Below, piece after piece: positions 1 to 64,000 of a stretch of 64,000 bases of DNA. The notes beneath the pieces are model-generated. The model saw only the letters and a program-made list of their open reading frames with translations. It had not been told where the DNA came from and made no database searches. The position numbers were made by a program, and so were the translations under genes. How positions within the stretch are numbered: position 1 is the stretch's first letter; the number at the start of each line of letters is the position of its first letter. Origin of the DNA: Akkermansia muciniphila (GTDB lineage Bacteria > Verrucomicrobiota > Verrucomicrobiia > Verrucomicrobiales > Akkermansiaceae); the NCBI GenBank assembly GCA_945888515.1, contig CAMDAD010000006.1:1-64000 (forward strand), read 5' to 3'.

Positions 1-161
1 GTTCCTCCCCAGATTCCCGTGCCCGCTGCGCCAGTCCACGTGCCACTCTGCGCCTGCGAGGGCTTGATGCACAATGCCATGGCCAATGCCGCAGCGAGGA
101 TTCCAGGGATAAGACGACGACGAGAAGCGCGCACGCGCACAAGGCTGTACTTGGGTTTCAT
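1..161 (-). CDS. Secreted repeat protein, N-terminal fragment (cut by window edge)
   Basis: Reverse-strand reading frame starting at the ATG at 161 and running off the left edge of the window. The first 15 residues (MKPKYSLVRVRASRR) are identical to the start of the 3631-residue protein encoded just upstream on the same strand. A hydrophobic stretch and an Ala-X-Ala-like end follow (PSQAQ), which is a typical signal peptide. The first mature residues (SGTWTGAAGTGIWGG) have the Gly/Thr/Trp style of autotransporter-associated beta-strand repeat proteins. It is therefore most likely a second member of the same surface-protein family in tandem. Only about 53 residues are visible, so length and downstream domains are unknown. 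Confidence 0.8.
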   Translation of the reverse strand, partial: MKPKYSLVRVRASRRRLIPGILAAALAMALCIKPSQAQSGTWTGAAGTGIWGG

Positions 162-324
162 AAGGGTTTGATTGTTGTAGGGTTGGGTGAGTCTTTTTAG
201 TAACTTCCAAAGGAGATTTACTAATATTCTCAATGTTCTGCTATTCGCCCGATTCCGCAAGGAAAAAATATGTCATTTGAAAAAATAATGAACGCCCCAC
301 AGATGCCGTTTTTCGCAAATGAGA

Positions 325-354
325 ACAGCCCGGACTCTTGCGAATCCAGGCTGT
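325..354 (-). terminator. Stem-loop after the giant repeat protein gene
   Basis: Arms at 325-334 and 345-354 pair over 10 positions with one C/A mismatch and leave a loop of about 10 nt. It lies 44 bases past the stop of the giant gene, between it and the next minus-strand gene. The T content after it on the minus strand is only moderate, so intrinsic termination is uncertain. The rest of 162-397 shows an A/T-rich leader for the downstream paralogue and no gene. Confidence 0.35.
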
Positions 355-397
355 GTGTCGATGACAGAATGCTCGAGGCAACATGCCGCCGCTGTCG

Positions 398-3300
398 TTA
401 CGGAGCGGTCACCTTGAGGCGGGCGAATTTCTTCGTGCCCAGTGGCGCTGGGAACGTGTAGGTCACGTTGCTGCCGGAAACGACAACATTCACGCCCGAG
501 GTTTCCGTGTTCCAGATGCCCGTGAGGGTCTCGGAGGTTTCCACTGAGAAGTCCGTTCCATACACGCCGGCGTAGCCAGTGCCCATGACCCAGGTCACGC
601 TCAGTGCTCCAGCAGTGTTTGTCACTCCGGGTAGCACCGTAAAGCCCGTGGTATTCCCATTGGGACCGCCGAGGAAATACTCGACACCGTTTGCTACGCC
701 GTCGCTATCGTGATCTTCATTCAAGTTGGCACCCGCACCGTTGAGTGCCGCCCATGAGCCGTAACCCGCTTGCTGCAACACCAAGCTGTTACCCACGACT
801 TTCAATTCGTAGCCTGGAACCGGCGCATCGAGGGTTGGCGTGCCGGTGATGCCTGTGGATGAGGTGATCAAGGTATGGCTCGCGGCGCTGGGCGTGCCGC
901 TGATCTTGATCGTGCCCGTAGTCAGGTCGAAACTGCTCGACGATGTGGTAGGCGAGCCGATCTCGAAACTCAGCGAGGCCCCAGCACTCACCGTGATCGG
1001 CGAGGCTTGGCTGCCACCCACGAGAGCCAGCGTGCCTTGACTCACAGAGGTGCTACCGGTGTAGGTATTCGCACCCGATAGAGTCTGTGTGCCTGTGCCC
1101 GTTTTCACCAGAGCAAGCGTCCCATCACTGTTACTGATGACTCCCGTGAAGACCGCGCTCCCGTTGTTGGCACCAAGTGTCAGAGTAGGGGCACCCGTGC
1201 CGCTATCGACAACTCCACTACCGCTCAGGCCGTTGATGGTTTCGTTGAAACCAGCAAGGTTCAGTGTGCCCACACCAGTGCCGTTTGAGCTAATCACTAC
1301 ATTGCCGGTAGCAGCACCGTGAGGGATTTGCTCCGCAGCGCCGAGGTTCAGCGTCGCGCTCTTGCCGGAGGCCGCATTGAGGTTAATGACCGTATCGCCC
1401 GCATAGTCGTTTGGCGTGCCCGCATTGTTCAATGTGACAGTGAAGTTGGTGGCCGCCGCAGCGAGCGAAGTGATGTCTAACACCAATCCACTTGCACCCG
1501 TGACCTGGCCTGTGATCGTAACCTGACCCGCAATGCCGGAGTTCGAGGTAAACGTCGCGGGTGCCAGATTGGCGGTGATTTTCCCGCTCAGCGTGACCGC
1601 CGCATCCACTCGAACGCCGACACGATCGGTGCCGATTGCAGTGTTGAAGACGAGATCGTTTGCGAAAGCGGTGGCGGCACTGAAATAGACGCCTGCCCTG
1701 TCCGTGTTTGCCTGGCCAATGATGACGGGGCCGGTGCCGACCACGCCGCCGTTCGTGCCGTTCAGCAAGAGACGCGTTCCGTTCGTTGCATTGTGAGCGA
1801 GGACGACACCGCCGGAGAAGGTATTGGCGTTGTTGGTGAGGGTAGCAGTAGCGTTACCATTGGCATTGTTCATCACAACCTGCGTCTTGCGAGTGGGACC
1901 ATCAGTCACAAGCAGTGGCAGCGAGTTCGCCGTGATGGGCGCTGTGATAGTCAGAGCATCCGTCAACGCCGGAGAGCCCGGAGCCGTAGCCGTGGAAGCG
2001 TGGGTGCCCGTGCTGGAGTTCGTGAGTGTGTTGCCCTCCACATTCGCAAGGCTGGCCACGGTCTGGCTCGCGCCGAACAAATCAAGCGTGCTGGTGCCGC
2101 TCACGGTCACAGCGGTGGTGGCAGGCAGATTGCCGGCGGTCTGCAAGGTTCCATTCACGACAAGCGCTGAGGGAGATGCCAAGCTGCCTGCCAAACGCAG
2201 GGTGCCGCCGTTTACCGTCGTCGTGCCCGTGTAGGTGTTTGTGCCACCGAGAATGACCGTGCCGTCTCCTCTCTTAAGCAAGGCGGAAGCGGTGGTGTTG
2301 TCGACGATGCCCGAGTTCATGGTCAGCGGATTGCCGACGCTGTTATTCGTGAGCACCAAGTCCCCACCTGCGGTAGCAGGCGTGAGGATGCCGGAATCTG
2401 GTGCCGTGCCCACGGTGAGCGAGCCGGCCGCAGTTGTCATGACGATGGCATCCGTTCTGAGAGTGCCCGCGCTCGTGTCAATCGTGGCAGCGCTGGTGCC
2501 GCCGGAGTCGCTTTGCGTGAGCGTGTTGATCGTCGTAATCGGCGCGCCGAGGGTGATGTTGCCGGGAGAGCCGGATCCCTCGATGATACGGACGTTCGAC
2601 GAGGCCACATCCGCGATGATGCCAGGATTGAGACGGGTGACATCGGCATAGCCCGAGTAAGCGACGATATTTCCACTGCCGTCATTCATGGCGAAATCCG
2701 TGCCCACAAACGCCCAGGTCCCAAGGATGCCGTTGGTGTTTGCCGTGGTGGTCTGGATCACATTGTCGGTCGCCGTGGCGTTGGCGAAATTCACGATACC
2801 ACCCGCATTGCGCGTGATGGCACCGACGTTGAGCACATTCGTTGCTCCTGCGTTGGTGTTCGTGATGGTGGAGAGCCCTGAATTGATCGTGAGGCCGCTG
2901 ACCGATTGCGGTGCCGCGCCGCTGTAAGTGATTGTGCTATTTCCACTGACGAGTGAGCTGAGCGGATTGAGCGTCCCCGTGATCGAGAGTGTGCCACCGT
3001 TGGTAGTAGCCGCTCCCGTGTAGGTGTTCGTGCCGGAGAGGATCAAAGTTCCCGTGCCCGATTTTGTCAGAGCACCACCGCCGTTGACTTCACCGAGGTT
3101 CGAGAGAGTGCCGGACTGGATGACTAGAGCCACTGTGTCTAAGACAGTGCCGATGCTTTTCCCACCCATGTCGAGCGTGCCTCCGCTCAAAGTCACGGTA
3201 GCAGTGCCCGTGCCGCCAACTCCTTTTATCAAGTCCGCAGTGGAGGTGACAGTGCCACCAGTAATTGTCAAACTGCCGGCACCCGCGGTAGCAAGGGTGA

Positions 3301-6300
3301 GTGTGCCCGTGCCAGCATCGGAAAATGCCGTGGATCCACCGAGATTGACCGTGCCGCCACCGATGGTGATACGGTTCGTGGAATTACCCGTGCCTTTGGC
3401 GAAAGCCATGTTGATCGAGCGGATATCGAGGATGCCGCTATCGAAGCGCAAGTCGTTCGTGTTGCCTGCCGTTTTGGCTCCCAGCGATGTGGCAAAAGTA
3501 CCGATCGCGACATCCGCGGTATTTCCCGTGAAGTCAATGACGTTCGCCGTCGTGTAGCCGGTAGATTGGGCGCTTTGCACACCCATATTGACGCTGGCAA
3601 CGCGGGCTGTTCCTAATTGATCGCGTAGGCTAACAGTGCCACCAGTTCCAGCGAAATCTATGACACCGTCATCGCGGGAGCCGGCACCGAGATTGATTAG
3701 GTCTGTCTGAATCGCATTCGTGCCAGCGCCCAGCCAGAGACGTTGTGTCGATCCCGTGGAGCTATTGCCTACCCGAATCGCCGGTGAGGTGATGGAGTTA
3801 GCCCCATTGCTGAGAGTTAAGGACGACGAGTCGGTAGCGCTATTGTCACCTGAGGCTTGGATTACGAAATTGGTAGTAACGGCCGCAGTAAAGGAACTGA
3901 GAGCCGAGAGATCGAGGTGAGCCTCACCGGAAATACTCGTGCCGCTCGCATTGGCTCCCACCGTGATTGTAGCACCATTCACCACCAAGGCGCCACCACC
4001 CGTCATCGTCAAGCGAGTTTGTGCCGCATCCGCCGTGTTAGACATGGTCAAGCCCCCGTTGATGGTCAAAGTCTCCGCAGCACCGATCAGGATGTTACTC
4101 GCGGATGCCGAATTGGTTTGCACGGTGAGAGCGCCGTTGAAGTTGGCACTGACAGAACTCAGATCGAGCGTGCCTACATTCGCGCTTCCCATAGACGCAC
4201 CAAAGGTAAGTCCACCCGCAAGGATTTGATCGTTGGTAGCAAAGAGCAATGTACCCTGATCGATGGTGGTTGCCCCAGTATACGCATTCAGGCCGGATAA
4301 GCTCCACGTACTGGTTCCCGTCTTGCTGACAGATAGGGTATTGAGTCCGTTAGTAATGTCGCCAGAGATCGCGTTGCCGGTGCTCTGTCCACTTAATTCC
4401 AGAGTTTTTGCGTGATTATTGCTACCGATGTTAACCGCCCCGGGGATGAGCAGAGTCGCGGTGGTCGGATTAAGTATGCACGAGCCAGTCGAACCCGCTG
4501 TCAAGTTGATCGATGCCAAGGAAACGGCGGCCGTGCCACTGGTGACAGAAGTGCCGGATTCGATCGTCCAGGTATTGTTAGCCAGATTCGCTGCCCCAAG
4601 TTCATGGGTGATCCCCGCCCCGGGAGTAGCCCGATCCGAAACAATCTTGCCGGGGAAACTGGAGCTAGCACTCAGCACGAAGGGTGCTACCGAAGTATCA
4701 GTTGCCAACTGAAGCGTGCCCGAACCCGCAGCCGTGGAAATCAGCACAAGGCTGGAACTGCTCAAGGCATTCGCATTCGCCGCTACCAAAGTTCCGCCGT
4801 TGAGATTCGTTTCCCCTGTGTAGGTGTTAGCGCCCGACAAAATCACAGTCCCTGCCGTCGTTTTTGTGACACTTCCGCTACCACCCAGACCCGCGGAAAT
4901 GCTTCCACTCTCTAGGTTGTAGGAAGATCCTGTGAGAATACCGGCACTGCCAGTGATCGCCGCGTCATTTTTCAGCGTCACGACGCCCACGGTATCGCTA
5001 TTCGCACCGAGACTCAGCACTGCGGTAGCACCATCCACGGTAACAGCTCCGCTGTCGGGAAGGGTGTTGCTAGTGTCGCCAAGCGCGAGCGTGCCCCCAT
5101 TGATGAGAGTGCCACCCGAGAAAGAATGATTGGCCGTTGCGAGCGTCAAAGTGCCCAAATTCGTCGAAAGAAGATTCAAGCCACCGCTGCCACCAATCGC
5201 ACCTGCGCCCGAGATGGTGTAGTTGCGCCCCGATGTGTTCATGGTTACCGCCACCGGCGAAACAGCGCTGGCAAGAGTGATTTGAGGATTTCCGGTAGCA
5301 CCGGCCGCATCACCCAACAGCACCGTATCCAAGGTGTCGACATAGGCAGTGGGGGCTAGGGTCGAGTCTACCCAGTTCGGAGTGGAAGTGTCCCACGCAC
5401 CATTTCCCGTATTCCAAGAAATCGGCGCTCCCGAGGCATTGTTCGTCACAGTGAGGAACAAGGTATTGGAGGATATGCTGAACGTTCCAGCCAGACGGTG
5501 GGTGCGTAAAGTGAAGGCGGAGGCATTCACCGGTCCGGTGCCCGACCATGTGATCAGCGGATACGTTTGATTCACCAGCATCGAGGGAACCGAGGCTCCT
5601 GCCAATTCCACACCCGGTGTCGTTCCGATGTCAAAATTGGTGACGCTAATGGGCGCGACCGTGGTGCTAGGTAACGTGCTTCCGTAGTCTGCGAGCACTG
5701 TTCCGTTATTTTGCAATGTCAAATTGCCAGCGTTCACCCACTGACCGTCAGTCGCTGCTACCAGTGCTCCGGCTTTCGCACCATCGGCAACAGTAACGTT
5801 CGTGGCAGCAGATACGGCCGATGAAAAACGAAGCGCTCCCGCGTTTACCGTCGTTCCACCAACATAGGTATTGAGCCCGGAAAGCGTCAAGGTGCCGAGC
5901 CCCGTCTTCGTCAAACCGCCCGTGCCAGCATTCAACAAGGCATCGTTGATCGCAAACGAATTTCCATTCGTGTCAATCTTCGCACCACCATCCTTCACAT
6001 TCAACGTCAGTCCAGAACCGATGCTGAAAGCTGATCCGCCCGCGACGAACTGACCGCCATTGAAATTGAAAATCCGGTTGGTGCCACCGCTCGAAGTAAG
6101 CGAGGAAACGGTCAGCGTGCCACCGTCAAGATTCACAGTGCCGGTATTGCCGACAAAGGTGCCCAGGTTGTAGTCCAGATTGTGGATCGTTGCCGAACCT
6201 GCGGTTAGGGTCAGGTTCGCGGTGCCAGCTGCTGTTCCACCATTGCCCAACTGCGTTTTGCCGCTGTTGGCCGTATTGATGTAGGAACCTCCGTTGATGA

Positions 6301-9300
6301 TCAAAGACGCAACAGGCGCTCCCGCACCGGAGGTATTGGCGATCAGATCGGAATTCGTGGCACCACCACTCGTTGTCAGCGTTCCCCCACTGATCGTAAG
6401 GGTGCCGCTGGTGCTATTGCCCACGAGCAATCCACGCATGAGGTTACCGCCGCTGCCGGACTGGATGCTGCCACCGCTGATGACGTTGTCCTCCCCTCTG
6501 AAATCAAGACGCGAGAAAGTGAGTGAACCGGTCGAGCTGATGCTTGTTCCACCGGCGGTGATCAAGCCGGTGCTGGACGTGCTAAAAAATCCCGTAGCCC
6601 CAGTACCACTGATGTCCTGTCCTGCCGCCGCTGAGAACCCGCCCGTGCAGTTCAGAGTGGCGCCATCCCCGATCACAATATTCGGAGAGTTCGCGATGAG
6701 ATTGGACGCAATCTCCAGAGTACCCGCTCCTACCGTTGTGTCTCCCGTGTAGGTGTTAGTCGCACGCAAGGTGAGCTTGCCCTCACCTTGTTTCACTAAT
6801 GACAGATTGCCCGTCAGGACCACGCTGTTCGCAGCGGCTAGTCCAGAGTTATTGTCTGTGGCATTGTTAATCGTGAAAACAGCAGCGTTCGTTATATCGC
6901 TGTTGGTAATCGTTCGGAGCCCCGTCGCCGTTCCGCTCAGGCCGCTGTAGGCGATTCCACCAACTGTCTGGCTGAATCCATTCAGATCGAGAATCGGTGT
7001 TCTTGCGGCATTTTCACCCATGAGAACCTGCGTGGCCGCAGGCAATACATTGGCGGCACCTAGGTTCACTCTGCCATTCGCTACCACCGTATCGACCCAG
7101 TTGTAGGTCTTGCCAGTGGCTCCTAAGAGCCATGTGCCCGCATCGGTCTTGGCGAGATTGCCTCCGGTCAAGTTGATGCTGCCCGTGATACGATTGAGAC
7201 CGCTGGTCGAAGTGCCGCGCAGGAACAATACCGCACCATTCGACAAACTTCCGCTGATGTCACCGCTGATAGTGATCGATCCGGCGCCGGAGGAGGTAAA
7301 CTGGGCCAAATTCGTGTCACTGCTGACGTCAATCGCTCCCGTAAACGTATGGTTCAGAGCGCTGCTGTTCGTCACTTGCGCACGACCCGCCACACTGCCG
7401 AAAAGATTGAGGTTCTCCGCAATGGTCAGATCTGATGTGGCAGTGTTCAGGCTGAGGTTGACAGAGTTAGCACCATTGCCCCCATTGATGGTAGTGGCTC
7501 CGACCAAACTACCCAGAGCACTGTTGCTGGTAATGGCAAGCGTGCCTTCATTGACGACCGTCGTACCGTCGTAGGTATTGGCACCGCTCAGTGTCGCGGT
7601 ACCAGTGCCGGCCTTGGTAACGGAAAGTCCCGCTCCCGAGATCACCTGATCGTTCAAATCCGTAAGCTGACTGAAGGCGTTACTGCGATTGATGAGAAGC
7701 GTGCCAGTTCCGCTGGAGGTGATACCTGTCGTCCCGGTAAGCGCCCCTGTGGTGCCGCCATTGCCCAGTTGCAGGACACCCCCATTGATGGCGGTGCTAC
7801 CGGTATAGGTGTTTGTAGTCGTAAGCGTAAGAACACCGAGCCCTTCCTTGCTCAATGAGCCACCACTGCTGCTCAGAGCAGTGGCAAAACTGACATCATT
7901 GCCGTTCGTATCGACCTTGTAACTCTGCGAAGCGTTGTTGCTGAACCGCGCCGAAAGATCGGTGGTGATACCGGTGCCGTATTGCAACGTGCCACCGCCA
8001 AAAGCAATCACGCCAACAGCACCCAGAGCACCAACATTGCCGATCTGGACTGTGCCCGCGTTGATTGCCGTGACGCCGGTATAGGTATTCTCGTTATTGA
8101 TCGTCACCGTGCCCGTGCCATTTTTAATCAGGCTACCAGACGTGATTCCGGTAGCATCGTTGCTGCCAATCGTGTAATTGACCAATGAATTGTTAAACGT
8201 CGTGGCCGATGGTGCCACACCGCCGCTGATGGTCACGGTGGTGTTAGTTGCCGCCACCGCACCAGCCCCAAGGTCATAACTATCGTTGAACTCCACACCA
8301 TCCGTTGCCCAGAAATTCGTGCCTGTTTTGGCAGTCTTACGCACCCAATCATTCGGACCCGTATCATCATTCACCGTTGCCGTCGACCATGTTGCGGATC
8401 CAGCTCCGGTCCAGACCGGGGTGTCTCCGATCACGTTCAACGTGATCGCCGAACCACTATCCGCTAAGGCAGAGACTGATTGACGCGCTGTTAGACCGCT
8501 CACCGTGCCCAGAACAAACTGCCCGAAACCGGCTCCTCCAATGCTGCCCCCGCCATAGGAGATCAGCTCATGGGTGGCTCCGGATGTCCAGATACCAGAC
8601 GGGTTGATAGTGACAGTCCCAGCTGCGTTGGTGGACAAGCTGGAGACCACGATGGTGGCAGCCGTGCTAGCGCTCGCAGAATTGATCGTAGCAGCCCCGC
8701 TGAAGTTCAATGCACCCGTTGTCAGCGCCAATCCAGGGACGCCATCGTTGTTAGAAATGATGGCATTCACGGAATTGGCCACAGTCACGCTGCCTACCGT
8801 ACCGTTGCCCGTGAGGATGCCGGCATTCAGGCTCGTGGAGCTGGTGCCGATGTTGCCATTGACGATCAGTTTTCCTGCGTTGATGGTCGTAGCGCCGCTG
8901 TAGGTGTGAGTGTTTGTGAGCGTGAGAACACCAGAGCCCTGTTTGATTAGTCCGCCGCCAGCACCTTCCAGCACTCCATCGAACGTTGTGTTGGACGCAT
9001 CACCAGCGGTGAGCGTATTGGCTTGAAGATTGACCTTACCACCAGTGATGCCACCACCGCTGATAGCCCCGATGGTCTCGTTGCTATTCAGCTGCAGGGT
9101 TGCCCCAGCGGCATTGGCTAAGGCGACAGCCCCGGAATCAGAAATCGCGGTTCCCCCTTCTAATGCAAGAGTGCCCGCGTTGATGGTAGTGATCCCGCTG
9201 TAGGTATTCGTGCCCGTTAGGACCTGAGTTCCCGCGCCGATTTTGGTGAGGGTTAAATTGCCCGCCCCGTTACCCATATTGGCAGCATAGGTATTCGTGA

Positions 9301-11293
9301 CACCACTACCGGGGTTCAATGTGAGATCCGTAAGGGTATTGTAGCCACCCTGGTCCGTCGTAAAAACATCCGCAAGATTTTTGTTTCCGGTGAGTCCCCC
9401 CAGTCGAAGAGTGGTAGGTGTCGCGCGGAGACCGTTGGTAAGGTCACCGACGATACTGCCCGATGTGTCAAGGGCGCTGTTCTGCAGAGCGAGGGTCTCC
9501 CCCAGCACTAAAATGCCTCCCAGGACCTTTGTCGCCCCCGTATGAGTATGCCCACCCGCAGTGGCACCACCGTCGAGTGTACCGCCCAAGGTAAAGATTC
9601 CCGCGCCTGATTTCGTGAGATTGATCGCACCGTTGATTTGGGCGCGTGTGGTAGATCCCGATGTGAGATCGGAACCCCCGAAGCTCATGTCGGTGGAGTT
9701 ATTGATGGTCAGTGTGGCAAGAGCTCCATTGTTGACAAAACGCTGGTTTCTGAGACTCGCAACAGTGTTTGTCAGACCTGCCAGAGTCTGGTCATTGCCG
9801 TTCATGTCATATTGCAATAAGCGACCTGAGCCCCCTCCGGTACCGCCAGTAAAGGATAGGATCGTCGTCGCTGGCAACGCATTGGTGACACCGGTTCCCG
9901 CCCGCACCGTCACCGGGTTGTTTCCGCCATTGCCCGTGGTGATCAATGTATTACCTGTATAGGTGCTAGGGGCTCCCAAAACGAAGGCCGAAGTTCCGTT
10001 GCCAAAACCAGCAGTAGCCGTCGTGAAGACCAGATTGCCGGTGCTTCCACCGATGGCGCCATTGATGTTGAAACTGTGGGTATTCGATGCCGCTCCTTGC
10101 CCGATGCGCAAGTTGGTATTTCCCGTGCCACTCAGGGTGATGGGAGCGACGATGGTCGTGGACGGATTGCTTCCGGTCGTGGCGGAGGAAAGCGTGGCGC
10201 CCGCACCGATGGCAATGCCACTGGTTCCATCCGCACCCGCGACGGTGCCGAATGGCGCTGCGTTCACCACTGACAACGCACCGCCCGTCACGGTCGTGGC
10301 ACCCGTGTAGGAATTGCTGCCAAATAAAGAGAGATCCTGAGCGCTGGTCTTGGTGAGTGATCCACCGGATCCTATGATGCCGCTGTTGATCCGGCTGCCT
10401 GTGCCATCCGCCTGATACGTCAGGGTATTCCCGCCGAGATTGATCTGTCCATCGATGGTAAAACGGCTATTACCGTTATTGCTAATCGTGCTGTTGCCAG
10501 CAAGCGTGATGTTACCGCTCATGGTCTGGTTGAGCGTATTGGCGGCAGTTTGACCTGCGGCGGCACTGCCACCTGCTATGCTGAGCGTGCCATGCAAGCT
10601 GAGGGCTCTATCGATCGTGTTCGTGGTGGCGCCGGTGCCGACCTGCACGAGTTGAAGATTCGCCGCTCCGCCAGAAACGGTGAGTGCGCTTGCCGAGCTG
10701 AGCCCTGTGTAGCTGCCGATTTGAAGAATGCCACCGGAGACGATGACTTGTCCCGTCAAGCTGTTCACGCCATTGAGACGAAGGTTGCCCGTACCAGCTT
10801 TGGTAAAGCTTGTTGCCGCGCCAGAGATCACGCTGGAGATCACGTGTGTGATACTCGCACCAACGGTGACCGTTCCCGCTGCCTGCATATTGATGGTACC
10901 GCCCGACAAGGTGATGGCTGTTGTGCTCTGCGAGCCAAACGTTAGGGACCCTGCATTGACAGTACCCGTCACCGTAATCGTTCCACCAGCAAGGCCTTGA
11001 CCCGTGGTGTTCGTGCCAAAAAAAAGTGGGTCATTGACAGCAGTCGTAACGCTGGCTCCGGGTGTTCCTGTTCCAGCAGCGGTGGTCGACCACCGCGATA
11101 CGGTAGGCGCAGTCCAAGTTCCACCAGCCGTGCCAAAGCCTGCCGTCGTGCCGTTGCTGTCCCAGTATCGAGTCGTCTGTCCCTGCACTGCTTTCATACC
11201 TGCTAGCGCAAAGACGAACGCACTAGCGAAAATGGTGGGAACAAAAAGACGACGGGATGCGCGCACGCGCACGAGGCTGTATTTGGGTTTCAT
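398..11293 (-). CDS. Giant autotransporter-associated beta-strand repeat surface protein (3631 aa)
   Basis: Very large secreted protein. Residues 1-39 form a basic N-region, hydrophobic core and cleavage-like end (VQGQ). The body is a long array of degenerate repeats of the autotransporter-associated beta-strand (PATR) type. The recognisable core is an NTYTG..T.V..GTL pattern, seen at least a dozen times (for example SGANTYTGSTSVSQGTL). Such repeats form right-handed parallel beta-helices. I see no C-terminal outer-membrane beta-barrel. Instead the last 125 or so residues hold a Ca-binding-like stretch (DHDSDGVANGVEYFLGG) and end in KKFARLKVTAP, a tail style common in large secreted Verrucomicrobia proteins. 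Role is inferred as surface adhesion or matrix. Its signal region is shared with the truncated paralogue downstream. There is no evidence of a frameshift across 10.9 kb. Confidence 0.88.
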   Translation of the reverse strand: MKPKYSLVRVRASRRLFVPTIFASAFVFALAGMKAVQGQTTRYWDSNGTTAGFGTAGGTWTAPTVSRWSTTAAGTGTPGASVTTAVNDPLFFGTNTTGQGLAGGTITVTGTVNAGSLTFGSQSTTAITLSGGTINMQAAGTVTVGASITHVISSVISGAATSFTKAGTGNLRLNGVNSLTGQVIVSGGILQIGSYTGLSSASALTVSGGAANLQLVQVGTGATTNTIDRALSLHGTLSIAGGSAAAGQTAANTLNQTMSGNITLAGNSTISNNGNSRFTIDGQINLGGNTLTYQADGTGSRINSGIIGSGGSLTKTSAQDLSLFGSNSYTGATTVTGGALSVVNAAPFGTVAGADGTSGIAIGAGATLSSATTGSNPSTTIVAPITLSGTGNTNLRIGQGAASNTHSFNINGAIGGSTGNLVFTTATAGFGNGTSAFVLGAPSTYTGNTLITTGNGGNNPVTVRAGTGVTNALPATTILSFTGGTGGGSGRLLQYDMNGNDQTLAGLTNTVASLRNQRFVNNGALATLTINNSTDMSFGGSDLTSGSTTRAQINGAINLTKSGAGIFTLGGTLDGGATAGGHTHTGATKVLGGILVLGETLALQNSALDTSGSIVGDLTNGLRATPTTLRLGGLTGNKNLADVFTTDQGGYNTLTDLTLNPGSGVTNTYAANMGNGAGNLTLTKIGAGTQVLTGTNTYSGITTINAGTLALEGGTAISDSGAVALANAAGATLQLNSNETIGAISGGGITGGKVNLQANTLTAGDASNTTFDGVLEGAGGGLIKQGSGVLTLTNTHTYSGATTINAGKLIVNGNIGTSSTSLNAGILTGNGTVGSVTVANSVNAIISNNDGVPGLALTTGALNFSGAATINSASASTAATIVVSSLSTNAAGTVTINPSGIWTSGATHELISYGGGSIGGAGFGQFVLGTVSGLTARQSVSALADSGSAITLNVIGDTPVWTGAGSATWSTATVNDDTGPNDWVRKTAKTGTNFWATDGVEFNDSYDLGAGAVAATNTTVTISGGVAPSATTFNNSLVNYTIGSNDATGITSGSLIKNGTGTVTINNENTYTGVTAINAGTVQIGNVGALGAVGVIAFGGGTLQYGTGITTDLSARFSNNASQSYKVDTNGNDVSFATALSSSGGSLSKEGLGVLTLTTTNTYTGSTAINGGVLQLGNGGTTGALTGTTGITSSGTGTLLINRSNAFSQLTDLNDQVISGAGLSVTKAGTGTATLSGANTYDGTTVVNEGTLAITSNSALGSLVGATTINGGNGANSVNLSLNTATSDLTIAENLNLFGSVAGRAQVTNSSALNHTFTGAIDVSSDTNLAQFTSSGAGSITISGDISGSLSNGAVLFLRGTSTSGLNRITGSINLTGGNLAKTDAGTWLLGATGKTYNWVDTVVANGRVNLGAANVLPAATQVLMGENAARTPILDLNGFSQTVGGIAYSGLSGTATGLRTITNSDITNAAVFTINNATDNNSGLAAANSVVLTGNLSLVKQGEGKLTLRATNTYTGDTTVGAGTLEIASNLIANSPNIVIGDGATLNCTGGFSAAAGQDISGTGATGFFSTSSTGLITAGGTSISSTGSLTFSRLDFRGEDNVISGGSIQSGSGGNLMRGLLVGNSTSGTLTISGGTLTTSGGATNSDLIANTSGAGAPVASLIINGGSYINTANSGKTQLGNGGTAAGTANLTLTAGSATIHNLDYNLGTFVGNTGTVNLDGGTLTVSSLTSSGGTNRIFNFNGGQFVAGGSAFSIGSGLTLNVKDGGAKIDTNGNSFAINDALLNAGTGGLTKTGLGTLTLSGLNTYVGGTTVNAGALRFSSAVSAATNVTVADGAKAGALVAATDGQWVNAGNLTLQNNGTVLADYGSTLPSTTVAPISVTNFDIGTTPGVELAGASVPSMLVNQTYPLITWSGTGPVNASAFTLRTHRLAGTFSISSNTLFLTVTNNASGAPISWNTGNGAWDTSTPNWVDSTLAPTAYVDTLDTVLLGDAAGATGNPQITLASAVSPVAVTMNTSGRNYTISGAGAIGGSGGLNLLSTNLGTLTLATANHSFSGGTLINGGTLALGDTSNTLPDSGAVTVDGATAVLSLGANSDTVGVVTLKNDAAITGSAGILTGSSYNLESGSISAGLGGSGSVTKTTAGTVILSGANTYTGETNLNGGTLVAANANALSSSSLVLISTAAGSGTLQLATDTSVAPFVLSASSSFPGKIVSDRATPGAGITHELGAANLANNTWTIESGTSVTSGTAAVSLASINLTAGSTGSCILNPTTATLLIPGAVNIGSNNHAKTLELSGQSTGNAISGDITNGLNTLSVSKTGTSTWSLSGLNAYTGATTIDQGTLLFATNDQILAGGLTFGASMGSANVGTLDLSSVSANFNGALTVQTNSASASNILIGAAETLTINGGLTMSNTADAAQTRLTMTGGGALVVNGATITVGANASGTSISGEAHLDLSALSSFTAAVTTNFVIQASGDNSATDSSSLTLSNGANSITSPAIRVGNSSTGSTQRLWLGAGTNAIQTDLINLGAGSRDDGVIDFAGTGGTVSLRDQLGTARVASVNMGVQSAQSTGYTTANVIDFTGNTADVAIGTFATSLGAKTAGNTNDLRFDSGILDIRSINMAFAKGTGNSTNRITIGGGTVNLGGSTAFSDAGTGTLTLATAGAGSLTITGGTVTSTADLIKGVGGTGTATVTLSGGTLDMGGKSIGTVLDTVALVIQSGTLSNLGEVNGGGALTKSGTGTLILSGTNTYTGAATTNGGTLSITGTLNPLSSLVSGNSTITYSGAAPQSVSGLTINSGLSTITNTNAGATNVLNVGAITRNAGGIVNFANATATDNVIQTTTANTNGILGTWAFVGTDFAMNDGSGNIVAYSGYADVTRLNPGIIADVASSNVRIIEGSGSPGNITLGAPITTINTLTQSDSGGTSAATIDTSAGTLRTDAIVMTTAAGSLTVGTAPDSGILTPATAGGDLVLTNNSVGNPLTMNSGIVDNTTASALLKRGDGTVILGGTNTYTGTTTVNGGTLRLAGSLASPSALVVNGTLQTAGNLPATTAVTVSGTSTLDLFGASQTVASLANVEGNTLTNSSTGTHASTATAPGSPALTDALTITAPITANSLPLLVTDGPTRKTQVVMNNANGNATATLTNNANTFSGGVVLAHNATNGTRLLLNGTNGGVVGTGPVIIGQANTDRAGVYFSAATAFANDLVFNTAIGTDRVGVRVDAAVTLSGKITANLAPATFTSNSGIAGQVTITGQVTGASGLVLDITSLAAAATNFTVTLNNAGTPNDYAGDTVINLNAASGKSATLNLGAAEQIPHGAATGNVVISSNGTGVGTLNLAGFNETINGLSGSGVVDSGTGAPTLTLGANNGSAVFTGVISNSDGTLALVKTGTGTQTLSGANTYTGSTSVSQGTLALVGGSQASPITVSAGASLSFEIGSPTTSSSSFDLTTGTIKISGTPSAASHTLITSSTGITGTPTLDAPVPGYELKVVGNSLVLQQAGYGSWAALNGAGANLNEDHDSDGVANGVEYFLGGPNGNTTGFTVLPGVTNTAGALSVTWVMGTGYAGVYGTDFSVETSETLTGIWNTETSGVNVVVSGSNVTYTFPAPLGTKKFARLKVTAP

Positions 11294-11620
11294 AATTGTC
11301 GGATTTGGGTGTTTTAGTAGGAAAAGGTTTTTGCCATTGCCATAAGCGCCTTAGGCGGATCGTTTTCTTAAGACGGATTTCAAGTTGTGTCATACAAATC
11401 GAGATTTCAAGAAAAAAATCTTGCTACTCAAGCATTTGTTCCCTTTTTCCGACTTTATGGTCGTGAAACAGATGATTCTTCATCACGTCTCCCCAAGGAA
11501 ACAGGCGTCATCCGCAAATGACACCTCATGGGAAAACAATCCGTTCCTACTTCGAATCCGCTTGCGCAGTTCTGTGATCTATCGGCAGCACCGCGCCGCC
11601 CGCAGACGGAGCGGGCGCGA
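11294..11620. other. Intergenic region between giant protein gene and carbonic anhydrase gene
   Basis: This 327 bp stretch lies upstream of the giant gene and downstream of the carbonic anhydrase gene, both on the minus strand. Next to the giant gene is a leader containing the minus-strand string ACTAAAA; a similar string precedes the truncated paralogue. No convincing gene was seen. A 79-codon plus-strand frame here has no recognisable composition or homology and was not called. Confidence 0.5.
11594..11619 (-). terminator. GC-rich stem-loop after carbonic anhydrase gene
   Basis: GCCCGC (11598-11603) pairs with GCGGGC (11611-11616) and the stem extends by three pairs around a one-base bulge, with a 7-nt loop. 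It lies directly after the stop codon of the minus-strand carbonic anhydrase gene. There is no clear U-tract, so it may be a processing or stability structure instead. Confidence 0.35.
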
Positions 11621-12274
11621 CTAGACTATCGCGCCTGGCTCATCAGGAAACTCGTAAGTAAAGATGTTGTGCGGGAGGTTGCCCGGATCGACCTTGGCGA
11701 TTTGATTCAGTAGGCCGCTATTCATGTCATAGATCCACCCGTGCAGAGTGGGTCGCTGCTCACGCTTCCATGCGAGTTGCACAAAGGACAGTTCGGCCAG
11801 GTGATGCACTTGCTCGAAGACATTCAGTTCAATCAATCGCTCGTAGCGTTTTTCTTCATTCGGAATCGCATCGAGCTCAGTGGCGTGAAGACGATAGATA
11901 TCCTTGATGTGACGCAGCCATTTATTGATTAGCCCCAAATGCTGTGGTGACATCGCCGCCTTCACCCCGCCGCACCCATAGTGACCGCAGACGATGATGT
12001 GTTTCACCTTCAGAACCTCCACCGCATACTGCACGACGCTCAGCATGTTGAAATCCGTATGCACCACGAGGTTAGCGATATTTCGATGCACAAAGAGCTC
12101 TCCGGGCTCCACACCCGTGACCTCCTCGGCAGGCACACGGCTGTCCGAGCAACCAATCCAGAGAAATTCAGGCTTCTGCGTGCCAGAGGTGCTGGAGAAA
12201 AAATTCGGGCGCAGGCTCAGTTTATCCTCCACCCAAGCCTTGTTGTTGAGAAGGAGTCGTTCGTAGCTTTCCAT
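11621..12274 (-). CDS. can: Beta-class carbonic anhydrase
   Basis: 217-residue beta-carbonic anhydrase, which interconverts CO2 and bicarbonate in the cytoplasm. The zinc ligands and catalytic pair are all visible: Cys42-X-Asp44-X-Arg46 in IGCSDSRVP and His98-X2-Cys101 in CGHYGCGG. Length and order match the family throughout. It lies 14 bp downstream of a SulP-family anion transporter on the same strand, so the two are probably one transcript. SulP-carbonic anhydrase pairs are known and suggest bicarbonate uptake or pH/CO2 homeostasis. The substrate link is inference from context. Confidence 0.96.
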
Positions 12275-12288
12275 AAAATTGTGTTCAG

Positions 12289-13866
12289 TTAGGTTGTGGG
12301 TCGTAGTTGTTTGTCAAAAAAGTTGTGATACTCGACCTCAATTCCGCGATAGGCGGCACCGGTTTCGAATTCCTTGATGGTCTCGTAGATGTCCTCATCC
12401 ACGTAGAGAGATTTTTTGCCATCAATGATCAAGTGCGTGCGATCAGGGATGTTGCGCAGTCGTCGCTTCAGTTCCGCCTTGTTCACGAAAGACATGTCCT
12501 TATTGAATCGCAACAGCCAACTCTTCCCATCATTTACCAGCGTAATTGCGGCATGATGATTCGAGCGAATGACGAAAAACACGCTTGTCAGTAGGCCGAT
12601 GCCGATGCCCTTAAGCAGATCCGTGAAGACAATGGCGAGCACGGTGACGAGGAAAGGAATGAACTGCATCCAGCCCTTCGCCCACATTTCCCTGATGATT
12701 TTGCGCGAGGAGAGCTTGTAGCCGACGACTAGCAAGATCGAGGCTAATGCCGCCAAAGGAACGCGATTGAGAATCGAGGCAAGTAAGGCCACTGCCACCA
12801 GCATCACCACCCCGTGAACAAAGGATGCCAAACGCGTGCGACCACCCGCATACACATTCGCGGAACTACGAACGATCACTGAGGTGATGGGCAAACCACC
12901 GAGCAAGCCAGACACCGCATTACCCAAACCCTGCGCGCGCAACTCGCGATTCGTGTCGGAAATCCGCTTTTCGGGATCGATCTTATCCGTCGCCTCGATG
13001 CACAACAGAGTCTCAATGCTACCGACCAAAGCAATCGTCACCGCCACCATCCAGACCTTTCCATTGAGCAAGGCACTAAAATCCGGTAGACGGAAATTTC
13101 CCAAAAAATCCGCAGGAGAAGTCGACACCGGCAAATTCACCAAATGTTCGCGTGCCGTGAGCTGCCATGCGGGATACCACCACCCGAAAGCCTCATTGAG
13201 TAAGGTTCCCAAGAACACGACTAACAAGGGCGCAGGCACCAGTCCCGTCCACGCCCGCTTCTTCATGAAGGGTCGCTCCCATAGCATCAGCAAGAACAAG
13301 GCCACCGCCGTGATGATCATCGCTCCCGCACTGGGCGAGACAAACGAGGACATCATTTCCGTAAAGGTATTCATGTCATCTGTCTGCGTCTGCAGAAACG
13401 CCTCATCACCAATGAAATCCTTATCATCCCCAAGTGCATGCGGAATCTGCTTCAAAATAATCACGATGCCAATCGCCGCGAGCATGCCCTTGATCACACT
13501 GTTCGGCACATAATCGCCGATCACCCCCGCACGCAGAAATCCAAAGAGCAATTGAATCAGGCCAGAGAGAAACACCGCCAAGGTGAACACCTGGAAAAAA
13601 TCCAATCCGCCCAAGTTCGTGATCGCCGAAGCCACAATCACCGCCAAACCCGCCGCCGGACCACTGACACTCAGTTCGGAACCGGAAAACAAGCTGACAA
13701 TCATGCCACCGACCACCCCCGAAATCACCCCCGCAAACAACGGGGCCCCGGAGGCTAGGGCAATCCCCAGACACAAAGGCAGCGCCACGAGAAATACCAC
13801 AATGCCCGCAGGCACATCCCGCTTGGCAGAAATGGGGGAAGGTAAGGAAAAATGACGATTCGGCAT
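12289..13866 (-). CDS. SulP family anion (probably bicarbonate or sulfate) transporter
   Basis: Integral membrane transporter of about 525 residues. The N-terminal segment ([28 protein letters not shown]) is the classic SulP start, followed by about 10-12 hydrophobic helices. A C-terminal hydrophilic part (about the last 100 residues) is a STAS-like domain with a [11 protein letters not shown] loop. I chose the ATG at 13866 over the upstream in-frame ATG at 13938 because SulP homology begins just after it and a good promoter (TTGACA, 17 bp, TATTCC) lies at 13926-13898, inside the longer frame. Coupling to carbonic anhydrase favours bicarbonate as substrate; sulfate remains possible because sulfite reduction genes lie elsewhere in the window. 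Confidence 0.92.
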
Positions 13867-13897
13867 GATGAGGAAATATTCCGTTGGGTTGTAGTTT

Positions 13898-13926
13898 GGA
13901 ATAGTAAACAGCATGTTCTGTGTCAA
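13898..13926 (-). promoter_or_regulatory. Sigma-70-like promoter for the SulP-carbonic anhydrase operon
   Basis: On the minus strand a perfect TTGACA (13926-13921) is followed by a 17-bp spacer and TATTCC (13903-13898). Transcription would start near 13890, about 25 bp before the chosen ATG at 13866. Confidence 0.5.
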
Positions 13927-14016
13927 CCCTCTTCTCATAAAACTCTAATGGGACTGATGCGATGGTCTTTCGTCATGTTTCTTGCCAGATCCTTTCATCG
14001 CGTGTAGATCAGGTCT

Positions 14017-15576
14017 GTGGATTCTTTTTCTATCGCCCAGGAAATCATTCGCGACGCCCGGCGGGCGGGCGTGCGGGAATTTGTGGTTTGCGCTGGGGCG
14101 CGCAACGCCGCCCTCGTCGAAGTCATCGCTCAGGCGGAACAGTCTGGCTTGGTCAAGGTCTGGCGACATTTTGAGGAACGCAGCGCTGGATTTTTCGCCC
14201 TCGGGCGCTGCATGCAGACACATCAACCCTGCGCCGTGGTTACGACCAGTGGCACCGCCGCCGCCGAACTGCTGCCCGCCCTCATCGAGGCCCATTACCA
14301 ACAACGCCCGCTGCTCGCCATCACCGCCGATCGCCCCGCCGCCTTCCGCGGCACCGGCGCGCCCCAGGCCATCGAGCAGGTCGATTTATTTCAACCCTAC
14401 GCTCCCTGCGGAGACATCTCCGCTTGGCCACGACGCGGTCCCTGGCAGTGCAATGTCTCACTGGAAGAGGAATTCACCGTATCACCCTGTGATTTTCCCA
14501 GCCACGACCCCTCGCCCGATTCCCCCAACTCACCAGTGGCCGTCGGACCACTAGCGCGCTGGCTGCGCGAGGACCTGGATGATGCACTCGTCGTCCTGCT
14601 CGGTGGTCTGGAGACGGAGGAACAAGAAGAAGTCTGGCACTTTCTCGATGCCTTGCGCGTCCCAGTGCTGGCCGATGCCACCAGCGGACTGCGCGAGGCT
14701 CTCGGCCACCTCGGTTTGCCGGATGGCGATCGACTGCTGCGCGATACGCCTCCCAGAAAAATCTTGCGCATAGGAGACGTGCCGACTGGTCGGTTCTGGC
14801 GCGATTTAGAGACACTAACAGACACGCAAGTCTGGTCCATCACCCGCACAGGCTTCTCCGGCCTAGCTCGCGAGAGCGGCGTAGTGGTCGGCCCCGCCCA
14901 CCGCGTGATCAAGTCGCTAGGTCACCAGGAACGCATCGGTGATCCGCTGGAGTTTTTTGAGCGAACCGCGCGCCGGGGAGCACTCATCGACGAGACCCTC
15001 GAATCCCTGCCGGAGAGCGAACCGGGATGGGTGCGCACGCTGTCCCAGTATGCCACCCTCGCTCACTCGATTTTCCTCGGCAACAGCCTGCCCATTCGGG
15101 AGTGGAACTGGTTCGCCCAGCATCAGCGCCCCGTCACCCTGGTGCGTGCGAACCGTGGGGCGAATGGCATCGACGGCCAACTCAGCACCTGGCTCGGTGC
15201 CAGTGCCAGCGAGGAAAATGCCTGGGCCATCGTCGGCGACCTCACCGCTCTCTATGATCTCGCCGCGCCATTTTTGCTCCCATCCTGCGAGCAACGCGGT
15301 CGGGTGCTGGTCATTCTCAACAACGGTGGAGGTCGTATTTTTGAACGTCTGCCTCGCCTCCAGCAAATGCAGGAACACGCGCGGGAGCTGATGGTGAATC
15401 CCCACTCGCACGATTTCTCCCACTGGGCGGCGCAGTGGGGCTTGGACTACGTTCTCGCCAAGACACTCGATGATCTGGATGCCTTCGAGCCCGGTGAACG
15501 CATGGTGGTGCTGGAAGTCCGACCCGATGCCCAGCAAACAGCGGAATTTTGGCAACTCTGGGACCATTTCCGCTAA
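14017..15576 (+). CDS. menD: 2-succinyl-5-enolpyruvyl-6-hydroxy-3-cyclohexene-1-carboxylate synthase (MenD)
   Basis: 519-residue thiamine-diphosphate enzyme that joins isochorismate and 2-oxoglutarate in menaquinone synthesis. The N-terminal pyrimidine-binding part carries FVVCAGARNAALVE and the TSGTAAAELLPALIEAHY motif. The C-terminal diphosphate-binding part carries VGDLTALYDLAAP followed by ILNNGGGRIFERLP, matching MenD. It is slightly shorter than E. coli MenD (about 556). The start is GTG, with AGG four bases upstream. The stop codon overlaps the menH start (TAATG), so the two are translationally coupled. menB and menA are about 38 kb away in this window. Confidence 0.95.
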   Translation: MDSFSIAQEIIRDARRAGVREFVVCAGARNAALVEVIAQAEQSGLVKVWRHFEERSAGFFALGRCMQTHQPCAVVTTSGTAAAELLPALIEAHYQQRPLLAITADRPAAFRGTGAPQAIEQVDLFQPYAPCGDISAWPRRGPWQCNVSLEEEFTVSPCDFPSHDPSPDSPNSPVAVGPLARWLREDLDDALVVLLGGLETEEQEEVWHFLDALRVPVLADATSGLREALGHLGLPDGDRLLRDTPPRKILRIGDVPTGRFWRDLETLTDTQVWSITRTGFSGLARESGVVVGPAHRVIKSLGHQERIGDPLEFFERTARRGALIDETLESLPESEPGWVRTLSQYATLAHSIFLGNSLPIREWNWFAQHQRPVTLVRANRGANGIDGQLSTWLGASASEENAWAIVGDLTALYDLAAPFLLPSCEQRGRVLVILNNGGGRIFERLPRLQQMQEHARELMVNPHSHDFSHWAAQWGLDYVLAKTLDDLDAFEPGERMVVLEVRPDAQQTAEFWQLWDHFR

Positions 15577-16307
15577 TGTCTGCAAGCCCCTCCACTCTCT
15601 GGTGCCTGCACGGCGCGGTCGGTGCCGCTGCGGATTGGACGACCTTTCGCGGCGCATGGGAACAAGCTGGACACGAGCTCCGCGCCGTCGATCTATGGCG
15701 TTTTCTCGATTGCTGTCCCCGCTCGCTGGCCGCTACCGCCACAGCACTGAACGCCGAAACCACGGGCAAGAGCAAAAAAAACCTTCTGGTCGGGTACTCG
15801 ATGGGTGGTCGTATCGCCCTTCACGCCCTGCTGGCTGAAAACTCTCCCTGGGATGCCGCCGTGATCATTTCCGCTCATCCAGGATTGGAGACGGAAGAAG
15901 AAAAAAGCGAGCGCAGGAAAAAAGATGCCGACTGGTCGGTAAAATGTCTTCACGGTGAGTGGGAAACATTTCTCGGCGAGTGGCAGGAGCAGGGAATTCT
16001 GCAAGGAAGCGCCCTCAGCGATCGCACCCCACTGCGCCTGCGTCGCAAAGAGATTGCCCGGAGTTTTCTCGACTGGTCGCTCGGGGCGCAAGAAAACCTC
16101 TGGCCGCTGCTTCCGCAAATCACCATTCCCGTGCTATGGCTCACCGGGGAAAAGGATGAAAAATTCAGCGCCATCGCCACGCGCGCCTGCCCGCTCATGC
16201 CCCAGGCCCGGCACCACATCATAACCGGTTCCGGTCACCGCCTGCCGTGGGAGCAGCCGCAAGCCTTTCTGCAGGCGATGGCGGATTGGAGCAAGGATTT
16301 GAGATAG
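15576..16307 (+). CDS. menH: Alpha/beta hydrolase, probable SHCHC synthase (MenH)
   Basis: About 243-residue alpha/beta-hydrolase. The order is an oxyanion-loop LHGAVG near the N-terminus, the nucleophile elbow GYSMGGRIAL, a lid region rich in Glu/Lys, LWLTGEKDEKF with the acid residue, and a terminal GSGHRLPWEQP with the catalytic His. MenH releases pyruvate to give 2-succinyl-6-hydroxy-2,4-cyclohexadiene-1-carboxylate. The assignment rests on overlap with menD (start ATG at 15576 shares a base with the menD stop) and on family resemblance. The longer frame from 15549 would sit inside menD and is less likely. A different hydrolase specificity cannot be ruled out. Confidence 0.85.
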   Translation: MSASPSTLWCLHGAVGAAADWTTFRGAWEQAGHELRAVDLWRFLDCCPRSLAATATALNAETTGKSKKNLLVGYSMGGRIALHALLAENSPWDAAVIISAHPGLETEEEKSERRKKDADWSVKCLHGEWETFLGEWQEQGILQGSALSDRTPLRLRRKEIARSFLDWSLGAQENLWPLLPQITIPVLWLTGEKDEKFSAIATRACPLMPQARHHIITGSGHRLPWEQPQAFLQAMADWSKDLR

Positions 16308-16318
16308 CACACAAAAAA

Positions 16319-16347
16319 GCCCCGTCGCTCGCGAACGAGGACGGGGC
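16319..16347 (-). terminator. Intrinsic terminator between convergent genes
   Basis: GCCCCGTC (16319-16326) pairs with GACGGGGC (16340-16347) and is extended by CTCG/CGAG around a CGAA tetraloop, with one bulged G. A run of six A on the plus strand (16313-16318) gives a U-tract for minus-strand transcription, so it best serves the DUF6941-like gene at 16373-16783. It may also stop menDH read-through. Confidence 0.8.
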
Positions 16348-16372
16348 CGGGTGAGTGTTCTCCAAATGAATA

Positions 16373-16783
16373 TTACGCAGGTTGAGCGATGTCAGCTTGG
16401 CTGATCACGCGCAGCGGCACACGCACCAATACTTTGCCATCGAAACGAATGTCAAAGTGGTATACACCGGCTTTTGCCACCGTCCCTTGCAAAGGAGTGA
16501 TGAGGTTTTGTGTGGAGAAACCAGGAGTTCCTTCCGGCATATTCACCTGCATGTCGGACTCTTCCTGGGTGCTTTCCGCAGGAGCTTCGGCGTCATCGAC
16601 CAACAAGATCGAAAACTTGTGACTGCCATGATCGGCAGCGGTGAAGCTGAAACGCAGTGCCAGATTGCAGGCAAAGCGTGCGGGGAAACTTTGGGCGACG
16701 ATCGCATCAAAAGCTCCTAGAACATTCAGTTTGCCTTGATTTTCGACGGCAGTATCACATAGGGTTGCAACGAGTAATTCCAT
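16373..16783 (-). CDS. DUF6941-like protein
   Basis: 136-residue protein resembling the DUF6941 family of small all-beta proteins. It starts with MELLVATLCDTAVENQGKLN and contains the typical phrase on lacking data about size and attack (LGAFDAIVAQSFPARF), followed by beta-strands. There is no signal peptide and no membrane segment. The function is unknown. It is divergent from purD and ends in a strong terminator, so it is probably a single-gene transcript. Confidence 0.7.
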   Translation of the reverse strand: MELLVATLCDTAVENQGKLNVLGAFDAIVAQSFPARFACNLALRFSFTAADHGSHKFSILLVDDAEAPAESTQEESDMQVNMPEGTPGFSTQNLITPLQGTVAKAGVYHFDIRFDGKVLVRVPLRVISQADIAQPA

Positions 16784-16836
16784 ATCAGGGATATCTTGCG
16801 TGAATTTTCGTCATAGCACAACAGAAAAAATCTAAC

Positions 16837-16850
16837 GAAAAAGGCGCGCG
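16837..16850. repeat. 14-mer GAAAAAGGCGCGCG, copy 1
   Basis: An identical 14-base string occurs at 62956-62969, and a close variant at about 30486. This copy lies in the divergent promoter region between the DUF6941-like gene and purD. The significance is unknown. Confidence 0.3.
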
Positions 16851-16916
16851 TTCTCTCGTGCTGATGCAAATTGTGATTGTGTCGGAAGTCGATTTGGTTG
16901 ATAAGCTCCGCGAACT

Positions 16917-18167
16917 ATGAAAGTACTTGTGGTAGGAAAAGGCGGTCGCGAACACGCCTTGGTGCGCGCGCTGGCGGAATCACCGTCACAGCCGGAACTG
17001 TTTTGTTTCCCGGGCAGCGATGCCATTTTCGCCATCGCAGCACCCGTGCCGGTGAAAACCTTGCCGCAATTGATCGTTTGGATGGTGGAGAATCAGATCG
17101 ATCTCTGCGTGGCTGGCGAAGAGAGCTATCTCGTGAAAGACGAGGGCCTGGCAAACCTCTGTGAAAAGGCCGGCATTCCCTGCTGGGGGCCACACAAGGA
17201 GTCGGCACAGCTCGAAGCAAGCAAGGAATTTTCGAAAGCCTTTTTGCTACGTCATGGCATCCCAACGGCGAAGGCAACCGTGGTCGATACCCGCGAGCAG
17301 GCCTTGGCTGCGATCGGGGATCAATACCCGACTGTATTGAAATTCGATGGTCTCGCTGCCGGAAAAGGTGTGGCGGTCTGTCCTGATGAAGCGAGCGCAC
17401 AAGCCTTTTTGCAAGAGGTGCTGGTGCAGCGCCGCTTTGGCGAAGGGCGCTTGTTGGTAGAAGATTGCCTGACTGGGCCAGAGGTTTCGATTTTTGCGGC
17501 TATCGTGGATGAGCAGTATCTGATCTTCACCCCCGCCCGCGATTACAAACGCGCATTCGATCAGGATCAGGGGCCAAACACGGGCGGCATGGGTGCGGTG
17601 GCGAGCCGACAGCTCATCAGCGCGGAGTTGTTAGAAACGATCAAACAACAAATCGTCGAGCCCACCGTGCGCGGGCTGCGCGGCGAGGACTTACCGTATC
17701 GGGGATTTCTCTACTTCGGCCTGATGCTCACACCGGATGGTCCCAAGGTGATTGAATACAATTGCCGTTTCGGCGATCCCGAGTGCCAGGCCGTGATGCC
17801 GCTGGTGCGTGGAGATTTGGCGCAATTTTGCCTCGATGGCGCGCGCGGTGTGATGCGGCCCGAGCTCATGGAATTTTCCGATGGCTGGAGCGTGGCGGTG
17901 ATTTTGGCATCGGCAGGATATCCGGAAATTACGCGCAATGGCGATGAAATCACAGGCATTGATCAAGTAAGCGCCGCACGCGTCTATCACGCCGGTACTA
18001 AGCAACACAAGGATGGCATGTGGGTCACGCACGGCGGTCGCGTGCTGGCCGTGGTCGCGACCGCGGAAACGCGCGAGGCCGCGGCGTCAATGGCTCATCG
18101 CGAGGCGGCAAAAATCGATTTCACGGGCGCCCAGCGCCGCTCCGACATTGGCATTCTGCACTTCTAA
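16917..18167 (+). CDS. purD: Phosphoribosylamine-glycine ligase (PurD)
   Basis: 416-residue GARS enzyme that makes glycinamide ribonucleotide from phosphoribosylamine, glycine and ATP in purine synthesis. It begins with MKVLVVGKGGREHALV, the typical N-domain loop. The ATP-grasp domain follows with KFDGLAAGKGVAVC, VEDCLTGPEVSIFA, DQGPNTGGMGAV and the metal-site segment VIEYNCRFGDPE. The length matches the family. It is followed 12 bp later by pyrR, so purine and pyrimidine genes share a transcript here. Confidence 0.97.
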   Translation: MKVLVVGKGGREHALVRALAESPSQPELFCFPGSDAIFAIAAPVPVKTLPQLIVWMVENQIDLCVAGEESYLVKDEGLANLCEKAGIPCWGPHKESAQLEASKEFSKAFLLRHGIPTAKATVVDTREQALAAIGDQYPTVLKFDGLAAGKGVAVCPDEASAQAFLQEVLVQRRFGEGRLLVEDCLTGPEVSIFAAIVDEQYLIFTPARDYKRAFDQDQGPNTGGMGAVASRQLISAELLETIKQQIVEPTVRGLRGEDLPYRGFLYFGLMLTPDGPKVIEYNCRFGDPECQAVMPLVRGDLAQFCLDGARGVMRPELMEFSDGWSVAVILASAGYPEITRNGDEITGIDQVSAARVYHAGTKQHKDGMWVTHGGRVLAVVATAETREAAASMAHREAAKIDFTGAQRRSDIGILHF

Positions 18168-18179
18168 CCGTAATTTTAC

Positions 18180-18704
18180 ATGTCCACACCACTCAACGCC
18201 GAAGACATTGCCCTAGCCATCGAATCGCTGGCCTCCAGCATCCGTGAACGTCACCCGGACGAGGCGCTGACCATCATCGGCATCCGCAGTCGTGGGGATG
18301 AAGTCGCCGAGCGACTGTGCACACTCCTCGCCACGGATGACCGCGAGCTGAATTTCGGCACCTTGGACATTTCCCTCTACCGCGATGACTTCGAGCACTT
18401 ACGGGAAAACCCGAAACTGCAGGGCAGCGACATCGATTGCTCGATCGATGGTGCCTTGGTGATTCTCGTTGATGACGTGCTTTTCACCGGGCGCACGATC
18501 CGTGCGGCCCTCGATGCGCTCTCCGATTACGGCCGCCCGAACAAAGTGGAATTGGCCGTGCTCATCGATCGTGGACACCGCGAAATGCCGATCCAAGCGG
18601 ATTTTGTGGGGATTTCTCTCGCCACCGAGCGCCTGGATCATGTAGTGGTATCTCTCGAGGGCACTGATGGAGAAGACAAGGTCCTCGTCACTCCGCGGGC
18701 ATGA
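18180..18704 (+). CDS. pyrR: Bifunctional pyr operon regulator / uracil phosphoribosyltransferase (PyrR)
   Basis: 174 residues with a type I phosphoribosyltransferase fold. The PRPP loop VILVDDVLFTGRTIRAALDAL is diagnostic, and the flanking IGIRSRGDEVAERL and YRDDF segments match PyrR. In Firmicutes PyrR binds pyr mRNA and attenuates transcription; outside them it may act only as an enzyme or by another route. No clear PyrR binding loop was identified upstream. The next gene overlaps its end by 4 bp, and pyrB follows. Confidence 0.93.
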   Translation: MSTPLNAEDIALAIESLASSIRERHPDEALTIIGIRSRGDEVAERLCTLLATDDRELNFGTLDISLYRDDFEHLRENPKLQGSDIDCSIDGALVILVDDVLFTGRTIRAALDALSDYGRPNKVELAVLIDRGHREMPIQADFVGISLATERLDHVVVSLEGTDGEDKVLVTPRA

Positions 18705-19384
18705 GTTCCATACCACAGCGAAAAAAAACGCCAGAAGAGTTGGCCGCTCTTCGCTCACAGGAATTTTCCCAAGCCGCTCCCTCGCCCGCATCTCCCCCTG
18801 ACGAATCCCCTGATCATCATCGTTGGCAACCCGGTGTGGATGGTCATCCGCTCAGCAACTCCTCAGACGAGGAGCAGACACAGGACAGCGTCCAACCGGA
18901 GCCTGAGGCCATACGATTGACCCGACGCGGACCACCGGAAAAACACGGCACGCTGCACGCCTTCGAGGGGCTCCTCCCCGAGGCCGCTGCGGACATATCT
19001 CAAGGTCAGCGCGGCACCCTAGCGCCCCTGCCGCAGCGCAAGCACGATGGCTCGGAGATCCAGCAACTCCGCCATCATGGTCTGATGCAAACCCGCCCAC
19101 CAGTGCAAAGCATTGTGCAAATGGCGCTCCACCCCATCGTCGCCGGAATTCTCTACGCCATCACCTGCCTTGTCATTTACCTCACCGTGCGCTACTGGAG
19201 TCCCGAAGGCACGCAGCGCTTCTACAGCCCCGCAGGCGGTTGTTCATTCCTGCTTTTGGTCAGCCTAGGGCTCTATCTGAAAAAACCGCGCGCCCGCCAC
19301 CACGCCGCTTTTCTCTGCGGCATTTCCTGCCTCATTCTCGGTTTCGTCATCCTACTCACCCTTAAAAATCCCTATGCTCCGTAA
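18701..19384 (+). CDS. Small membrane protein of unknown function between pyrR and pyrB
   Basis: 227 residues, not recognised. The N-terminal 130 residues are hydrophilic, rich in Pro, Ser, Glu and Gln, and likely disordered. The C-terminal 90 residues contain three hydrophobic segments (around GILYAITCLVIYLTV, SFLLLVSLGLYL and ISCLILGFVILL), so the N-part is probably cytoplasmic and tethered to the membrane. It overlaps pyrR by 4 bp and pyrB by 11 bp, so it is translated as part of the pyrimidine transcript. Any role in pyrimidine synthesis is unproven. Confidence 0.75.
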   Translation: MSSIPQRKKTPEELAALRSQEFSQAAPSPASPPDESPDHHRWQPGVDGHPLSNSSDEEQTQDSVQPEPEAIRLTRRGPPEKHGTLHAFEGLLPEAAADISQGQRGTLAPLPQRKHDGSEIQQLRHHGLMQTRPPVQSIVQMALHPIVAGILYAITCLVIYLTVRYWSPEGTQRFYSPAGGCSFLLLVSLGLYLKKPRARHHAAFLCGISCLILGFVILLTLKNPYAP

Positions 19385-20312
19385 GGACTTGTTAGACATC
19401 CATTCGTTGACCACGGAAGACATCCACGCTCTTCTGGATCAAGCCACGCCGTTTAAGGAAATCTTCACCCGCTCGGTGAAAAAGGTCCCCGCCCTCAAAG
19501 GCAAATCGGTATTGATGCTTTTCTACGAACCCTCCACGCGCACGCATTCCTCTTTCGAAGTCGCGGCAAAGCGCCTCTCCGCCGATGTGACCAATTTCGA
19601 TGTTCCCTCCTCCTCGATCACCAAAGGCGAGTCCGTGCGCGAAACCATCGAAACGCTACAAGCGATGCGCACCGACTACATCATCGTGCGCCACGGAAGG
19701 TCCGGCCTGCCCGCCGCCATCGCGAAGATGACCAATGCCTGCGTCATCAATGCCGGTGATGGCGCCCATGCTCACCCGACGCAGGCCTTGCTCGATGCCT
19801 TCACGCTGCGCGAAATTCACCCGGATCTCACAGGAAAAAAAATCCTCCTAGTCGGCGATATCCTTCACAGCCGCGTGGCGCGATCGACCACCGAAATTTT
19901 CCTCCTCCTCGGCGCCCAAGTCGCCTGGCTCGCGCCCGGTTCGCTGCTACCAGGTTTCCCACCCGCAGGCGTCACCTGCTTTACCGACTACGAAACCGCG
20001 ATGCGCTGGAACCCCTGCGCGCTCTACCTTTTGCGCGTGCAAATGGAACGTCAGGACGTGCAGTATTTTCCCAGCCTGCGCGAGTATCATCGCGTCTATG
20101 GAGTCACTGAGGATCGGCTGAAACGCCTCGCCGATGCCGGCATCCACATCATGCACCCCGGCCCCGTCAATCGCGGCGTGGAGCTCTGCGATGCCGTCAT
20201 GGACTACCCGCTCTCCCTGATCAACCAGCAAGTCGAAAACGGCATCGCCGTGCGCATGTCCGTGCTGTATTCGCTCAAACCGGAAAGCGAATCGGCAGAA
20301 CCCGCACGATAG
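19374..20312 (+). CDS. pyrB: Aspartate carbamoyltransferase catalytic subunit (PyrB)
   Basis: 312-residue transcarbamoylase making N-carbamoyl-aspartate in pyrimidine synthesis. The carbamoyl-phosphate loop FYEPSTRTHSSFEVAAKRL, the substrate segment GDGAHAHPTQALLDAFTLRE and the terminal HPGPVNRGVE are all present. The length is typical of the catalytic chain. pyrC usually lies nearby in other bacteria but is absent here, and no regulatory pyrI is adjacent. Confidence 0.97.
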   Translation: MLRKDLLDIHSLTTEDIHALLDQATPFKEIFTRSVKKVPALKGKSVLMLFYEPSTRTHSSFEVAAKRLSADVTNFDVPSSSITKGESVRETIETLQAMRTDYIIVRHGRSGLPAAIAKMTNACVINAGDGAHAHPTQALLDAFTLREIHPDLTGKKILLVGDILHSRVARSTTEIFLLLGAQVAWLAPGSLLPGFPPAGVTCFTDYETAMRWNPCALYLLRVQMERQDVQYFPSLREYHRVYGVTEDRLKRLADAGIHIMHPGPVNRGVELCDAVMDYPLSLINQQVENGIAVRMSVLYSLKPESESAEPAR

Positions 20313-20349
20313 CGATCCCGGACAATGTCATCGCCCTTTCTCTTCACTA

Positions 20350-20394
20350 TTGCCTCATCATTCGAGCACACCGAACAGTTCCTGCATGAGGCAA
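20350..20394. other. Inverted repeat after pyrB
   Basis: TTGCCTCAT (20350-20358) is repeated in inverted form as ATGAGGCAA (20386-20394) with a 27-nt loop. It lies between pyrB and the next gene. It has no U-tract, so it could be a weak terminator, an mRNA structure or a protein-binding dyad. Confidence 0.3.
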
Positions 20395-20425
20395 CACGAC
20401 GAATGGAATCTTTTCGATTGCATTC

Positions 20426-20453
20426 TTGTCTTATGTGAGTCGGCGATTACAAT
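20426..20453 (+). promoter_or_regulatory. Putative sigma-70 promoter for LolA-like gene
   Basis: TTGTCT (20426-20431), a 16-bp spacer and TACAAT (20448-20453) precede the ATG at 20469. The untranslated leader would be only about 8-10 nt. Confidence 0.35.
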
Positions 20454-20468
20454 GCGCCCATTCTTTTT

Positions 20469-21191
20469 ATGAAAACCGCGATTCTTGCTTGCTGCTTCTT
20501 TCTTTCTTCCTTCGTCATGGCCGACGAAGCACCCAATGCGGAACAAATCATCGGCAGCGCGAAAATGGCGGCGGCATTGCAACAAGTCGACCTACAGGGG
20601 AACATGACACGTGGTCGTGATAAAGTGCCGGTCGCATTATTTCTGCGCAACAACGACATTCAGTTTCAGTATTACGAAAAGCAAATTTGGCAGAAGTTTC
20701 ACCTGCGCATGAAAGATGACGTCTGTGATCTCTATGAAATGATCAACAATAAACAGACGAAATTCCCGCTCAACCGCTTGGCTTCGCCCATAGCTGGCAC
20801 GGATCTCTCCTACGAGGACTTAGCATTGCGTTTTTTTTATTGGAAAAAGCCAGTTCTGCTCGGCTCTGAGCGCGTGGGTGTGCACAACTGCTGGAAAATC
20901 CGTCTCAATAATCCCGGCCAAGGGGGAGCCTACCAAGTGATGTATGTGTGGGTACACCAAAAGTATGGCGCCTTCATGAAGATCGAGGGCTTCAATCGCC
21001 AAGGACAAATCCTCAAGCGCTTCGAGGTGACGGATGTCATGAACATCGGCAAAAATGCCCATGGCCAGGAAACATACACGCTCAAACAAATGAATGTCAG
21101 CACGATGAATCCATCCAACAGCCGAGTGCATTCGCAAACCAAGCTGATCTTCGACCAGCCTGCAACAGTCACACCGAAGGGCCCGCGTTGA
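20469..21191 (+). CDS. LolA-like outer membrane lipoprotein-sorting family protein
   Basis: 240 residues with a signal peptide (MKTAILACCFFLSSFVMADE). The mature part resembles the LolA-like beta-barrel half-open fold of the outer membrane lipoprotein-sorting family (pfam17131 type): AEQIIGSAKMAAALQQVDL at the start, LSYEDLALRFFYWKK in the middle, then WVHQKYGAFMKIEGFNRQGQILKRFEV. Proteins of this kind often carry lipids or lipoproteins in the periplasm, but this subfamily is uncharacterised. Its stop abuts the stop of the convergent esterase gene with no gap. Confidence 0.75.
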   Translation: MKTAILACCFFLSSFVMADEAPNAEQIIGSAKMAAALQQVDLQGNMTRGRDKVPVALFLRNNDIQFQYYEKQIWQKFHLRMKDDVCDLYEMINNKQTKFPLNRLASPIAGTDLSYEDLALRFFYWKKPVLLGSERVGVHNCWKIRLNNPGQGGAYQVMYVWVHQKYGAFMKIEGFNRQGQILKRFEVTDVMNIGKNAHGQETYTLKQMNVSTMNPSNSRVHSQTKLIFDQPATVTPKGPR

Positions 21192-22346
21192 TCACGGCGG
21201 ACACTGTCGTTTCACTTCGTCGGCCATGCGTCGAGCGATGGGTTTCTTATCCGGTTGGTGAACATCCGCGCTATCCCAGCCAAGGTCCTTGGTTTCAATC
21301 CGATAGGCCCGTGGTGTGCGACTCACCGCTTGTTGCTGGGCTTCGCGATACTGCGGCCAGAAGCGGCGTAGAGGATCGTTGCCACCAATTCGGGGCAGCT
21401 CCACCAGAAAAAACGGCAACCGCTCTTGTCGTAAGCCCCGACGCCAACCGCTCATCAGATCTTCTAACAAAAGAGCATTCCATGACACGTCGTCGATCTC
21501 CGCATTGGTCTCTCCCTGATACCAGAGGACTCCCTTGAAAGGAAAATCACGCCACCAAGCAATGCCTGACTCATAGAGAAATCCAGGCTGGAACGGATGC
21601 GGCATGTCAGTCAACTGCCCGATTTGCTGCCGCGCGCGCTGTCGTGCCCATGAGGAAACTTTTGCGTGATCGAGCCAGGCAGGTGTAGTCAGCGCCTCAT
21701 ACTGTGGACGGGACCGAAGCACTTGCGGAGCCATCCACGCCTCTGTGCCAGAGCCGCCGACAGCATTCTCCACGATTCCGATCGGCCGTCCGCTGTCCTG
21801 TAGGCGCTGACAAGCAAACCACCATGCGATCGCCGAAACCGCACCGAGCTCCTTGCCTGATGGCACTTGCCATGAACCCTGAAAAAAACTGGTTGCCTGC
21901 ATCCGCGCGCGATCCGATTCGCGAAACGGTTGTGCCGTGGTGGGGATGCCCGTGAGCGAGAAAAAACGCAGTCCCGCCAGATTTCCGCGCGTCAATTCCA
22001 CGGCACCATGCGTAGCCCGTTGAAGCGGAAAGTCCATGTTCGACTGGCCTGAGCATAGCCAGACCTCGCCGATGACGATATCTTCGAGAACGATCGACTT
22101 TTCACCACTGCGAATGATCATCGCAAAAGGCTTCGCAGAGGCAACCATGGCGGGCAGTTCGATCCGCCAGACGGCATCTTGCTGACAACGCGTTTGATAA
22201 TGATTGATCCCAATATGTATCGAAACGAGGTCACCCGGCGCGGCCTTGCCGTGCACAGGTAAAATCACGTCGTGCGGCAGAACCATGTGACTGCCAAAAG
22301 GACGAGCCACTTCTAACCCATGCAAGCGAAGCAGCAACAACAACAT
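21192..22346 (-). CDS. Sialate O-acetylesterase family protein (SGNH fold)
   Basis: About 384 residues from the ATG at 22346; a longer frame from 22442 adds a non-conserved tail. The nucleophile block VWLCSGQSNMDFPLQ is the hallmark of sialic acid-specific 9-O-acetylesterases, and LWYQGETNA and a C-terminal Asp/His region (SADVHQPDKKPIARRM) supply the rest of the SGNH set. A hydrophobic N-terminus (MLLLLLRLHG) suggests export. It is divergent from the N-acetylneuraminate lyase gene, which supports removal of O-acetyl groups from host-type sialic acids before cleavage. Other acetylated sugars are possible substrates. Confidence 0.88.
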   Translation of the reverse strand: MLLLLLRLHGLEVARPFGSHMVLPHDVILPVHGKAAPGDLVSIHIGINHYQTRCQQDAVWRIELPAMVASAKPFAMIIRSGEKSIVLEDIVIGEVWLCSGQSNMDFPLQRATHGAVELTRGNLAGLRFFSLTGIPTTAQPFRESDRARMQATSFFQGSWQVPSGKELGAVSAIAWWFACQRLQDSGRPIGIVENAVGGSGTEAWMAPQVLRSRPQYEALTTPAWLDHAKVSSWARQRARQQIGQLTDMPHPFQPGFLYESGIAWWRDFPFKGVLWYQGETNAEIDDVSWNALLLEDLMSGWRRGLRQERLPFFLVELPRIGGNDPLRRFWPQYREAQQQAVSRTPRAYRIETKDLGWDSADVHQPDKKPIARRMADEVKRQCPP

Positions 22347-22489
22347 GATGAGACTCTTTTTGATACATCGACCATGCACTCTCCTCGCCCGTCTGACAAG
22401 CCAGCTTACTGGTTGGATGAAAATACCAGCGCACGATTCCATTCTCGCGTTGTCTCACAACACAAAGCTTGTTATCAATGCTCTCACAC

Positions 22490-23431
22490 ATGAGTCACGT
22501 TACTTCACCTCCGTTTCACGGTCTTGTCGCCGCTCCCCACACTCCTTTTCATGATGATGGCTCGGTCGCACCAGAAATCATCTCGTTACAGGCATCCCAT
22601 CTCGCCACACAAAACGTGCGCGCGGTATTCATTACCGGCACCACAGGTGAATCGAGCTCGCTCTCGTTATCAGAGCGGATGCTCGTCTATCGCTCTTGGG
22701 CGCAGGTCGCCGATGCACACGGGCTCCGTGTCATCGCTCATGTCGGGGCCAATGCGCTCGCTGATGCTTGCGCATTGGCAGAATTAGCACAGGAACTCGA
22801 ATTCGATGCCATCTCCGCCCTCGCTCCCAGCTATTTCAAGCCGGCAAGCATCGAGAGCCTGGTACACTGCTGTGCCAAGATCGCGAGCGCAGCTCCGACC
22901 CTACCGTTTTACTACTATCAAATCCCTACACTCACCGGGGTGCGCTTTCCTATGGCAGATTTTGTCGCGCGTGCCGCTTCTCAAATCCCCACATTCCGCG
23001 GCATCAAGTTCACCGATCCCGATCTCATCGCTTACCGACGCTGCTTGACAATCAACGACGGAGCCATTGACCTGCCTTGGGGCGTAGATGAAATTCTCTT
23101 AGGTGCATTGGCTACAGGTGCGCGTGGCGGTGTGGGATCCACGTATAATTTCATGGCGCCACTCGCGCATGCCATCATCGCCGCGTTTGATGCGGGCGAC
23201 TGGGAAAAAGCACGCCACTTGCAATCGAATATGATTGCCATCATCGACGCACTAGATGCCATCGGCTACCTCGGTGCGGCAAAAGCCGTGATGGGTTGGC
23301 TGGGTGTGCCCGTAGGACCAGCCCGTTTGCCATTAGGAAATCCATCGGCAGAATCACTGCAGCGCTTGCGCGCTCAACTGGAGTCGCTTGATTTTTTCGC
23401 ATGGACTATTTCTTGCCCTGAGCATTCATGA
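22490..23431 (+). CDS. nanA: N-acetylneuraminate lyase (NanA)
   Basis: About 313-residue class I aldolase of the dihydrodipicolinate synthase/NanA superfamily. It splits sialic acid into N-acetylmannosamine and pyruvate. The GTTGESSSLSLSER loop, the Tyr segment PFYYYQIPTLTGV and the Schiff-base Lys in FRGIKFTDPDL are all present. The YQIPTLTGV segment favours NanA over DapA. The start at 22490 (MSHVTSPP) is preferred to 22469, which adds seven unconserved residues. It overlaps the downstream AGE-family gene by 4 bp, forming an operon. Confidence 0.92.
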   Translation: MSHVTSPPFHGLVAAPHTPFHDDGSVAPEIISLQASHLATQNVRAVFITGTTGESSSLSLSERMLVYRSWAQVADAHGLRVIAHVGANALADACALAELAQELEFDAISALAPSYFKPASIESLVHCCAKIASAAPTLPFYYYQIPTLTGVRFPMADFVARAASQIPTFRGIKFTDPDLIAYRRCLTINDGAIDLPWGVDEILLGALATGARGGVGSTYNFMAPLAHAIIAAFDAGDWEKARHLQSNMIAIIDALDAIGYLGAAKAVMGWLGVPVGPARLPLGNPSAESLQRLRAQLESLDFFAWTISCPEHS

Positions 23432-24588
23432 CACTGGCCGATTTCTATCATTCGCAGCTATACCATGACTGCATGCCCTTTTGGTTTCCGCGTGCGATCG
23501 ACCATCAGCATGGCGGGTTTCTGCATTGTTTTGATCATGATGGCAGCTTGGTTGATTCCGATAAGTCTGTGTGGGCGCAGGGGCGCATGAGCTGGATGCT
23601 CTTGAGTCTCTATCTCGATGATGAGCGCCGCCCCGAATGGTTGGCGTGGGCGGAGAGCGGCCTTTCGTTTCTCGAAACCCGTTGCATCGACCCAGCGGAC
23701 GGGCGCATGTTCTTTCATGTCCAGCGCGATGGCGAACCGATTCGCAAACGCCGCTATGCGTATAGCGAATCCTTTGCCGCCATCGCGTATGGCGCGCATG
23801 CCGCTGCTACGGACTCGGATGCCTCGGCAACGCAGGCGCTGCATTGGTTCGAGAAATTCACCACGTGGAATTTCACCCCCGGCTTGATGCCAGCAAAGCA
23901 TACCGACGTGCGCCCGATGATGGGACTGGGGCCGCGCATGATCACCTTGGTGACGGCGCAGGAACTGGAATTACGTCTGGGAAAACAAGAGTATCTCACT
24001 GCATGGATCGACCGCTGCATCGATGAAATCCAGCGGTTTTTTGTCAAAGAAGAACACCGCGTGGTGATGGAGACAGTCACCATCGAAGGAGAAATTTCCG
24101 ATCACTTTGATGGCCGTTTACTCAATCCGGGACATGCCATCGAGGGTGCTTGGTTCATCCTCGAAGAATCGCGCCGCAGGAATTCGAAAGAGTTGTTAGA
24201 TCTGGGATGCAAGATGCTCGACTGGATGTGGGAGCGCGGCTGGGATAAGGAGTTTGGTGGATTATTTTATTTCCGAGATGTCTTTGACCGGCCGATGCAG
24301 GAATATTGGCACCACATGAAATTCTGGTGGCCGCATGATGAGGCCCTGATCGCGACACTCATGGCCTATCAGCTTACTGGGCAGGAAAAATACCTGCACT
24401 GGCACCACCAACTGAAAGACTGGAGCTTCTCCCATTTCGCCGATGCGGAACACGGTGAGTGGTATGGCTATTTGCTGCGCGATGGCTCGGTGAGTAGCAC
24501 CTTGAAAGGCTCGTTATGGAAATCGTTTTTTCATCACCCAAGAGCACTCTGGATGTGCCGAAACATCGCGCGTGAGCTAAACCTGTGA
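23428..24588 (+). CDS. AGE family epimerase (N-acylglucosamine 2-epimerase)
   Basis: 386-residue (alpha/alpha)6-barrel epimerase. Conserved family blocks are SVWAQGRMSWMLLSLY, the Arg/Tyr region KRRYAYSESFAAIAYG, NPGHAIEGAWFILEE with a catalytic-type His, and KFWWPHDEALIATL with the second His. HGEWYGYLLRDGS near the end is also typical. In this context the likely reaction is N-acetylmannosamine to N-acetylglucosamine, the step after NanA. It overlaps nanA by ATGA and converges with the YdcF-like gene with a 2 bp gap. A cellobiose- or mannose-type epimerase cannot be excluded by sequence alone. Confidence 0.9.
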   Translation: MTLADFYHSQLYHDCMPFWFPRAIDHQHGGFLHCFDHDGSLVDSDKSVWAQGRMSWMLLSLYLDDERRPEWLAWAESGLSFLETRCIDPADGRMFFHVQRDGEPIRKRRYAYSESFAAIAYGAHAAATDSDASATQALHWFEKFTTWNFTPGLMPAKHTDVRPMMGLGPRMITLVTAQELELRLGKQEYLTAWIDRCIDEIQRFFVKEEHRVVMETVTIEGEISDHFDGRLLNPGHAIEGAWFILEESRRRNSKELLDLGCKMLDWMWERGWDKEFGGLFYFRDVFDRPMQEYWHHMKFWWPHDEALIATLMAYQLTGQEKYLHWHHQLKDWSFSHFADAEHGEWYGYLLRDGSVSSTLKGSLWKSFFHHPRALWMCRNIARELNL

Positions 24589-24590
24589 CC

Positions 24591-25247
24591 TCAGAGAGCT
24601 GACGGCGGCAGCTGTTTGGTGTAGCCCGCCTCCAGCAGCAGGTGATAGGCCCCGAGGACTTCTTGCGGAATCGACTGCTCACTGGCCAGCCCCTTGCTGG
24701 GGTAGTCGATCACTCGATAAAAATCACCCACCAATGCATGGATCAAATCATCGAGTGAAATGGTTTCATTCGGATAGTCCGAAAACTCGATCGGTGGAGA
24801 GCTCATGCGGAAAGATAATTCCGTCCATTGCACTTCCAATGCCGCCCGCGTGCGTCGCTCCATGTAGGGTTTTTGGAGAACGAGAACATGCTGAGGGGAC
24901 AGAGCCATCGCATCCAACAATCGTCGGCTGAAAGCGATGTTTTCACCGGTATGAACGGCTTCTGTCTCACAGAAAATCGCGTCTGATGGCACCCCACAGT
25001 CGCGCGCGCGTCGGGCAAAAGATACGGCTTCGCTCTCCTCCCATTGTTCGGTCATACGCCCCCGCCCACCCGAGAACAATAACCAGGGTGCAAGACCACG
25101 ATGATACAAATCTGCAGCGTATTCAGCCACACGATTGTCGTTGCTACCGAACACGAGAATGCCTTCCGCGGGTGCGAGAGGTTCTCGCAATCGATGGTAG
25201 TCCCAAAGTTGACGTGCGGCGGCGATAACAGCAGTGGTAGGTGGCAT
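24591..25247 (-). CDS. YdcF-like DUF218 protein
   Basis: About 218 residues from the ATG at 25247; the longer frame up to 25487 has no homology in its first 80 codons and overlaps the regulator's promoter. DUF218 hallmarks are ILVFGSNDNRVAEYAADLYHRGLAPWLLFSGGRGR, where the GG motif follows beta-strands, then AVHTGENIAFSRRLLDA and LQKPYMERR. The fold is Rossmann-like and family members bind nucleotides or S-adenosylmethionine; the function is poorly known. It is adjacent to the sialic acid operon and divergent from its candidate regulator. Confidence 0.85.
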   Translation of the reverse strand: MPPTTAVIAAARQLWDYHRLREPLAPAEGILVFGSNDNRVAEYAADLYHRGLAPWLLFSGGRGRMTEQWEESEAVSFARRARDCGVPSDAIFCETEAVHTGENIAFSRRLLDAMALSPQHVLVLQKPYMERRTRAALEVQWTELSFRMSSPPIEFSDYPNETISLDDLIHALVGDFYRVIDYPSKGLASEQSIPQEVLGAYHLLLEAGYTKQLPPSAL

Positions 25248-25400
25248 GGTCAGGTGTCGAAAAGATTGGTTCGCTGATTGCGGCGACCGTAGCCAAGTCT
25301 GGCGATGGATGGCGAGAACAAATGACCATACACTTTCTGCCATGAAACGTAATCGTCGGCACGAGGAAAAAATCACCTTGCCGATCATCAGACCGCATGG

Positions 25401-25444
25401 CTCGTACGAGTATCGTGCCATGACCAGTTCCGATTGATACGTAT
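25401..25444. promoter_or_regulatory. Two palindromes, candidate operators for the GntR/LacI regulator
   Basis: A perfect 10-bp palindrome CTCGTACGAG (25401-25410) and a perfect ATACGTAT (25437-25444) lie in the divergent gap between the YdcF-like gene and the regulator. GntR/LacI hybrids of the AraR type recognise palindromes centred on ACGT or GTAC-like cores. Autoregulation is an inference. Confidence 0.4.
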
Positions 25445-25478
25445 GATAAGATGACTCGTTTATTTCCCATAAAAAAAC

Positions 25479-26636
25479 TTGATGCATTGTCGTGACCTAT
25501 CGACTCTTGACACGAGAATCGCATCGGATAGAAAGCAAGTTGTGTCAGTTCCCATTGCTCTGCTTCCCTCACGTCGTTCACTCTTGCAGGAATGCCTGCG
25601 AGTGATGCGCCTTCGTTTGCAACGCGGGGACTGGGGGCCATTTTTGCCGGGAGAACGAATCCTAGCAGAGCAACTTCAGGTCGGGCGTGACACGATACGC
25701 CTCACACTGGCAGAACTGACCACCGAGGGCTGGATTTCGGCGGCGGCGAGCGGTAGACGCAGGGAAGTCCTCGTGAAAAAACAGGCACCACGCAAAAAAA
25801 AATCAGCCCTCTGGCGCATCGGCATGCTCTCTCCATTTGACTTGGAGAAAATGTCACAAACGATGCTGAGCGAGGTCGATCACGTGCGCGGACTACTTGC
25901 GCAGCGCGGCGGATCGCTCGATCTGCATGTGCCCGCGTGGTACGAAAGCCCGAATCCGCAGCGCCGCTTGCAATTGTTGTTAGAAGAAAATCCCTGTGAT
26001 GCATGGATTCTTCATCGGTCTAGTGGGCAAGTGCAACAGTATTTCCAAAAGACCCGCACGCCCTGCCTCCTGCGCGGTCACCCGCATGCGGGGATCGATC
26101 TACCACACCTTGATTATGATTGGAAAGCGATCGCTCGGCACGCGATGGGAGAACTCTGGCGCAAGGGGCACAGACGGATCGGCATCCTTTTACCGGAGGA
26201 TAGACTGCGCGGTAACCTCGCCGCACTCGAAGGCGCACGCTCGTTTGAGGAAGAGAGTGTGAGGTTGACAGAGATTTGGGAAAACGGAACCACCGATGGT
26301 CTACTGAGCGCGGTCGAACAAGCTGTGGCGAAAAGCCATGCGCCGACTGCCTTCATCGCACTTCGACCACGTCAGGTATTGAGCCTCATGAGTTGGCTTG
26401 GTGCCTGTGGCCGGCCGGTTCCCAAGCATTTCAGCCTCATCTCTCTCGCGGAGGAACCGTTTTTTGCCTTTATCGTGCCCAAAGTATCTACCTATCACAT
26501 CGAGCCTAGCGCGTTTGCGCGCAAGGTCGTGCGACATTTGGAATGGCTGGTGGACGGACAGATTGGCGATCACGGCAGCTTGCTGCTGATGCCGGATTTC
26601 CAAGCGGGTGGCTCCGTAGGGAAAATTTCACCTTAG
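25479..26636 (+). CDS. GntR/LacI hybrid transcriptional regulator
   Basis: Up to 385 residues. A GntR-type winged helix at about residues 30-95 (ECLRVMRLRLQRGDWGPFLPG then GERILAEQLQVGRDTIRLTLAEL) is followed by a LacI/periplasmic-binding-type effector domain (GMLSPFDLEK, IARHAMGELWRKGHRRIGIL, PTAFIALRPRQVLSLM, FSLISLAEEPFFAF). This is the AraR-like layout used for sugar-responsive control. The true start may be the GTG at 25542 rather than the ATG at 25479. Its effector is unknown; the neighbouring sialic acid genes make an amino sugar a reasonable guess. Its stop codon overlaps that of the convergent IF-1-like gene. Confidence 0.88.
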   Translation: MMHCRDLSTLDTRIASDRKQVVSVPIALLPSRRSLLQECLRVMRLRLQRGDWGPFLPGERILAEQLQVGRDTIRLTLAELTTEGWISAAASGRRREVLVKKQAPRKKKSALWRIGMLSPFDLEKMSQTMLSEVDHVRGLLAQRGGSLDLHVPAWYESPNPQRRLQLLLEENPCDAWILHRSSGQVQQYFQKTRTPCLLRGHPHAGIDLPHLDYDWKAIARHAMGELWRKGHRRIGILLPEDRLRGNLAALEGARSFEEESVRLTEIWENGTTDGLLSAVEQAVAKSHAPTAFIALRPRQVLSLMSWLGACGRPVPKHFSLISLAEEPFFAFIVPKVSTYHIEPSAFARKVVRHLEWLVDGQIGDHGSLLLMPDFQAGGSVGKISP

Positions 26637-26851
26637 CCGGGATGCGACACTATGGCGACAATGCGCGCCACATCGAAATCGTAAGGCGTCATTTCAACGG
26701 AGACGATCACTCCCGGTGCGATCTGATCACGCAGGTGCAGCGTCGCTCGCGAAAAATGCGCAAGTGTCTTTTTTCCGTTAGGCAAAGCGGCCTCGAAAAC
26801 ATCGGAGTAGGGCCCGAGAATGGTGGCCGTGGTGGTGATGCAGTTTTCCAT
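26633..26851 (-). CDS. IF-1-like S1-domain protein
   Basis: About 72 residues from the ATG at 26851, the length of translation initiation factor IF-1. The pattern F-x-A-x-LPNGKKTLAHFS, then a basic helix, then PGVIVSVEMTPYDFDVARIV, tracks IF-1 (V-x-LENG...AHISG...PGD-V-VELSPYDL-RGRI). However, the N-terminus and several normally invariant residues differ, so this may be a divergent paralogue rather than the main infA. It is the last gene of a minus-strand unit after xerC and a secreted protein gene, with 10 bp separation. Confidence 0.8.
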   Translation of the reverse strand: MENCITTTATILGPYSDVFEAALPNGKKTLAHFSRATLHLRDQIAPGVIVSVEMTPYDFDVARIVAIVSHPG

Positions 26852-26861
26852 GGCAGGGCCA

Positions 26862-27536
26862 CTAGGGTTTACTATAGAGGTCCGCATTGGAAGCTTGAAA
26901 TTCGGCTTTCAGACGGACGCGCAATGCCGACAAATCCACCAAGTGAAATCGGGTGAAGGTCCATTCTCCCTGCTTCCCATCGTGCTCGATGCCGCAGAGC
27001 AAGTGGATGGCGTCGTCATTGATTTTGACGGTGGTGTCTTTCGGTTCGTAGTAAAAAGTGCGCAGGGTCGATCGCAGCGAGGTTGCTTCGACCAGCTTCG
27101 GATCAAGATAGGCGACCAGCCCTGTGGCAGTATCGGTGATTTTCAGGTCGGGATAGCCGGAGCGCTGCAGCTCACCGCTTTTGGTGGGCGGGATTTGGCA
27201 GCGCAGGCCGGGCGATTGATTGAGTTTTTCGATCAATAAATCCTCGAAGTAGCGCGAGGCTTCGTTGATGCGGCGCAGTTGGCGCACGGGCGAATCGGGT
27301 CGGGAGAGCGTGGCGAGAGTGCTCTCCAGTGCCTTGCGCACAGCGGCAGTGATGCGTTGGTGAGCGGGGTTCGTTTCGTCGAGCGCGATGACGGATTTCC
27401 CCGCAGAGGCCTTGACGACATCCGCAAAAGCAAAGGTGCGATGATCGAGTTTTTCAGCGAGAAGCTGCTTGATCAGTGCGGCGTCATCGGCATGCAGCAG
27501 GCAGAGTGATGCGAAGAATAAAACGATACTTCTCAT
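26862..27536 (-). CDS. Secreted protein of unknown function (224 aa)
   Basis: The N-terminus (MRSIVLFFASLCLLHADD) is a signal peptide. The mature protein is mixed alpha/beta and includes TLSRPDSPVRQLRRINEASRYFEDLLIEKLN and YPDLKITDTATGLVAYLDPKLVE. I do not recognise the family. The latter segment superficially resembles a PD-D/E-x-K nuclease core, but export argues against that and it is not claimed. It overlaps xerC by 4 bp (ATGA), so it is co-translated with it. Confidence 0.7.
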   Translation of the reverse strand: MRSIVLFFASLCLLHADDAALIKQLLAEKLDHRTFAFADVVKASAGKSVIALDETNPAHQRITAAVRKALESTLATLSRPDSPVRQLRRINEASRYFEDLLIEKLNQSPGLRCQIPPTKSGELQRSGYPDLKITDTATGLVAYLDPKLVEATSLRSTLRTFYYEPKDTTVKINDDAIHLLCGIEHDGKQGEWTFTRFHLVDLSALRVRLKAEFQASNADLYSKP

Positions 27537-28450
27537 GGTGGCGAATCTTTGGCGCGCGGGTGAGCGGCATCGTAGGCATGGCGCAGGCGCTCGCGGGTGA
27601 CGTGGGTGTAGATCTGCGTGGTGGAGAGCGAAGCGTGGCCAAGCAGGGACTGCACGCTGCGCAGATCCGCTCCGGCATCGAGCAGGTGGGTGGCAAAGGA
27701 GTGACGCAGCTTGTGCGGGGAAATGGCGAAAGGAATCGACGATTGTTGCAGGTATTTTTTGAGCAATAGATCGATGGCCTGCTGTGTGATGCGCGTGCGG
27801 CGGGAACTGAGAAACAGCACGCCCTGCGTGATCGCGGCCGCTTGTCGATAGCGTTGGAGTGCAGCGAGTGCGGGACCGCCGATGGGGATCATGCGCTCCT
27901 TCGAACCCTTGCCCATGACGCGCAGGGATTCGCTCAGAAAATCAATGTCCTTCACATCGAGCATGCGCAGTTCGGAGATCCTCAGGCCGCAAGAATAGAA
28001 CAACTCAAGGATGGCGGTATCGCGCGCGGCGAGCCAGGAGATTTTCGGTTTTTCACCTTGGAGTTTTTGCGGCAGCGAGAGCAGTTCTTCCATCTGGCTC
28101 ACGTTGAGAACCACCGGGAGTTTGCGCTCGGCTTTGGGCAGTTGCAGATCCGCGACCGGACTTTTGGCATAACCGCGGCGGTGCACGAGATACTTGTAAA
28201 AGGAACGAACGGCCGCGAAACGCAAGCGGATCGTAGCTCGCGCGGCATTGGTTTTCATCATGGAAAACAACCAGCCGCGGAAGTCATCGGTGCTGGCATC
28301 GTGCCAATTCACAAAAGCCGCACCCTGATGATCACGAAACCCCTGCAGGGCCGCGCGGTAATTGCGCAGCGTCAGGGCCGATGCCGTGCGCTCGGTAGCG
28401 AGATACCGGAAAAAATCATCTTCCAAAGTGGGAGGAGTGGGCTCAGACAT
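27533..28450 (-). CDS. Tyrosine recombinase XerC/XerD
   Basis: 305-residue site-specific recombinase for chromosome dimer resolution. The N-terminal SAM-like DNA-binding domain (DFFRYLATERTASALTLRNYRAALQGF) is followed by the catalytic domain with Arg in SCGLRISELRML, HKLRHSFATHLLDAG (His-X2-Arg), LGHASLSTTQIYTHV with the His and the nucleophile Tyr. It is full length with all catalytic residues. No attachment site or prophage surrounds it, so a housekeeping Xer role is likely. It is the first gene of a unit with the secreted 224-residue protein and the IF-1-like gene. Confidence 0.93.
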   Translation of the reverse strand: MSEPTPPTLEDDFFRYLATERTASALTLRNYRAALQGFRDHQGAAFVNWHDASTDDFRGWLFSMMKTNAARATIRLRFAAVRSFYKYLVHRRGYAKSPVADLQLPKAERKLPVVLNVSQMEELLSLPQKLQGEKPKISWLAARDTAILELFYSCGLRISELRMLDVKDIDFLSESLRVMGKGSKERMIPIGGPALAALQRYRQAAAITQGVLFLSSRRTRITQQAIDLLLKKYLQQSSIPFAISPHKLRHSFATHLLDAGADLRSVQSLLGHASLSTTQIYTHVTRERLRHAYDAAHPRAKDSPP

Positions 28451-28531
28451 GGGGCAAATTTTTTACACGAGAGGTCGCCTGCGCTGATGGAAGTGATGAA
28501 CCTGCTAGATACTTTCTAACAGAAAAAACAT

Positions 28532-29416
28532 TTACGTTATGCCGTTTTGTTGCCTGGCAGCTTGCAGGGTGTTTTTCATGAGCATAGCAATGGTCATGGG
28601 GCCCACACCACCGGGCACGGGCGTGATGGCTTGGCACTTGGGAGCCACTTCGTCGAACGCCACATCACCCGTGAGGCGGAAGCCGGATTTTTTACTAGCA
28701 TCAGGCACGCGGTTGATGCCCACATCGATGACCACCGCGCCGTCTTTCACCCAATCTGCCTTGACCATTTCCGGCCGACCAACGGCGGCAATGAGGATAT
28801 CGGCATCGCGGCAGAGCGCGGGGAGATCGCGCGAACGCGAGTGAGCGACGGTGACGGTGGCATTGGCGTTTTTCGCCATCAACAGGAGCGCCATCGGTTT
28901 GCCGACGATCATACTGCGACCCAGCACCACCACCTTGGCACCCTGAGTATCGATGCCCGCGGCGGCAAGCAAACGCATGGACCCAGAGGGCGTGCAGGGG
29001 ACGAAGCCGCTAGGATCTTCGAGAACGAGCTTGGCGACGTTTTCTGGATGAAAGCCATCGACATCCTTGCGCGGATCAATCGCGCGAATGATCTCTTCCT
29101 CGTGGATGTGAGCAGGTGGTGGGCTTTGCACCAGAATGCCGTGGATGGTCGGGTCCTGATTGAGTTCTTGAACGACCGCGAGCAATTCCTCCTGCGTCGT
29201 GGCGGCAGGCAGGACGATTTTTTTCGAATGCATGCCGAGCTCCGCGCAGGTCTTGACCTTCGATCCTACATAGACTTGGGACGCCGGGTCTTCGCCGACG
29301 AGGACAACGGCAAGCCCCGGCTGGATGCCTTGTTGCCGTAGGGCGTGGATTTCCTCTTTGCATTCCGCTAAGACAGCGGCGGCTACGGCTTTTCCGTCAA
29401 TCAGTTGCATGGTCAT
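28532..29416 (-). CDS. folD: Methylenetetrahydrofolate dehydrogenase/cyclohydrolase (FolD)
   Basis: 294-residue bifunctional enzyme interconverting methylene-, methenyl- and 10-formyl-tetrahydrofolate, using NADP. It shows [20 protein letters not shown] with the catalytic Lys, [34 protein letters not shown] and the Rossmann segment [18 protein letters not shown], ending with [15 protein letters not shown]. The usual YVRNK is YVGSK here, a small variation. The start may be either of two Met codons two residues apart. It lies 3 bp downstream of the DUF374 acyltransferase gene. Confidence 0.97.
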
Positions 29417-29419
29417 GGT

Positions 29420-30094
29420 TTAGTTGATAGGTTGCGAATGGGAAAGTTCTTTTTCCATGGTGGCGCGCATGGTTTCCAGTTCCTCCGCCGTAATCTGTCG
29501 CGGCACGAAGCGCGGTTCATCGATGCAGAGGAAAATTTTCGAGAACGGCTTGGGGATCTCAAAGTTGTCCCATGTCTTGAGTTTCCAGGAAGAAGTGCAA
29601 ACGACGCGCAGGGGAAGCAGGGCACAGCCCGTGAGTTGCGCGAGCTTGAGCGGGCCGGCCTGCATGGTTCGACCCGGACCGCGCGGGCCATCGGGCGTGA
29701 TGCAGATGTCCATGCCGGCATCCAGCGTTTTTTTCAATTCGATCAAAGCAGCCGTAGCTCGCCGCGAGGAAGAACCACGCACCGCACTAATGCCGTAAGT
29801 CCGCAGGGTATGCTCGATGATGGCACCGTCTTTACTGGCACTGGTGAGCGCGGCCAGCGTGTGCGGACGGGGACATTTACGAAACCATGCGGCGATGGCG
29901 GGGATGATTTGTCCGTGCCAGAAAATCAGTATGATCGGCCCGTTGATTTTCTGAAAGTGTTCAGGGTTGCGAAATTCCACTCTGAGGGTGTAGCACAACA
30001 AATGAATCAGATAGCCTGCGACCGTCCCGAGGATCTTTTCCTTCTTCCCCCCTTTGATGGTGGTCTTCGTGGATGCATGAGTTGACTGCGTCAT
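29420..30094 (-). CDS. DUF374 lysophospholipid acyltransferase family protein
   Basis: 224 residues of the DUF374 branch of glycerolipid acyltransferases. The key blocks are ILIFWHGQIIPAIAAWF (with the His motif), ALTSASKDGAIIEHTLRTYG, AVRGSSSRRATAALIEL and ICITPDGPRGPGRTMQAG. One N-terminal hydrophobic segment anchors it to the inner membrane. In Gram-negative bacteria such proteins sit near lipid A genes and probably acylate lipid precursors; the actual substrate is unknown. It is the first gene of a unit with folD. Confidence 0.9.
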   Translation of the reverse strand: MTQSTHASTKTTIKGGKKEKILGTVAGYLIHLLCYTLRVEFRNPEHFQKINGPIILIFWHGQIIPAIAAWFRKCPRPHTLAALTSASKDGAIIEHTLRTYGISAVRGSSSRRATAALIELKKTLDAGMDICITPDGPRGPGRTMQAGPLKLAQLTGCALLPLRVVCTSSWKLKTWDNFEIPKPFSKIFLCIDEPRFVPRQITAEELETMRATMEKELSHSQPIN

Positions 30095-30630
30095 TCAAAA
30101 AAGCATTGGGAGTTGATGAGCACCAGCGCAGCGCGATCTCAGCCATGGCACGTATGTCAATGATAGGCGAGATGATGCGAGCCATTGATTTCAGCGCGAC
30201 GCGACTTTCTACGATTGACCGCGATCTGGCAAGGAATGGTGAACAAAAATTACAGCCATCCCACTGGATGATCATCATGCCTCCCTGAGCCTCGCACGAC
30301 AGGACAACTGACAAAAGCTGCTCGAACCCCTGCCTCGGTCCGTCTCTTCGTCATGCCTCCACATCATTTACGCGTCTCCCCATCACCAAAAAACCCTCGA
30401 TCCTGCATATCTTTAAAATGCAAAAAACGCTTGATGTCATCGCTGAATCTGACCCCAGAAATGTCAACGGCTACCGGATCCTAACGGGAAAAGGCGCGAG
30501 CATTTTTTGCTGAATCTTTAGGCCATGAATCAAATATCATAATTTTACGATTTAATCGTAATTTTCTAATAGTAAAGATTTTCTTACCTTTTCTCATTGC
30601 ACCCATGGGACATCACTCTATCATGTCGAC
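30095..30630. other. 536 bp intergenic region upstream of the restriction-modification gene
   Basis: No convincing gene. The left half is GC-balanced and contains short frames without coding character. The right 120 bp turn strongly AT-rich and contain a promoter-like sequence and a 17-bp dyad, described separately. This boundary probably marks the edge of the accessory region. Confidence 0.5.
30506..30561 (+). promoter_or_regulatory. Promoter-like sequence with 8-1-8 dyad upstream of RM gene
   Basis: TTGCTG (30506-30511), a 17-bp spacer and TCAAAT (30529-30534) form a weak promoter. TTACGATT-T-AATCGTAA (30545-30561) is a perfect 8-bp dyad placed about where transcription would start, an operator-like position about 70 bp before the GTG start. 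Confidence 0.35.
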
Positions 30631-33600
30631 GTGGCAGAGATCGACTCCATTGAAACTTTCATTTCCCGCTGGCAAAACTCCGGCGCCGCCGAACGCGCGA
30701 ACTACCAAATGTTCCTCTCGGAGCTCTGCACTTTGCTCGATGTCCCGCGCCCGGATCCCACATCGCCCGACCCGGAAAAAAATCTCCACGTCTTCGATCG
30801 CGCCATCACCCGCGTGAACCCGGATGGCAGCTCGGTCACGAATTACATCGATTGGTACAAAGCCGGCCATTTCGTCCTCGAAACGAAACAAGGCGTCTCT
30901 GCCGAGGAACCCACCACCCAGAAAATCGGTCACGGCAAGCGCGGCAGCGTCGCGTTCGATAAAGCCCTCGAACGCGCCTACCACCAAGGCCGCGATTACA
31001 TCACCCATCTCCCCACCGCCCACGGACGCCCGCCATTCCTCATCGTCTGCGATGTCGGCCACTCGCTCGACCTCTATGCCGAGTTCACCTGCACCGGCGG
31101 ACGCTACGAACGCTTCCCCGATCCGAAGCACCACCGCATCCTGCTCACCGATCTCCGCCGACCAGAAATCCGCGAACGCCTGCAACTAGTCTTCACCGAT
31201 CCTCATTCGCTCGATCCCTCCAAAAAAGCTGCCGAGGTCACGCGCGATATCGCCACGCGCCTCGCCAAGCTCGCCAAGTCCCTCGAAAGCAAAGGCCACA
31301 ATCCCCAGGTCATCGCCGGATTCCTCCAGCGCTGCCTTTTCACCATGTTCGCCGAGGACATCGGCCTGCTCCCCGAAGACGGCTTCCGCAATCTCATCGA
31401 AAAAACCCGCGCCAATCCCCACGGTTTCCCCGTCCTCGTCTCCGGCCTGTGGAAGGAAATGGCGACGGGCACACAATACTCCGCCCTCCTCTTCCAGGAA
31501 ATCGCCCACTTCGATGGCGGCCTCTTTGAAAACACCAGCGCCCTCCCGCTCGATGCCGCAGAGCTCACGATGCTCGCCGATGCCGCCGCCACGGATTGGT
31601 CCGGCGTGGAGCCCTCCATCTTCGGCACTCTGCTCACCCGCGCGCTGGATTCCCGCGAACGCCACAAGCTCGGTGCCGAATACACGCCGCGCTCTTACGT
31701 CGAACGCCTCATCCGCCCCACCATCCTCGATCCTCTCCGCGATGAATGGGAAGCCACCCGCATCGCCGCTGCCAAGCTCCATTCCGATGCCGAATCGCTC
31801 GAAGCCCGTGCCGATTCCTTGCAAGAAAAAATCGCCACCCTCGGCGTCACCAAGGAAGCCCAGGCAATCGGTGCCGAACGCACCAAAATCCTCGCCGATG
31901 CGAAAAAAATCGACGCCCAGGCGCTCCAGCTCGTCACCGCCTTCCACCGCCATCTCTGCTCGCTGAAAATCCTCGACCCCGCCTGCGGCACCGCGAATTT
32001 CCTCTACGTCACGCTCGAACACATGAAACGCCTCGAAGCCGAGGTCCTCGAGCTCGTCACCGCCCTCGGCGGCGATGCCACCTTCGAGATGAACGAATAC
32101 AAAGTCCGCCCCGAGCAATTCCTCGGTCTCGAACTCTCCGCCAATGCCGTCGCCATCGCCCAGCTCGTTCTCTGGATCGGCTACTTCCAGTGGCAATACA
32201 AAACCACCGGCAAGGCCGATACCGGCGACCGCCCCCTCCTGCCGAAAACCCAGAGCATCCGCCAGCAAGACGCGGTGCTCTCCTACGATGAACGCATCCC
32301 CCGAAAAAATCCCGAAACCGGCGAAATCCTCACCATCTGGGATGGCCACACCACCAAGCTCCACCCCATCACCGGCAAAGAAGTCCCCGATGAAAGCGCC
32401 CGCACCGTCCTCTTCGATTACCTCAACCCTCGCCGCGCCGAATGGCCGCAAGCGGATTACATCGTCGGCAATCCGCCGTTCATTGGAGCCTCCCGCATGC
32501 GCGATGCCCTAGGCGATGGCTACACTGAGGCCCTGCGAAAAGCATGGAAAGGCGATGTCCCCGAGTCCGCCGATCTCGTCATGTTCTGGTGGGCCAAAGC
32601 CGCCGCCGAGACCGCCGCAGGGAAATGCCGTCGTTTCGGCTACATCACCACCAACTCCATCCACCAAACCTTCAACCGCCGCGTCATGGAGCCCTTCGTG
32701 GCGGCGGATTCCATCCGCCAAGCCCCTCTTCATCTCGCCTACGCCATCCCCGACCACCCCTGGATCGACTCCGCCGACGGTGCCGCCGTAAGAATCGCCA
32801 TGACCGTCGCCGCCCCCGGCAACGCCGAAGGCGTTCTGGATACGGTTACGTTTGAGGATGCCATGGAGCACGGGGAATGCGAGGTAGAATTGAAAAGTCA
32901 ACGAGGACGCCTTGCAAGCAATCTACAAATCGGCTCGGATATAAATTCATCCTACGAGCTTAAAGCTAATTCTGAAATTTGTTGGGAAGGCATGAAGCCA
33001 CACGGCATGGGATTCTTGATAAACCAAGAGCTGGCTGAACAACTAGGATACTGGTCAGATGGCAAGCCAGTGTTGCCATTACGACGTTATTTTAATGGTC
33101 GGGACATCAGCGACAAACCTAGAGAGCTTTACGCAATCGATTTTTTCGGACTATCGGAAGACGAAGCCAAAACTCAACATGCTTCTCTTTATCAACACTG
33201 CTTGATCAATGTAAAACCAGAGAGAGATCAAAATAATCGTGAAACATATCGGGTCAATTGGTGGTTTTTTGGCGAACCTCGTCGAAAGAATCGTCCTACG
33301 TTGTCAGCTTTATCTCGTTTCATTGTTACGGTCAAAACAGCCAAACACCGTGCCTTCGTTTTCCTTGATAAAAATTGTCTCCCAGACAGCAAGTTAATAG
33401 CTGTTGCTTCCGATGACCCATTTATTTTGGGCGTTTTATCATCATGCATTCATGCTTTATGGACACTGCGTATCGGTTCACATTTGGGCGTTGGGAATGA
33501 CCCGACTTACGTTGTCGGCTCATCATTCAACAAATACCCCTTCCCCGCCGTGGAAGAAGGAGACTTGAAGCAACGCATCCGCGATCTCGGCGAGCGCTTG

Positions 33601-34299
33601 GACGCGCACCGCAAGCGGCAATTGGAGCAGCATCCCGGCCTCACCATGACGGGCATGTACAACGTACTCGAAAAACTCCGCAGCGAAGAACCCCTGAACG
33701 CCAAAGAAAAAACCATCCACGACCAAGGCCTCGTCACCCTCCTCAAGCAACTCCACGACGACCTCGATGCCGCCGTACTCGAAGCCTATGGCTGGAGTGA
33801 CATCACCGAAGCCCTACTGGCAATGCCAAACATGTATGACTTTGAGCACAGTTCCATCATCCTTGTCGATCTGGACGTGAATCAATTTGATGCACACATG
33901 AAAGCCTGCAAGGAGCGTATCGAGCAAGAGCTTCTGAGTCGTCTCGTAGCCCTCAACCACGAACGCGCCGCCGAAGAAAAGCGCGGCCTCATCCGCTGGC
34001 TCCGCCCCGACTACCAAAACCCCACCGCCACAAAAGCCATCCAACCCACCCTCACCGGCACCGAAACCGAGATTTCAACCAAATCAAAAATCAAAAATCA
34101 GCAATCGGAAATCGTCAATGACCCCATCGAGTGGCCCGAACGTCTCCCCGACCAAGTCAACATCATCCGCCACCTCCTCACCCAAACCCCTACCGCCACC
34201 TCAGAAGAACTCTCCCAACACTTCGGCCGCAAAACCCAAAAACGCACCGACCAAATCCAAGCCATTCTCGAAACCCTGAAGGCATTAGGGCAGATCTAA
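30631..34299 (+). CDS. Single-chain restriction-modification enzyme, MmeI-like (type IIG/IIL)
   Basis: 1222-residue fused endonuclease-methyltransferase. Near the N-terminus D74-X9-E84-T-K86 (DWYKAGHFVLETK) has exactly the D-X9-E-X-K spacing of the MmeI nuclease. A helical linker follows (LTRALDSRERHKLGAEYTPRSYVERLI). Methyltransferase motif I is LDPACGTANFL (about residue 446) and motif IV is NPPF at 614-617, an N6-adenine type. A target-recognition domain follows at about 740-970 and a winged-helix-like tail at the end (TATSEELSQHFGRKTQKRTDQI). One protein should both methylate and cut, so no separate subunit is needed, and none is seen. The recognition part is visibly more AT-rich than either side. 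The start is GTG. The stop is 8 bp from a palindromic repeat module. Confidence 0.93.
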   Translation: MAEIDSIETFISRWQNSGAAERANYQMFLSELCTLLDVPRPDPTSPDPEKNLHVFDRAITRVNPDGSSVTNYIDWYKAGHFVLETKQGVSAEEPTTQKIGHGKRGSVAFDKALERAYHQGRDYITHLPTAHGRPPFLIVCDVGHSLDLYAEFTCTGGRYERFPDPKHHRILLTDLRRPEIRERLQLVFTDPHSLDPSKKAAEVTRDIATRLAKLAKSLESKGHNPQVIAGFLQRCLFTMFAEDIGLLPEDGFRNLIEKTRANPHGFPVLVSGLWKEMATGTQYSALLFQEIAHFDGGLFENTSALPLDAAELTMLADAAATDWSGVEPSIFGTLLTRALDSRERHKLGAEYTPRSYVERLIRPTILDPLRDEWEATRIAAAKLHSDAESLEARADSLQEKIATLGVTKEAQAIGAERTKILADAKKIDAQALQLVTAFHRHLCSLKILDPACGTANFLYVTLEHMKRLEAEVLELVTALGGDATFEMNEYKVRPEQFLGLELSANAVAIAQLVLWIGYFQWQYKTTGKADTGDRPLLPKTQSIRQQDAVLSYDERIPRKNPETGEILTIWDGHTTKLHPITGKEVPDESARTVLFDYLNPRRAEWPQADYIVGNPPFIGASRMRDALGDGYTEALRKAWKGDVPESADLVMFWWAKAAAETAAGKCRRFGYITTNSIHQTFNRRVMEPFVAADSIRQAPLHLAYAIPDHPWIDSADGAAVRIAMTVAAPGNAEGVLDTVTFEDAMEHGECEVELKSQRGRLASNLQIGSDINSSYELKANSEICWEGMKPHGMGFLINQELAEQLGYWSDGKPVLPLRRYFNGRDISDKPRELYAIDFFGLSEDEAKTQHASLYQHCLINVKPERDQNNRETYRVNWWFFGEPRRKNRPTLSALSRFIVTVKTAKHRAFVFLDKNCLPDSKLIAVASDDPFILGVLSSCIHALWTLRIGSHLGVGNDPTYVVGSSFNKYPFPAVEEGDLKQRIRDLGERLDAHRKRQLEQHPGLTMTGMYNVLEKLRSEEPLNAKEKTIHDQGLVTLLKQLHDDLDAAVLEAYGWSDITEALLAMPNMYDFEHSSIILVDLDVNQFDAHMKACKERIEQELLSRLVALNHERAAEEKRGLIRWLRPDYQNPTATKAIQPTLTGTETEISTKSKIKNQQSEIVNDPIEWPERLPDQVNIIRHLLTQTPTATSEELSQHFGRKTQKRTDQIQAILETLKALGQI
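34081..34122 (+). repeat. Degenerate heptanucleotide repeat inside the RM gene
   Basis: Six consecutive 7-mers, the first two identical (AAATCAA) and the next four variants of the form NAATCNN or CAATGAC. They encode a Lys/Ser/Asn/Gln-rich linker (KSKIKNQQSEIVND) between the recognition region and the C-terminal tail. Since 7 is not a multiple of 3, gain or loss of a unit would shift the frame. Confidence 0.6.
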
Positions 34300-34307
34300 C
34301 CACCCCC

Positions 34308-34670
34308 GTGCGCCCCTACAGGGCGCGAATGAATTTGGGGGCCGCACGATACCAGGGTGCCTGATCGGCACCCTTCGCTATCACCGTTAGCCCCCATGGG
34401 GCATAAAGGCATCCTTTGCTATCACCGTTGGACCCCATGGGGCATAAAGGCATCCTTCGCTATCACCGTGGACCCCGTTGGGGCCGAAGGCATTTGCGAT
34501 CCCCATGGACCCTTCGAGCCAAAGGCATCCGTAACACCGTTGCCCCCATTGGGGCCGAGGGCACAATCTCCCATGCCCCATCGGGGCATACGGTGATAGC
34601 GAAGGGTGATTTTGAAAAAATTACCCTGGTAACCATCACAAAACAATTTTCGCGCCCTGTAGGGGCGCAC
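34308..34670. repeat. Composite palindromic module 1 (complete)
   Basis: Outer arms GTGCGCCCCTACAGGGCGCG (34308-34327) and its perfect reverse complement (34651-34670) enclose inner arms of 19 bp (34369-34387 and 34590-34608), also perfect. Each outer arm is itself a small hairpin (GCGCCC/GGGCGC). A further hairpin has arms AGGGTGCC (34354-34361) and GGCACCCT (34367-34374). The centre holds five or six units of roughly 35-40 nt around CCCCATTGGGG-like palindromes with AAAGGCATCC tails. The module starts 8 bp after the RM stop codon. Confidence 0.9.
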
Positions 34671-34710
34671 GGAACCTTCCCCAACACCGCATGGCCCCAT
34701 CACCCACCAC

Positions 34711-34917
34711 GCGCCCCTACAGGGCGCGAATGAATTTGGGGGCCGCGCGATACCAGGGTGCCTGATCGGCACCCTTCGCTATCACCGTGAACCCCATTGG
34801 GGCCAAAGGCATCCGTGGCACTATGAACCCCATTGGGGCCAAAGACATTTGCGATCCCCATGGACCCATTGGGGCCGAACGCATCCGTGGCACCGTTGAC
34901 CCCGTTGGGGCCGAAAT
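34711..34917. repeat. Composite palindromic module 2 (right arm missing)
   Basis: Same left arm, AGGGTGCC/GGCACCCT hairpin, CACCCTTCGCTATCACCGT segment and central CCCCATTGGGG units as module 1. The expected reverse-complement right arm is absent. The sequence changes to an unrelated AT-richer leader about 70 bp before the transposase start, as if the transposase gene had replaced the right end. Confidence 0.88.
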
Positions 34918-34987
34918 CATTTAACAATCACCACCTCACCCTCATTTCTCCTTGATCTCACCGTTAAGATTTTCTATCCGTCACTCT

Positions 34988-35440
34988 ATGCCTCAATCCC
35001 TCTCCAACATCCTCGTACATCTGGTGTTTTCCACCCATCAACGCACGCCATGGATTGCGGATGACTGGCGCGATGACCTTCACGGCTACATCGGGGGCAT
35101 CGTCCGCAGACACGGCTCTGACCTACTCGCCGCGGGATCGGTGGAGGATCACATTCATCTCTTGTTCGCCCTTCCACGAACCATTTCCCCGGCGGAAATC
35201 ACCAAAGAAATCAAATCGGGTTCCAGCCGTTGGGTGCATGAATCGCCATCACGACCTCGCGATTTCCGCTGGCAGTCGGGCTATGCCTCATTTTCCCTCA
35301 GCCCCGGCCACAAGAAAGCCGTGATCGAATACATTGGTAACCAACGTGAGCATCATCGCACCACCACATTCCAAGAAGAATACCGGAAACTCCTCAAAAA
35401 ATACGACATCGATTACGATGAACGATACGTCTGGGAATAA
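34988..35440 (+). CDS. IS200/IS605-like Y1 HUH transposase (RAYT-like)
   Basis: 150 residues from the ATG at 34988; a longer frame from 34952 adds unconserved residues. The HUH pair is His55-X-His57 in SVEDHIHLLFAL and the probable nucleophile is Tyr115 in AVIEYIGNQREHH. The sequence from SLSNILVHLVFSTHQR to the DYDERYVWE end follows the single-domain Y1 transposase family closely. Such enzymes nick single-stranded hairpin ends. No TnpB partner is present. It is flanked on both sides by large palindromic modules that look like its DNA substrate, in the manner of REP-associated tyrosine transposases. The gene is intact, so activity is possible. Confidence 0.93.
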   Translation: MPQSLSNILVHLVFSTHQRTPWIADDWRDDLHGYIGGIVRRHGSDLLAAGSVEDHIHLLFALPRTISPAEITKEIKSGSSRWVHESPSRPRDFRWQSGYASFSLSPGHKKAVIEYIGNQREHHRTTTFQEEYRKLLKKYDIDYDERYVWE

Positions 35441-35448
35441 CCCCTCCC

Positions 35449-35725
35449 GTGCGCCCCTACAGGGCGCCAATGAATTTTGGGGGCCGCGCGATACCAGGGT
35501 GCCTGATCGGCACCCTTCGCTATCACCGTGGACCCCTTTGGGGCCGAAGGCATCCGTGGCCCCGCTGGCCCCATTGGAACCAAAGGCACATTCTCCCATG
35601 CCCCATCGGGGCATACGGTGATAGCGAAGGGTGATTTTGAAAAAATTACCCTGGAAAGGGTGATTTTGAAAAAATTACCCTGGTAACCACGACAAAAAAA
35701 CATCCCGCGCCCTGTAGGGGCGCAC
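35449..35725. repeat. Composite palindromic module 3 (complete)
   Basis: Begins 8 bp after the transposase stop with the same GTGCGCCCC left arm and ends at 35725 with its reverse complement (CCTGTAGGGGCGCAC). It also has the inner CACCCTTCGC...GCGAAGGGTG pair. It has only two or three central CCCC-N-GGGG units, against five or six in module 1, so unit number varies between copies. Confidence 0.9.
35627..35683. repeat. Tandem duplication of a 28-bp hairpin unit in module 3
   Basis: Two identical 28-bp units at 35627-35654 and 35656-35683, one base apart. Each unit can fold on itself (AGGGTGATTTT pairing with AAAATTACCCT through one G-T pair). Module 1 carries a single copy of this unit. Confidence 0.85.
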
Positions 35726-35779
35726 AGAATCCGAGTGCCATCTGCCTCCTCCCCCATCCGTAAGCTTGACCAAACTGCA

Positions 35780-35940
35780 TCATAGAAATTCCCTGGGGGT
35801 CAGTTTGTAAGGTGGATTGTGCATGAGTTTCTCAAACAGCCACTCGAGGTAGGCATACGGATCTGCGCCTCGGCTGCGGACTTGTTCTACGAAGATCTGG
35901 ATGAAGGCCATGCGCCAACTTGGTGGGGCGGATCGCGCAC
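35780..35940 (-). pseudogene. IS66-like transposase C-terminal remnant
   Basis: On the minus strand an open stretch of about 50 codons ends at the stop codon 35782-35780. It reads AFIQIFVEQVRSRGADPYAY, then LEWLFEKLMHNPPYKL and a short tail. This resembles the C-terminal domain of IS66-family transposases, where a DPYAYL segment precedes a short helix. No start or upstream transposase part is present, so it is a decayed fragment. A 30-bp piece recurs exactly at 41430-41459. Confidence 0.5.
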
Positions 35941-36037
35941 GGGTTCTGGTCGCTCAAGCAGGCGAACTCACGGAAAAAAATAACGAAAACAAATGCGCGG
36001 CTGAGACTGAGATCATTTCAACTCCGAATTTTCGAGG

Positions 36038-39000
36038 TTAAGGTTCTAACAAAATTGGCCCAAATTCCCCAGCAGGAACGAGCCATGAGTCACCCGAGAA
36101 ATCCGCGTGAGAAAAATTCGCACTGCCAACGATATCGTAGCCAACAAAGTTATCATCGCTCCCCAAAATCCATGCTTGATTCTGGCTGACAGCCACCAAA
36201 CGACCCTTCACCTCTCGCAGCGAGTGAATGGCACTGCCCTGATTGAGAATCCACGCAGTCGCTGGTTCCCAGGCGCCATTGATGGAAGAAAATTGACGTT
36301 TGCTGATCCCGTCGGGGAAAGCCGCATAAAGCGTGCTTCCGATCATGTGGTGAGCAAATCCGGCATTTGCCTCGGCGACGACCGAAGCCGTCTCGCCATT
36401 AAAACCCAGAGCTGCCACTCGATCGCCAGAGCGCGTGAAAATCGTAGCTCCCGCACGTGTCCATTCCGCCATCGATATGAGTTGACCTGGAATCTGCACG
36501 GGTGCCCATGGCATGGGCGCTGCGGGATCCGCTAGGTCTAAGATTTGCAACCAGGAACGCACAGAGTTTGTCGACCAACCTTCTTTGCCGAATGTTTCCA
36601 CTTGCGTCATTTCACGCTGATCAAAGCTGAATGCCAACAAATCGCCGCATGAAAAAACCTCGGAAATTTGGTTGTATGAATCACCCTCGAGACTCCATGT
36701 TCCCATGATTGTCGGCACATCGGAAAGGATCTCGGCGATGGCAATTTCCATGGTCTGTCCTCCTCTGCCGAATCGCGGCGGCATGATGTCCATACTGCTT
36801 GCGGCCACGGAATTACGGTCATCGAGCAATGGCATCGGCTTGATCCAGCAACCCCACCAACTGCTGATGCGAGAGGTGATGGCGATTCGATCACCATCCA
36901 GGGGCAAAAGCTGAACCTCTGAACCCAATTCCATTGGTAGTGACACTCGACCCGTAAGGGTTGGTCGCTTCGGATCTTCCAAGGACCAAACACTCAAACT
37001 CGCGCCTTGTTTGATGGGTTGTGACATACGTGCGAAAATTCCGTATTGGGGAGATTGATCGTCTTCCAACAAAATCAGGCGGTTACCGAAGACCTTTGCG
37101 GCGCTCACCGAAGAGCAGGGCAATTCGATTTCTTCAATGATCGTATTGACTTGCTGTAGTGAAGCAGTGCGCAGAGTGGCTTTGCGCGCAAGACGGCTCC
37201 ATGCATTCTCCGCATTTTCAATCATCAAGGCCGTATTTTGATGAATGGCCACGCGGTCTGCACCAAAGGCCAGCAAGCGGTCGGTCACCACCACAGGAGC
37301 ATCTCGGTTTGTGGCATCAACCAAGAGCAACTCACGATTGGAAACTGAAGCAATCATTTCGTTCTCCATCAAAGCAGCGCGGCGTGGAGCAAAATCATGA
37401 TTGATAGCACCTCGTTTGGTCAAAGTGCGGGCGGACACATCGAAATCCACGAGGCAGACACGCTGACTCATCTCATCTCGCTGATACTCCACCACGGGAA
37501 TCAAGATCAGACCAGAATCAGGCAGGATTTTGACAGCTTTTTCATTCCACTCGGCTTCACTCCATGACCATGATTCACCCACATCGATTCTCTGCGCCAA
37601 TGTCGGCTTTTCCGGATCGGCGACATCAAACATCGAAACCTGAACTTTTCCCCCATCGCGTCCTACAGCAATCAGAACATCGCCGATGGGCTGAATGTAA
37701 GTGGACCATCCTGGAACTTCAAGGTGACCACGGATCAAGGGAGTCGTAGGATCAGACAGATCCACGATCCAAAGTGGATCGGTTTGTCTGAACGTTACGA
37801 CGTAGCAACGGTTCTCATCGAAACGCGATGCATACAATGATTCTCCACGAATCAATTCTACACCCCCCATACGAGACAGGCTGCTCTCTTCTTCCCTGTA
37901 TGTTTCCACAGCAGTGACTTGCTCCCACTCCTGCCAGCTTTGCACGATCACAGCCAAGCCATCCGAAGTGTCGCCGACCTTGAACTTGTCTTGAATTCTG
38001 CCACCTACTGACGTCTGTTTTTCTTTGCCCAACAAGCCGTTTGCGGAGATCGGAAAAACAATCAAATTTTGATTCGTCGAGTAATATCCATTTTCTGCGG
38101 ATATCCAAAGATATTTGCCGGTAGCCCCTACCTGCGATGCCGAGAACGGAAGGGTTCGCTGATCAAGGATACGATTGCCATCGGCAATATCGATGGTGGA
38201 AACAAATGTGCGAGGTTGCCACAAACCGGTTTCTGTCATCCAGCTCGTGGTGATCACATGGAGAAAATGGCCAATCATTCGGCTTTCCACATAAGAACCG
38301 GACAAGTCGACGGAACCGAGTTGTGATGGCTCGGCACCGGATAGAGAAATATCATGGATGCGAGTGGATTCGCCAGCACTGGCACTCCAGGGCACTCCCG
38401 TGATCAACAACGCGCGCTCAGCCGCCGTTTCATCGCCTCCCACGAGATACATTTCCTCGCCCAATGCGGCCATTTTGTGGCTTGTAATCACAGGGTCCGC
38501 AGGGTTGGTCGTGTCAATCACTTGCAGTCCCTTCAGACGGTTAAAAAAGTAAATGTTTTTGCCGCGGATTTTCCAAATATCAGATTCTTCAGCAATACTG
38601 GCAACAACGCCGGAATCCGATTCTGGCGTGGATACCAGAAGGCCATCCCCCCGATTCGCCAGCGGGGCCGAAATGATGTTTTTTTCGGCACTGAACCGTG
38701 ATGGGCCCTCGCGCATGGCGGCTGGCAGTGACGAAACAAGAGAGGAGGGTAACGCAGTCGTTGCTCCCAGAACGGCAACCACTCTCACTTGAGACCCGGC
38801 TGCAATGGCAGCAGGAATCTTGGCTTGGTGTTGCGATGTAGATGCTGTTGCTGCGAGAGTGCTGACACGGGACCATGCTGATTTGGCATCAGGTCGGGCC
38901 TCGATGGAATAAAGCTGTGCACCTCGACGCGAAGAGAACGTCACAGTCCGATCGGCAGGGTCGAGAGCAGAGGGGATTTGAACGCGTCCTACCTTGGATG

Positions 39001-39430
39001 AGAGATAATTGGCGACCACCCGCAAATCCGCGTTCTGCCATCCCAGTGGTATTTTCATGCGAGTGACTTTTGCGCTAGGACGCTTGACAGTGGCTAGTGA
39101 TTGCCAGCGGCCGTTTTCCGCATTCATTCCCTGCAAAGAAATGGATAGCGGGCCTGAAAATCGCGATTGGGATTTGAATTCAAACCGGACATATCCCACT
39201 TCCAAGCTGTGCGGCAATACCTCTTGCGTTGTCGCCACCCGAGCTGGTTGATTTCTGACGCCGAAAACCTGAGCATGCGAATGGGAGGCCATCTGCAAAA
39301 AACAGATCAATGCCGTGACGATCATTGGCATGATGTGAAGGACACGAAAAGTCCTGGATCTCTCCGGGATGCTTTGCGAAAAATCAGCAGAGCAGCTACG
39401 CTCAACAATGAGATGTTTGGTTAATTTCAT
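36038..39430 (-). CDS. Large secreted beta-propeller protein (1130 aa)
   Basis: Exported protein with a long N-region and a hydrophobic core (MPMIVTALICFLQMASHSHAQ); the Met at 39331 is an alternative start. Residues 50-230 look like beta-sandwich domains. From about residue 280 the sequence is a long series of beta-strand blades with phrases such as GLQVIDTTNPADPVITS, LWIVDLSDPTTPLIRGHLEV and VQVSMFDVADPEKPTLAQRI. This matches the secreted beta-propeller family (pfam09826-like). No enzyme motif was seen. It is the third gene of a unit with an ECF sigma factor and an anti-sigma factor, so it is a likely target or partner of that switch. The function is unknown. Confidence 0.8.
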   Translation of the reverse strand: MKLTKHLIVERSCSADFSQSIPERSRTFRVLHIMPMIVTALICFLQMASHSHAQVFGVRNQPARVATTQEVLPHSLEVGYVRFEFKSQSRFSGPLSISLQGMNAENGRWQSLATVKRPSAKVTRMKIPLGWQNADLRVVANYLSSKVGRVQIPSALDPADRTVTFSSRRGAQLYSIEARPDAKSAWSRVSTLAATASTSQHQAKIPAAIAAGSQVRVVAVLGATTALPSSLVSSLPAAMREGPSRFSAEKNIISAPLANRGDGLLVSTPESDSGVVASIAEESDIWKIRGKNIYFFNRLKGLQVIDTTNPADPVITSHKMAALGEEMYLVGGDETAAERALLITGVPWSASAGESTRIHDISLSGAEPSQLGSVDLSGSYVESRMIGHFLHVITTSWMTETGLWQPRTFVSTIDIADGNRILDQRTLPFSASQVGATGKYLWISAENGYYSTNQNLIVFPISANGLLGKEKQTSVGGRIQDKFKVGDTSDGLAVIVQSWQEWEQVTAVETYREEESSLSRMGGVELIRGESLYASRFDENRCYVVTFRQTDPLWIVDLSDPTTPLIRGHLEVPGWSTYIQPIGDVLIAVGRDGGKVQVSMFDVADPEKPTLAQRIDVGESWSWSEAEWNEKAVKILPDSGLILIPVVEYQRDEMSQRVCLVDFDVSARTLTKRGAINHDFAPRRAALMENEMIASVSNRELLLVDATNRDAPVVVTDRLLAFGADRVAIHQNTALMIENAENAWSRLARKATLRTASLQQVNTIIEEIELPCSSVSAAKVFGNRLILLEDDQSPQYGIFARMSQPIKQGASLSVWSLEDPKRPTLTGRVSLPMELGSEVQLLPLDGDRIAITSRISSWWGCWIKPMPLLDDRNSVAASSMDIMPPRFGRGGQTMEIAIAEILSDVPTIMGTWSLEGDSYNQISEVFSCGDLLAFSFDQREMTQVETFGKEGWSTNSVRSWLQILDLADPAAPMPWAPVQIPGQLISMAEWTRAGATIFTRSGDRVAALGFNGETASVVAEANAGFAHHMIGSTLYAAFPDGISKRQFSSINGAWEPATAWILNQGSAIHSLREVKGRLVAVSQNQAWILGSDDNFVGYDIVGSANFSHADFSGDSWLVPAGEFGPILLEP

Positions 39431-39503
39431 GGGTGTTATGATGTAAAGTTGCTATTGGTAATACGTTTTCTAAACGGTCTTGGACCAGTAAATCTCATTT
39501 TTG

Positions 39504-40547
39504 TCACGGTTTTGGTGAAAGTCCCTGCAAAACGGTGTTTGTCTGGTTCGGTGATTCTGGTGCATGGCGAGAGTCCTGAGTCACAAGAAATCGATCTGGT
39601 ATGATGCCCACGGCCCCCAGTTTGAAAGCAAAGTTTTCTGATGAGACGACGTGCTCAGGTAACGTGCCAACTAATACTGGTTGAGCGGATGTATCACTTT
39701 CGACCCATAAGTGATACGCTTTGTCTTCCGCGGGCTGATCGAGATTACTGATCACAAGCAAGCCAGCATCGCGCGCGGGATCATAAATGGGCACAGCACT
39801 CGGTAACGATGGATCTTTTTCAACAAGGCGGGGCGCAGCAGCCTTTGCGCTTGACGGTGAGAGAGCGGGCACTGCCGGATCATCAACATCGAATAGTAAC
39901 AACGAACCCAGCAGCGGATACGGAACATCCGCGGCCGCAGGATCGGTTCCCGGAGCGGTTAATTTCATGATAATGGGCCAGGCAATCCCTTGTCGCGGCA
40001 CAAGACGCTCTGCATCCCGCGATGCCAGAACAGCAATTTGTTTGCGTAGTGTGTCAATTTCCTGAATCAAGCTGCGTTGCGGATCACGCGTTTGAGTCAT
40101 TTCCTGGGGCTTGCCAGAGGGATCGAGGCGATGTTGATTTCGATTCGTGTCAGACAATACCTGGGGTAAAAGTTGGGATTGTTCATGTCTTTTCTGATCA
40201 TCAGAAAGCTGCGGTTGATTCACATCTCCCGATGGCTGACGCGTTACATTTGAATTTCCATTGCGATTCGATCTGTCGATCAGCAAAAATGTTGCTATGA
40301 CCGCTGCAGCGACCCATCCCAACCATGCAGGATGGGGAAAACTCCGAGAAGTCTTTTGATTTGATGAAATTTTTGCAGAAATCGCCTGCCATGAGTTTTT
40401 CTGCGGTTTCACCCGTGCGGAGTTATCCAAAGCAACCACTGCGGATACAAGGTCAGACAAATCGCGTCTTTGTCGAGTGCGCGGATCCAACGAATGGGTA
40501 TGCTCCATTCCGAAGGCATCAAATGGAAAATCATCAGGTGAGTTCAT
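39504..40547 (-). CDS. Membrane anti-sigma factor with RskA-like domain
   Basis: 347 residues. The N-terminal 70 residues are cytoplasmic and would bind the sigma factor; one membrane helix lies at about 73-90 (AWLGWVAAAVIATFLLI). The periplasmic part has a Gln/Asn-rich stretch, a short coiled region, and a C-terminal RskA-like domain (AGLLVISNLDQPAEDKAYHLWVE, LVGTLPEHV, FAFKLGAVG). No zinc-binding HXXXCXXC motif is visible in the N-part. The start overlaps the end of the sigma gene by 14 bp, the usual arrangement for a cognate pair. Confidence 0.85.
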   Translation of the reverse strand: MNSPDDFPFDAFGMEHTHSLDPRTRQRRDLSDLVSAVVALDNSARVKPQKNSWQAISAKISSNQKTSRSFPHPAWLGWVAAAVIATFLLIDRSNRNGNSNVTRQPSGDVNQPQLSDDQKRHEQSQLLPQVLSDTNRNQHRLDPSGKPQEMTQTRDPQRSLIQEIDTLRKQIAVLASRDAERLVPRQGIAWPIIMKLTAPGTDPAAADVPYPLLGSLLLFDVDDPAVPALSPSSAKAAAPRLVEKDPSLPSAVPIYDPARDAGLLVISNLDQPAEDKAYHLWVESDTSAQPVLVGTLPEHVVSSENFAFKLGAVGIIPDRFLVTQDSRHAPESPNQTNTVLQGLSPKP

Positions 40548-41142
40548 GTTGCGATAGCATGGATTGAAGTTTGGCCATAGCCCGACGCAACCGATGTTTC
40601 ACGGTTCCGAGAGGCGATTGAAGTTCATCGGAAATTTCTCTCTGGGTGTATTCAAAAAAAACTGCCAGTTCCAGGCAGCGTCGCTCGTCTTCAGGCAATG
40701 AATTGATTGCGTGTCTGACGGAGGTGATGGTATCGGAGCTGAGAATTTGTGGATCAAATTGAGGCTCAGGAATTTCCTTTTCATCACGAGAATCATTTTT
40801 GGTATAATCACGTTTCTGACGATGGAGATACCGGATACGATCCATGCAGATGCTGCGGATGATCGTAAAACACCATACAAATGGCTCAGATTTTTCGGCA
40901 TCGTAATCAACGGCGCGATGCCACAGTTTCACGAAAGTATCCTGCATCGCTTCTTCCGCCTCTTCTCGATCATGGAGTATGCGCAATGCGATACCGAGAA
41001 GCGCCGGAGACCACCAATCATAAAGCGTTTGTAGCGCCGCGCGATCTTGCTTGCCGACGAGAAAAAGCAATCTTACCGCTGCCTCCTCAGGCTGTGAGGA
41101 TGTGGATTGATGATCAGGGATTACATGGAGAGCGCGCGGCAT
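40534..41142 (-). CDS. ECF RNA polymerase sigma factor
   Basis: 202-residue sigma-70 family ECF factor. Region 2 is seen in AEEAMQDTFVKLWHRAVDYD and FVWCFTIIRSICMDRIRYLHR, and region 4 in INSLPEDERRCLELAVFFEYTQREISDELQ followed by GTVKHRLRRAMAKL. The layout (sigma, overlapping RskA-like anti-sigma, secreted target) suggests control by a signal at the cell envelope. The first gene of the operon is therefore the regulator, and autoregulation is likely. The promoter could not be identified, as ECF promoters are family-specific. Confidence 0.93.
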   Translation of the reverse strand: MPRALHVIPDHQSTSSQPEEAAVRLLFLVGKQDRAALQTLYDWWSPALLGIALRILHDREEAEEAMQDTFVKLWHRAVDYDAEKSEPFVWCFTIIRSICMDRIRYLHRQKRDYTKNDSRDEKEIPEPQFDPQILSSDTITSVRHAINSLPEDERRCLELAVFFEYTQREISDELQSPLGTVKHRLRRAMAKLQSMLSQHELT

Positions 41143-41275
41143 GTTTTTTGTGAACGGACCAGACGCATAACATGGCCACTCATCAATACATACGACATCT
41201 GGAGCAAAATCGGATCAGTAACTTTACATTTATGTGCAATGATCCCACACTTTTCGCGCGCTTAGTCAGTCCGCT

Positions 41276-41398
41276 TCAGACAATTCCGTGGTATTCTCGG
41301 ATGGCGCGGACGCCGGCCTCGGCGTAGGAGATTTTGTTGGCAATGGCTCCCGGGTATGAACCATGCCCATAGGTTACCGATGATAATGGGTCTATGCC
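41276..41398 (-). pseudogene. Coding-like tail of unidentified gene
   Basis: The minus strand is open for about 40 codons and ends at the stop codon 41278-41276, reading TYGHGSYPGAIANKISYAEA then GVRAIREYHGIV. It has normal codon usage and composition, but no start codon or upstream part. I do not recognise the family. It is probably a truncated gene end left after rearrangement. Confidence 0.35.
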
Positions 41399-41429
41399 CT
41401 AGGAAAACATGTCACTCGCTTGAGAGTCA

Positions 41430-41459
41430 GTGGATTGTGCATGAGTTTCTCAAACAGCC
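41430..41459 (-). repeat. Second IS66-like fragment (exact 30-bp copy)
   Basis: Identical to 35812-35841 and in the same orientation. It encodes the LFEKLMHNP part of the transposase remnant and then diverges. The two copies bracket the sigma/anti-sigma/beta-propeller operon as direct repeats 5.6 kb apart. Confidence 0.8.
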
Positions 41460-41473
41460 GGTCGAGTGGAAAC

Positions 41474-44242
41474 CTAGTCGATGAAGTGAAATTCGTTAGA
41501 CGCCCACAGCATCTGGATCAAGTCAGCCCACGGCGAAGCCTTGATCGGGGCCTCCCGCTTGCTCTCGGTTGTGGGGAAATCTTCCGCGAGACGCGAGATC
41601 TCGCGCGTGGCCGATGCCTCTGTGTCGCGGCCTTCGATGCGCAAGTCCCAGTGCGTACTGCCGTGGTTTTGACCGCGTGGCGCACGTAGCACAAAGTCGA
41701 TGGTCTCCCCATCTGCGACCGTGACCCACGGGCTTTCCAGAGAGCTCGACTGACGTGGCGCCAGATCACCGGCGCGCAGGGTTTGCCGCGCGGCATCGCG
41801 GATTTCCCAAGCGAGGACATCGCCCTCGGGTTGTGGCTTGTGAAGTTTTCCGAGCATGCGCACCTGACCCGCGCCCGTAGCCCGCCAGCGCAGAATGAGC
41901 TCATAGCCTTGTGAGGGATGACCGCCGCTCGCAGCAGCGCTGAGCCAGGGCACCGGTGCCTTGGCGAGATCCACTCCTGTTTTCCATGCGTTTTTTTCGT
42001 ATAAAGGAAACGCCTTCACATCCGCAGCTTGCTCCTGTGCATAGCGGATTTCCCACTGGCCCGAGAGTGGTGGATCGTAATCCGTGGCTTCAACATGCTG
42101 GATCCACTCGAGAGCGGCTTTTTGTTCCGATGCCAGCGGTTCGCGCAGTAGCAATCGTTGATAGATCCATCGGATACGCGCCTCATCATCACCACAGGCC
42201 CGCAGTGCGGGATCCTCGGCCAAGCGCTGTGCCTGCCTCTGCACCATGGCTCCATTGAGAAAATACAAGGCTTGTTGCGGCACAATCGTTTCCACGCGCT
42301 TCGCACTGTGATGATCAGGATGCGGCAAATCGAAGGTCACCAAGGTGCTCGGCAGCGCGTAGCGGTCGATCAATCCATACAGGCTGCGGCGTTGATCCAT
42401 GGAAGGATTTTCCAGTGAGCCCGGCTTGCCGCCGATGCGATCAAGTTGCAAGGAACCAGCGGTCAAGAGTAGGCGATCGCGCATCGACTCGAAATCCACA
42501 CGCTGACGATTCCACTTCCAAAACAGCTGATTCGGTTCATCGATGGCCGCATTTTGTTCCGCTCCAAACGCTTCCCTGCGGAACGCTTGCGAGGTCAGCA
42601 GCAGACGATGCAGATGCTTGAGCGAGGAGCCATGTTCGCGGAAATCGACGGCGAGAAAATCCAGCAATGGCTGCAAGACAGGCGCTTCCTGCTGGTAGCC
42701 GAAGTCACTGGGCTCTGTCAGTGGCTGACCGAAGTGCCAGGCCCAGACGCGATTGACCATCACTCGATCGAGCAGAGGATTGGCAGGATCGGTGATTTTC
42801 TGGGCGAGAGAGAGCCGCGGGCTTTGCGTGGTGGCGTAGACTTCGCCGCCGAGAAACGAAAGCCAGCTGCGCTCGATGACCTCGCCCTTGGTTGCGGGAT
42901 TCCCGCGCAGGTAGATCTGTGCCTGGCTCCATTTCTTGCGGTCCTGCACGCTCATCGCCCGCGGTGGTGAGCCGGCGTGATCCGCCTGCAGTTTGCTCAA
43001 TGCGCTGAGACGCTGACGACGCTTGTTGTCATCCTCTTTATCAAACAATTGGGAAATACGATGAACATCGTAGTTCAGCACACAATCGCGCTGTTTTCGC
43101 AAGGTGGCCAGTTCGCTTTCGGCGGTGGCTTGCGTCCATTCGGTGGCAAGCTCGGCGCACAGCTGCTTGCGCTTGGCGGCATCCGCCTTGTCCATCGCAT
43201 CCGCCCATTGTGCCAGACGCATCGAGCGTCGTTCTTGCCATGCCTTGCCGCGCAGGAAGTCGCGCCAGCGCATCACCGCATCCGCACGGTAGCGGCCTCG
43301 CTTAAAGCTTTCACTAGTGGCGCGAGGACGATCCCACGATTCCTTTTGCGCCTGCCAAGCAAGCTCCAGATAGACGGCGACAGCCTGCGGCTGGCGCATG
43401 TGATCGACCACTGCCTGCCGCGCGGCCTGATCGCGCGCCTGCCACTGGCTGACTTCGCGCTCGAACTCCGCTTGCGCGCGCGCGTCCTCAGCTTGACCGA
43501 TGACCGGACGCTCGCTCGGCTCCTCGAGGTTTTCAAAAATCGAATACATCGAGTAATAATCATTCATCGTGATCGGATCACTCTTGTGCTTATGACAGCG
43601 CGCGCAAGAAACCGTGCTACCGAGAAATCCACGCGTCACCACATCCACGCGATCATCCACAGTCTCCAGAGCTCCGCCACGCGGACCCACCGTCAACAAG
43701 CCGAGCGCGGCCAGATCGGGGTGATTTGGGCGATCGACCAACAAATCTGCCGCGATTTGCATCTGCACAAATCGATCATAGGGCATATCATTGCAAAAAG
43801 CTTGGATCAACCAGTCGCGATAGGTGAAGGCGTATGGGTAGCGATTGTCCTGCTCAAAAGCGTAGCCGCTGGTATCGGCGTATCGTGCCACATCCATCCA
43901 GTGCCGGGCCCAACGTTCCCCGTAAGCGGGGGTGGACAGCCATTCATCGATGAGGACGCGCCAATTCGCCTCGCTGGGATCTTTTTCCAATCGCTGGATT
44001 TGCGCGGTTGTCGGAGGCAAACCGGTCAGCGTATAGGCGGCGCGGATCGCCCACTGGCGAGGACTGGCGAGTGGAGCGGAGAGCAGACCTGCTTTTTTCT
44101 GTGCTTGCTCCAAAAGAGCATCCACCGGGTGATGGCCGATGGAAATGTCGGGCTTTCGCGGCAAAACATACGACCAGTGATCCTCCGCAGCACAGAGGAG
44201 CGGAGGGAGAAGCGAGAGCAAAAGATAACAGAAATTTCGCAA
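41474..44242 (-). CDS. DUF1549/DUF1553 domain-containing secreted protein
   Basis: 922 residues with a signal peptide (FCYLLLSLLPPLLCAAED). DUF1549 follows (LTGLPPTTAQIQRLEKDP, AYGERWARHWMDVARYADTS). A CARCHKHK segment (CXXCH) could bind c-type haem or metal. DUF1553 follows (LLDRVMVNRVWAWHFGQPL, DFGYQQEAPVLQPLLDFLA, DQRRSLYGLIDRY). The C-terminal part looks like a carbohydrate-binding-type beta-sandwich. Such proteins are abundant in Planctomycetes and Verrucomicrobia and usually travel with DUF1501 sulfatase-like partners, none of which is next to it here. The biochemical function is not established. Confidence 0.9.
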   Translation of the reverse strand: MRNFCYLLLSLLPPLLCAAEDHWSYVLPRKPDISIGHHPVDALLEQAQKKAGLLSAPLASPRQWAIRAAYTLTGLPPTTAQIQRLEKDPSEANWRVLIDEWLSTPAYGERWARHWMDVARYADTSGYAFEQDNRYPYAFTYRDWLIQAFCNDMPYDRFVQMQIAADLLVDRPNHPDLAALGLLTVGPRGGALETVDDRVDVVTRGFLGSTVSCARCHKHKSDPITMNDYYSMYSIFENLEEPSERPVIGQAEDARAQAEFEREVSQWQARDQAARQAVVDHMRQPQAVAVYLELAWQAQKESWDRPRATSESFKRGRYRADAVMRWRDFLRGKAWQERRSMRLAQWADAMDKADAAKRKQLCAELATEWTQATAESELATLRKQRDCVLNYDVHRISQLFDKEDDNKRRQRLSALSKLQADHAGSPPRAMSVQDRKKWSQAQIYLRGNPATKGEVIERSWLSFLGGEVYATTQSPRLSLAQKITDPANPLLDRVMVNRVWAWHFGQPLTEPSDFGYQQEAPVLQPLLDFLAVDFREHGSSLKHLHRLLLTSQAFRREAFGAEQNAAIDEPNQLFWKWNRQRVDFESMRDRLLLTAGSLQLDRIGGKPGSLENPSMDQRRSLYGLIDRYALPSTLVTFDLPHPDHHSAKRVETIVPQQALYFLNGAMVQRQAQRLAEDPALRACGDDEARIRWIYQRLLLREPLASEQKAALEWIQHVEATDYDPPLSGQWEIRYAQEQAADVKAFPLYEKNAWKTGVDLAKAPVPWLSAAASGGHPSQGYELILRWRATGAGQVRMLGKLHKPQPEGDVLAWEIRDAARQTLRAGDLAPRQSSSLESPWVTVADGETIDFVLRAPRGQNHGSTHWDLRIEGRDTEASATREISRLAEDFPTTESKREAPIKASPWADLIQMLWASNEFHFID

Positions 44243-44345
44243 GCCCTGTCCCTACGTCTCTGTATGACGTTTCCTTACAACCGCAACAATTTCGGCTCTC
44301 TGTCGCCACCGAGTCAGTAAAATCTGTCAGCACTTTGATTTTCTC

Positions 44346-44374
44346 TTGTATTCACTTGGTATTCAATTTAGAAA
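44346..44374 (+). promoter_or_regulatory. Putative promoter of Verru_Chthon A gene
   Basis: TTGTAT (44346-44351), a 17-bp spacer and TAGAAA (44369-44374) place transcription start near 44381, just before the ATG at 44388. This argues against the in-frame Met at 44346. Confidence 0.35.
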
Positions 44375-44387
44375 CATTGTCATCCCA

Positions 44388-47300
44388 ATGAAACGCAAAC
44401 CCACACGAACACGAGGAAGTCAAACAGGCTTTACTCTGATCATCACCATTTCGCTATTGGTGCTGCTGACCTTGGTGGCGATTGGCTTACTCTCTCTCTC
44501 CACCGTCAGCTTGCGATCTTCCGCCAGAGGCATCGCATGGCAAGAAGCTCGGGCAAATGCAAAAGTCGCTCTCATGCTGGCTCTCGGCGATCTGCAAAAA
44601 TCGTTAGGTCCGGACCAACGTATCTCTTTCACCGCCGATCAGTTGGTAGGAAACACCACGGCTCCCCTTACGATAACCAATCAGCAAAAGCATTTTACGG
44701 GAGCCTATCGATCCTGGGAAGCCAACGTGGTGAATCGCCCGACCACACCACAGTTTGTGCAATGGTTTGTGTCAGGCAATCGTCGCGATATTACCAATCG
44801 TGATTGGGTCAGAAACGTTCCTCCAGGCTCGCTGATTGAGATGCTCAGCGCTGAAGCGGCAGGTGCGGCCCATGACGCGGTGAAAGTCCCGTTTTTCACG
44901 CAAACAGACGCGAATCTGCTGCAAAATCATTTCGCTTGGTGGGTAAGCGATCTCGGCACGAAGGCCTTGGCCGCGCGGGCGAAACCATCTTCTGCTGGTC
45001 AGGCGCAACTGGCCCGCGAAGCGATGCAGACCATGCCCGCCTATGACATCACGACGATGTCGCGCGGTCAGGAGAAGCCCTACCAAGCCGTGAATTTGCA
45101 GGATGCACAAATCGGCAATGCCATTACCACCGCGAACACCGCTCTGCTGTCGGCGCAGACCTCCGCCAGACCGATGATTCACGACATCACGGGCTACAAC
45201 CGTGGCTTGATCACCAATGTGCGGAGCGGCGGTTTCCGCAGAGACCTATCGCTCTATTTGGAAAAAGATCCCAATGCCATTCCGCAGGACATCCTCTACT
45301 CTGTCGCTGGCAGGCCCGGCATCAATATGCAGGAGTTATGGTTGCACTATAACATGTATAAAGAACTGCGGCGCGGCGGGCGATTTTCCTACACTACGGG
45401 CGGCAGCCTACCCAGCACGGCGAATTACCTGCAAGTCATGGGTTCTCAAGCAGAAGCCTTTACCGATAACGCCTATTTCTACAAGCAGCCAACCTTCATC
45501 CACTACCAAACCATTCTCTCCTTCCACGCCCGCAATGGCACGAATGCAAGCGGTCAGAGCGGACGTTTCCTGCAACTTGTGGTCGATCCGGTGGTAACCT
45601 ACTGGAACCCGCTCGATGTCCCGGTGGTCGTCACTCCCGCCTACAATTCGATCAAATTCTGGCAACTACCGTATGACGTCAACCTAACGGTTGGGAGCCG
45701 CACGATCAACGTGAGCTTGCAACAGATGCTCGGTAACTCCGAGTGGCACTACCTCACGCTGATCGCTGGCAGAACGCAGCCTATGATCCTGAAACCAGGC
45801 GAAGTCTTGGTAGTCTCAGAGGGGCCGAACACGCCTATCGTGCAATCTCGCCGCGGACTGGGCAACAATTTCGTCGATGCCGTGGCTGGCTGGAACTTCG
45901 GCGGTGGACGCGCGCTGGACATCATCGACAAAAACGGTGCCACAGTCTTTGTGCAGAACAACGATCTCATTCGCTATGATGTGGTGCCGAACTCTGTCGT
46001 TTCGCTCGGATCGCGTCACTGGTCCTTGACTCACCACGAGTGCTATTACAAGGAGGACCGGGCTCAGCGTGGTGAATCCATCGGTATCGGCGGCATCTAC
46101 GTCGATTATATTTATGGACAGCCAAACAACGAAAGTGCTCCCAAACCTGCGAACCTGCGCATACGCGCTGAAAATCGGCCGGATTTTTTCGGAAAAATCC
46201 CAGCGTCCAGCACGCGCAGCATCACCATGGATCAAATCACCGGTCGCAAGGAACCTTTCATGCTCTATGCCTACAAGGCAAAAACCGAACGCGGATCCGA
46301 ACGTCCGGCGCGTTTCCTTTCGCGTTTCAATCCGAAGTCGATGCTCTACGACTACTATGATCTTAGTACACGCGAGCTTGACACACTTCCCTTCGAGGTT
46401 CAGATCAAGCCGCTCAACAGTTTCAAAACCCCTTTGCTGGAAGTCAGCACAAATGGCAATGGCTACTTCGGTGGCGACATGAATGCGCAGGACGGGGTTT
46501 CGTTTCTCACAACCCACTCGGTGCCGCGCGAGCCCATTTATTCCCTAGCGGCGATGCAGCATGCCTTCGCGAACGGCAACCCGACCCTCTCTCCGCAGTC
46601 GGGATACGCTGTGATCAATGGCCGCCAACCGCTACTGCCGCAAATTTCCCATCCGATTGGCAATTCGTTTGCCCCCTCGATCATGGCAGCCAACCGGACG
46701 GAAGACAGCATGACGGGATCTCGCCCGCTGGCGGATCACTCCTTCCTCGCGAACCGCGCGTTATGGGATGACTGGTTCTTCTCGAGTATCGCTCCACAAA
46801 CCTCTTTTACCTTTGCTACCAAACGCACACAGCAGAAGGTGGCACAGGATTTTATCCAAGGAGTGCAACCACTTCCCCTGCATCGCTACGTGCGCGCGCT
46901 GGGTCGCAACAACACCACCCAAGCGCTCGCACTGCTATTCAACGGCACTCGCGCCGCCGCAAACGCGCATTTGCAAAGCGCCTCGCTTATCGAAGCGGAG
47001 GGGATGTTTAATGTGAACTCGACCTCGGTGGAAGCATGGAAGGCCTTGCTCGGATCGCTGCGGCAAAGAGAATTGGTGAGCACGGATGCCATGGGCAATG
47101 AGAGCCTAGCGTCCAATAGCTCCGGTGTGCCCGTCGCAAACCTCAATTCTCCGCGTCCACTCGTCACGCGAGCCGACAACAATGTGGACATCAAGGACAT
47201 CTCGCAATGGGTCGGCTCTCGCGCGCTAAGCGATCAGGAAATTACGGCTCTCGCGGAAGCGATCGTGCTCCAAGTGCGTCTGCGCGGACCGTTCCTATCG

Positions 47301-47771
47301 CTCTCGGATTTTATCAATCGACGCGTTTCCACGGATGTGAAAGTAGCCGCCTCAGGCACGATTCAGAGCGCCCTCGACTCACCAAATGTCCCGATCAATC
47401 AAGGCTTCCGCTCCGCGAACCGCAGCGTGCAGAGCACGGCAAACTATGCCTTTCCCCAAGCAGAGCAGGGCATCGCAGCTCAGGGCGCGCCCGGCGTGGT
47501 GAAACAAGCGGACATCCTCACCCCCATCGCGCCCTATCTCTCCGCACGCTCCGATTCCTTCTTGATCCGCGCAGCTGGACAAAAGACGGATGCCAATGGG
47601 ATCGTCGTCGCCCGCGCTCACTGCGAAGCTGTCGTGCAACGGGTGGCCGATTTTGTGGATCCGCGCAACGTCCCCACGGTCGCCCTCGCCTCCCTGAACC
47701 CGCTCAATCGCTTTTTCGGTAGGCGCTTTCAAATCGTATCATTCCGCTGGCTATCGGCGGAGGAAATTTAA
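44388..47771 (+). CDS. Verru_Chthon cassette protein A (pilin-like N-terminus)
   Basis: 1127-residue protein. The N-terminus has a basic leader, a type IV pilin-like cleavage context (QTGFTLI) and a long hydrophobic helix (IITISLLVLLTLVAIGLLSLSTVSL). SARGIAWQEARANAKVALMLALGDLQKSLGPD follows, the signature start of the Verru_Chthon A family (TIGR02600). The rest is a large extracellular region of mixed beta structure. In other Verrucomicrobia the A protein is followed by pilin-like B, C and D proteins in a cassette thought to build a surface or secretion apparatus. Here no B, C or D gene follows; only a small secreted protein lies 4 bp downstream. Function is unknown. Confidence 0.88.
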   Translation: MKRKPTRTRGSQTGFTLIITISLLVLLTLVAIGLLSLSTVSLRSSARGIAWQEARANAKVALMLALGDLQKSLGPDQRISFTADQLVGNTTAPLTITNQQKHFTGAYRSWEANVVNRPTTPQFVQWFVSGNRRDITNRDWVRNVPPGSLIEMLSAEAAGAAHDAVKVPFFTQTDANLLQNHFAWWVSDLGTKALAARAKPSSAGQAQLAREAMQTMPAYDITTMSRGQEKPYQAVNLQDAQIGNAITTANTALLSAQTSARPMIHDITGYNRGLITNVRSGGFRRDLSLYLEKDPNAIPQDILYSVAGRPGINMQELWLHYNMYKELRRGGRFSYTTGGSLPSTANYLQVMGSQAEAFTDNAYFYKQPTFIHYQTILSFHARNGTNASGQSGRFLQLVVDPVVTYWNPLDVPVVVTPAYNSIKFWQLPYDVNLTVGSRTINVSLQQMLGNSEWHYLTLIAGRTQPMILKPGEVLVVSEGPNTPIVQSRRGLGNNFVDAVAGWNFGGGRALDIIDKNGATVFVQNNDLIRYDVVPNSVVSLGSRHWSLTHHECYYKEDRAQRGESIGIGGIYVDYIYGQPNNESAPKPANLRIRAENRPDFFGKIPASSTRSITMDQITGRKEPFMLYAYKAKTERGSERPARFLSRFNPKSMLYDYYDLSTRELDTLPFEVQIKPLNSFKTPLLEVSTNGNGYFGGDMNAQDGVSFLTTHSVPREPIYSLAAMQHAFANGNPTLSPQSGYAVINGRQPLLPQISHPIGNSFAPSIMAANRTEDSMTGSRPLADHSFLANRALWDDWFFSSIAPQTSFTFATKRTQQKVAQDFIQGVQPLPLHRYVRALGRNNTTQALALLFNGTRAAANAHLQSASLIEAEGMFNVNSTSVEAWKALLGSLRQRELVSTDAMGNESLASNSSGVPVANLNSPRPLVTRADNNVDIKDISQWVGSRALSDQEITALAEAIVLQVRLRGPFLSLSDFINRRVSTDVKVAASGTIQSALDSPNVPINQGFRSANRSVQSTANYAFPQAEQGIAAQGAPGVVKQADILTPIAPYLSARSDSFLIRAAGQKTDANGIVVARAHCEAVVQRVADFVDPRNVPTVALASLNPLNRFFGRRFQIVSFRWLSAEEI

Positions 47772-47775
47772 TCGC

Positions 47776-48444
47776 ATGAGATCATTCGTTTTTTTATTAG
47801 GATTGATATTTTTGAGCAACCTGAGCGCTCAGGACCCTGCTGCGGAAAAAAAACCGGCGTTGCAGGTGAAATGGCTCGCGGTAACTGCCGCGCTCGATCT
47901 CGGACAAGTCTATCTTTTATCCGGCGATGTGAAAAGCCCCGCCTTCGATCTGCCCATGAACAATGTCAGTGATGCCATCGCTGTTACGCAGCGGGCCTTT
48001 TCCCTGAAAAGCGTGAACAAAGACCTGTCGCTCTGTGCGATCGAGTTACCGGAAGCGGGTAAGGAATTCATCATCGTATTGTCTCCCACCAAAGGCGGCA
48101 GCTACCGTAGCGTGATCGTGCGAACTGATGACCCCAGCTTCCGCCGTGGCGATGTGTTTTTTCTCAATCTCACCACACATACCGTGCTCGGCAAACTCGG
48201 CACGCGCCCGCTCATATTGGAATCGGGAAAGTCCGCTATCACCCGCCCAGATGGCCCCAAGGAAAAAGGCTACTACGACATCGCGTTTGCCACGCGGCAG
48301 GAAACCGAAGACCGTATTTTCAGCTCATCGCGTTGGCCCATCGACGATCAAATCCGCAGCTATCTATTTTTTCTCCAAGAACAAAGTGGTCGCATCACCT
48401 ACCGCGCCGTGGATGAATTCATACCCGCCGAGAAGCGCCCCTAA
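47776..48444 (+). CDS. Secreted protein of unknown function downstream of Verru_Chthon A
   Basis: 222 residues with a signal peptide (MRSFVFLLGLIFLSNLSAQD). The mature part is beta-rich (LQVKWLAVTAALDLGQVYLLSGDVK, FIIVLSPTKGGSYRSVIVRTDDP, GDVFFLNLTTHTVLGKLGTRPLIL) and lacks Cys-rich or pilin features. I do not recognise the family. It starts 4 bp after the Verru_Chthon A stop, so both are almost certainly co-transcribed and may act together at the cell surface. Confidence 0.75.
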   Translation: MRSFVFLLGLIFLSNLSAQDPAAEKKPALQVKWLAVTAALDLGQVYLLSGDVKSPAFDLPMNNVSDAIAVTQRAFSLKSVNKDLSLCAIELPEAGKEFIIVLSPTKGGSYRSVIVRTDDPSFRRGDVFFLNLTTHTVLGKLGTRPLILESGKSAITRPDGPKEKGYYDIAFATRQETEDRIFSSSRWPIDDQIRSYLFFLQEQSGRITYRAVDEFIPAEKRP

Positions 48445-48920
48445 ACGTCGCGCCCGAGACCATCAACCCACGTCATTTCCTTTGGATGCGCGAAAAATGA
48501 CAGCGTCGATAGGCTCTGTGGTTTGCTTTTTTTTGACAGCTGCAAGCTCATGCGTTAGACTCATGAAGTGAACGTATCACACCCTGCTGCGTTCCTTACA
48601 TGCTGCAGACAAATTCAAACTCTTCCCTAGATGAGACATGGATCGTTCCCCCGCCGCCACGCCTGATGTTCACGTAGATGCCTACGAATGATATGATTTC
48701 AGAACCTTAATCGCGCATGGGCATGTTTTTTCACAAGATGGTATCAATGCTCAGCTAGATCACCCTTGCCGCAGTGGCAATCAGAAGATCAAATGATATT
48801 TTCCCTTTAGAACACCTTGGAAGAGCTTAATGGATGCTCGATTCAAATAAGTATTTTTTTACGTTTGATCTTGATTTTACCAATGAATTGTTTTATCGTT
48901 TGTCGCAGACCTTTTCTCTC
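48445..48920. other. 476 bp intergenic region before the DUF4236 gene
   Basis: No gene could be supported. It contains a strong-looking promoter (see separate entry) and a short TTGCC/GGCAA hairpin near 48768-48782. The distance from that promoter to the next start codon is about 360 nt, leaving room for a small RNA or a long untranslated leader. Confidence 0.45.
48533..48561 (+). promoter_or_regulatory. Sigma-70-like promoter far upstream of DUF4236 gene
   Basis: Perfect TTGACA (48533-48538) after a T-run, 17-bp spacer, TAGACT (48556-48561). No gene starts within 350 nt downstream, so the product may be a small RNA or a long leader. Confidence 0.45.
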
Positions 48921-49178
48921 ATGGGATTTTTTTATCGCAAATCAGTCAACTTCGGGCCGTTTCGGGTCAATTTGAGTAAATCGGGCCTCGGTTACTCGGT
49001 GGGCGGTCGTGGTTTTCGCGTGGGTAAAAGCGCACGCGGGCGCAGTTACTCTGCTTTTCACATACCCGGCACGGGAGTCGGCTATCGCGGGAAAGGATGC
49101 CTAGGACTTGTCGTGCTACTACCAGCTGCATCGGCGGCCATAGCATGCGCCTATCAACTCATCGATCATCTGATATGA
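48921..49178 (+). CDS. DUF4236 protein
   Basis: 85 residues from the ATG at 48921; the longer frame from 48834 adds residues without conservation. The family core is FYRKSVNFGPFRVNLSKSGLG followed by SVGGRGFRVGKSARG and HIPGTGVGYR. A hydrophobic C-terminus (LGLVVLLPAASAAIACAY) is probably a membrane anchor. DUF4236 is found as an N-terminal module of envelope and phage-related proteins; its role is unknown. It overlaps the next gene by ATGA. Confidence 0.85.
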   Translation: MGFFYRKSVNFGPFRVNLSKSGLGYSVGGRGFRVGKSARGRSYSAFHIPGTGVGYRGKGCLGLVVLLPAASAAIACAYQLIDHLI

Positions 49179-49468
49179 ATCTTACTTGGAAAAGAACACT
49201 ACGCACACCATCTTCAGAAAGATTTTTGGCCATTTACCAGGGCGAAGAAGCTGCCGCTGTGGATTTGCATTATTTGCCGCAAGGAACCATATCCGGCACG
49301 GTAATCATCCTGAAACAATCCGGGATCAAGGAGGAGGAAATTCCTCTGTTACTATCTTCGCTGGATGATGAGTTTTTGCCAGATGTCGATCTTAGCCAAG
49401 GCAATCTCAGCTACACGGTAGTCATGGGCGAATTGTTGGGAAATTGGCAAGCCGAGGATGATGCATGA
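49175..49468 (+). CDS. Small hypothetical protein overlapping the DUF4236 gene
   Basis: 97 residues starting at 49175 and overlapping the preceding stop by 4 bp, so translation is coupled. It is acidic in its second half (IKEEEIPLLLSSLDDEFLPDVDLSQGN) and has no signal peptide or membrane segment. The family was not recognised. Coupling suggests a cytoplasmic partner of the DUF4236 membrane protein. Confidence 0.7.
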   Translation: MNLTWKRTLRTPSSERFLAIYQGEEAAAVDLHYLPQGTISGTVIILKQSGIKEEEIPLLLSSLDDEFLPDVDLSQGNLSYTVVMGELLGNWQAEDDA

Positions 49469-49688
49469 TCAAGCGCATCGCGCGCGCAAGCTCCAGCAGC
49501 ATAGCTTGATCCCCATGCGGGGAATTTGCCCAGTTTCGGCTTGACCGGAACAAGGGAGTTCACAGACTCGCGTTCGTCCCTTGCGGGTTTTGTCTGAATG
49601 AAAGTCTTTGTCCATCGAATCGCAGATCTTTCATCAACCGCGTTGTATGGACAAGATCGAAGCGTGGAGGCGCGGCACGCGTAAGTAG

Positions 49689-50993
49689 ATGTCGAACCTG
49701 CCTTCATGGTTGAAGCGGTATGGTGCCTTGCCACGATGTGTGTTGTGGTTCGCCGTTGGTCAGTTTTTGATCAACCTGATTCACACGGCGCAGTTTCTGT
49801 TGCTGAACTTATTTTTGAAATCGCACCATCTGGATGACCCGGCGATTGCGGCACTGACATCGCAGCGTTTTGTGGGCACCTTTTTCCTAGCGATCCCGGC
49901 GGGGTTGTGGCTGCGCGGACGCTGCCTGCGCTGGCCTTTAGTGATCGGCGCGATATTGTTCCCCCTCACGGCCTTGGCTTCGCTGGAAGCAGTGCAGCAC
50001 GGAGCCATGAGTGTGGCGTCGTGGTGCTTTTTGCTGATGGGATTTGCCGGCTTAGTGCTGAATGTGGGTAGTCTACCTATGGTGTTACGCATGGTTAGCT
50101 CCGAGAAATCGAGCGAAGCTCTCAGCCTGATGTTCGCCACGTGGGCGGCAGCCAGCATCTGCGGCGGTTTGTTATCAAGTGTGCTGCAGGGAATCGGACA
50201 AATCGTTTTATTTAATTGGAACGTAATTTTAGATGAATATGCGACTTTGATGTTATTGACTGTGGCGGGCTTTGGCGCGCCATTCATCTATGCCCGCATG
50301 CCAGATCCGCCGCCGGACCCCGCGGTATCTAAAAAATGGTTTCACTTGCATCGCGAGGACATGCCTGTGCTGATGCGCTCGCTCCTGCCGTCGCTTGTCA
50401 TTGCCACCGGCGCGGGGCTGAGCATCCAGTTTCTCAATTTGTTTTTTCATACAGTGCACCACGTGACATCCACCCAGTATTCCGCTTATGGCACGATCAG
50501 CAATGTGCTGGTTTTGTTCACCGGTTTGATGGTGCCCGAAATCAGACGTCGTTATGGATGGCGTGGAGCGATCATAGGCGTGCAGAGCATGGCGGTGATC
50601 TTACTGGTATTCATGGGGCTGACGGAATTGTGGAGCCATCTGGCCTGGTCGCTACCCGTGGCGGTGCTGTGTTTCATCGTGCGCCAACCACTCATGAGCA
50701 TGGCGGGACCAGCCATCAGCGAGTTGACGATGTCCTATGTGGGTGAGCGAAATCGCGAACTCGTCAGTGCTTGCAACGGGGCGATATGGAGCGGCGCTTG
50801 GTGGCTGGCAGCCCGGGTCTTTCAGGTGTTGCGGTCTTGGGAAGTCTCTTATTGGATGGTCTTTCTCACTACTGCCGTGCTCTACTTCATCGGCACGCTT
50901 TTTTATAGGAATATCATCCGTATCATGGATCGACGCGATGATGGCACCGCACCTCACCGCCACGAAAACACGCCTGCCTCTGGGGTTGTTTGA
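49689..50993 (+). CDS. Major facilitator superfamily transporter
   Basis: 434 residues with about 12 hydrophobic helices, beginning with LWFAVGQFLINLIHTAQFLLLNLFLK. It includes typical MFS spacings and a short central loop rich in Pro and Asp (MPDPPPDPAVSKK) between the two six-helix halves. No motif identifies the substrate. It precedes the tail-specific protease gene by about 90 bp on the same strand. The gap before it (49469-49688) holds nothing recognisable. Confidence 0.85.
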   Translation: MSNLPSWLKRYGALPRCVLWFAVGQFLINLIHTAQFLLLNLFLKSHHLDDPAIAALTSQRFVGTFFLAIPAGLWLRGRCLRWPLVIGAILFPLTALASLEAVQHGAMSVASWCFLLMGFAGLVLNVGSLPMVLRMVSSEKSSEALSLMFATWAAASICGGLLSSVLQGIGQIVLFNWNVILDEYATLMLLTVAGFGAPFIYARMPDPPPDPAVSKKWFHLHREDMPVLMRSLLPSLVIATGAGLSIQFLNLFFHTVHHVTSTQYSAYGTISNVLVLFTGLMVPEIRRRYGWRGAIIGVQSMAVILLVFMGLTELWSHLAWSLPVAVLCFIVRQPLMSMAGPAISELTMSYVGERNRELVSACNGAIWSGAWWLAARVFQVLRSWEVSYWMVFLTTAVLYFIGTLFYRNIIRIMDRRDDGTAPHRHENTPASGVV

Positions 50994-51081
50994 TCCGACC
51001 TGTCGTTACCATGCTAACTTTCGTGGACAATTTCTGGAAAAGTGTCACAGTGTCGCTCGTAAGTCATTCATCGTCTTTCTT

Positions 51082-53337
51082 ATGATCATGAGCTCTCCCA
51101 TCGTTCGCCATTTTATCGCCTCGGTTTCTCTTGCATTGGCGTCCAGTTGTTCTCTCCTCGCGGAGCAGCCGACGGACTACAACGAGGTCGGCAAGCAGGT
51201 TTCCGTCTTGCTGCAAAACACCCATTTTTCTCGGGCCAGCTGGAATAAGGAACTGGGTGCGAAATTTTTGGATACCTATCTGCGCGATCTCGATCCGCGG
51301 CGCATGTATTTTTTGCAATCGGACATCGATCGCTTCCAAAAAGATTACGGCGACAAGCTGCACGACTTGCTGCTACAAAAAAAATCGACACCGGTGGCGG
51401 AAGATATTTACAAAACCTACGTAGCCCGTGCTCAGGAATCATCTGCCTTCATCAACGAGTCTTTGAAAAAAACTTTCGACTTCACGGTCAATGAATCGAT
51501 CGAGCGCAGCCGCAAAAGCTCCCCATGGCCGAAAGACCGCACGGAATGGCAGGCTCTGTGGAACGCATCGGTGAAAGAGGCGATACTCAGCGAAACCTTG
51601 CGCCGCGAGACCGTCTCACGCCTTGCCAAAGAACAAGGAAAAGAGGATCCTCTCGCGAAGGAGAAAAGTCCTGTCGAAAAAGTGCGACTGCGCTACGAGC
51701 GCTTGCTGCACAGCATAACGGAAGCCGACACCGATGACATGGCAAACTACTTTCTCGTAGCCGTGACGAAGACTTTTGATCCTCACACGGAATACATGGG
51801 CTACCGAGAAATCGCCCGTTTCAAAGACAGCATGAAAAACCAACTCGTCGGCATCGGGGCACAGCTGCAGGCGGAGGAAGACGGCGCTACGGTCATCAAA
51901 GGCATCGTCGTCGGTGGTCCTGCCGACAAGCACGGCGAGCTCAAGCTCAACGATCGCATCGTCGGGGTCGATAGCTTGAACACGGGTGATGTGACCGACA
52001 TCATGTTCATGAAAATCGACAAGGTCGTAGATTTGATTCGCGGCAAGGAAGACACGGAGGTGCGTATCAAAGTAGAGCCCGCCGGTGGTGCTCCCGGAGA
52101 AACGAAATTCATCGTCATCACCCGAGGCAAGGTGGAAATGAAAGATGAACAGGCCAGCGCAGAAATCATCGAGAAAAAAGATGAAAAAGGGATCTCGCGA
52201 AAACTCGGTTGGATCACTTTGCCCTCATTTTACATGGACTTTGATAAAAATGAGGCAAGCTGTGCAAAGGATGTCGAAAAACTGCTGCGGCGTCTCATGG
52301 AAGAAAAAATCGACGGTCTCGTCATCGACCTCCGCGGCAATGGTGGCGGGTCGCTGGAAGAAGTGCGCAAGATGACTGGCTTTTTCATCAAACGCGGTCC
52401 AGTGGTTCAGGTGAAGGATGAGATCAGCCAAATCGAGGTGAAGGATTCGGAAGCACGTGAGCCGATTTATCAAGGTCCTCTTGTGGTAATGATCGATAAA
52501 ACCAGCGCCTCCGCCAGCGAGATTCTGGCTGGCGCCCTGCAAGATCATAATCGTGCTGTCATCGTGGGTGACTCTTCCAGTTTCGGCAAAGGCACGGTGC
52601 AGCAACTCATCGATGTGGGTCGCATGATGCCTTATTTCGCGCGCAGCGATCGTGCTGGCACGGTGAAAGTAACGCTGCAGAAATTCTATCGTCCCTCGGG
52701 CGAATCGACACAGCTGCGGGGCGTGAAGTCGGACATCGTGCTGCCCAGCCTGCTCGATGGATTGGAAATCGGCGAAGAGTTTTTGGACAACAAGCTCGAG
52801 TTTGACAAGATCGGCAAGGCCAAAGACCTCAAGCCGCTTGAGCGCAAGGACCTGTTCCTTCCGCGCTTGCAAGAACTGAGTGCCGCGCGCGTCAAGGACA
52901 ACAAGGACATGACCTACATTCTGGAGGACATCGCTGAGATCAAAAAACGGATGGAAGAAAACAAGGATAGCTTGTGCAAGGCCGTGCGTGATAAAGAAAT
53001 CGCTGATTCCGATAGGAAGCGTCAGGCGCGCAACAAAGAACGCCTCGAGCGCTTTGCTGCCATTTCCCAGCAGGACAAGGAAACCATGAAATTTTACAAG
53101 GTGTCTCTGAGCGATGTGAAGGAGAAAAAACCGCTGGTTGCCTATGATCCCTCGGTGGAAGACGAAAAATACATGCGCAAGGCCAAGGACGAAACGGCCG
53201 ACCTTGATGATACTCCGAAATGGCCCAGCGGCTTGGACATGATCAAACGCGAGGGTCTGTCCATTCTCACCGATCTCGCCCTCATGACGGAATCGGCCAA
53301 GGAGGCCGGTATTTTGAAAAAAACGGCTGAGCGCTGA
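51082..53337 (+). CDS. prc: Tail-specific (carboxy-terminal processing) protease Prc
   Basis: About 751 residues from the ATG at 51082; an open frame extends upstream into the MFS gene but is not used, since the signal peptide (SSPIVRHFIASVSLALASSCSLLAEQ) starts here. The order is an N-terminal helical domain (YLRDLDPRRMYFLQSDIDRF), a PDZ domain (IKGIVVGGPADKHGELKLND), and the S41 protease with catalytic Ser in MIDKTSASASEILAGALQDH and Lys in SSFGKGTVQQL. A long C-terminal DUF3340-like region follows. It degrades periplasmic proteins by their C-termini. The next gene shares its last base. Confidence 0.95.
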   Translation: MIMSSPIVRHFIASVSLALASSCSLLAEQPTDYNEVGKQVSVLLQNTHFSRASWNKELGAKFLDTYLRDLDPRRMYFLQSDIDRFQKDYGDKLHDLLLQKKSTPVAEDIYKTYVARAQESSAFINESLKKTFDFTVNESIERSRKSSPWPKDRTEWQALWNASVKEAILSETLRRETVSRLAKEQGKEDPLAKEKSPVEKVRLRYERLLHSITEADTDDMANYFLVAVTKTFDPHTEYMGYREIARFKDSMKNQLVGIGAQLQAEEDGATVIKGIVVGGPADKHGELKLNDRIVGVDSLNTGDVTDIMFMKIDKVVDLIRGKEDTEVRIKVEPAGGAPGETKFIVITRGKVEMKDEQASAEIIEKKDEKGISRKLGWITLPSFYMDFDKNEASCAKDVEKLLRRLMEEKIDGLVIDLRGNGGGSLEEVRKMTGFFIKRGPVVQVKDEISQIEVKDSEAREPIYQGPLVVMIDKTSASASEILAGALQDHNRAVIVGDSSSFGKGTVQQLIDVGRMMPYFARSDRAGTVKVTLQKFYRPSGESTQLRGVKSDIVLPSLLDGLEIGEEFLDNKLEFDKIGKAKDLKPLERKDLFLPRLQELSAARVKDNKDMTYILEDIAEIKKRMEENKDSLCKAVRDKEIADSDRKRQARNKERLERFAAISQQDKETMKFYKVSLSDVKEKKPLVAYDPSVEDEKYMRKAKDETADLDDTPKWPSGLDMIKREGLSILTDLALMTESAKEAGILKKTAER

Positions 53338-54017
53338 TGAGCGACGTCGCATCCAATCTTGCGGGCGTTCATGAACGCATTCATGCGGCCTGCGCGCGCG
53401 CGGGGAGAGACCCTCGCGACGTCACTCTGATTGCCGTGACCAAAAACTTCGGCCCGGATCGTGTGCGCGAGGTGTTCGATGCCGGCCAACTGGATGTGGG
53501 GGAAAACCGTCTGCAGGAAGCGGAGTCAAAAATCCCTCTCCTGCCCTCTTCGATGCGATGGCACTACATTGGACAGCTCCAACGCAACAAAGTCCGCAAA
53601 GTGTTGCCGCTGTTTTCGATGATCCACAGCATTGATTCGCTGCGCCTCGCTGAATACACCAACCAAGTAGCGAAAGAGCTCGGAATGTTTCCGAAAGTTT
53701 TTTTGCAAATCAATCATGCGGAAGAGGAGAGCAAAGCGGGTTTTTCACTGGCGGAATTACACGCGGGCTGGGATACACTCATGGCGCTGGATCGCCTCGA
53801 GATCGTGGGCTTAATGACAGTGCCACCGGCCGTGAATGATGCGGAGGAATCGCGCCCGTGGTTCGCAGCGCTGCGCGATCTGCGCGATGACCTTTCCCGA
53901 TCGATGCCGGCACCGCTGCCTTTTCTGAGCATGGGGATGAGCGGCGATTACGAAGTGGCAATTGAAGAAGGCGCGACTCACGTGAGAGTGGGTTCTGCGA
54001 TTTTCGGCAGTCGCTGA
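53337..54017 (+). CDS. PLP homeostasis protein (YggS/PLPBP)
   Basis: 226 residues with a TIM-barrel fold like the N-domain of alanine racemase. The PLP-binding Lys lies in [18 protein letters not shown], and [27 protein letters not shown], and the end [27 protein letters not shown] are all family hallmarks. It controls pyridoxal phosphate and amino acid balance. It is one base overlapped with prc (TGATG), so translation is coupled. Confidence 0.96.
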
Positions 54018-54064
54018 TTCCCGCAGTTGCCAAAGCGGAATGTCTGGTGCATGGTGATCGCGTC

Positions 54065-54880
54065 ATGTGGACTACCCTTGCCGAATTTGAAGACATCCGC
54101 TACGAAAGCACTGAACAAGGTGCCATCGCCAAAATCACAATCAACCGCCCCGAGGTGCGCAATGCGTTTCGCCCGAAGACGGTAATGGAGCTCCTGCAAG
54201 CCTTCGAAATGGCACACCAGGACCCGCAAGTCGGGGTCATCATCCTCACCGGTGCAGGTGATCTGGCATTTTGCTCCGGTGGCGATCAAAAAGTGCGCGG
54301 ACACGCGGGCTATGTGGGCGATGACGGTGTGCCGCGTCTCAATGTGCTCGATTTGCAGAAAAAAATCCGTTCACTGCCCAAGCCCGTGGTGGCAATGGTG
54401 GCGGGCTACGCCATCGGGGGAGGTCACGTTTTGCACGTGGTATGCGATCTCACGATTGCTGCCGATAACGCCCGTTTCGGTCAGACGGGACCGAAGGTCG
54501 GCTCTTTCGATGGCGGCCTCGGTTCCAGCTACCTCGCACGCATCGTCGGACAAAAAAAAGCACGGGAAATTTGGTATCTATGCCGGCAATACGATGCCCA
54601 GCAAGCGCTCGAAATGGGTCTGGTCAACACCGTGGTGCCGCTCGCGGATTTGGAAAAGGAAACGCTGCAATGGTGCCGGGAAATGCTCGCCCACTCACCT
54701 CTGGCGCTGCGTTGTCTCAAGTCCGCACTGAATGCCGATTGCGACGGCCAGATGGGGCTGTTGGATCTGGCGGGCAATGCGACCTTGCTCTACTACATGA
54801 GCGAAGAAGGTAAGGAGGGCAAACAGGCGTTCCTCGAAAAACGCAAACCAGACTTCAGTAAGTTCCCGCGTGTCCCTTGA
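54065..54880 (+). CDS. menB: 1,4-dihydroxy-2-naphthoyl-CoA synthase (MenB)
   Basis: About 271 residues from the Met at 54065; an earlier Met at 54047 is possible. Crotonase fold with the family blocks [56 protein letters not shown] and [24 protein letters not shown], and the C-terminal [18 protein letters not shown] typical of MenB. It closes the naphthoquinone ring from succinylbenzoyl-CoA. It lies 102 bp upstream of menA and probably shares its transcript. Confidence 0.97.
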
Positions 54881-54982
54881 TGATGCCGATCGCTGCGCTT
54901 TCAGGCGTAGGACTTGAGGTGAGGCAGTATCAGATTATCTGAGCGCCTCACTCAAACTTTCCGCATTTCAGATTTTCTCACC

Positions 54983-55858
54983 ATGTATTCCTGGATTCTT
55001 GCCGCTCGCCCCAAAACACTTCCTGCCGCCATCGTGCCGGTGTGGGCGGGCTGCGTACTATCGTGGAAGCTGCAAGGCTCATGGAGTCCGTGGTTGGCAT
55101 GCTGCACCTTGATGAGCGCAGTTTGTATTCAGATCGCGACGAATTTTTTCAATGACGGCATCGACGCAGCAAAAGGAGCCGATACCGCCAAACGACAGGG
55201 CCCGACGCGCGTCACCGCCACCGGTTTGATCTCGCGCCGCGCGGTGTTTGCTGCTGCTACTATATTCTTAGTAATAGCACTGGCCTTAGGAGTGGTGCTC
55301 TATGAAGCCGCGGGCTGGCCCATCATCGCCATCGGCCTTCCCTCGCTCTATCTCGCCTATGGCTACACCGGAGGGCCTTTTCCGTTAGCCTATCGGGGTA
55401 TGGGAGAACTGTTTGTGGTGGCGTTTTTCGGCATCATCGCGGTGGGTGGCACCGTGTTGATTCAGACCGGAGAATGGCGCGAGGAGGCGATGCTGCTGGG
55501 GTTCCAAATCGGACTTCTCTCGGCCGTGCTGATTTCCATCAACAACCTGCGCGACCGGGCGGAGGATGCTACGACGGGGAAAAACACCATGGCCGTGCGA
55601 CTGGGAGATCGAGGCGCGCGTTTTCTGATTTGGTTAGAAATCAAAGTCGCAGCATTCTGCGGTTTGCTCTGGCTGAAGCACCAACTGCCATGGCTGGGTT
55701 TGGCGACAATTCCGCTCTGGACCTTGGGCCTGTATTTGTCCTTCTGCGTGTTTACGTCGCCCGCCGACAAAAGCATGAACCGCCTTCTGGCTCTAGCAGG
55801 ACTCATGCTGGTGACATTTGCCCTGTTTTTTCATGCGGCAGCGGTGATAGGGAAATGA
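54983..55858 (+). CDS. menA: 1,4-dihydroxy-2-naphthoate polyprenyltransferase (MenA)
   Basis: 291-residue integral membrane UbiA-superfamily enzyme that adds the prenyl chain in menaquinone synthesis. It begins ILAARPKTLPAAIVPVWAGC, and the two Asp motifs are NFFNDGIDAAKGADTAKRQG and NNLRDRAEDATTGKNTMAVR. About eight hydrophobic helices follow the family pattern. Together with menB, menD and menH in this window, it supports menaquinone as a respiratory quinone. Confidence 0.96.
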   Translation: MYSWILAARPKTLPAAIVPVWAGCVLSWKLQGSWSPWLACCTLMSAVCIQIATNFFNDGIDAAKGADTAKRQGPTRVTATGLISRRAVFAAATIFLVIALALGVVLYEAAGWPIIAIGLPSLYLAYGYTGGPFPLAYRGMGELFVVAFFGIIAVGGTVLIQTGEWREEAMLLGFQIGLLSAVLISINNLRDRAEDATTGKNTMAVRLGDRGARFLIWLEIKVAAFCGLLWLKHQLPWLGLATIPLWTLGLYLSFCVFTSPADKSMNRLLALAGLMLVTFALFFHAAAVIGK

Positions 55859-56103
55859 GTCAGATTGGCATCGTTTTTGGCGGAAAATCAGTGATCTCAG
55901 TGGCAAAATGGTGTGAATCACAGACGAAACCGCTGCCGAAGTGATTTGAGGCATTTTCTCACGATTTCCTCTGCCCGCTCCTACTCGAAAATCGCAAATT
56001 CCCTCATTTTCTCAAAAATTCCGACAAAATCAGCTTGCCAAATTCTCCGCACCGTGCGAACGTGGGGTGCAGAAATTAGTATCTTTATCAACAAACTAAG
56101 GTT

Positions 56104-57861
56104 ATGTTTCCTGATCACGCTCCGTTTTCCGATGCCATTCGCCGCACGATCGAATCCGTTATCACGGGGCTCGATGCTACCCAGCGCGCCTGGCTCTCAG
56201 GCTATCTCGCTGCCGCACCGGCCATCGCCGGCAAGGCACCCGCTGCCACGGTGAAAGCCTTGATACTCTATGGCACGGAGTCGGGTAACTCGGAAAAACT
56301 CGCTGACCGCGCGGCGAAGGAAGCGAAGAAAAAAGGCATCGCTGCCACGGTCAAAAACATGGCCGACATCGTGCCGTCCGATCTCGCCAAACACAAAAAC
56401 CTGCTGGTGCTTGTCTCCACTTGGGGCGATGGCGAACCGCCCGATACCGCCACAAAGTTTTACAAAGAATTCATGGTTTCTGAGCAAACGCTCCCTGACC
56501 TGCGCTTCTCAGTTTGTGCACTCGGAGACACCTCCTACGAGAAATTTTGCCAAACGGGCAAGGACATCGATGCCAAACTAGAAGCGCTCGGCGCGCAACG
56601 CATCACCCCGCGTGTCGATTGCGATGTTGATTACGAAGATGCGTTCACCGACTGGCTCAACGCTACCCTCACAGCCATCGCTCCCACAACCACCGCCGTT
56701 GTCCCCGAGGTGTTTGTCGCTGCCGCTGCACCGAGCGCTTACGGCTTGAAAAACCCTTTCCCTGCCGAGGTTCTGGAAAACATTCTCCTCACGGGGAAAG
56801 GGAGCGCCAAGGAAACCATACACGTCGAACTCTCCCTCGCCGACTCTGGTCTCACTTACGAACCCGGCGATGCCCTCGCCGTGATCCCGACCAACGCCGA
56901 TGATGTCGTCGCCGACCTACTCAAAGCAGCCCAGCTGTCAGGCAACGAGGAGATCGATACAAAAGCCAGTGGCAAAAAATCCATTGCCGAGGCGCTGACG
57001 CACGATCTCGACATCACTGGCCTCTCCCGCTCCGTGCTCACCAAGCTTAACGAGGCAAGTCCCCACCCACAACTTACCGCGCTGTTGGAAGAATCTGCCA
57101 AAGAGCAACTCAAGGACTACCATTACGGCCGTGAAATCATAGATGCCATCCACGACTTCGCGCCGAAAGGACTACCCGCGCAAACCCTCGCTAGCCTGTT
57201 GCGCAAACTTCCGCCTCGCCTCTACTCCATCGCTTCCAGTCCGCTGGCACATCCTGATGAAGTGCACCTGACGGTGGCCGCTGTTCGCTACCATAGTCAT
57301 GGACGTGAGCGCAAGGGTGTCGCTTCCACATTTCTGGCTGATGCCGCTCATACTGGTCAGTCGGTAAAAGTTTACACTCACACCAATAAAAACTTCCGTC
57401 TGCCCGCGAGCGGCGACACGCCCATCATCATGGTCGGGCCAGGAACGGGCATTGCGCCTTTCCGCGCCTTTGTCGAGCACCGCGCCGAGCTGGGACACAG
57501 TGGGAAAAACTGGCTCTTCTTTGGCGATCAGCGCTACCTGTTCGATTTCCTCTACCAACTCGAATGGCAGGAGCATCTCAAAAACGGCACGCTTACGCAC
57601 CTCGATGTCGCCTTCTCCCGCGACCAACCGGAAAAAATTTACGTCCAGCAGCGCATGCGTGAAAAATCGCGTGCGCTCTACAATTGGCTACAAGACGGCG
57701 CTCATTTCTATGTCTGCGGCGATGCCTCGCGCATGGCCAACGACGTCCACGAAGCCCTCATCGCCATTTATCAGGAACACGGCAGCCTCACCCGCGAGTC
57801 CGCCGAGGCCGAACTGGAGGCCCTCAAAAAAGCCAAACGCTATCAGCGTGATGTGTATTGA
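56104..57861 (+). CDS. cysJ: Sulfite reductase flavoprotein subunit (CysJ-like)
   Basis: 585 residues. A short N-terminal helix (GLDATQRAWLSGYLAA) is followed by a flavodoxin domain (ILYGTESGNSEKLADRAAKE, LVSTWGDGEPPDTATKFYKEF, LGDTSYEKFCQTGKDID), an FAD domain with LPPRLYSIASSPLAHPDEVHLTV, and an NADPH-binding domain with IMVGPGTGIAPFRAFVEHR and YVCGDASRMANDVHEAL. It passes electrons from NADPH to the sulfite reductase haemoprotein. It lies 58 bp upstream of cysI. The 245-bp region before it is free of genes. Confidence 0.94.
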   Translation: MFPDHAPFSDAIRRTIESVITGLDATQRAWLSGYLAAAPAIAGKAPAATVKALILYGTESGNSEKLADRAAKEAKKKGIAATVKNMADIVPSDLAKHKNLLVLVSTWGDGEPPDTATKFYKEFMVSEQTLPDLRFSVCALGDTSYEKFCQTGKDIDAKLEALGAQRITPRVDCDVDYEDAFTDWLNATLTAIAPTTTAVVPEVFVAAAAPSAYGLKNPFPAEVLENILLTGKGSAKETIHVELSLADSGLTYEPGDALAVIPTNADDVVADLLKAAQLSGNEEIDTKASGKKSIAEALTHDLDITGLSRSVLTKLNEASPHPQLTALLEESAKEQLKDYHYGREIIDAIHDFAPKGLPAQTLASLLRKLPPRLYSIASSPLAHPDEVHLTVAAVRYHSHGRERKGVASTFLADAAHTGQSVKVYTHTNKNFRLPASGDTPIIMVGPGTGIAPFRAFVEHRAELGHSGKNWLFFGDQRYLFDFLYQLEWQEHLKNGTLTHLDVAFSRDQPEKIYVQQRMREKSRALYNWLQDGAHFYVCGDASRMANDVHEALIAIYQEHGSLTRESAEAELEALKKAKRYQRDVY

Positions 57862-57919
57862 AAAAATCCGACTGATCCAACCAACCAGTCTCATCTGACC
57901 GATCATCCATTTTACTACC

Positions 57920-59629
57920 ATGTCTGAAACCAAACTAGCCGCTAACGAGTATATCAAAATCCGCTCGAACTACCTCCGCGGCACACTTGCCGAGGAGCTT
58001 ACTGATGTTTCCACTGGCGCGATCTCGGAGGACAGCCAGCAACTCATCAAATTCCACGGCTCCTACATGCAGGATGACCGCGACCTTCGCGCGGATCGGC
58101 GCAAGCACCGCTTGGAAAAAGCCTACTCCTTCATGATTCGCATCCGCGTGCCCGGGGGTGTTTCTACACCGGCGCAGTGGCTCGCCACCGATGCGCTCTG
58201 CGAAAAATACGGTAACCACGACTTCAAACTCACCACGCGACAAGCCTTCCAGCTCCACGGTGTGATCAAGTCCAACCTCAAGCGCACCATCCAGGAAATC
58301 AATCAGGCCGCCATGGACACGATCGCAGCCTGCGGCGATGTGAACCGCAACGTGATGTGCAATCCCAACCCTCACCTCTCCCACATCCACGCCGCCGCCT
58401 TGCAAGCCGCTCAAGCCATTTCGGATCATCTCACACCCCGGACCGGCGCTTATCACGAGATCTGGCTGGATGGTGAAAAGGTGGAGACCTCAGAGGAAGA
58501 AGTCGAGCCCATCTACGGCAAGACCTACCTGCCACGGAAATTCAAAATTACCATCGCGATTCCACCCTCGAACGACGTCGATATTTACGCGAATTGCCTT
58601 TCTTTTATTGCTATCGCAGAAAAAGACCAACTGGTTGGTTATAATGTGGCTGTGGGTGGTGGTATGGGCATGACGCACGGTGCGGAAGAGACATTTCCGC
58701 GCATCGCCGATGTGATCGGCTTCTGCACGCCGGAACAAGTGGTGGAAGTCGCGGAGATGGTCGTCAAGGTGCAGCGTGATTTCGGATGTCGCACGGATCG
58801 CAAGCACGCCCGCCTCAAGTACACCGTGCAAGACCACGGGCCGGACTGGTTTTTGCAAAAGCTGAACGAATACCTGGGCTGGAGCTTGCAACCCGTGCGC
58901 GATTTTGTATTTGAAAACAACGGGGATCGCTACGGCTGGGTCACTGATCCGCTAGGGAACTCTCATCTCACTCTGTTCATCGAGGGAGGACGAGTCATTG
59001 ATCGTCCGGGTCAGCCCATGCGAACAGGCCTCAAGGAAATCGCCCAAGTCCACACGGGCGACTTCCGCCTCACTGCCAACCAAAATGTCATCATCGCCAA
59101 TGTCACCCCCGCTCAGCGTCCCGTTATCGAGGCACTGGTGGAGAAATACGGACTCGAAGACGGCAAAAAGCGTAGCGCGCTGCGCCTCAACGCCCTCGCG
59201 TGTGTCGCTCTGCCAACCTGCGCGCTCTCGCTCGCGGAAGCCGAACGCTACCTTCCTGTGCTGATCGATGATCTCGAAAAAGAGATCGAATCCGCGGGCC
59301 TGCGGCACGATGCCATCACCATCCGCATGACAGGTTGTCCGAACGGTTGCGCGCGACCTTACATTGCCGAGATCGGATTTGTCGGTCGTGGTCCCGAGCG
59401 CTACAACGTCTATCTCGGTGGTGGTCACGCTGGACAAAGACTGAGCAAACTCTACAAAGCTGATGTTCCGCAATCGGAAATCCCCGCCCTGCTACGCCCC
59501 GTCATCCAGCGCTACGCCAAAGAGCGGGAGGATGGCGAAAAATTGGGTGATTTCGTGATCCGCGCGGGCATCATCGCCGCCACCGTGCAAGGCGATGATT
59601 TCCACAAGAACATCGTTCCCTGCCCCTAA
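57920..59629 (+). CDS. cysI: Sulfite reductase haemoprotein subunit (CysI-like)
   Basis: 569 residues. The siroheme/[4Fe-4S] ligands sit in CVALPTCALSLAEAERYLP and TGCPNGCARPYIAEIGFVG, the CysI pattern. N-terminal substrate-binding Arg and Lys blocks (SFMIRIRVPGGVSTPAQWLA, TTRQAFQLHGVIK, RNVMCNPNPH) are present. It reduces sulfite to sulfide with six electrons from the flavoprotein. It follows cysJ and precedes cysH, forming an assimilatory sulfate reduction unit that lacks adenylyltransferase and kinase genes in this window. Confidence 0.96.
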   Translation: MSETKLAANEYIKIRSNYLRGTLAEELTDVSTGAISEDSQQLIKFHGSYMQDDRDLRADRRKHRLEKAYSFMIRIRVPGGVSTPAQWLATDALCEKYGNHDFKLTTRQAFQLHGVIKSNLKRTIQEINQAAMDTIAACGDVNRNVMCNPNPHLSHIHAAALQAAQAISDHLTPRTGAYHEIWLDGEKVETSEEEVEPIYGKTYLPRKFKITIAIPPSNDVDIYANCLSFIAIAEKDQLVGYNVAVGGGMGMTHGAEETFPRIADVIGFCTPEQVVEVAEMVVKVQRDFGCRTDRKHARLKYTVQDHGPDWFLQKLNEYLGWSLQPVRDFVFENNGDRYGWVTDPLGNSHLTLFIEGGRVIDRPGQPMRTGLKEIAQVHTGDFRLTANQNVIIANVTPAQRPVIEALVEKYGLEDGKKRSALRLNALACVALPTCALSLAEAERYLPVLIDDLEKEIESAGLRHDAITIRMTGCPNGCARPYIAEIGFVGRGPERYNVYLGGGHAGQRLSKLYKADVPQSEIPALLRPVIQRYAKEREDGEKLGDFVIRAGIIAATVQGDDFHKNIVPCP

Positions 59630-59690
59630 GTCTGGAACCGTCCCCACTCCGGAGTTAAGAGTTTACGCCTTTATCCCCAGAATCCCACCA

Positions 59691-60404
59691 GTGACTACGG
59701 AACTAACAGCCCTCGAGCTCTCCGAAAAGCTTTCCCCGCTGAAAGCTGCGGAGCGCTTGCGTGTGCTGCACCAGGAATTCGGCAACCGCGTCGTGGCGAC
59801 GACCTCCTTCGGTTTGCAAGCTGCCGTGATGCTTCACTTCATCCATCACCACGCACCAGAAGTTCCGGTCATTTTCATCGATACCGGTTATCTCTTTCCT
59901 GAAACCTATCACTACATCGAGACCCTGATGGAAAAGTGGCCGGTGAACCTTCGCACTTTCATGCCTCGGCTCACCGCCGCGCGTCAGGAGGCTCTTTATG
60001 GAAAACTCTGGGAACAGGGCAAGGAGGGCAACGACAAATACGCGCTTATCAACAAAATCGAACCGATGAACCGTGCTCTCAAGGAGATCGGCGCGGATGT
60101 CTGGATCTCTGGGCTACGGCGCAGCCAGAGCTCGACCCGTGTGCACCGGCCTTTTGCCGAGCAACAGAATAAAACTCTCAAGGTATACCCCATCCTCGAT
60201 TGGGCAGATGCTCAAGTCGCCGCCTACATGGCAGCGAACCATATCCCGCCGCACCCGCTGGCGGATCAATACGTTACCATGGGCGACTGGCACAGCACCA
60301 GCGCCGCAGAGCAAGGCGTGGAGGCTGAATACACCCGCTATAACGGCCAAAAATACGAATGCGGCCTGCACGAAGTGTCCCCCAACTCAGACTTCCAAAT
60401 CTGA
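59691..60404 (+). CDS. cysH: Phosphoadenylyl-sulfate reductase (CysH)
   Basis: About 238 residues. The PP-loop-like domain shows TTSFGLQAAVMLHFIHHHAP, FIDTGYLFPETYHYIETLM, ISGLRRSQSSTRVHRPFAEQ and the terminal catalytic Cys in KYECGLHEV. The paired cysteines that bind [4Fe-4S] in APS reductases are absent, which points to a PAPS-specific, thioredoxin- or glutaredoxin-dependent enzyme. The GTG at 59691 is preferred; the in-frame ATG at 59595 would overlap the end of cysI. It is the last gene of the sulfur unit. Confidence 0.93.
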   Translation: MTTELTALELSEKLSPLKAAERLRVLHQEFGNRVVATTSFGLQAAVMLHFIHHHAPEVPVIFIDTGYLFPETYHYIETLMEKWPVNLRTFMPRLTAARQEALYGKLWEQGKEGNDKYALINKIEPMNRALKEIGADVWISGLRRSQSSTRVHRPFAEQQNKTLKVYPILDWADAQVAAYMAANHIPPHPLADQYVTMGDWHSTSAAEQGVEAEYTRYNGQKYECGLHEVSPNSDFQI

Positions 60405-60560
60405 GTCCCTCCCGCGTCATGCACCGGAGATGAGGTCGATCATCACCTCGGCCCCTGCCTTACTTGCCAAATGGCCGCAGTGCTCTGATCCTATCTGAAG
60501 CGTCCCGATACCTGCGCGCGAAGTCCCGGAGAATCAAAGCGCGTATCTGCTACTGCTCAC

Positions 60561-60592
60561 AAAAAATGAGGCCAGACCGAAGTCTGACCTCA
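60561..60592 (-). terminator. Intrinsic terminator of the PEP-CTERM gene
   Basis: TGAGGCCAGAC (60567-60577) pairs with GTCTGACCTCA (60582-60592) with one C/A mismatch and a four-base loop. It is preceded on the plus strand by six A (60561-60566), giving a U-run for minus-strand transcripts that end 35 bp after the PEP-CTERM stop codon. Confidence 0.75.
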
Positions 60593-60626
60593 CTCTCAGA
60601 GAAACCAATCTCAATTCAAACAAAGC

Positions 60627-61298
60627 TTAGTTACGACGACGGCGCAACAGAGCCAGTGCACCAATCGCACCCAACAAGGATGTGCTAGTTTCTGGGATGG
60701 GAGCTGCTGTAGCCCATGATGGGTTTGATGTTGCATCAGTTTGTGTTGTCTGAACACTAGACCCAGTTGTGCCGAAAAGAACACTAGTATTCGAGTTCGT
60801 GAAACGAACAGTTACGTTAGGCAAAGTTGGGTCGTCGGAAGCCAGAAACTGTGCGGTTGATTTAAGAACCAAAAACTCCGTAGACGCGGCAAAGGTGAGT
60901 CCGTTACCAACAAGAATATACATATTCTTGTTCGCAAACGCAGAACCTGAGACAGTGCGAGATGCAGCGTTCATAGTAAAGTAACCCCTTGCAAAAACAG
61001 GAGTCACGCTGTTCACAAAATTTACGCTTCCATCAGCGTTAGGTGAAGTAGCTGTATTCCATGCCACAAAATTGCTTGTAAAGATGCTGGAACTTGTAGC
61101 TCCCGTTAACGAAGCATCGTCAACATTGAAATAACCTACCGACGCAACACCTGCTACACCCGAACGAAATGCAGTGCCAGCTGAATTAGTGATGGCATTG
61201 CTGCTAGCTGGACTACCTTGGTTATTGGTCAGAACATACGTTGCAGCCTGGGAAAAACTCAGTGTGCAAAATAATAGAGACAGTATTTTTGATTTCAT
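60627..61298 (-). CDS. PEP-CTERM sorted secreted protein
   Basis: 223 residues. An N-terminal signal peptide (KILSLLFCTLSFSQAATY) and a C-terminal sorting signal: PIPETSTSLLGAIGALALL and an Arg-rich end (RRRRN). This PEP motif, transmembrane helix and basic tail are used by exosortase-processed proteins, common in Verrucomicrobia. The body is Ser/Thr/Asn-rich and beta-like, with no catalytic motif. It is one of two secreted proteins here on the minus strand. No exosortase gene is in the window. Confidence 0.88.
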   Translation of the reverse strand: MKSKILSLLFCTLSFSQAATYVLTNNQGSPASSNAITNSAGTAFRSGVAGVASVGYFNVDDASLTGATSSSIFTSNFVAWNTATSPNADGSVNFVNSVTPVFARGYFTMNAASRTVSGSAFANKNMYILVGNGLTFAASTEFLVLKSTAQFLASDDPTLPNVTVRFTNSNTSVLFGTTGSSVQTTQTDATSNPSWATAAPIPETSTSLLGAIGALALLRRRRN

Positions 61299-61354
61299 AT
61301 TTTTATTAGTTTTTGTTAATTTTTGTTAATTTAGGACTGTGAAAATAATTACTT

Positions 61355-62350
61355 TTATTGATTGTAAGATGTTGGTGGAGTTAATACAGCATTTTTGGAA
61401 GCACCTTTGTTCTGAATAACCAATCCTGGAGTGAGAGGCACATTGGTAAGATCGTTAAAATCCAAATCATACCAAGATTGAGTGGCTCCATCATCAAAAT
61501 AGAAGCAAGTACGATAGCTACCATCGGACTGAGGCAACAATACTGTATCTGCCACTGCAGTATCCCCGTCAGTGCTGGGAGATAAGCTCAAACTCAGACC
61601 AGAATTACCAAATGTACTCCCTGCGGGATAAACAGAACCAACAAAATTATTGCCAGCAGCGAGCGCAAGATTTGTCTTAGTAGTCTTAACTTCACCCGAG
61701 ATCACGATATTTTTATCGACACCTGCTACACGACTAACGTAGAGCGAATCAGCATAAATCAATGGCAGATTGGTCACGTCATTGAAATCCAAATCATACC
61801 AAGCCTGAGTTGTGCCATCGTCATAATAAAAGCAGGTTACAAAAGCGTCACCGGCTGCGTTAAGGACAAGAATAGTATCGCAAGCAGTGGTGTCGCCGTC
61901 AGTGGAAGGAGTTAAACCAAAAGAGTTGTTAGGGCCAAAAATCGAGCTAATCGTAGGTGCCTCCCTTAGCTTGTATGTTGTTGTGCCATTGGTAATAAAT
62001 GGAGTGAGGTTAGTAGTCGTAGTCAGTGTGCTGCCAGACCAAGTAACCACTTCTTGAATGACACCATTATCAGAAGCTCCGCTTATTTCCAAGATGTATG
62101 TCTTCCCACTAGTGAGTAGCGATGTGAAGTTTACGCCCGTATCAGTGATACTGGTTGAGGTGGAAGAGTCGATAACACCTGACGAAACTGCTGCGTTGTG
62201 CAAGTTGATGCCAATGAGATTAGCAATGTTAGGACGAACTGTCTGAGTCACATACCCCACTGGAGTAGTCGTAGCTGTTGTTTGCGCGAACAAGGCGCCT
62301 GGGGCGAGCAGAGCTACGGCCAGGAGTGATTGAATTGATTTTGGTTTCAT
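61355..62350 (-). CDS. TIGR02597-like secreted protein with internal duplication
   Basis: About 331 residues from the ATG at 62350 (an upstream in-frame ATG at 62422 precedes the putative promoter). A signal peptide (SIQSLLAVALLAPGALFAQ) is followed by TTPVGYVTQTVRPN, the start pattern of the TIGR02597 family found in Verrucomicrobia. Two similar halves each contain a SPSTDGDT-like segment, a YYDDGTTQAWYDLDFNDVTN-like block and a VSG-like end. Probably surface exposed; function unknown. Confidence 0.8.
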   Translation of the reverse strand: MKPKSIQSLLAVALLAPGALFAQTTATTTPVGYVTQTVRPNIANLIGINLHNAAVSSGVIDSSTSTSITDTGVNFTSLLTSGKTYILEISGASDNGVIQEVVTWSGSTLTTTTNLTPFITNGTTTYKLREAPTISSIFGPNNSFGLTPSTDGDTTACDTILVLNAAGDAFVTCFYYDDGTTQAWYDLDFNDVTNLPLIYADSLYVSRVAGVDKNIVISGEVKTTKTNLALAAGNNFVGSVYPAGSTFGNSGLSLSLSPSTDGDTAVADTVLLPQSDGSYRTCFYFDDGATQSWYDLDFNDLTNVPLTPGLVIQNKGASKNAVLTPPTSYNQ

Positions 62351-63029
62351 ATGTTTTTGAGATTGATTGTCTGTTTGAATTTTTGAGGGATCAACCGATT
62401 GAGTTTTGCGAGGGACATTCATGAAGCGCGGTGAGGCGGGATGATGAGTGTGACGTGCGCAAAGCTTTTTTCAGATGACGAAGACATAAAACTCCATTTT
62501 TTAGCGGATCGCAAGAAAAAATATCGGTGGGAGCAAAAAAATTTTGAGAATGGCCTTGTTCAGGCGCCGAAAACCCAAAAATCCTTGATTTTACAAGGAA
62601 AAATTTATCGATATTTTGTGACGAATCGTCACAGAAAACGTCCCATTTCGCAGAAAAATGACCCTTTTCCGCACCTGTTAGATCCGTTTCTTGGTCGGTC
62701 ACGCAAAATTTTACACTTTTTCTGCAAAGTTGTTAGAGGCCGATTTTTTCGTTCCCACGCTCATTTTCGTTAGACGCGAAGGATGTGTTCTGATCACTTG
62801 CTCTTGACCATGTTGCGATGCTTTTCAGGTTCGGACGCTGGACGGCGACGCAACGGTAGGGAAAGCCATCCGCATCGAGATGGTGACAGTCCCGTGTTTC
62901 CTATCGGATGATAGGTCAGCGGATTCGGTCGTGACTCCATGGACCGAGTATTACGGAAAAAGGCGCGCGCGCTGAATGCATGAGCGGTCCTTGAGGCGGT
63001 GCGTTGTGATGCCTTTCAGCCCTTTTCCC
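62351..63029. other. 679 bp intergenic region
   Basis: No convincing gene. It contains a putative minus-strand promoter (GATCAA/GACAAT motifs at 62394-62366, spacer 17), a 17-bp perfect dyad at 62617-62633, a small TCCTTG/CAAGGA hairpin near 62582-62599, and an exact copy of a 14-base string also seen upstream of purD (62956-62969). Confidence 0.5.
62617..62633. promoter_or_regulatory. Perfect 8-1-8 dyad, CRP/FNR-like
   Basis: TGTGACGA-A-TCGTCACA. It has the TGTGA...TCACA ends of CRP-family sites, but the gap is 7 rather than the usual 6. It lies 267 bp upstream of the TIGR02597-like gene. Confidence 0.4.
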
Positions 63030-63884
63030 TCACGAGCTGGCCCGTGCATGGCACCAACCTTGCCGCCAGTGGAGATCTAGGGGGATGCCGTAGAGCGCGG
63101 ACAGTGATTTCGCAGTCACCGTCTCGCGCGCAGGGCCATCCGCCCAAACCGCTCCCTCCTTGAGTAAAATCACTCGTGAAATTTCCGGCGCGATTTCTTC
63201 GGGATGATGCGTCACCAGCACCACCGTGCAGCCCTGGGCCATGGCTTGCCGCAGACAATGCATGAGCAACTGGGCTCCGGCGAAGTCCAGTGCTGTCGTC
63301 GGCTCATCCATCACCAGCACCTCTGGCCTGTGCACCAGCGCGCGGGCGATCAGAAGTCGACGTTTTTCACCGGAGGACAGACAGCCTATCGTGCGCTGGG
63401 CGAGCCCAGCCACGCCAGTGATCTCCATCGCCGCTATCGCCGCTTTCTTTTCCTCGCGCGAAAATCGCATATCACGCGTGCGCCCGTATGCTCCGCGCAG
63501 TGCCGAAATTACTACGTTTGCCGTAGTTTCCTCGTCATCGAAATAGCGCGCCTGCTCCGGAGCCACAAAGCCGATCCTGTGCCGCAGTTCTTCGAGCGAC
63601 CAATTCTCCTCCCCAAACAGCCGGCAGACCCGTTTCTGGGAAAACTCTGGCGACAAATCACCGGTGATCAACTGCATCAGCGTGCTTTTCCCTGAGCCAT
63701 TGGGGCCCAGAATCGCTACGCTTTCCCCGCGTCGGAGCGTCAGGGAAAAATCGTGGAGCACCCGATGCTCCCCGCGCCAGACCGTGACCTGCTGTAGTTC
63801 GAAAAATGCCTCTTGCACTGCGGCGATGGTAGGTCGTGACGACTGCTTTGTCAGCGACAAATGACGGCCGCGCGTTTGAGGCAT
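63030..63884 (-). CDS. ABC transporter ATP-binding protein
   Basis: 284 residues. Walker A is ILGPNGSGKSTLMQLITGD, the signature is LSSGEKRRLLIARAL, Walker B is LVMDEPTTALD, and the switch His is in LVTHHPEEI. An insertion with IGFVAPEQARYFDDEETTANVV replaces the usual Q-loop region. It resembles the stand-alone ABC ATPases of the ModF/YlmA type. No permease is adjacent in the window. The start ATG overlaps the stop of the partial upstream gene (TAATG). Confidence 0.9.
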   Translation of the reverse strand: MPQTRGRHLSLTKQSSRPTIAAVQEAFFELQQVTVWRGEHRVLHDFSLTLRRGESVAILGPNGSGKSTLMQLITGDLSPEFSQKRVCRLFGEENWSLEELRHRIGFVAPEQARYFDDEETTANVVISALRGAYGRTRDMRFSREEKKAAIAAMEITGVAGLAQRTIGCLSSGEKRRLLIARALVHRPEVLVMDEPTTALDFAGAQLLMHCLRQAMAQGCTVVLVTHHPEEIAPEISRVILLKEGAVWADGPARETVTAKSLSALYGIPLDLHWRQGWCHARASS

Positions 63885-64000
63885 TAGTTTTTCGGCGAAG
63901 AAGGCGAGAGCGCCTGAAAGACAGCGCGCATGTGATCCAATTTCCCCAGCGCGATGACCACACGGTAGTCGAGCTCGTAGGCCGGCTTGAGCGCCAGCGT
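63884..64000 (-). CDS. C-terminal end of unidentified gene (cut by window edge)
   Basis: A minus-strand frame enters from the right edge and ends with a TAA at 63886-63884, whose last base is shared with the ABC gene's ATG. About 38 residues are visible, including AYELDYRVVIALGKLDHMRA and VFQALSPSSPKN. No family was recognised. It is translationally coupled to the ABC gene, so a shared function is plausible. Confidence 0.65.
   Translation of the reverse strand, partial: TLALKPAYELDYRVVIALGKLDHMRAVFQALSPSSPKN

What the first reader, a model, noticed from the sequence alone, without database searches (positions are those of the whole stretch)
34300..35730. HUH transposase embedded in long composite palindromic modules (REP/RAYT-like system)
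Three modules (34308-34670, 34711-34917, 35449-35725) share the same outer 20-bp arms, inner 19-bp arms, hairpin and central CCCC-N-GGGG units, and a Y1 HUH transposase gene lies between modules 2 and 3. Compared with classic REP elements (about 20-40 nt), these modules are an order of magnitude longer and have nested symmetry: the outer arms pair across the whole module while each arm can also fold alone. Central unit number differs (five to six against two to three). The established fact is that IS200/IS605-type enzymes recognise hairpins; that these modules are its substrate is inference.
Basis: partly seen in the sequence, partly recalled or inferred. Interest (0 to 1): 0.8.

Follow-up and report, generated by a model that had tools for sequence, protein, structure and literature searches.

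The report
HUH transposase with triple-hairpin flanking repeats
A small DNA-cutting enzyme gene sits among repeated DNA arms that each fold into three hairpins in a row, and the same enzyme and arm pairing recurs across many bacterial phyla, so these arms are probably the missing partner of an enzyme group thought to have none.

Summary
The palindromic modules are real, but module 2 has only its left half. They resolve into five copies of one "arm" of about 80-130 nt: small hairpin A, about 9 nt, a foot (NYAG) with larger hairpin B, about 22 nt, small hairpin C. Arms lie in inverted orientations with extra A-type units between.

The gene is a Y1 HUH transposase with an IS608/ISDra2 core fold (Z 15). 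It carries the published signature of TnpAY1 "subclass 1.2" (DH[IV]H, WQ, Y---Q--HH), which was reported to have no REP partner.

The pairing is general. Inverted repeats span the gene in 61 of 85 loci, against 0 of 255 control windows. A covariance model not trained on the window's array finds its five arms and nothing else in 64 kb, and hits 76 of 80 named loci (57 of 61 held out) in about eight phyla. In 97 genomes (the window's own and 96 relatives), all 64 with the gene carry arms, against 11 of 33 without. Arms are also dispersed: 85 in a single-contig genome with three genes.

Best reading: a REP/REPIN-like ssDNA system run by an IS200-sister transposase, with a three-hairpin unit. Cleavage is inferred. 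A new variant of a known kind.

The parts
34988..35440 (+). Y1 HUH transposase gene (150 aa), subclass 1.2 signature: HIH at 55-57, WQ at 95-96, presumed catalytic Y115 in YIGNQREHH
   Evidence: Pfam Y1_Tnp 76.8 bits over residues 5-119; NCBIfam transpos_IS200 57.5 bits, cut-off 55; invariant columns in A1 and A8; AlphaFold model mean pLDDT 89.2, IS608 TnpA Z 15.0 over residues 1-108
34306..34405 (-).
   Evidence: covariance model R1 hit 34312-34402(-) 27.4 bits E 0.001, window array not in training; ssDNA fold z -4.2
34573..34672 (+). Arm 2 (A-B-C), right half of module 1; foot ATAG
   Evidence: R1 hit 34575-34666(+) 37.0 bits E 6e-6; fold z -4.1
34711..34806 (-). Arm 3 (A-B-C on - strand), the only arm of module 2
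   Evidence: R1 hit 34713-34803(-) 26.4 bits E 0.0017; fold z -3.1
35447..35546 (-). Arm 4 (A-B-C on - strand), left half of module 3, begins after 6 nt behind the tnpA stop codon
   Evidence: R1 hit 35453-35544(-) 24.9 bits E 0.0037; fold z -2.8
35598..35725 (+). Arm 5 (A-B-C), right half of module 3
   Evidence: R1 hit 35600-35721(+) 31.5 bits E 1.1e-4; fold z -6.1
34367..34564 (+). Tandem A-type small-hairpin units inside module 1 (period about 41 nt, then degenerate)
   Evidence: TRF 34367-34484, 2.9 copies; repeats D1, D3
34783..34920 (+). Four tandem A-type units (period 36 nt) between arm 3 and tnpA
   Evidence: TRF 34783-34912, 3.6 copies; D3 copies at 34793, 34829, 34865, 34901
35534..35589 (+). 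Two A-type units inside module 3
   Evidence: D3 copies at 35534 and 35570
35627..35683 (+). Perfect 29-bp tandem duplication of the B hairpin in arm 5
   Evidence: TRF period 29, 2.0 copies, 100%
30631..34299 (+). Neighbour: MmeI-like restriction-modification gene (insertion site, not part of the system)
   Evidence: Pfam MmeI_Mtase 110 bits, MmeI_N, MmeI_hel; 8 loci of related genes from six other genomes hold no R1 arm

Best explanation
This is a REPtron-like system of a kind not described in the papers seen. A Y1 HUH transposase of the IS200-sister group (TnpAY1 subclass 1.2 signature) is paired with its own family of three-hairpin repeats ('arms': A hairpin - 9 nt - NYAG foot + B hairpin - 22 nt - C hairpin). 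Proposed working (inferred): when the arm is single-stranded, probably on the lagging-strand template, a TnpA dimer binds the B hairpin, reads the NYAG foot as a guide, and cuts and rejoins with Tyr115. It moves or copies arms, mostly as inverted pairs (ABC-C'B'A'), to other places, as proposed for REPINs. The gene itself often lies inside such a pair. In the window, repeated rounds plus tandem slippage built a mosaic array behind a restriction-modification gene. Shown: anatomy, conservation, gene-arm association, dispersed copies, distinct arm families for different genes in one genome, core fold and active-site motifs. Inferred: binding, cleavage, mobility, strand and guide role.
For: Spanning inverted repeats in 61 of 85 loci against 0 of 255 controls and 0 of 425 shuffles. 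Strong hairpins with a YAG foot: 178 of 269 near the gene, 40 of 304 elsewhere. Hairpin A in 156 of 181 arms (shuffled 25), 7-10 nt from the foot in 145 of those 156; hairpin C in 146 of 181 (shuffled 34). Sequence information is near zero beyond the first base outside A and from about 7 nt past C (70 arms, one a locus). Model R1 at E up to 0.05 hits 76 of 80 named loci (57 of 61 without a training arm), only the five arms in the 64-kb window, and none of the four loci of longer Y1 genes of the same genome. Arms in 64 of 64 genomes with tnpA, 11 of 33 without. Dispersal: 85 arms (E up to 0.01) in single-contig genome G063 with three tnpA. Alternating + - + - array with tnpA inside one pair in G077:C63. 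The three short Y1 genes of the window's genome have differently spelled arms. Foot base -3 follows the tnpA tree: 16 changes against 29.7 shuffled, minimum 22 of 300; with the window label corrected, 16 against 30.1, minimum 23 of 500. Nearest upstream and downstream feet identical in 40 of 57 loci, 9.6 expected. IS608 Z 15.0, TnpAREP 4er8 Z 10.1.
Against: No experiment shows that this protein binds or cuts an arm. Eleven genomes have arms but no tnpA at E up to 1e-6 (G070 and G086, with 29 and 48, are 82-86% complete; G054 with 14 is 96% complete). The presence test is partly trivial, because tnpA's own flanking arms count. 24 of 85 loci lack a spanning repeat of score 16, among them the C10 gene of this genome, whose arms lie upstream only; 15 of 104 had no arm within 700 nt by the simple scanner. 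The window's own arms score low (24.9-37 bits) and their B hairpin starts TAG-CG-AAGGGT instead of TAG-CC, although L089 shows a like start. In the window the arm directly upstream of tnpA points the other way than in the usual ABC-tnpA-C'B'A'. No clean empty site or fresh insertion was found, so mobility is not shown.
Confidence: 0.72

Rival explanations
1. The element is an ordinary IS: an IS200/IS605 relative that moves as a unit (arm - tnpA - arm), and the gene-free arm pairs are its MITEs, made by internal deletion. The enzyme is a selfish transposase, not a resident REP processor.
For: Many loci have ABC-tnpA-C'B'A' close to the gene. In G077 and G089 gene-free ABC-C'B'A' pairs have the same layout as the gene-bearing pair. 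Core fold is IS608-like.
Against: The other two short tnpA copies of the window's genome are only 45-46% identical to the window copy, unlike the 99.4% within-genome identity tabled for IS200 (Quentin et al. 2018, Table 1). Array and mosaic arrangement with many more arms than genes. Ends are inverted, whereas IS608 ends are not (recalled).
Confidence: 0.25
2. The arms act as RNA: transcribed hairpins that stabilise or terminate the mRNA of the neighbouring restriction-modification operon and have nothing to do with the transposase.
For: The array starts 6 nt behind the stop codon of an MmeI-like gene. REPs are known to act on mRNA (passage of PMC6006769).
Against: Eight loci of related MmeI-type genes from six other genomes hold no R1 arm. 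Arms follow tnpA across phyla beside varied neighbours. No Rfam family reached its gathering score.
Confidence: 0.04
3. Arms are recombination sites of a cassette system: the enzyme shuffles genes (here restriction-modification genes) flanked by arms, integron-like.
For: All three short Y1 genes of this genome lie in RM loci: MmeI-like, between a Methylase_S and an HsdM gene in C10, and between an HsdM and a YhcG/DUF1016 nuclease gene in C29. In C29 a 62-nt copy of the hsdM 3' end follows modules (L017 2220-2281, 3216-3277, 4522-4583). Among named loci RM genes recur next to tnpA: PADLOC Specificity_I up to 4 and MTase_I 3 of 61 upstream genes, MTase_I 3 and MTase_II 2 of 60 downstream (only the 25 commonest families are shown), against none of these and one member each for two REase_I models among 120 control genes (full list).
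Against: Most neighbours are not RM genes, and no change of gene order between arms was seen. The hsdM-tail repeats were seen at one locus only and are old (81-82% identical). RM genes are themselves often transferred, so lodging there needs no cassette function.
Confidence: 0.06
4. Arms and tnpA are both just common passengers of variable islands and are not functionally linked.
For: RM genes are over-represented beside the gene; control genes 3 kb or more away also match 18 defence-family models, so the contigs are partly island-like.
Against: Arms lie within 700 nt on both sides of the gene in 57 of 104 loci, with feet alike on the two sides, and the foot follows the tnpA tree. Scanner density is 17-fold higher near the gene than elsewhere in the same loci. 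Longer Y1 genes of the same genome have none.
Confidence: 0.03

Closest known systems
TnpAY1 subclass 1.2 (Quentin et al. 2018, PMC6006769; seen: abstract, section 12, first part of section 15, passages)
   Same: DH[IV]H, WQ, Y---Q--HH, length about 150, conserved C-terminal tail, few and divergent copies per genome.
   Different: The paper's table lists REP 'no', and the text says generally no typical terminal structures and mostly Cyanobacteria and Bacteroidetes. Here the arm model hits 76 of 80 named loci, mostly Verrucomicrobiota and Planctomycetota; all eight loci with Bacteroidota titles are hit, one of them a training locus. No cyanobacterial locus was among those fetched by name.
REP/BIME/REPIN with TnpAREP (RAYT), REPtrons
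   Same: Hairpin with a tetranucleotide at its 5' foot, inverted pairs, arrays, dispersed copies, each gene with its own repeat family, gene inside the array.
   Different: Enzyme is Y---Q (IS200-like), not Y---NP. Foot is NYAG (GTAG the main foot in 10 of 89 loci), not GT[AG]G. The unit has three hairpins at near-fixed spacing instead of one.
IS200/IS605 (IS608, ISDra2)
   Same: Core fold (Z 15.0 and 14.8) and Y---Q motif; hairpins near the ends (recalled).
   Different: Arms are inverted and composite; no near-identical copies in the genome; the two flanking genes are MmeI-like and beta-propeller, not tnpB.
TIRtrons / TIRYT and GTAG repeats (Di Nocera et al. 2013, PMC3733652; seen: passages, including parts of the abstract)
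   Same: Tyrosine transposase genes flanked by long inverted repeats, some with self-complementary tracts and dispersed copies. The verrucomicrobium Opitutus terrae is called highly enriched in GTAG repeats, so some arms with a GTAG foot may have been counted there as REPs.
   Different: Of 26 published TIRYTs, 20 belong to subclass 2.1 and the other six to 2.2 and 2.5. No three-hairpin arm is described in the passages seen.

Membership tests
TnpAY1 subclass 1.2 | HuH motif DH[IV]H and W motif WQ | tested here: met
   DHIH at 54-57, WQ at 95-96; H55, H57, W95, Q96 invariant in 44 sequences
TnpAY1 subclass 1.2 | Y motif Y---Q--HH | tested here: met
   YIGNQREHH; Y115, Q119, H122, H123 invariant in A1 and A8; loci were themselves picked by this motif
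TnpAY1 subclass 1.2 | specific C-terminal domain (30-position model) | tested here: inconclusive
   a conserved tail FQ.EYR..L.KY....DERYVWD follows the Y motif; the published model was not available
TnpAY1 subclass 1.2 | low copy number and low identity between copies | tested here: met
   3 copies, two of them 45-46% identical to the window copy; mean 3.0 copies in the 64 positive genomes, published mean 1.7
TnpAY1 subclass 1.2 | described as without REP or typical terminal structures (descriptive, not a sequence criterion) | tested here: not met
   arm model hits 76 of 80 named loci
TnpAREP/RAYT class 2 REPtron | Y---NP motif / RAYT model | tested here: not met
   YIGNQ; NCBIfam REP_Tyr_transpos 23.5 bits, cut-off 80
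TnpAREP/RAYT class 2 REPtron | 5' GT[AG]G foot at a hairpin | tested here: not met
   commonest foot per locus: CCAG 24, ATAG 20, TCAG 12, TTAG 12, GTAG 10, ACAG 7, GCAG 4 of 89 (only YAG feet were looked for; the window is in CCAG there, but R1 reads its foot as ATAG)
TnpAREP/RAYT class 2 REPtron | repeats flank the gene, occur in inverted pairs and are dispersed | tested here: met
TnpAREP/RAYT class 2 REPtron | enzyme cleaves and rejoins its REP | not testable with these tools
   needs protein
IS200/IS605 insertion sequence | TnpA core fold and Y---Q active site | tested here: met
   profile match to IS608/ISDra2 chains, fold Z 15.0 over residues 1-108 (the tyrosine helix lies outside that alignment), Y115-Q119 by sequence
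IS200/IS605 insertion sequence | near-identical multiple copies | tested here: not met
   three short copies, two of them 45-46% identical to the window copy; assembly is fragmentary
IS200/IS605 insertion sequence | hairpins at both ends in the same orientation | tested here: not met
   arms beside tnpA are mostly inverted; the comparison with IS608 ends is recalled
TIRtron (subclass 2.1) | HTH-bearing C-terminal domain, length about 238 | tested here: not met
   150 aa; only Y1_Tnp in Pfam

The most novel reading that the evidence does not exclude
REP-like systems evolved a second time, inside the IS200 class. Subclass 1.2 transposases in about eight phyla each maintain a private family of three-hairpin arms read through an NYAG foot, disperse them as inverted pairs, and lodge preferentially in restriction-modification loci.
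Probability: 0.45. Interest if true: 0.75.

Novelty: new variant of a known kind. Interest (0 to 1): 0.62.

Why it matters
A published enzyme group of unknown role, said to lack any DNA partner, gains a specific and testable one. The arm is a portable model of ssDNA recognition: near-fixed spacing, variable stems, a short guide-like foot that follows the enzyme's tree. It offers natural enzyme-substrate pairs from many phyla for asking how HUH transposases read hairpins, and it bears on how domesticated REP systems arise from insertion sequences.

Tried and rejected
Rfam search: only matches below gathering scores, judged chance. Boundaries of the mobile unit from G089 copies: copies share up to 711 nt and are mosaics, so no exact end or target site was fixed. 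Intergenic location in G063: 13 of 34 arms by crude ORF calls; inconclusive, as spurious ORFs abound. Residues that covary with the foot base (201 tests): several columns associate, but independent pairs on the tree are too few; not claimed. Empty site: eight loci of related MmeI-type genes lack arms, but flanks differ, so only a coarse contrast. Plasmid search: 11 records, two at 39-42% over the full length, nine at 24-28%. Literature: searches listed no paper that I recognised as describing arms beside subclass 1.2 genes; listings and abstract starts only were seen, except the papers named; only open-licence PMC papers are held. RepRanger paper (PMC12306157): term search only, no occurrence of RAYT, transposase, Verrucomicrobi- or Planctomycet- in the main text.

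Rows dropped before counts: of 112 loci with a gene, six did not match the motif used to find it (named L084, L114, L115, L146; unnamed L053, L077), leaving 106, of which 104 were distinct; 85 of 104 had 500 nt on both sides. Neighbours: 121 of 181 near genes were scanned (all 61 upstream and 60 of 68 downstream genes of named loci; eight short downstream genes left out) and 120 of 173 far genes. The R1 hit count of 76 of 80 is for a hit anywhere in the locus at E up to 0.05 (L094 only at 0.044); some held-out loci (L141, L158) resemble a training locus (L112). E-values of R1 are rough, the calibration being short.

Full report
What is there. The window is bases 1-64000 of contig C6 of a 3.36-Mb genome in 54 contigs. 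Between an MmeI-like restriction-modification gene (30631-34299) and an opposite-strand beta-propeller gene lies the array at 34306-35725.

The gene. 34988-35440 codes for 150 aa. Pfam gives Y1_Tnp (76.8 bits). NCBIfam gives IS200/IS605 transposase just over its cut-off, and the REP-associated model far below its own. The predicted structure (mean pLDDT 89.2) matches IS608 TnpA (Z 15.0, 2.4 A over 108 residues, model residues 1-108), ISDra2 (14.8) and, lower, the REP-associated transposase 4er8 (10.1, residues 5-147). In the best IS608 rows the tyrosine helix is outside the aligned range, so Y115 is assigned by sequence. The motifs DHIH, WQ and YIGNQREHH are those of TnpAY1 subclass 1.2 in Table 1 of Quentin et al. 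2018, for which the REP column says 'no'.

The arms. In 104 distinct loci of related genes flanks were compared. Inverted repeats with score 16 or more spanning the gene occur in 61 of 85 loci with full 500-nt flanks, 0 of 255 control windows in the same loci and 0 of 425 dinucleotide shuffles; at score 14 or more about 70, 1 and 1. Strong hairpins are dense near the gene (269 in 80.7 kb, 178 with a YAG foot; elsewhere 304 in 504 kb, 40 with it). Around the YAG-footed hairpin B, hairpin A lies upstream in 156 of 181 cases (shuffled 25), in 145 of them 7-10 nt from the foot, and hairpin C downstream in 146 (shuffled 34), in 112 of them 17-25 nt away. Loops are asymmetric between strands: AAC or AAA are commonest in A, GAA in C, AAC in B, which fits structure on one strand of ssDNA. 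That GNA-type DNA triloops are unusually stable is recalled. In 70 arms, one a locus, sequence information is near zero beyond the first base outside A and from about 7 nt past C.

Model test. A covariance model from 27 arms (R1; no arm of the window's array included, one of another contig of its genome) found in the window exactly five places at E up to 0.05, all in 34312-35721, E 6e-6 to 0.0037. It hit 76 of 80 named loci; the four missed are L110, L124, L130 and L131, and of the 61 loci not used in training 57 were hit. It found nothing in the four loci that hold the longer Y1 genes of the same genome (L019-L022). The window arms therefore read C'B'A' - A units - ABC | C'B'A' - A units | tnpA | C'B'A' - A units - ABC.

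Genome distribution. In 97 genomes (the window's own and 96 relatives), all 64 with tnpA at E up to 1e-6 have arms at E up to 0.001 and 11 of 33 without do (Fisher p 6e-14); medians are 23 and 0 arms, with at most 48 candidates scored per genome. Within the eight genera that hold both kinds, 35 of 41 genomes agree (permutation mean 26.6, p 2e-4). Flanking arms make part of this trivial, and eight of the 64 genomes had given an arm to the model; dispersal does not depend on that. Single-contig genome G063 has 85 arms at E up to 0.01 and three tnpA genes. The window's genome has 33, of which 29 are listed and 14 of these 29 lie in the three tnpA clusters. In G077 the arms alternate + - + - with tnpA inside one pair.

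Pairing of gene and arm. The three short Y1 genes of the window's genome have differently spelled arms; those of the C10 gene lie upstream only. Nearest feet upstream and downstream agree in 40 of 57 loci (9.6 expected). The C/T at foot position -3 needs 16 changes on the tnpA tree against 29.7 in shuffles (16 against 30.1 after relabelling the window). The tree is weakly supported inside (19 of 101 inner branches starred), and near-copies help such clustering.

Place of insertion. Eight loci of related MmeI-type genes from six other genomes hold no arm, so the array is an arrival, not a part of the RM gene. The C10 gene lies between Methylase_S and HsdM genes, the C29 gene between HsdM and a YhcG/DUF1016 nuclease gene. 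Among named loci PADLOC shows Specificity_I in up to 4 and MTase_I in 3 of 61 upstream genes, MTase_I in 3 and MTase_II in 2 of 60 downstream genes; Pfam shows Methylase_S 4, N6_Mtase 3, ResIII 3 and N6_Mtase 3, ResIII 2, Eco57I 2 (Eco57I and N6_Mtase can hit one protein). In 120 control genes none of the first three PADLOC groups matched, and two REase_I models matched one member each. This is suggestive, not a designed test.

What it works like and what it is. It works like a REPtron: hairpin with tetranucleotide foot, inverted pairs, dispersed copies, one private repeat family per gene. It is not a class 2 RAYT: the Y motif and foot differ. It is not a typical IS200: no near-identical copies, inverted composite ends. 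It carries the subclass 1.2 signature, with arms that the description of that subclass lacks. A likely reason they were missed, by my inference: the published automatic search asked for GT[AG]G feet, and GTAG is the main foot in only 10 of 89 loci here. Against priority: GTAG repeats were already reported as abundant in the verrucomicrobium Opitutus terrae, and some of those may be arms.

Limits. No activity is shown. Phyla are from record titles of mostly metagenome-assembled genomes. Arms used for the model were selected for perfect stems. No locus named as cyanobacterial was examined. The literature library lacks most subscription papers, so priority cannot be claimed beyond the searches named.

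Noticed in passing
L017 (G000:C29) 2220-2281, 3216-3277, 4522-4583: The last 62 nt of hsdM recur downstream of modules at 81-82% identity, with tnpA and then a YhcG/DUF1016 nuclease gene between modules; looks cassette-like or like repeated unequal recombination.
   Followed up: partly
L018 (G000:C14) about 2820-3050: Two half modules with the window's arm sequence, about 50 nt apart, and no transposase gene seen in the stretch read: the closest other copy of this arm family found in the genome.
   Followed up: partly
L046 (G000:C22) about 996-1170: A window-type start (GATAG + CGAAGGGT behind a small hairpin) directly followed by an arm of another spelling: mixed arm families side by side.
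   Followed up: no
window 35627-35683: Perfect 29-bp tandem duplication of the B hairpin in arm 5, giving a hairpin that can pair with its copy.
   Followed up: no
G000 contigs C10 start, C7 start, C23 end, C29 end: Arms lie at or near contig ends, so arrays probably broke the assembly and arm counts may be underestimates.
   Followed up: no
L012-L015 / L019-L022 (G000 C27, C16, C7, C12): Four longer Y1 genes (open frames of 370-382 aa) in the same genome have no R1 arm in the stretches fetched.
   Followed up: partly
C10 and C29 loci of G000, window 30631-34299: All three short Y1 genes of this genome sit next to or inside restriction-modification loci.
   Followed up: partly
G022:C47:192385-193272: Tandem run of nine listed arms all on one strand at a regular 101-nt spacing, unlike the alternating arrays elsewhere.
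   Followed up: no
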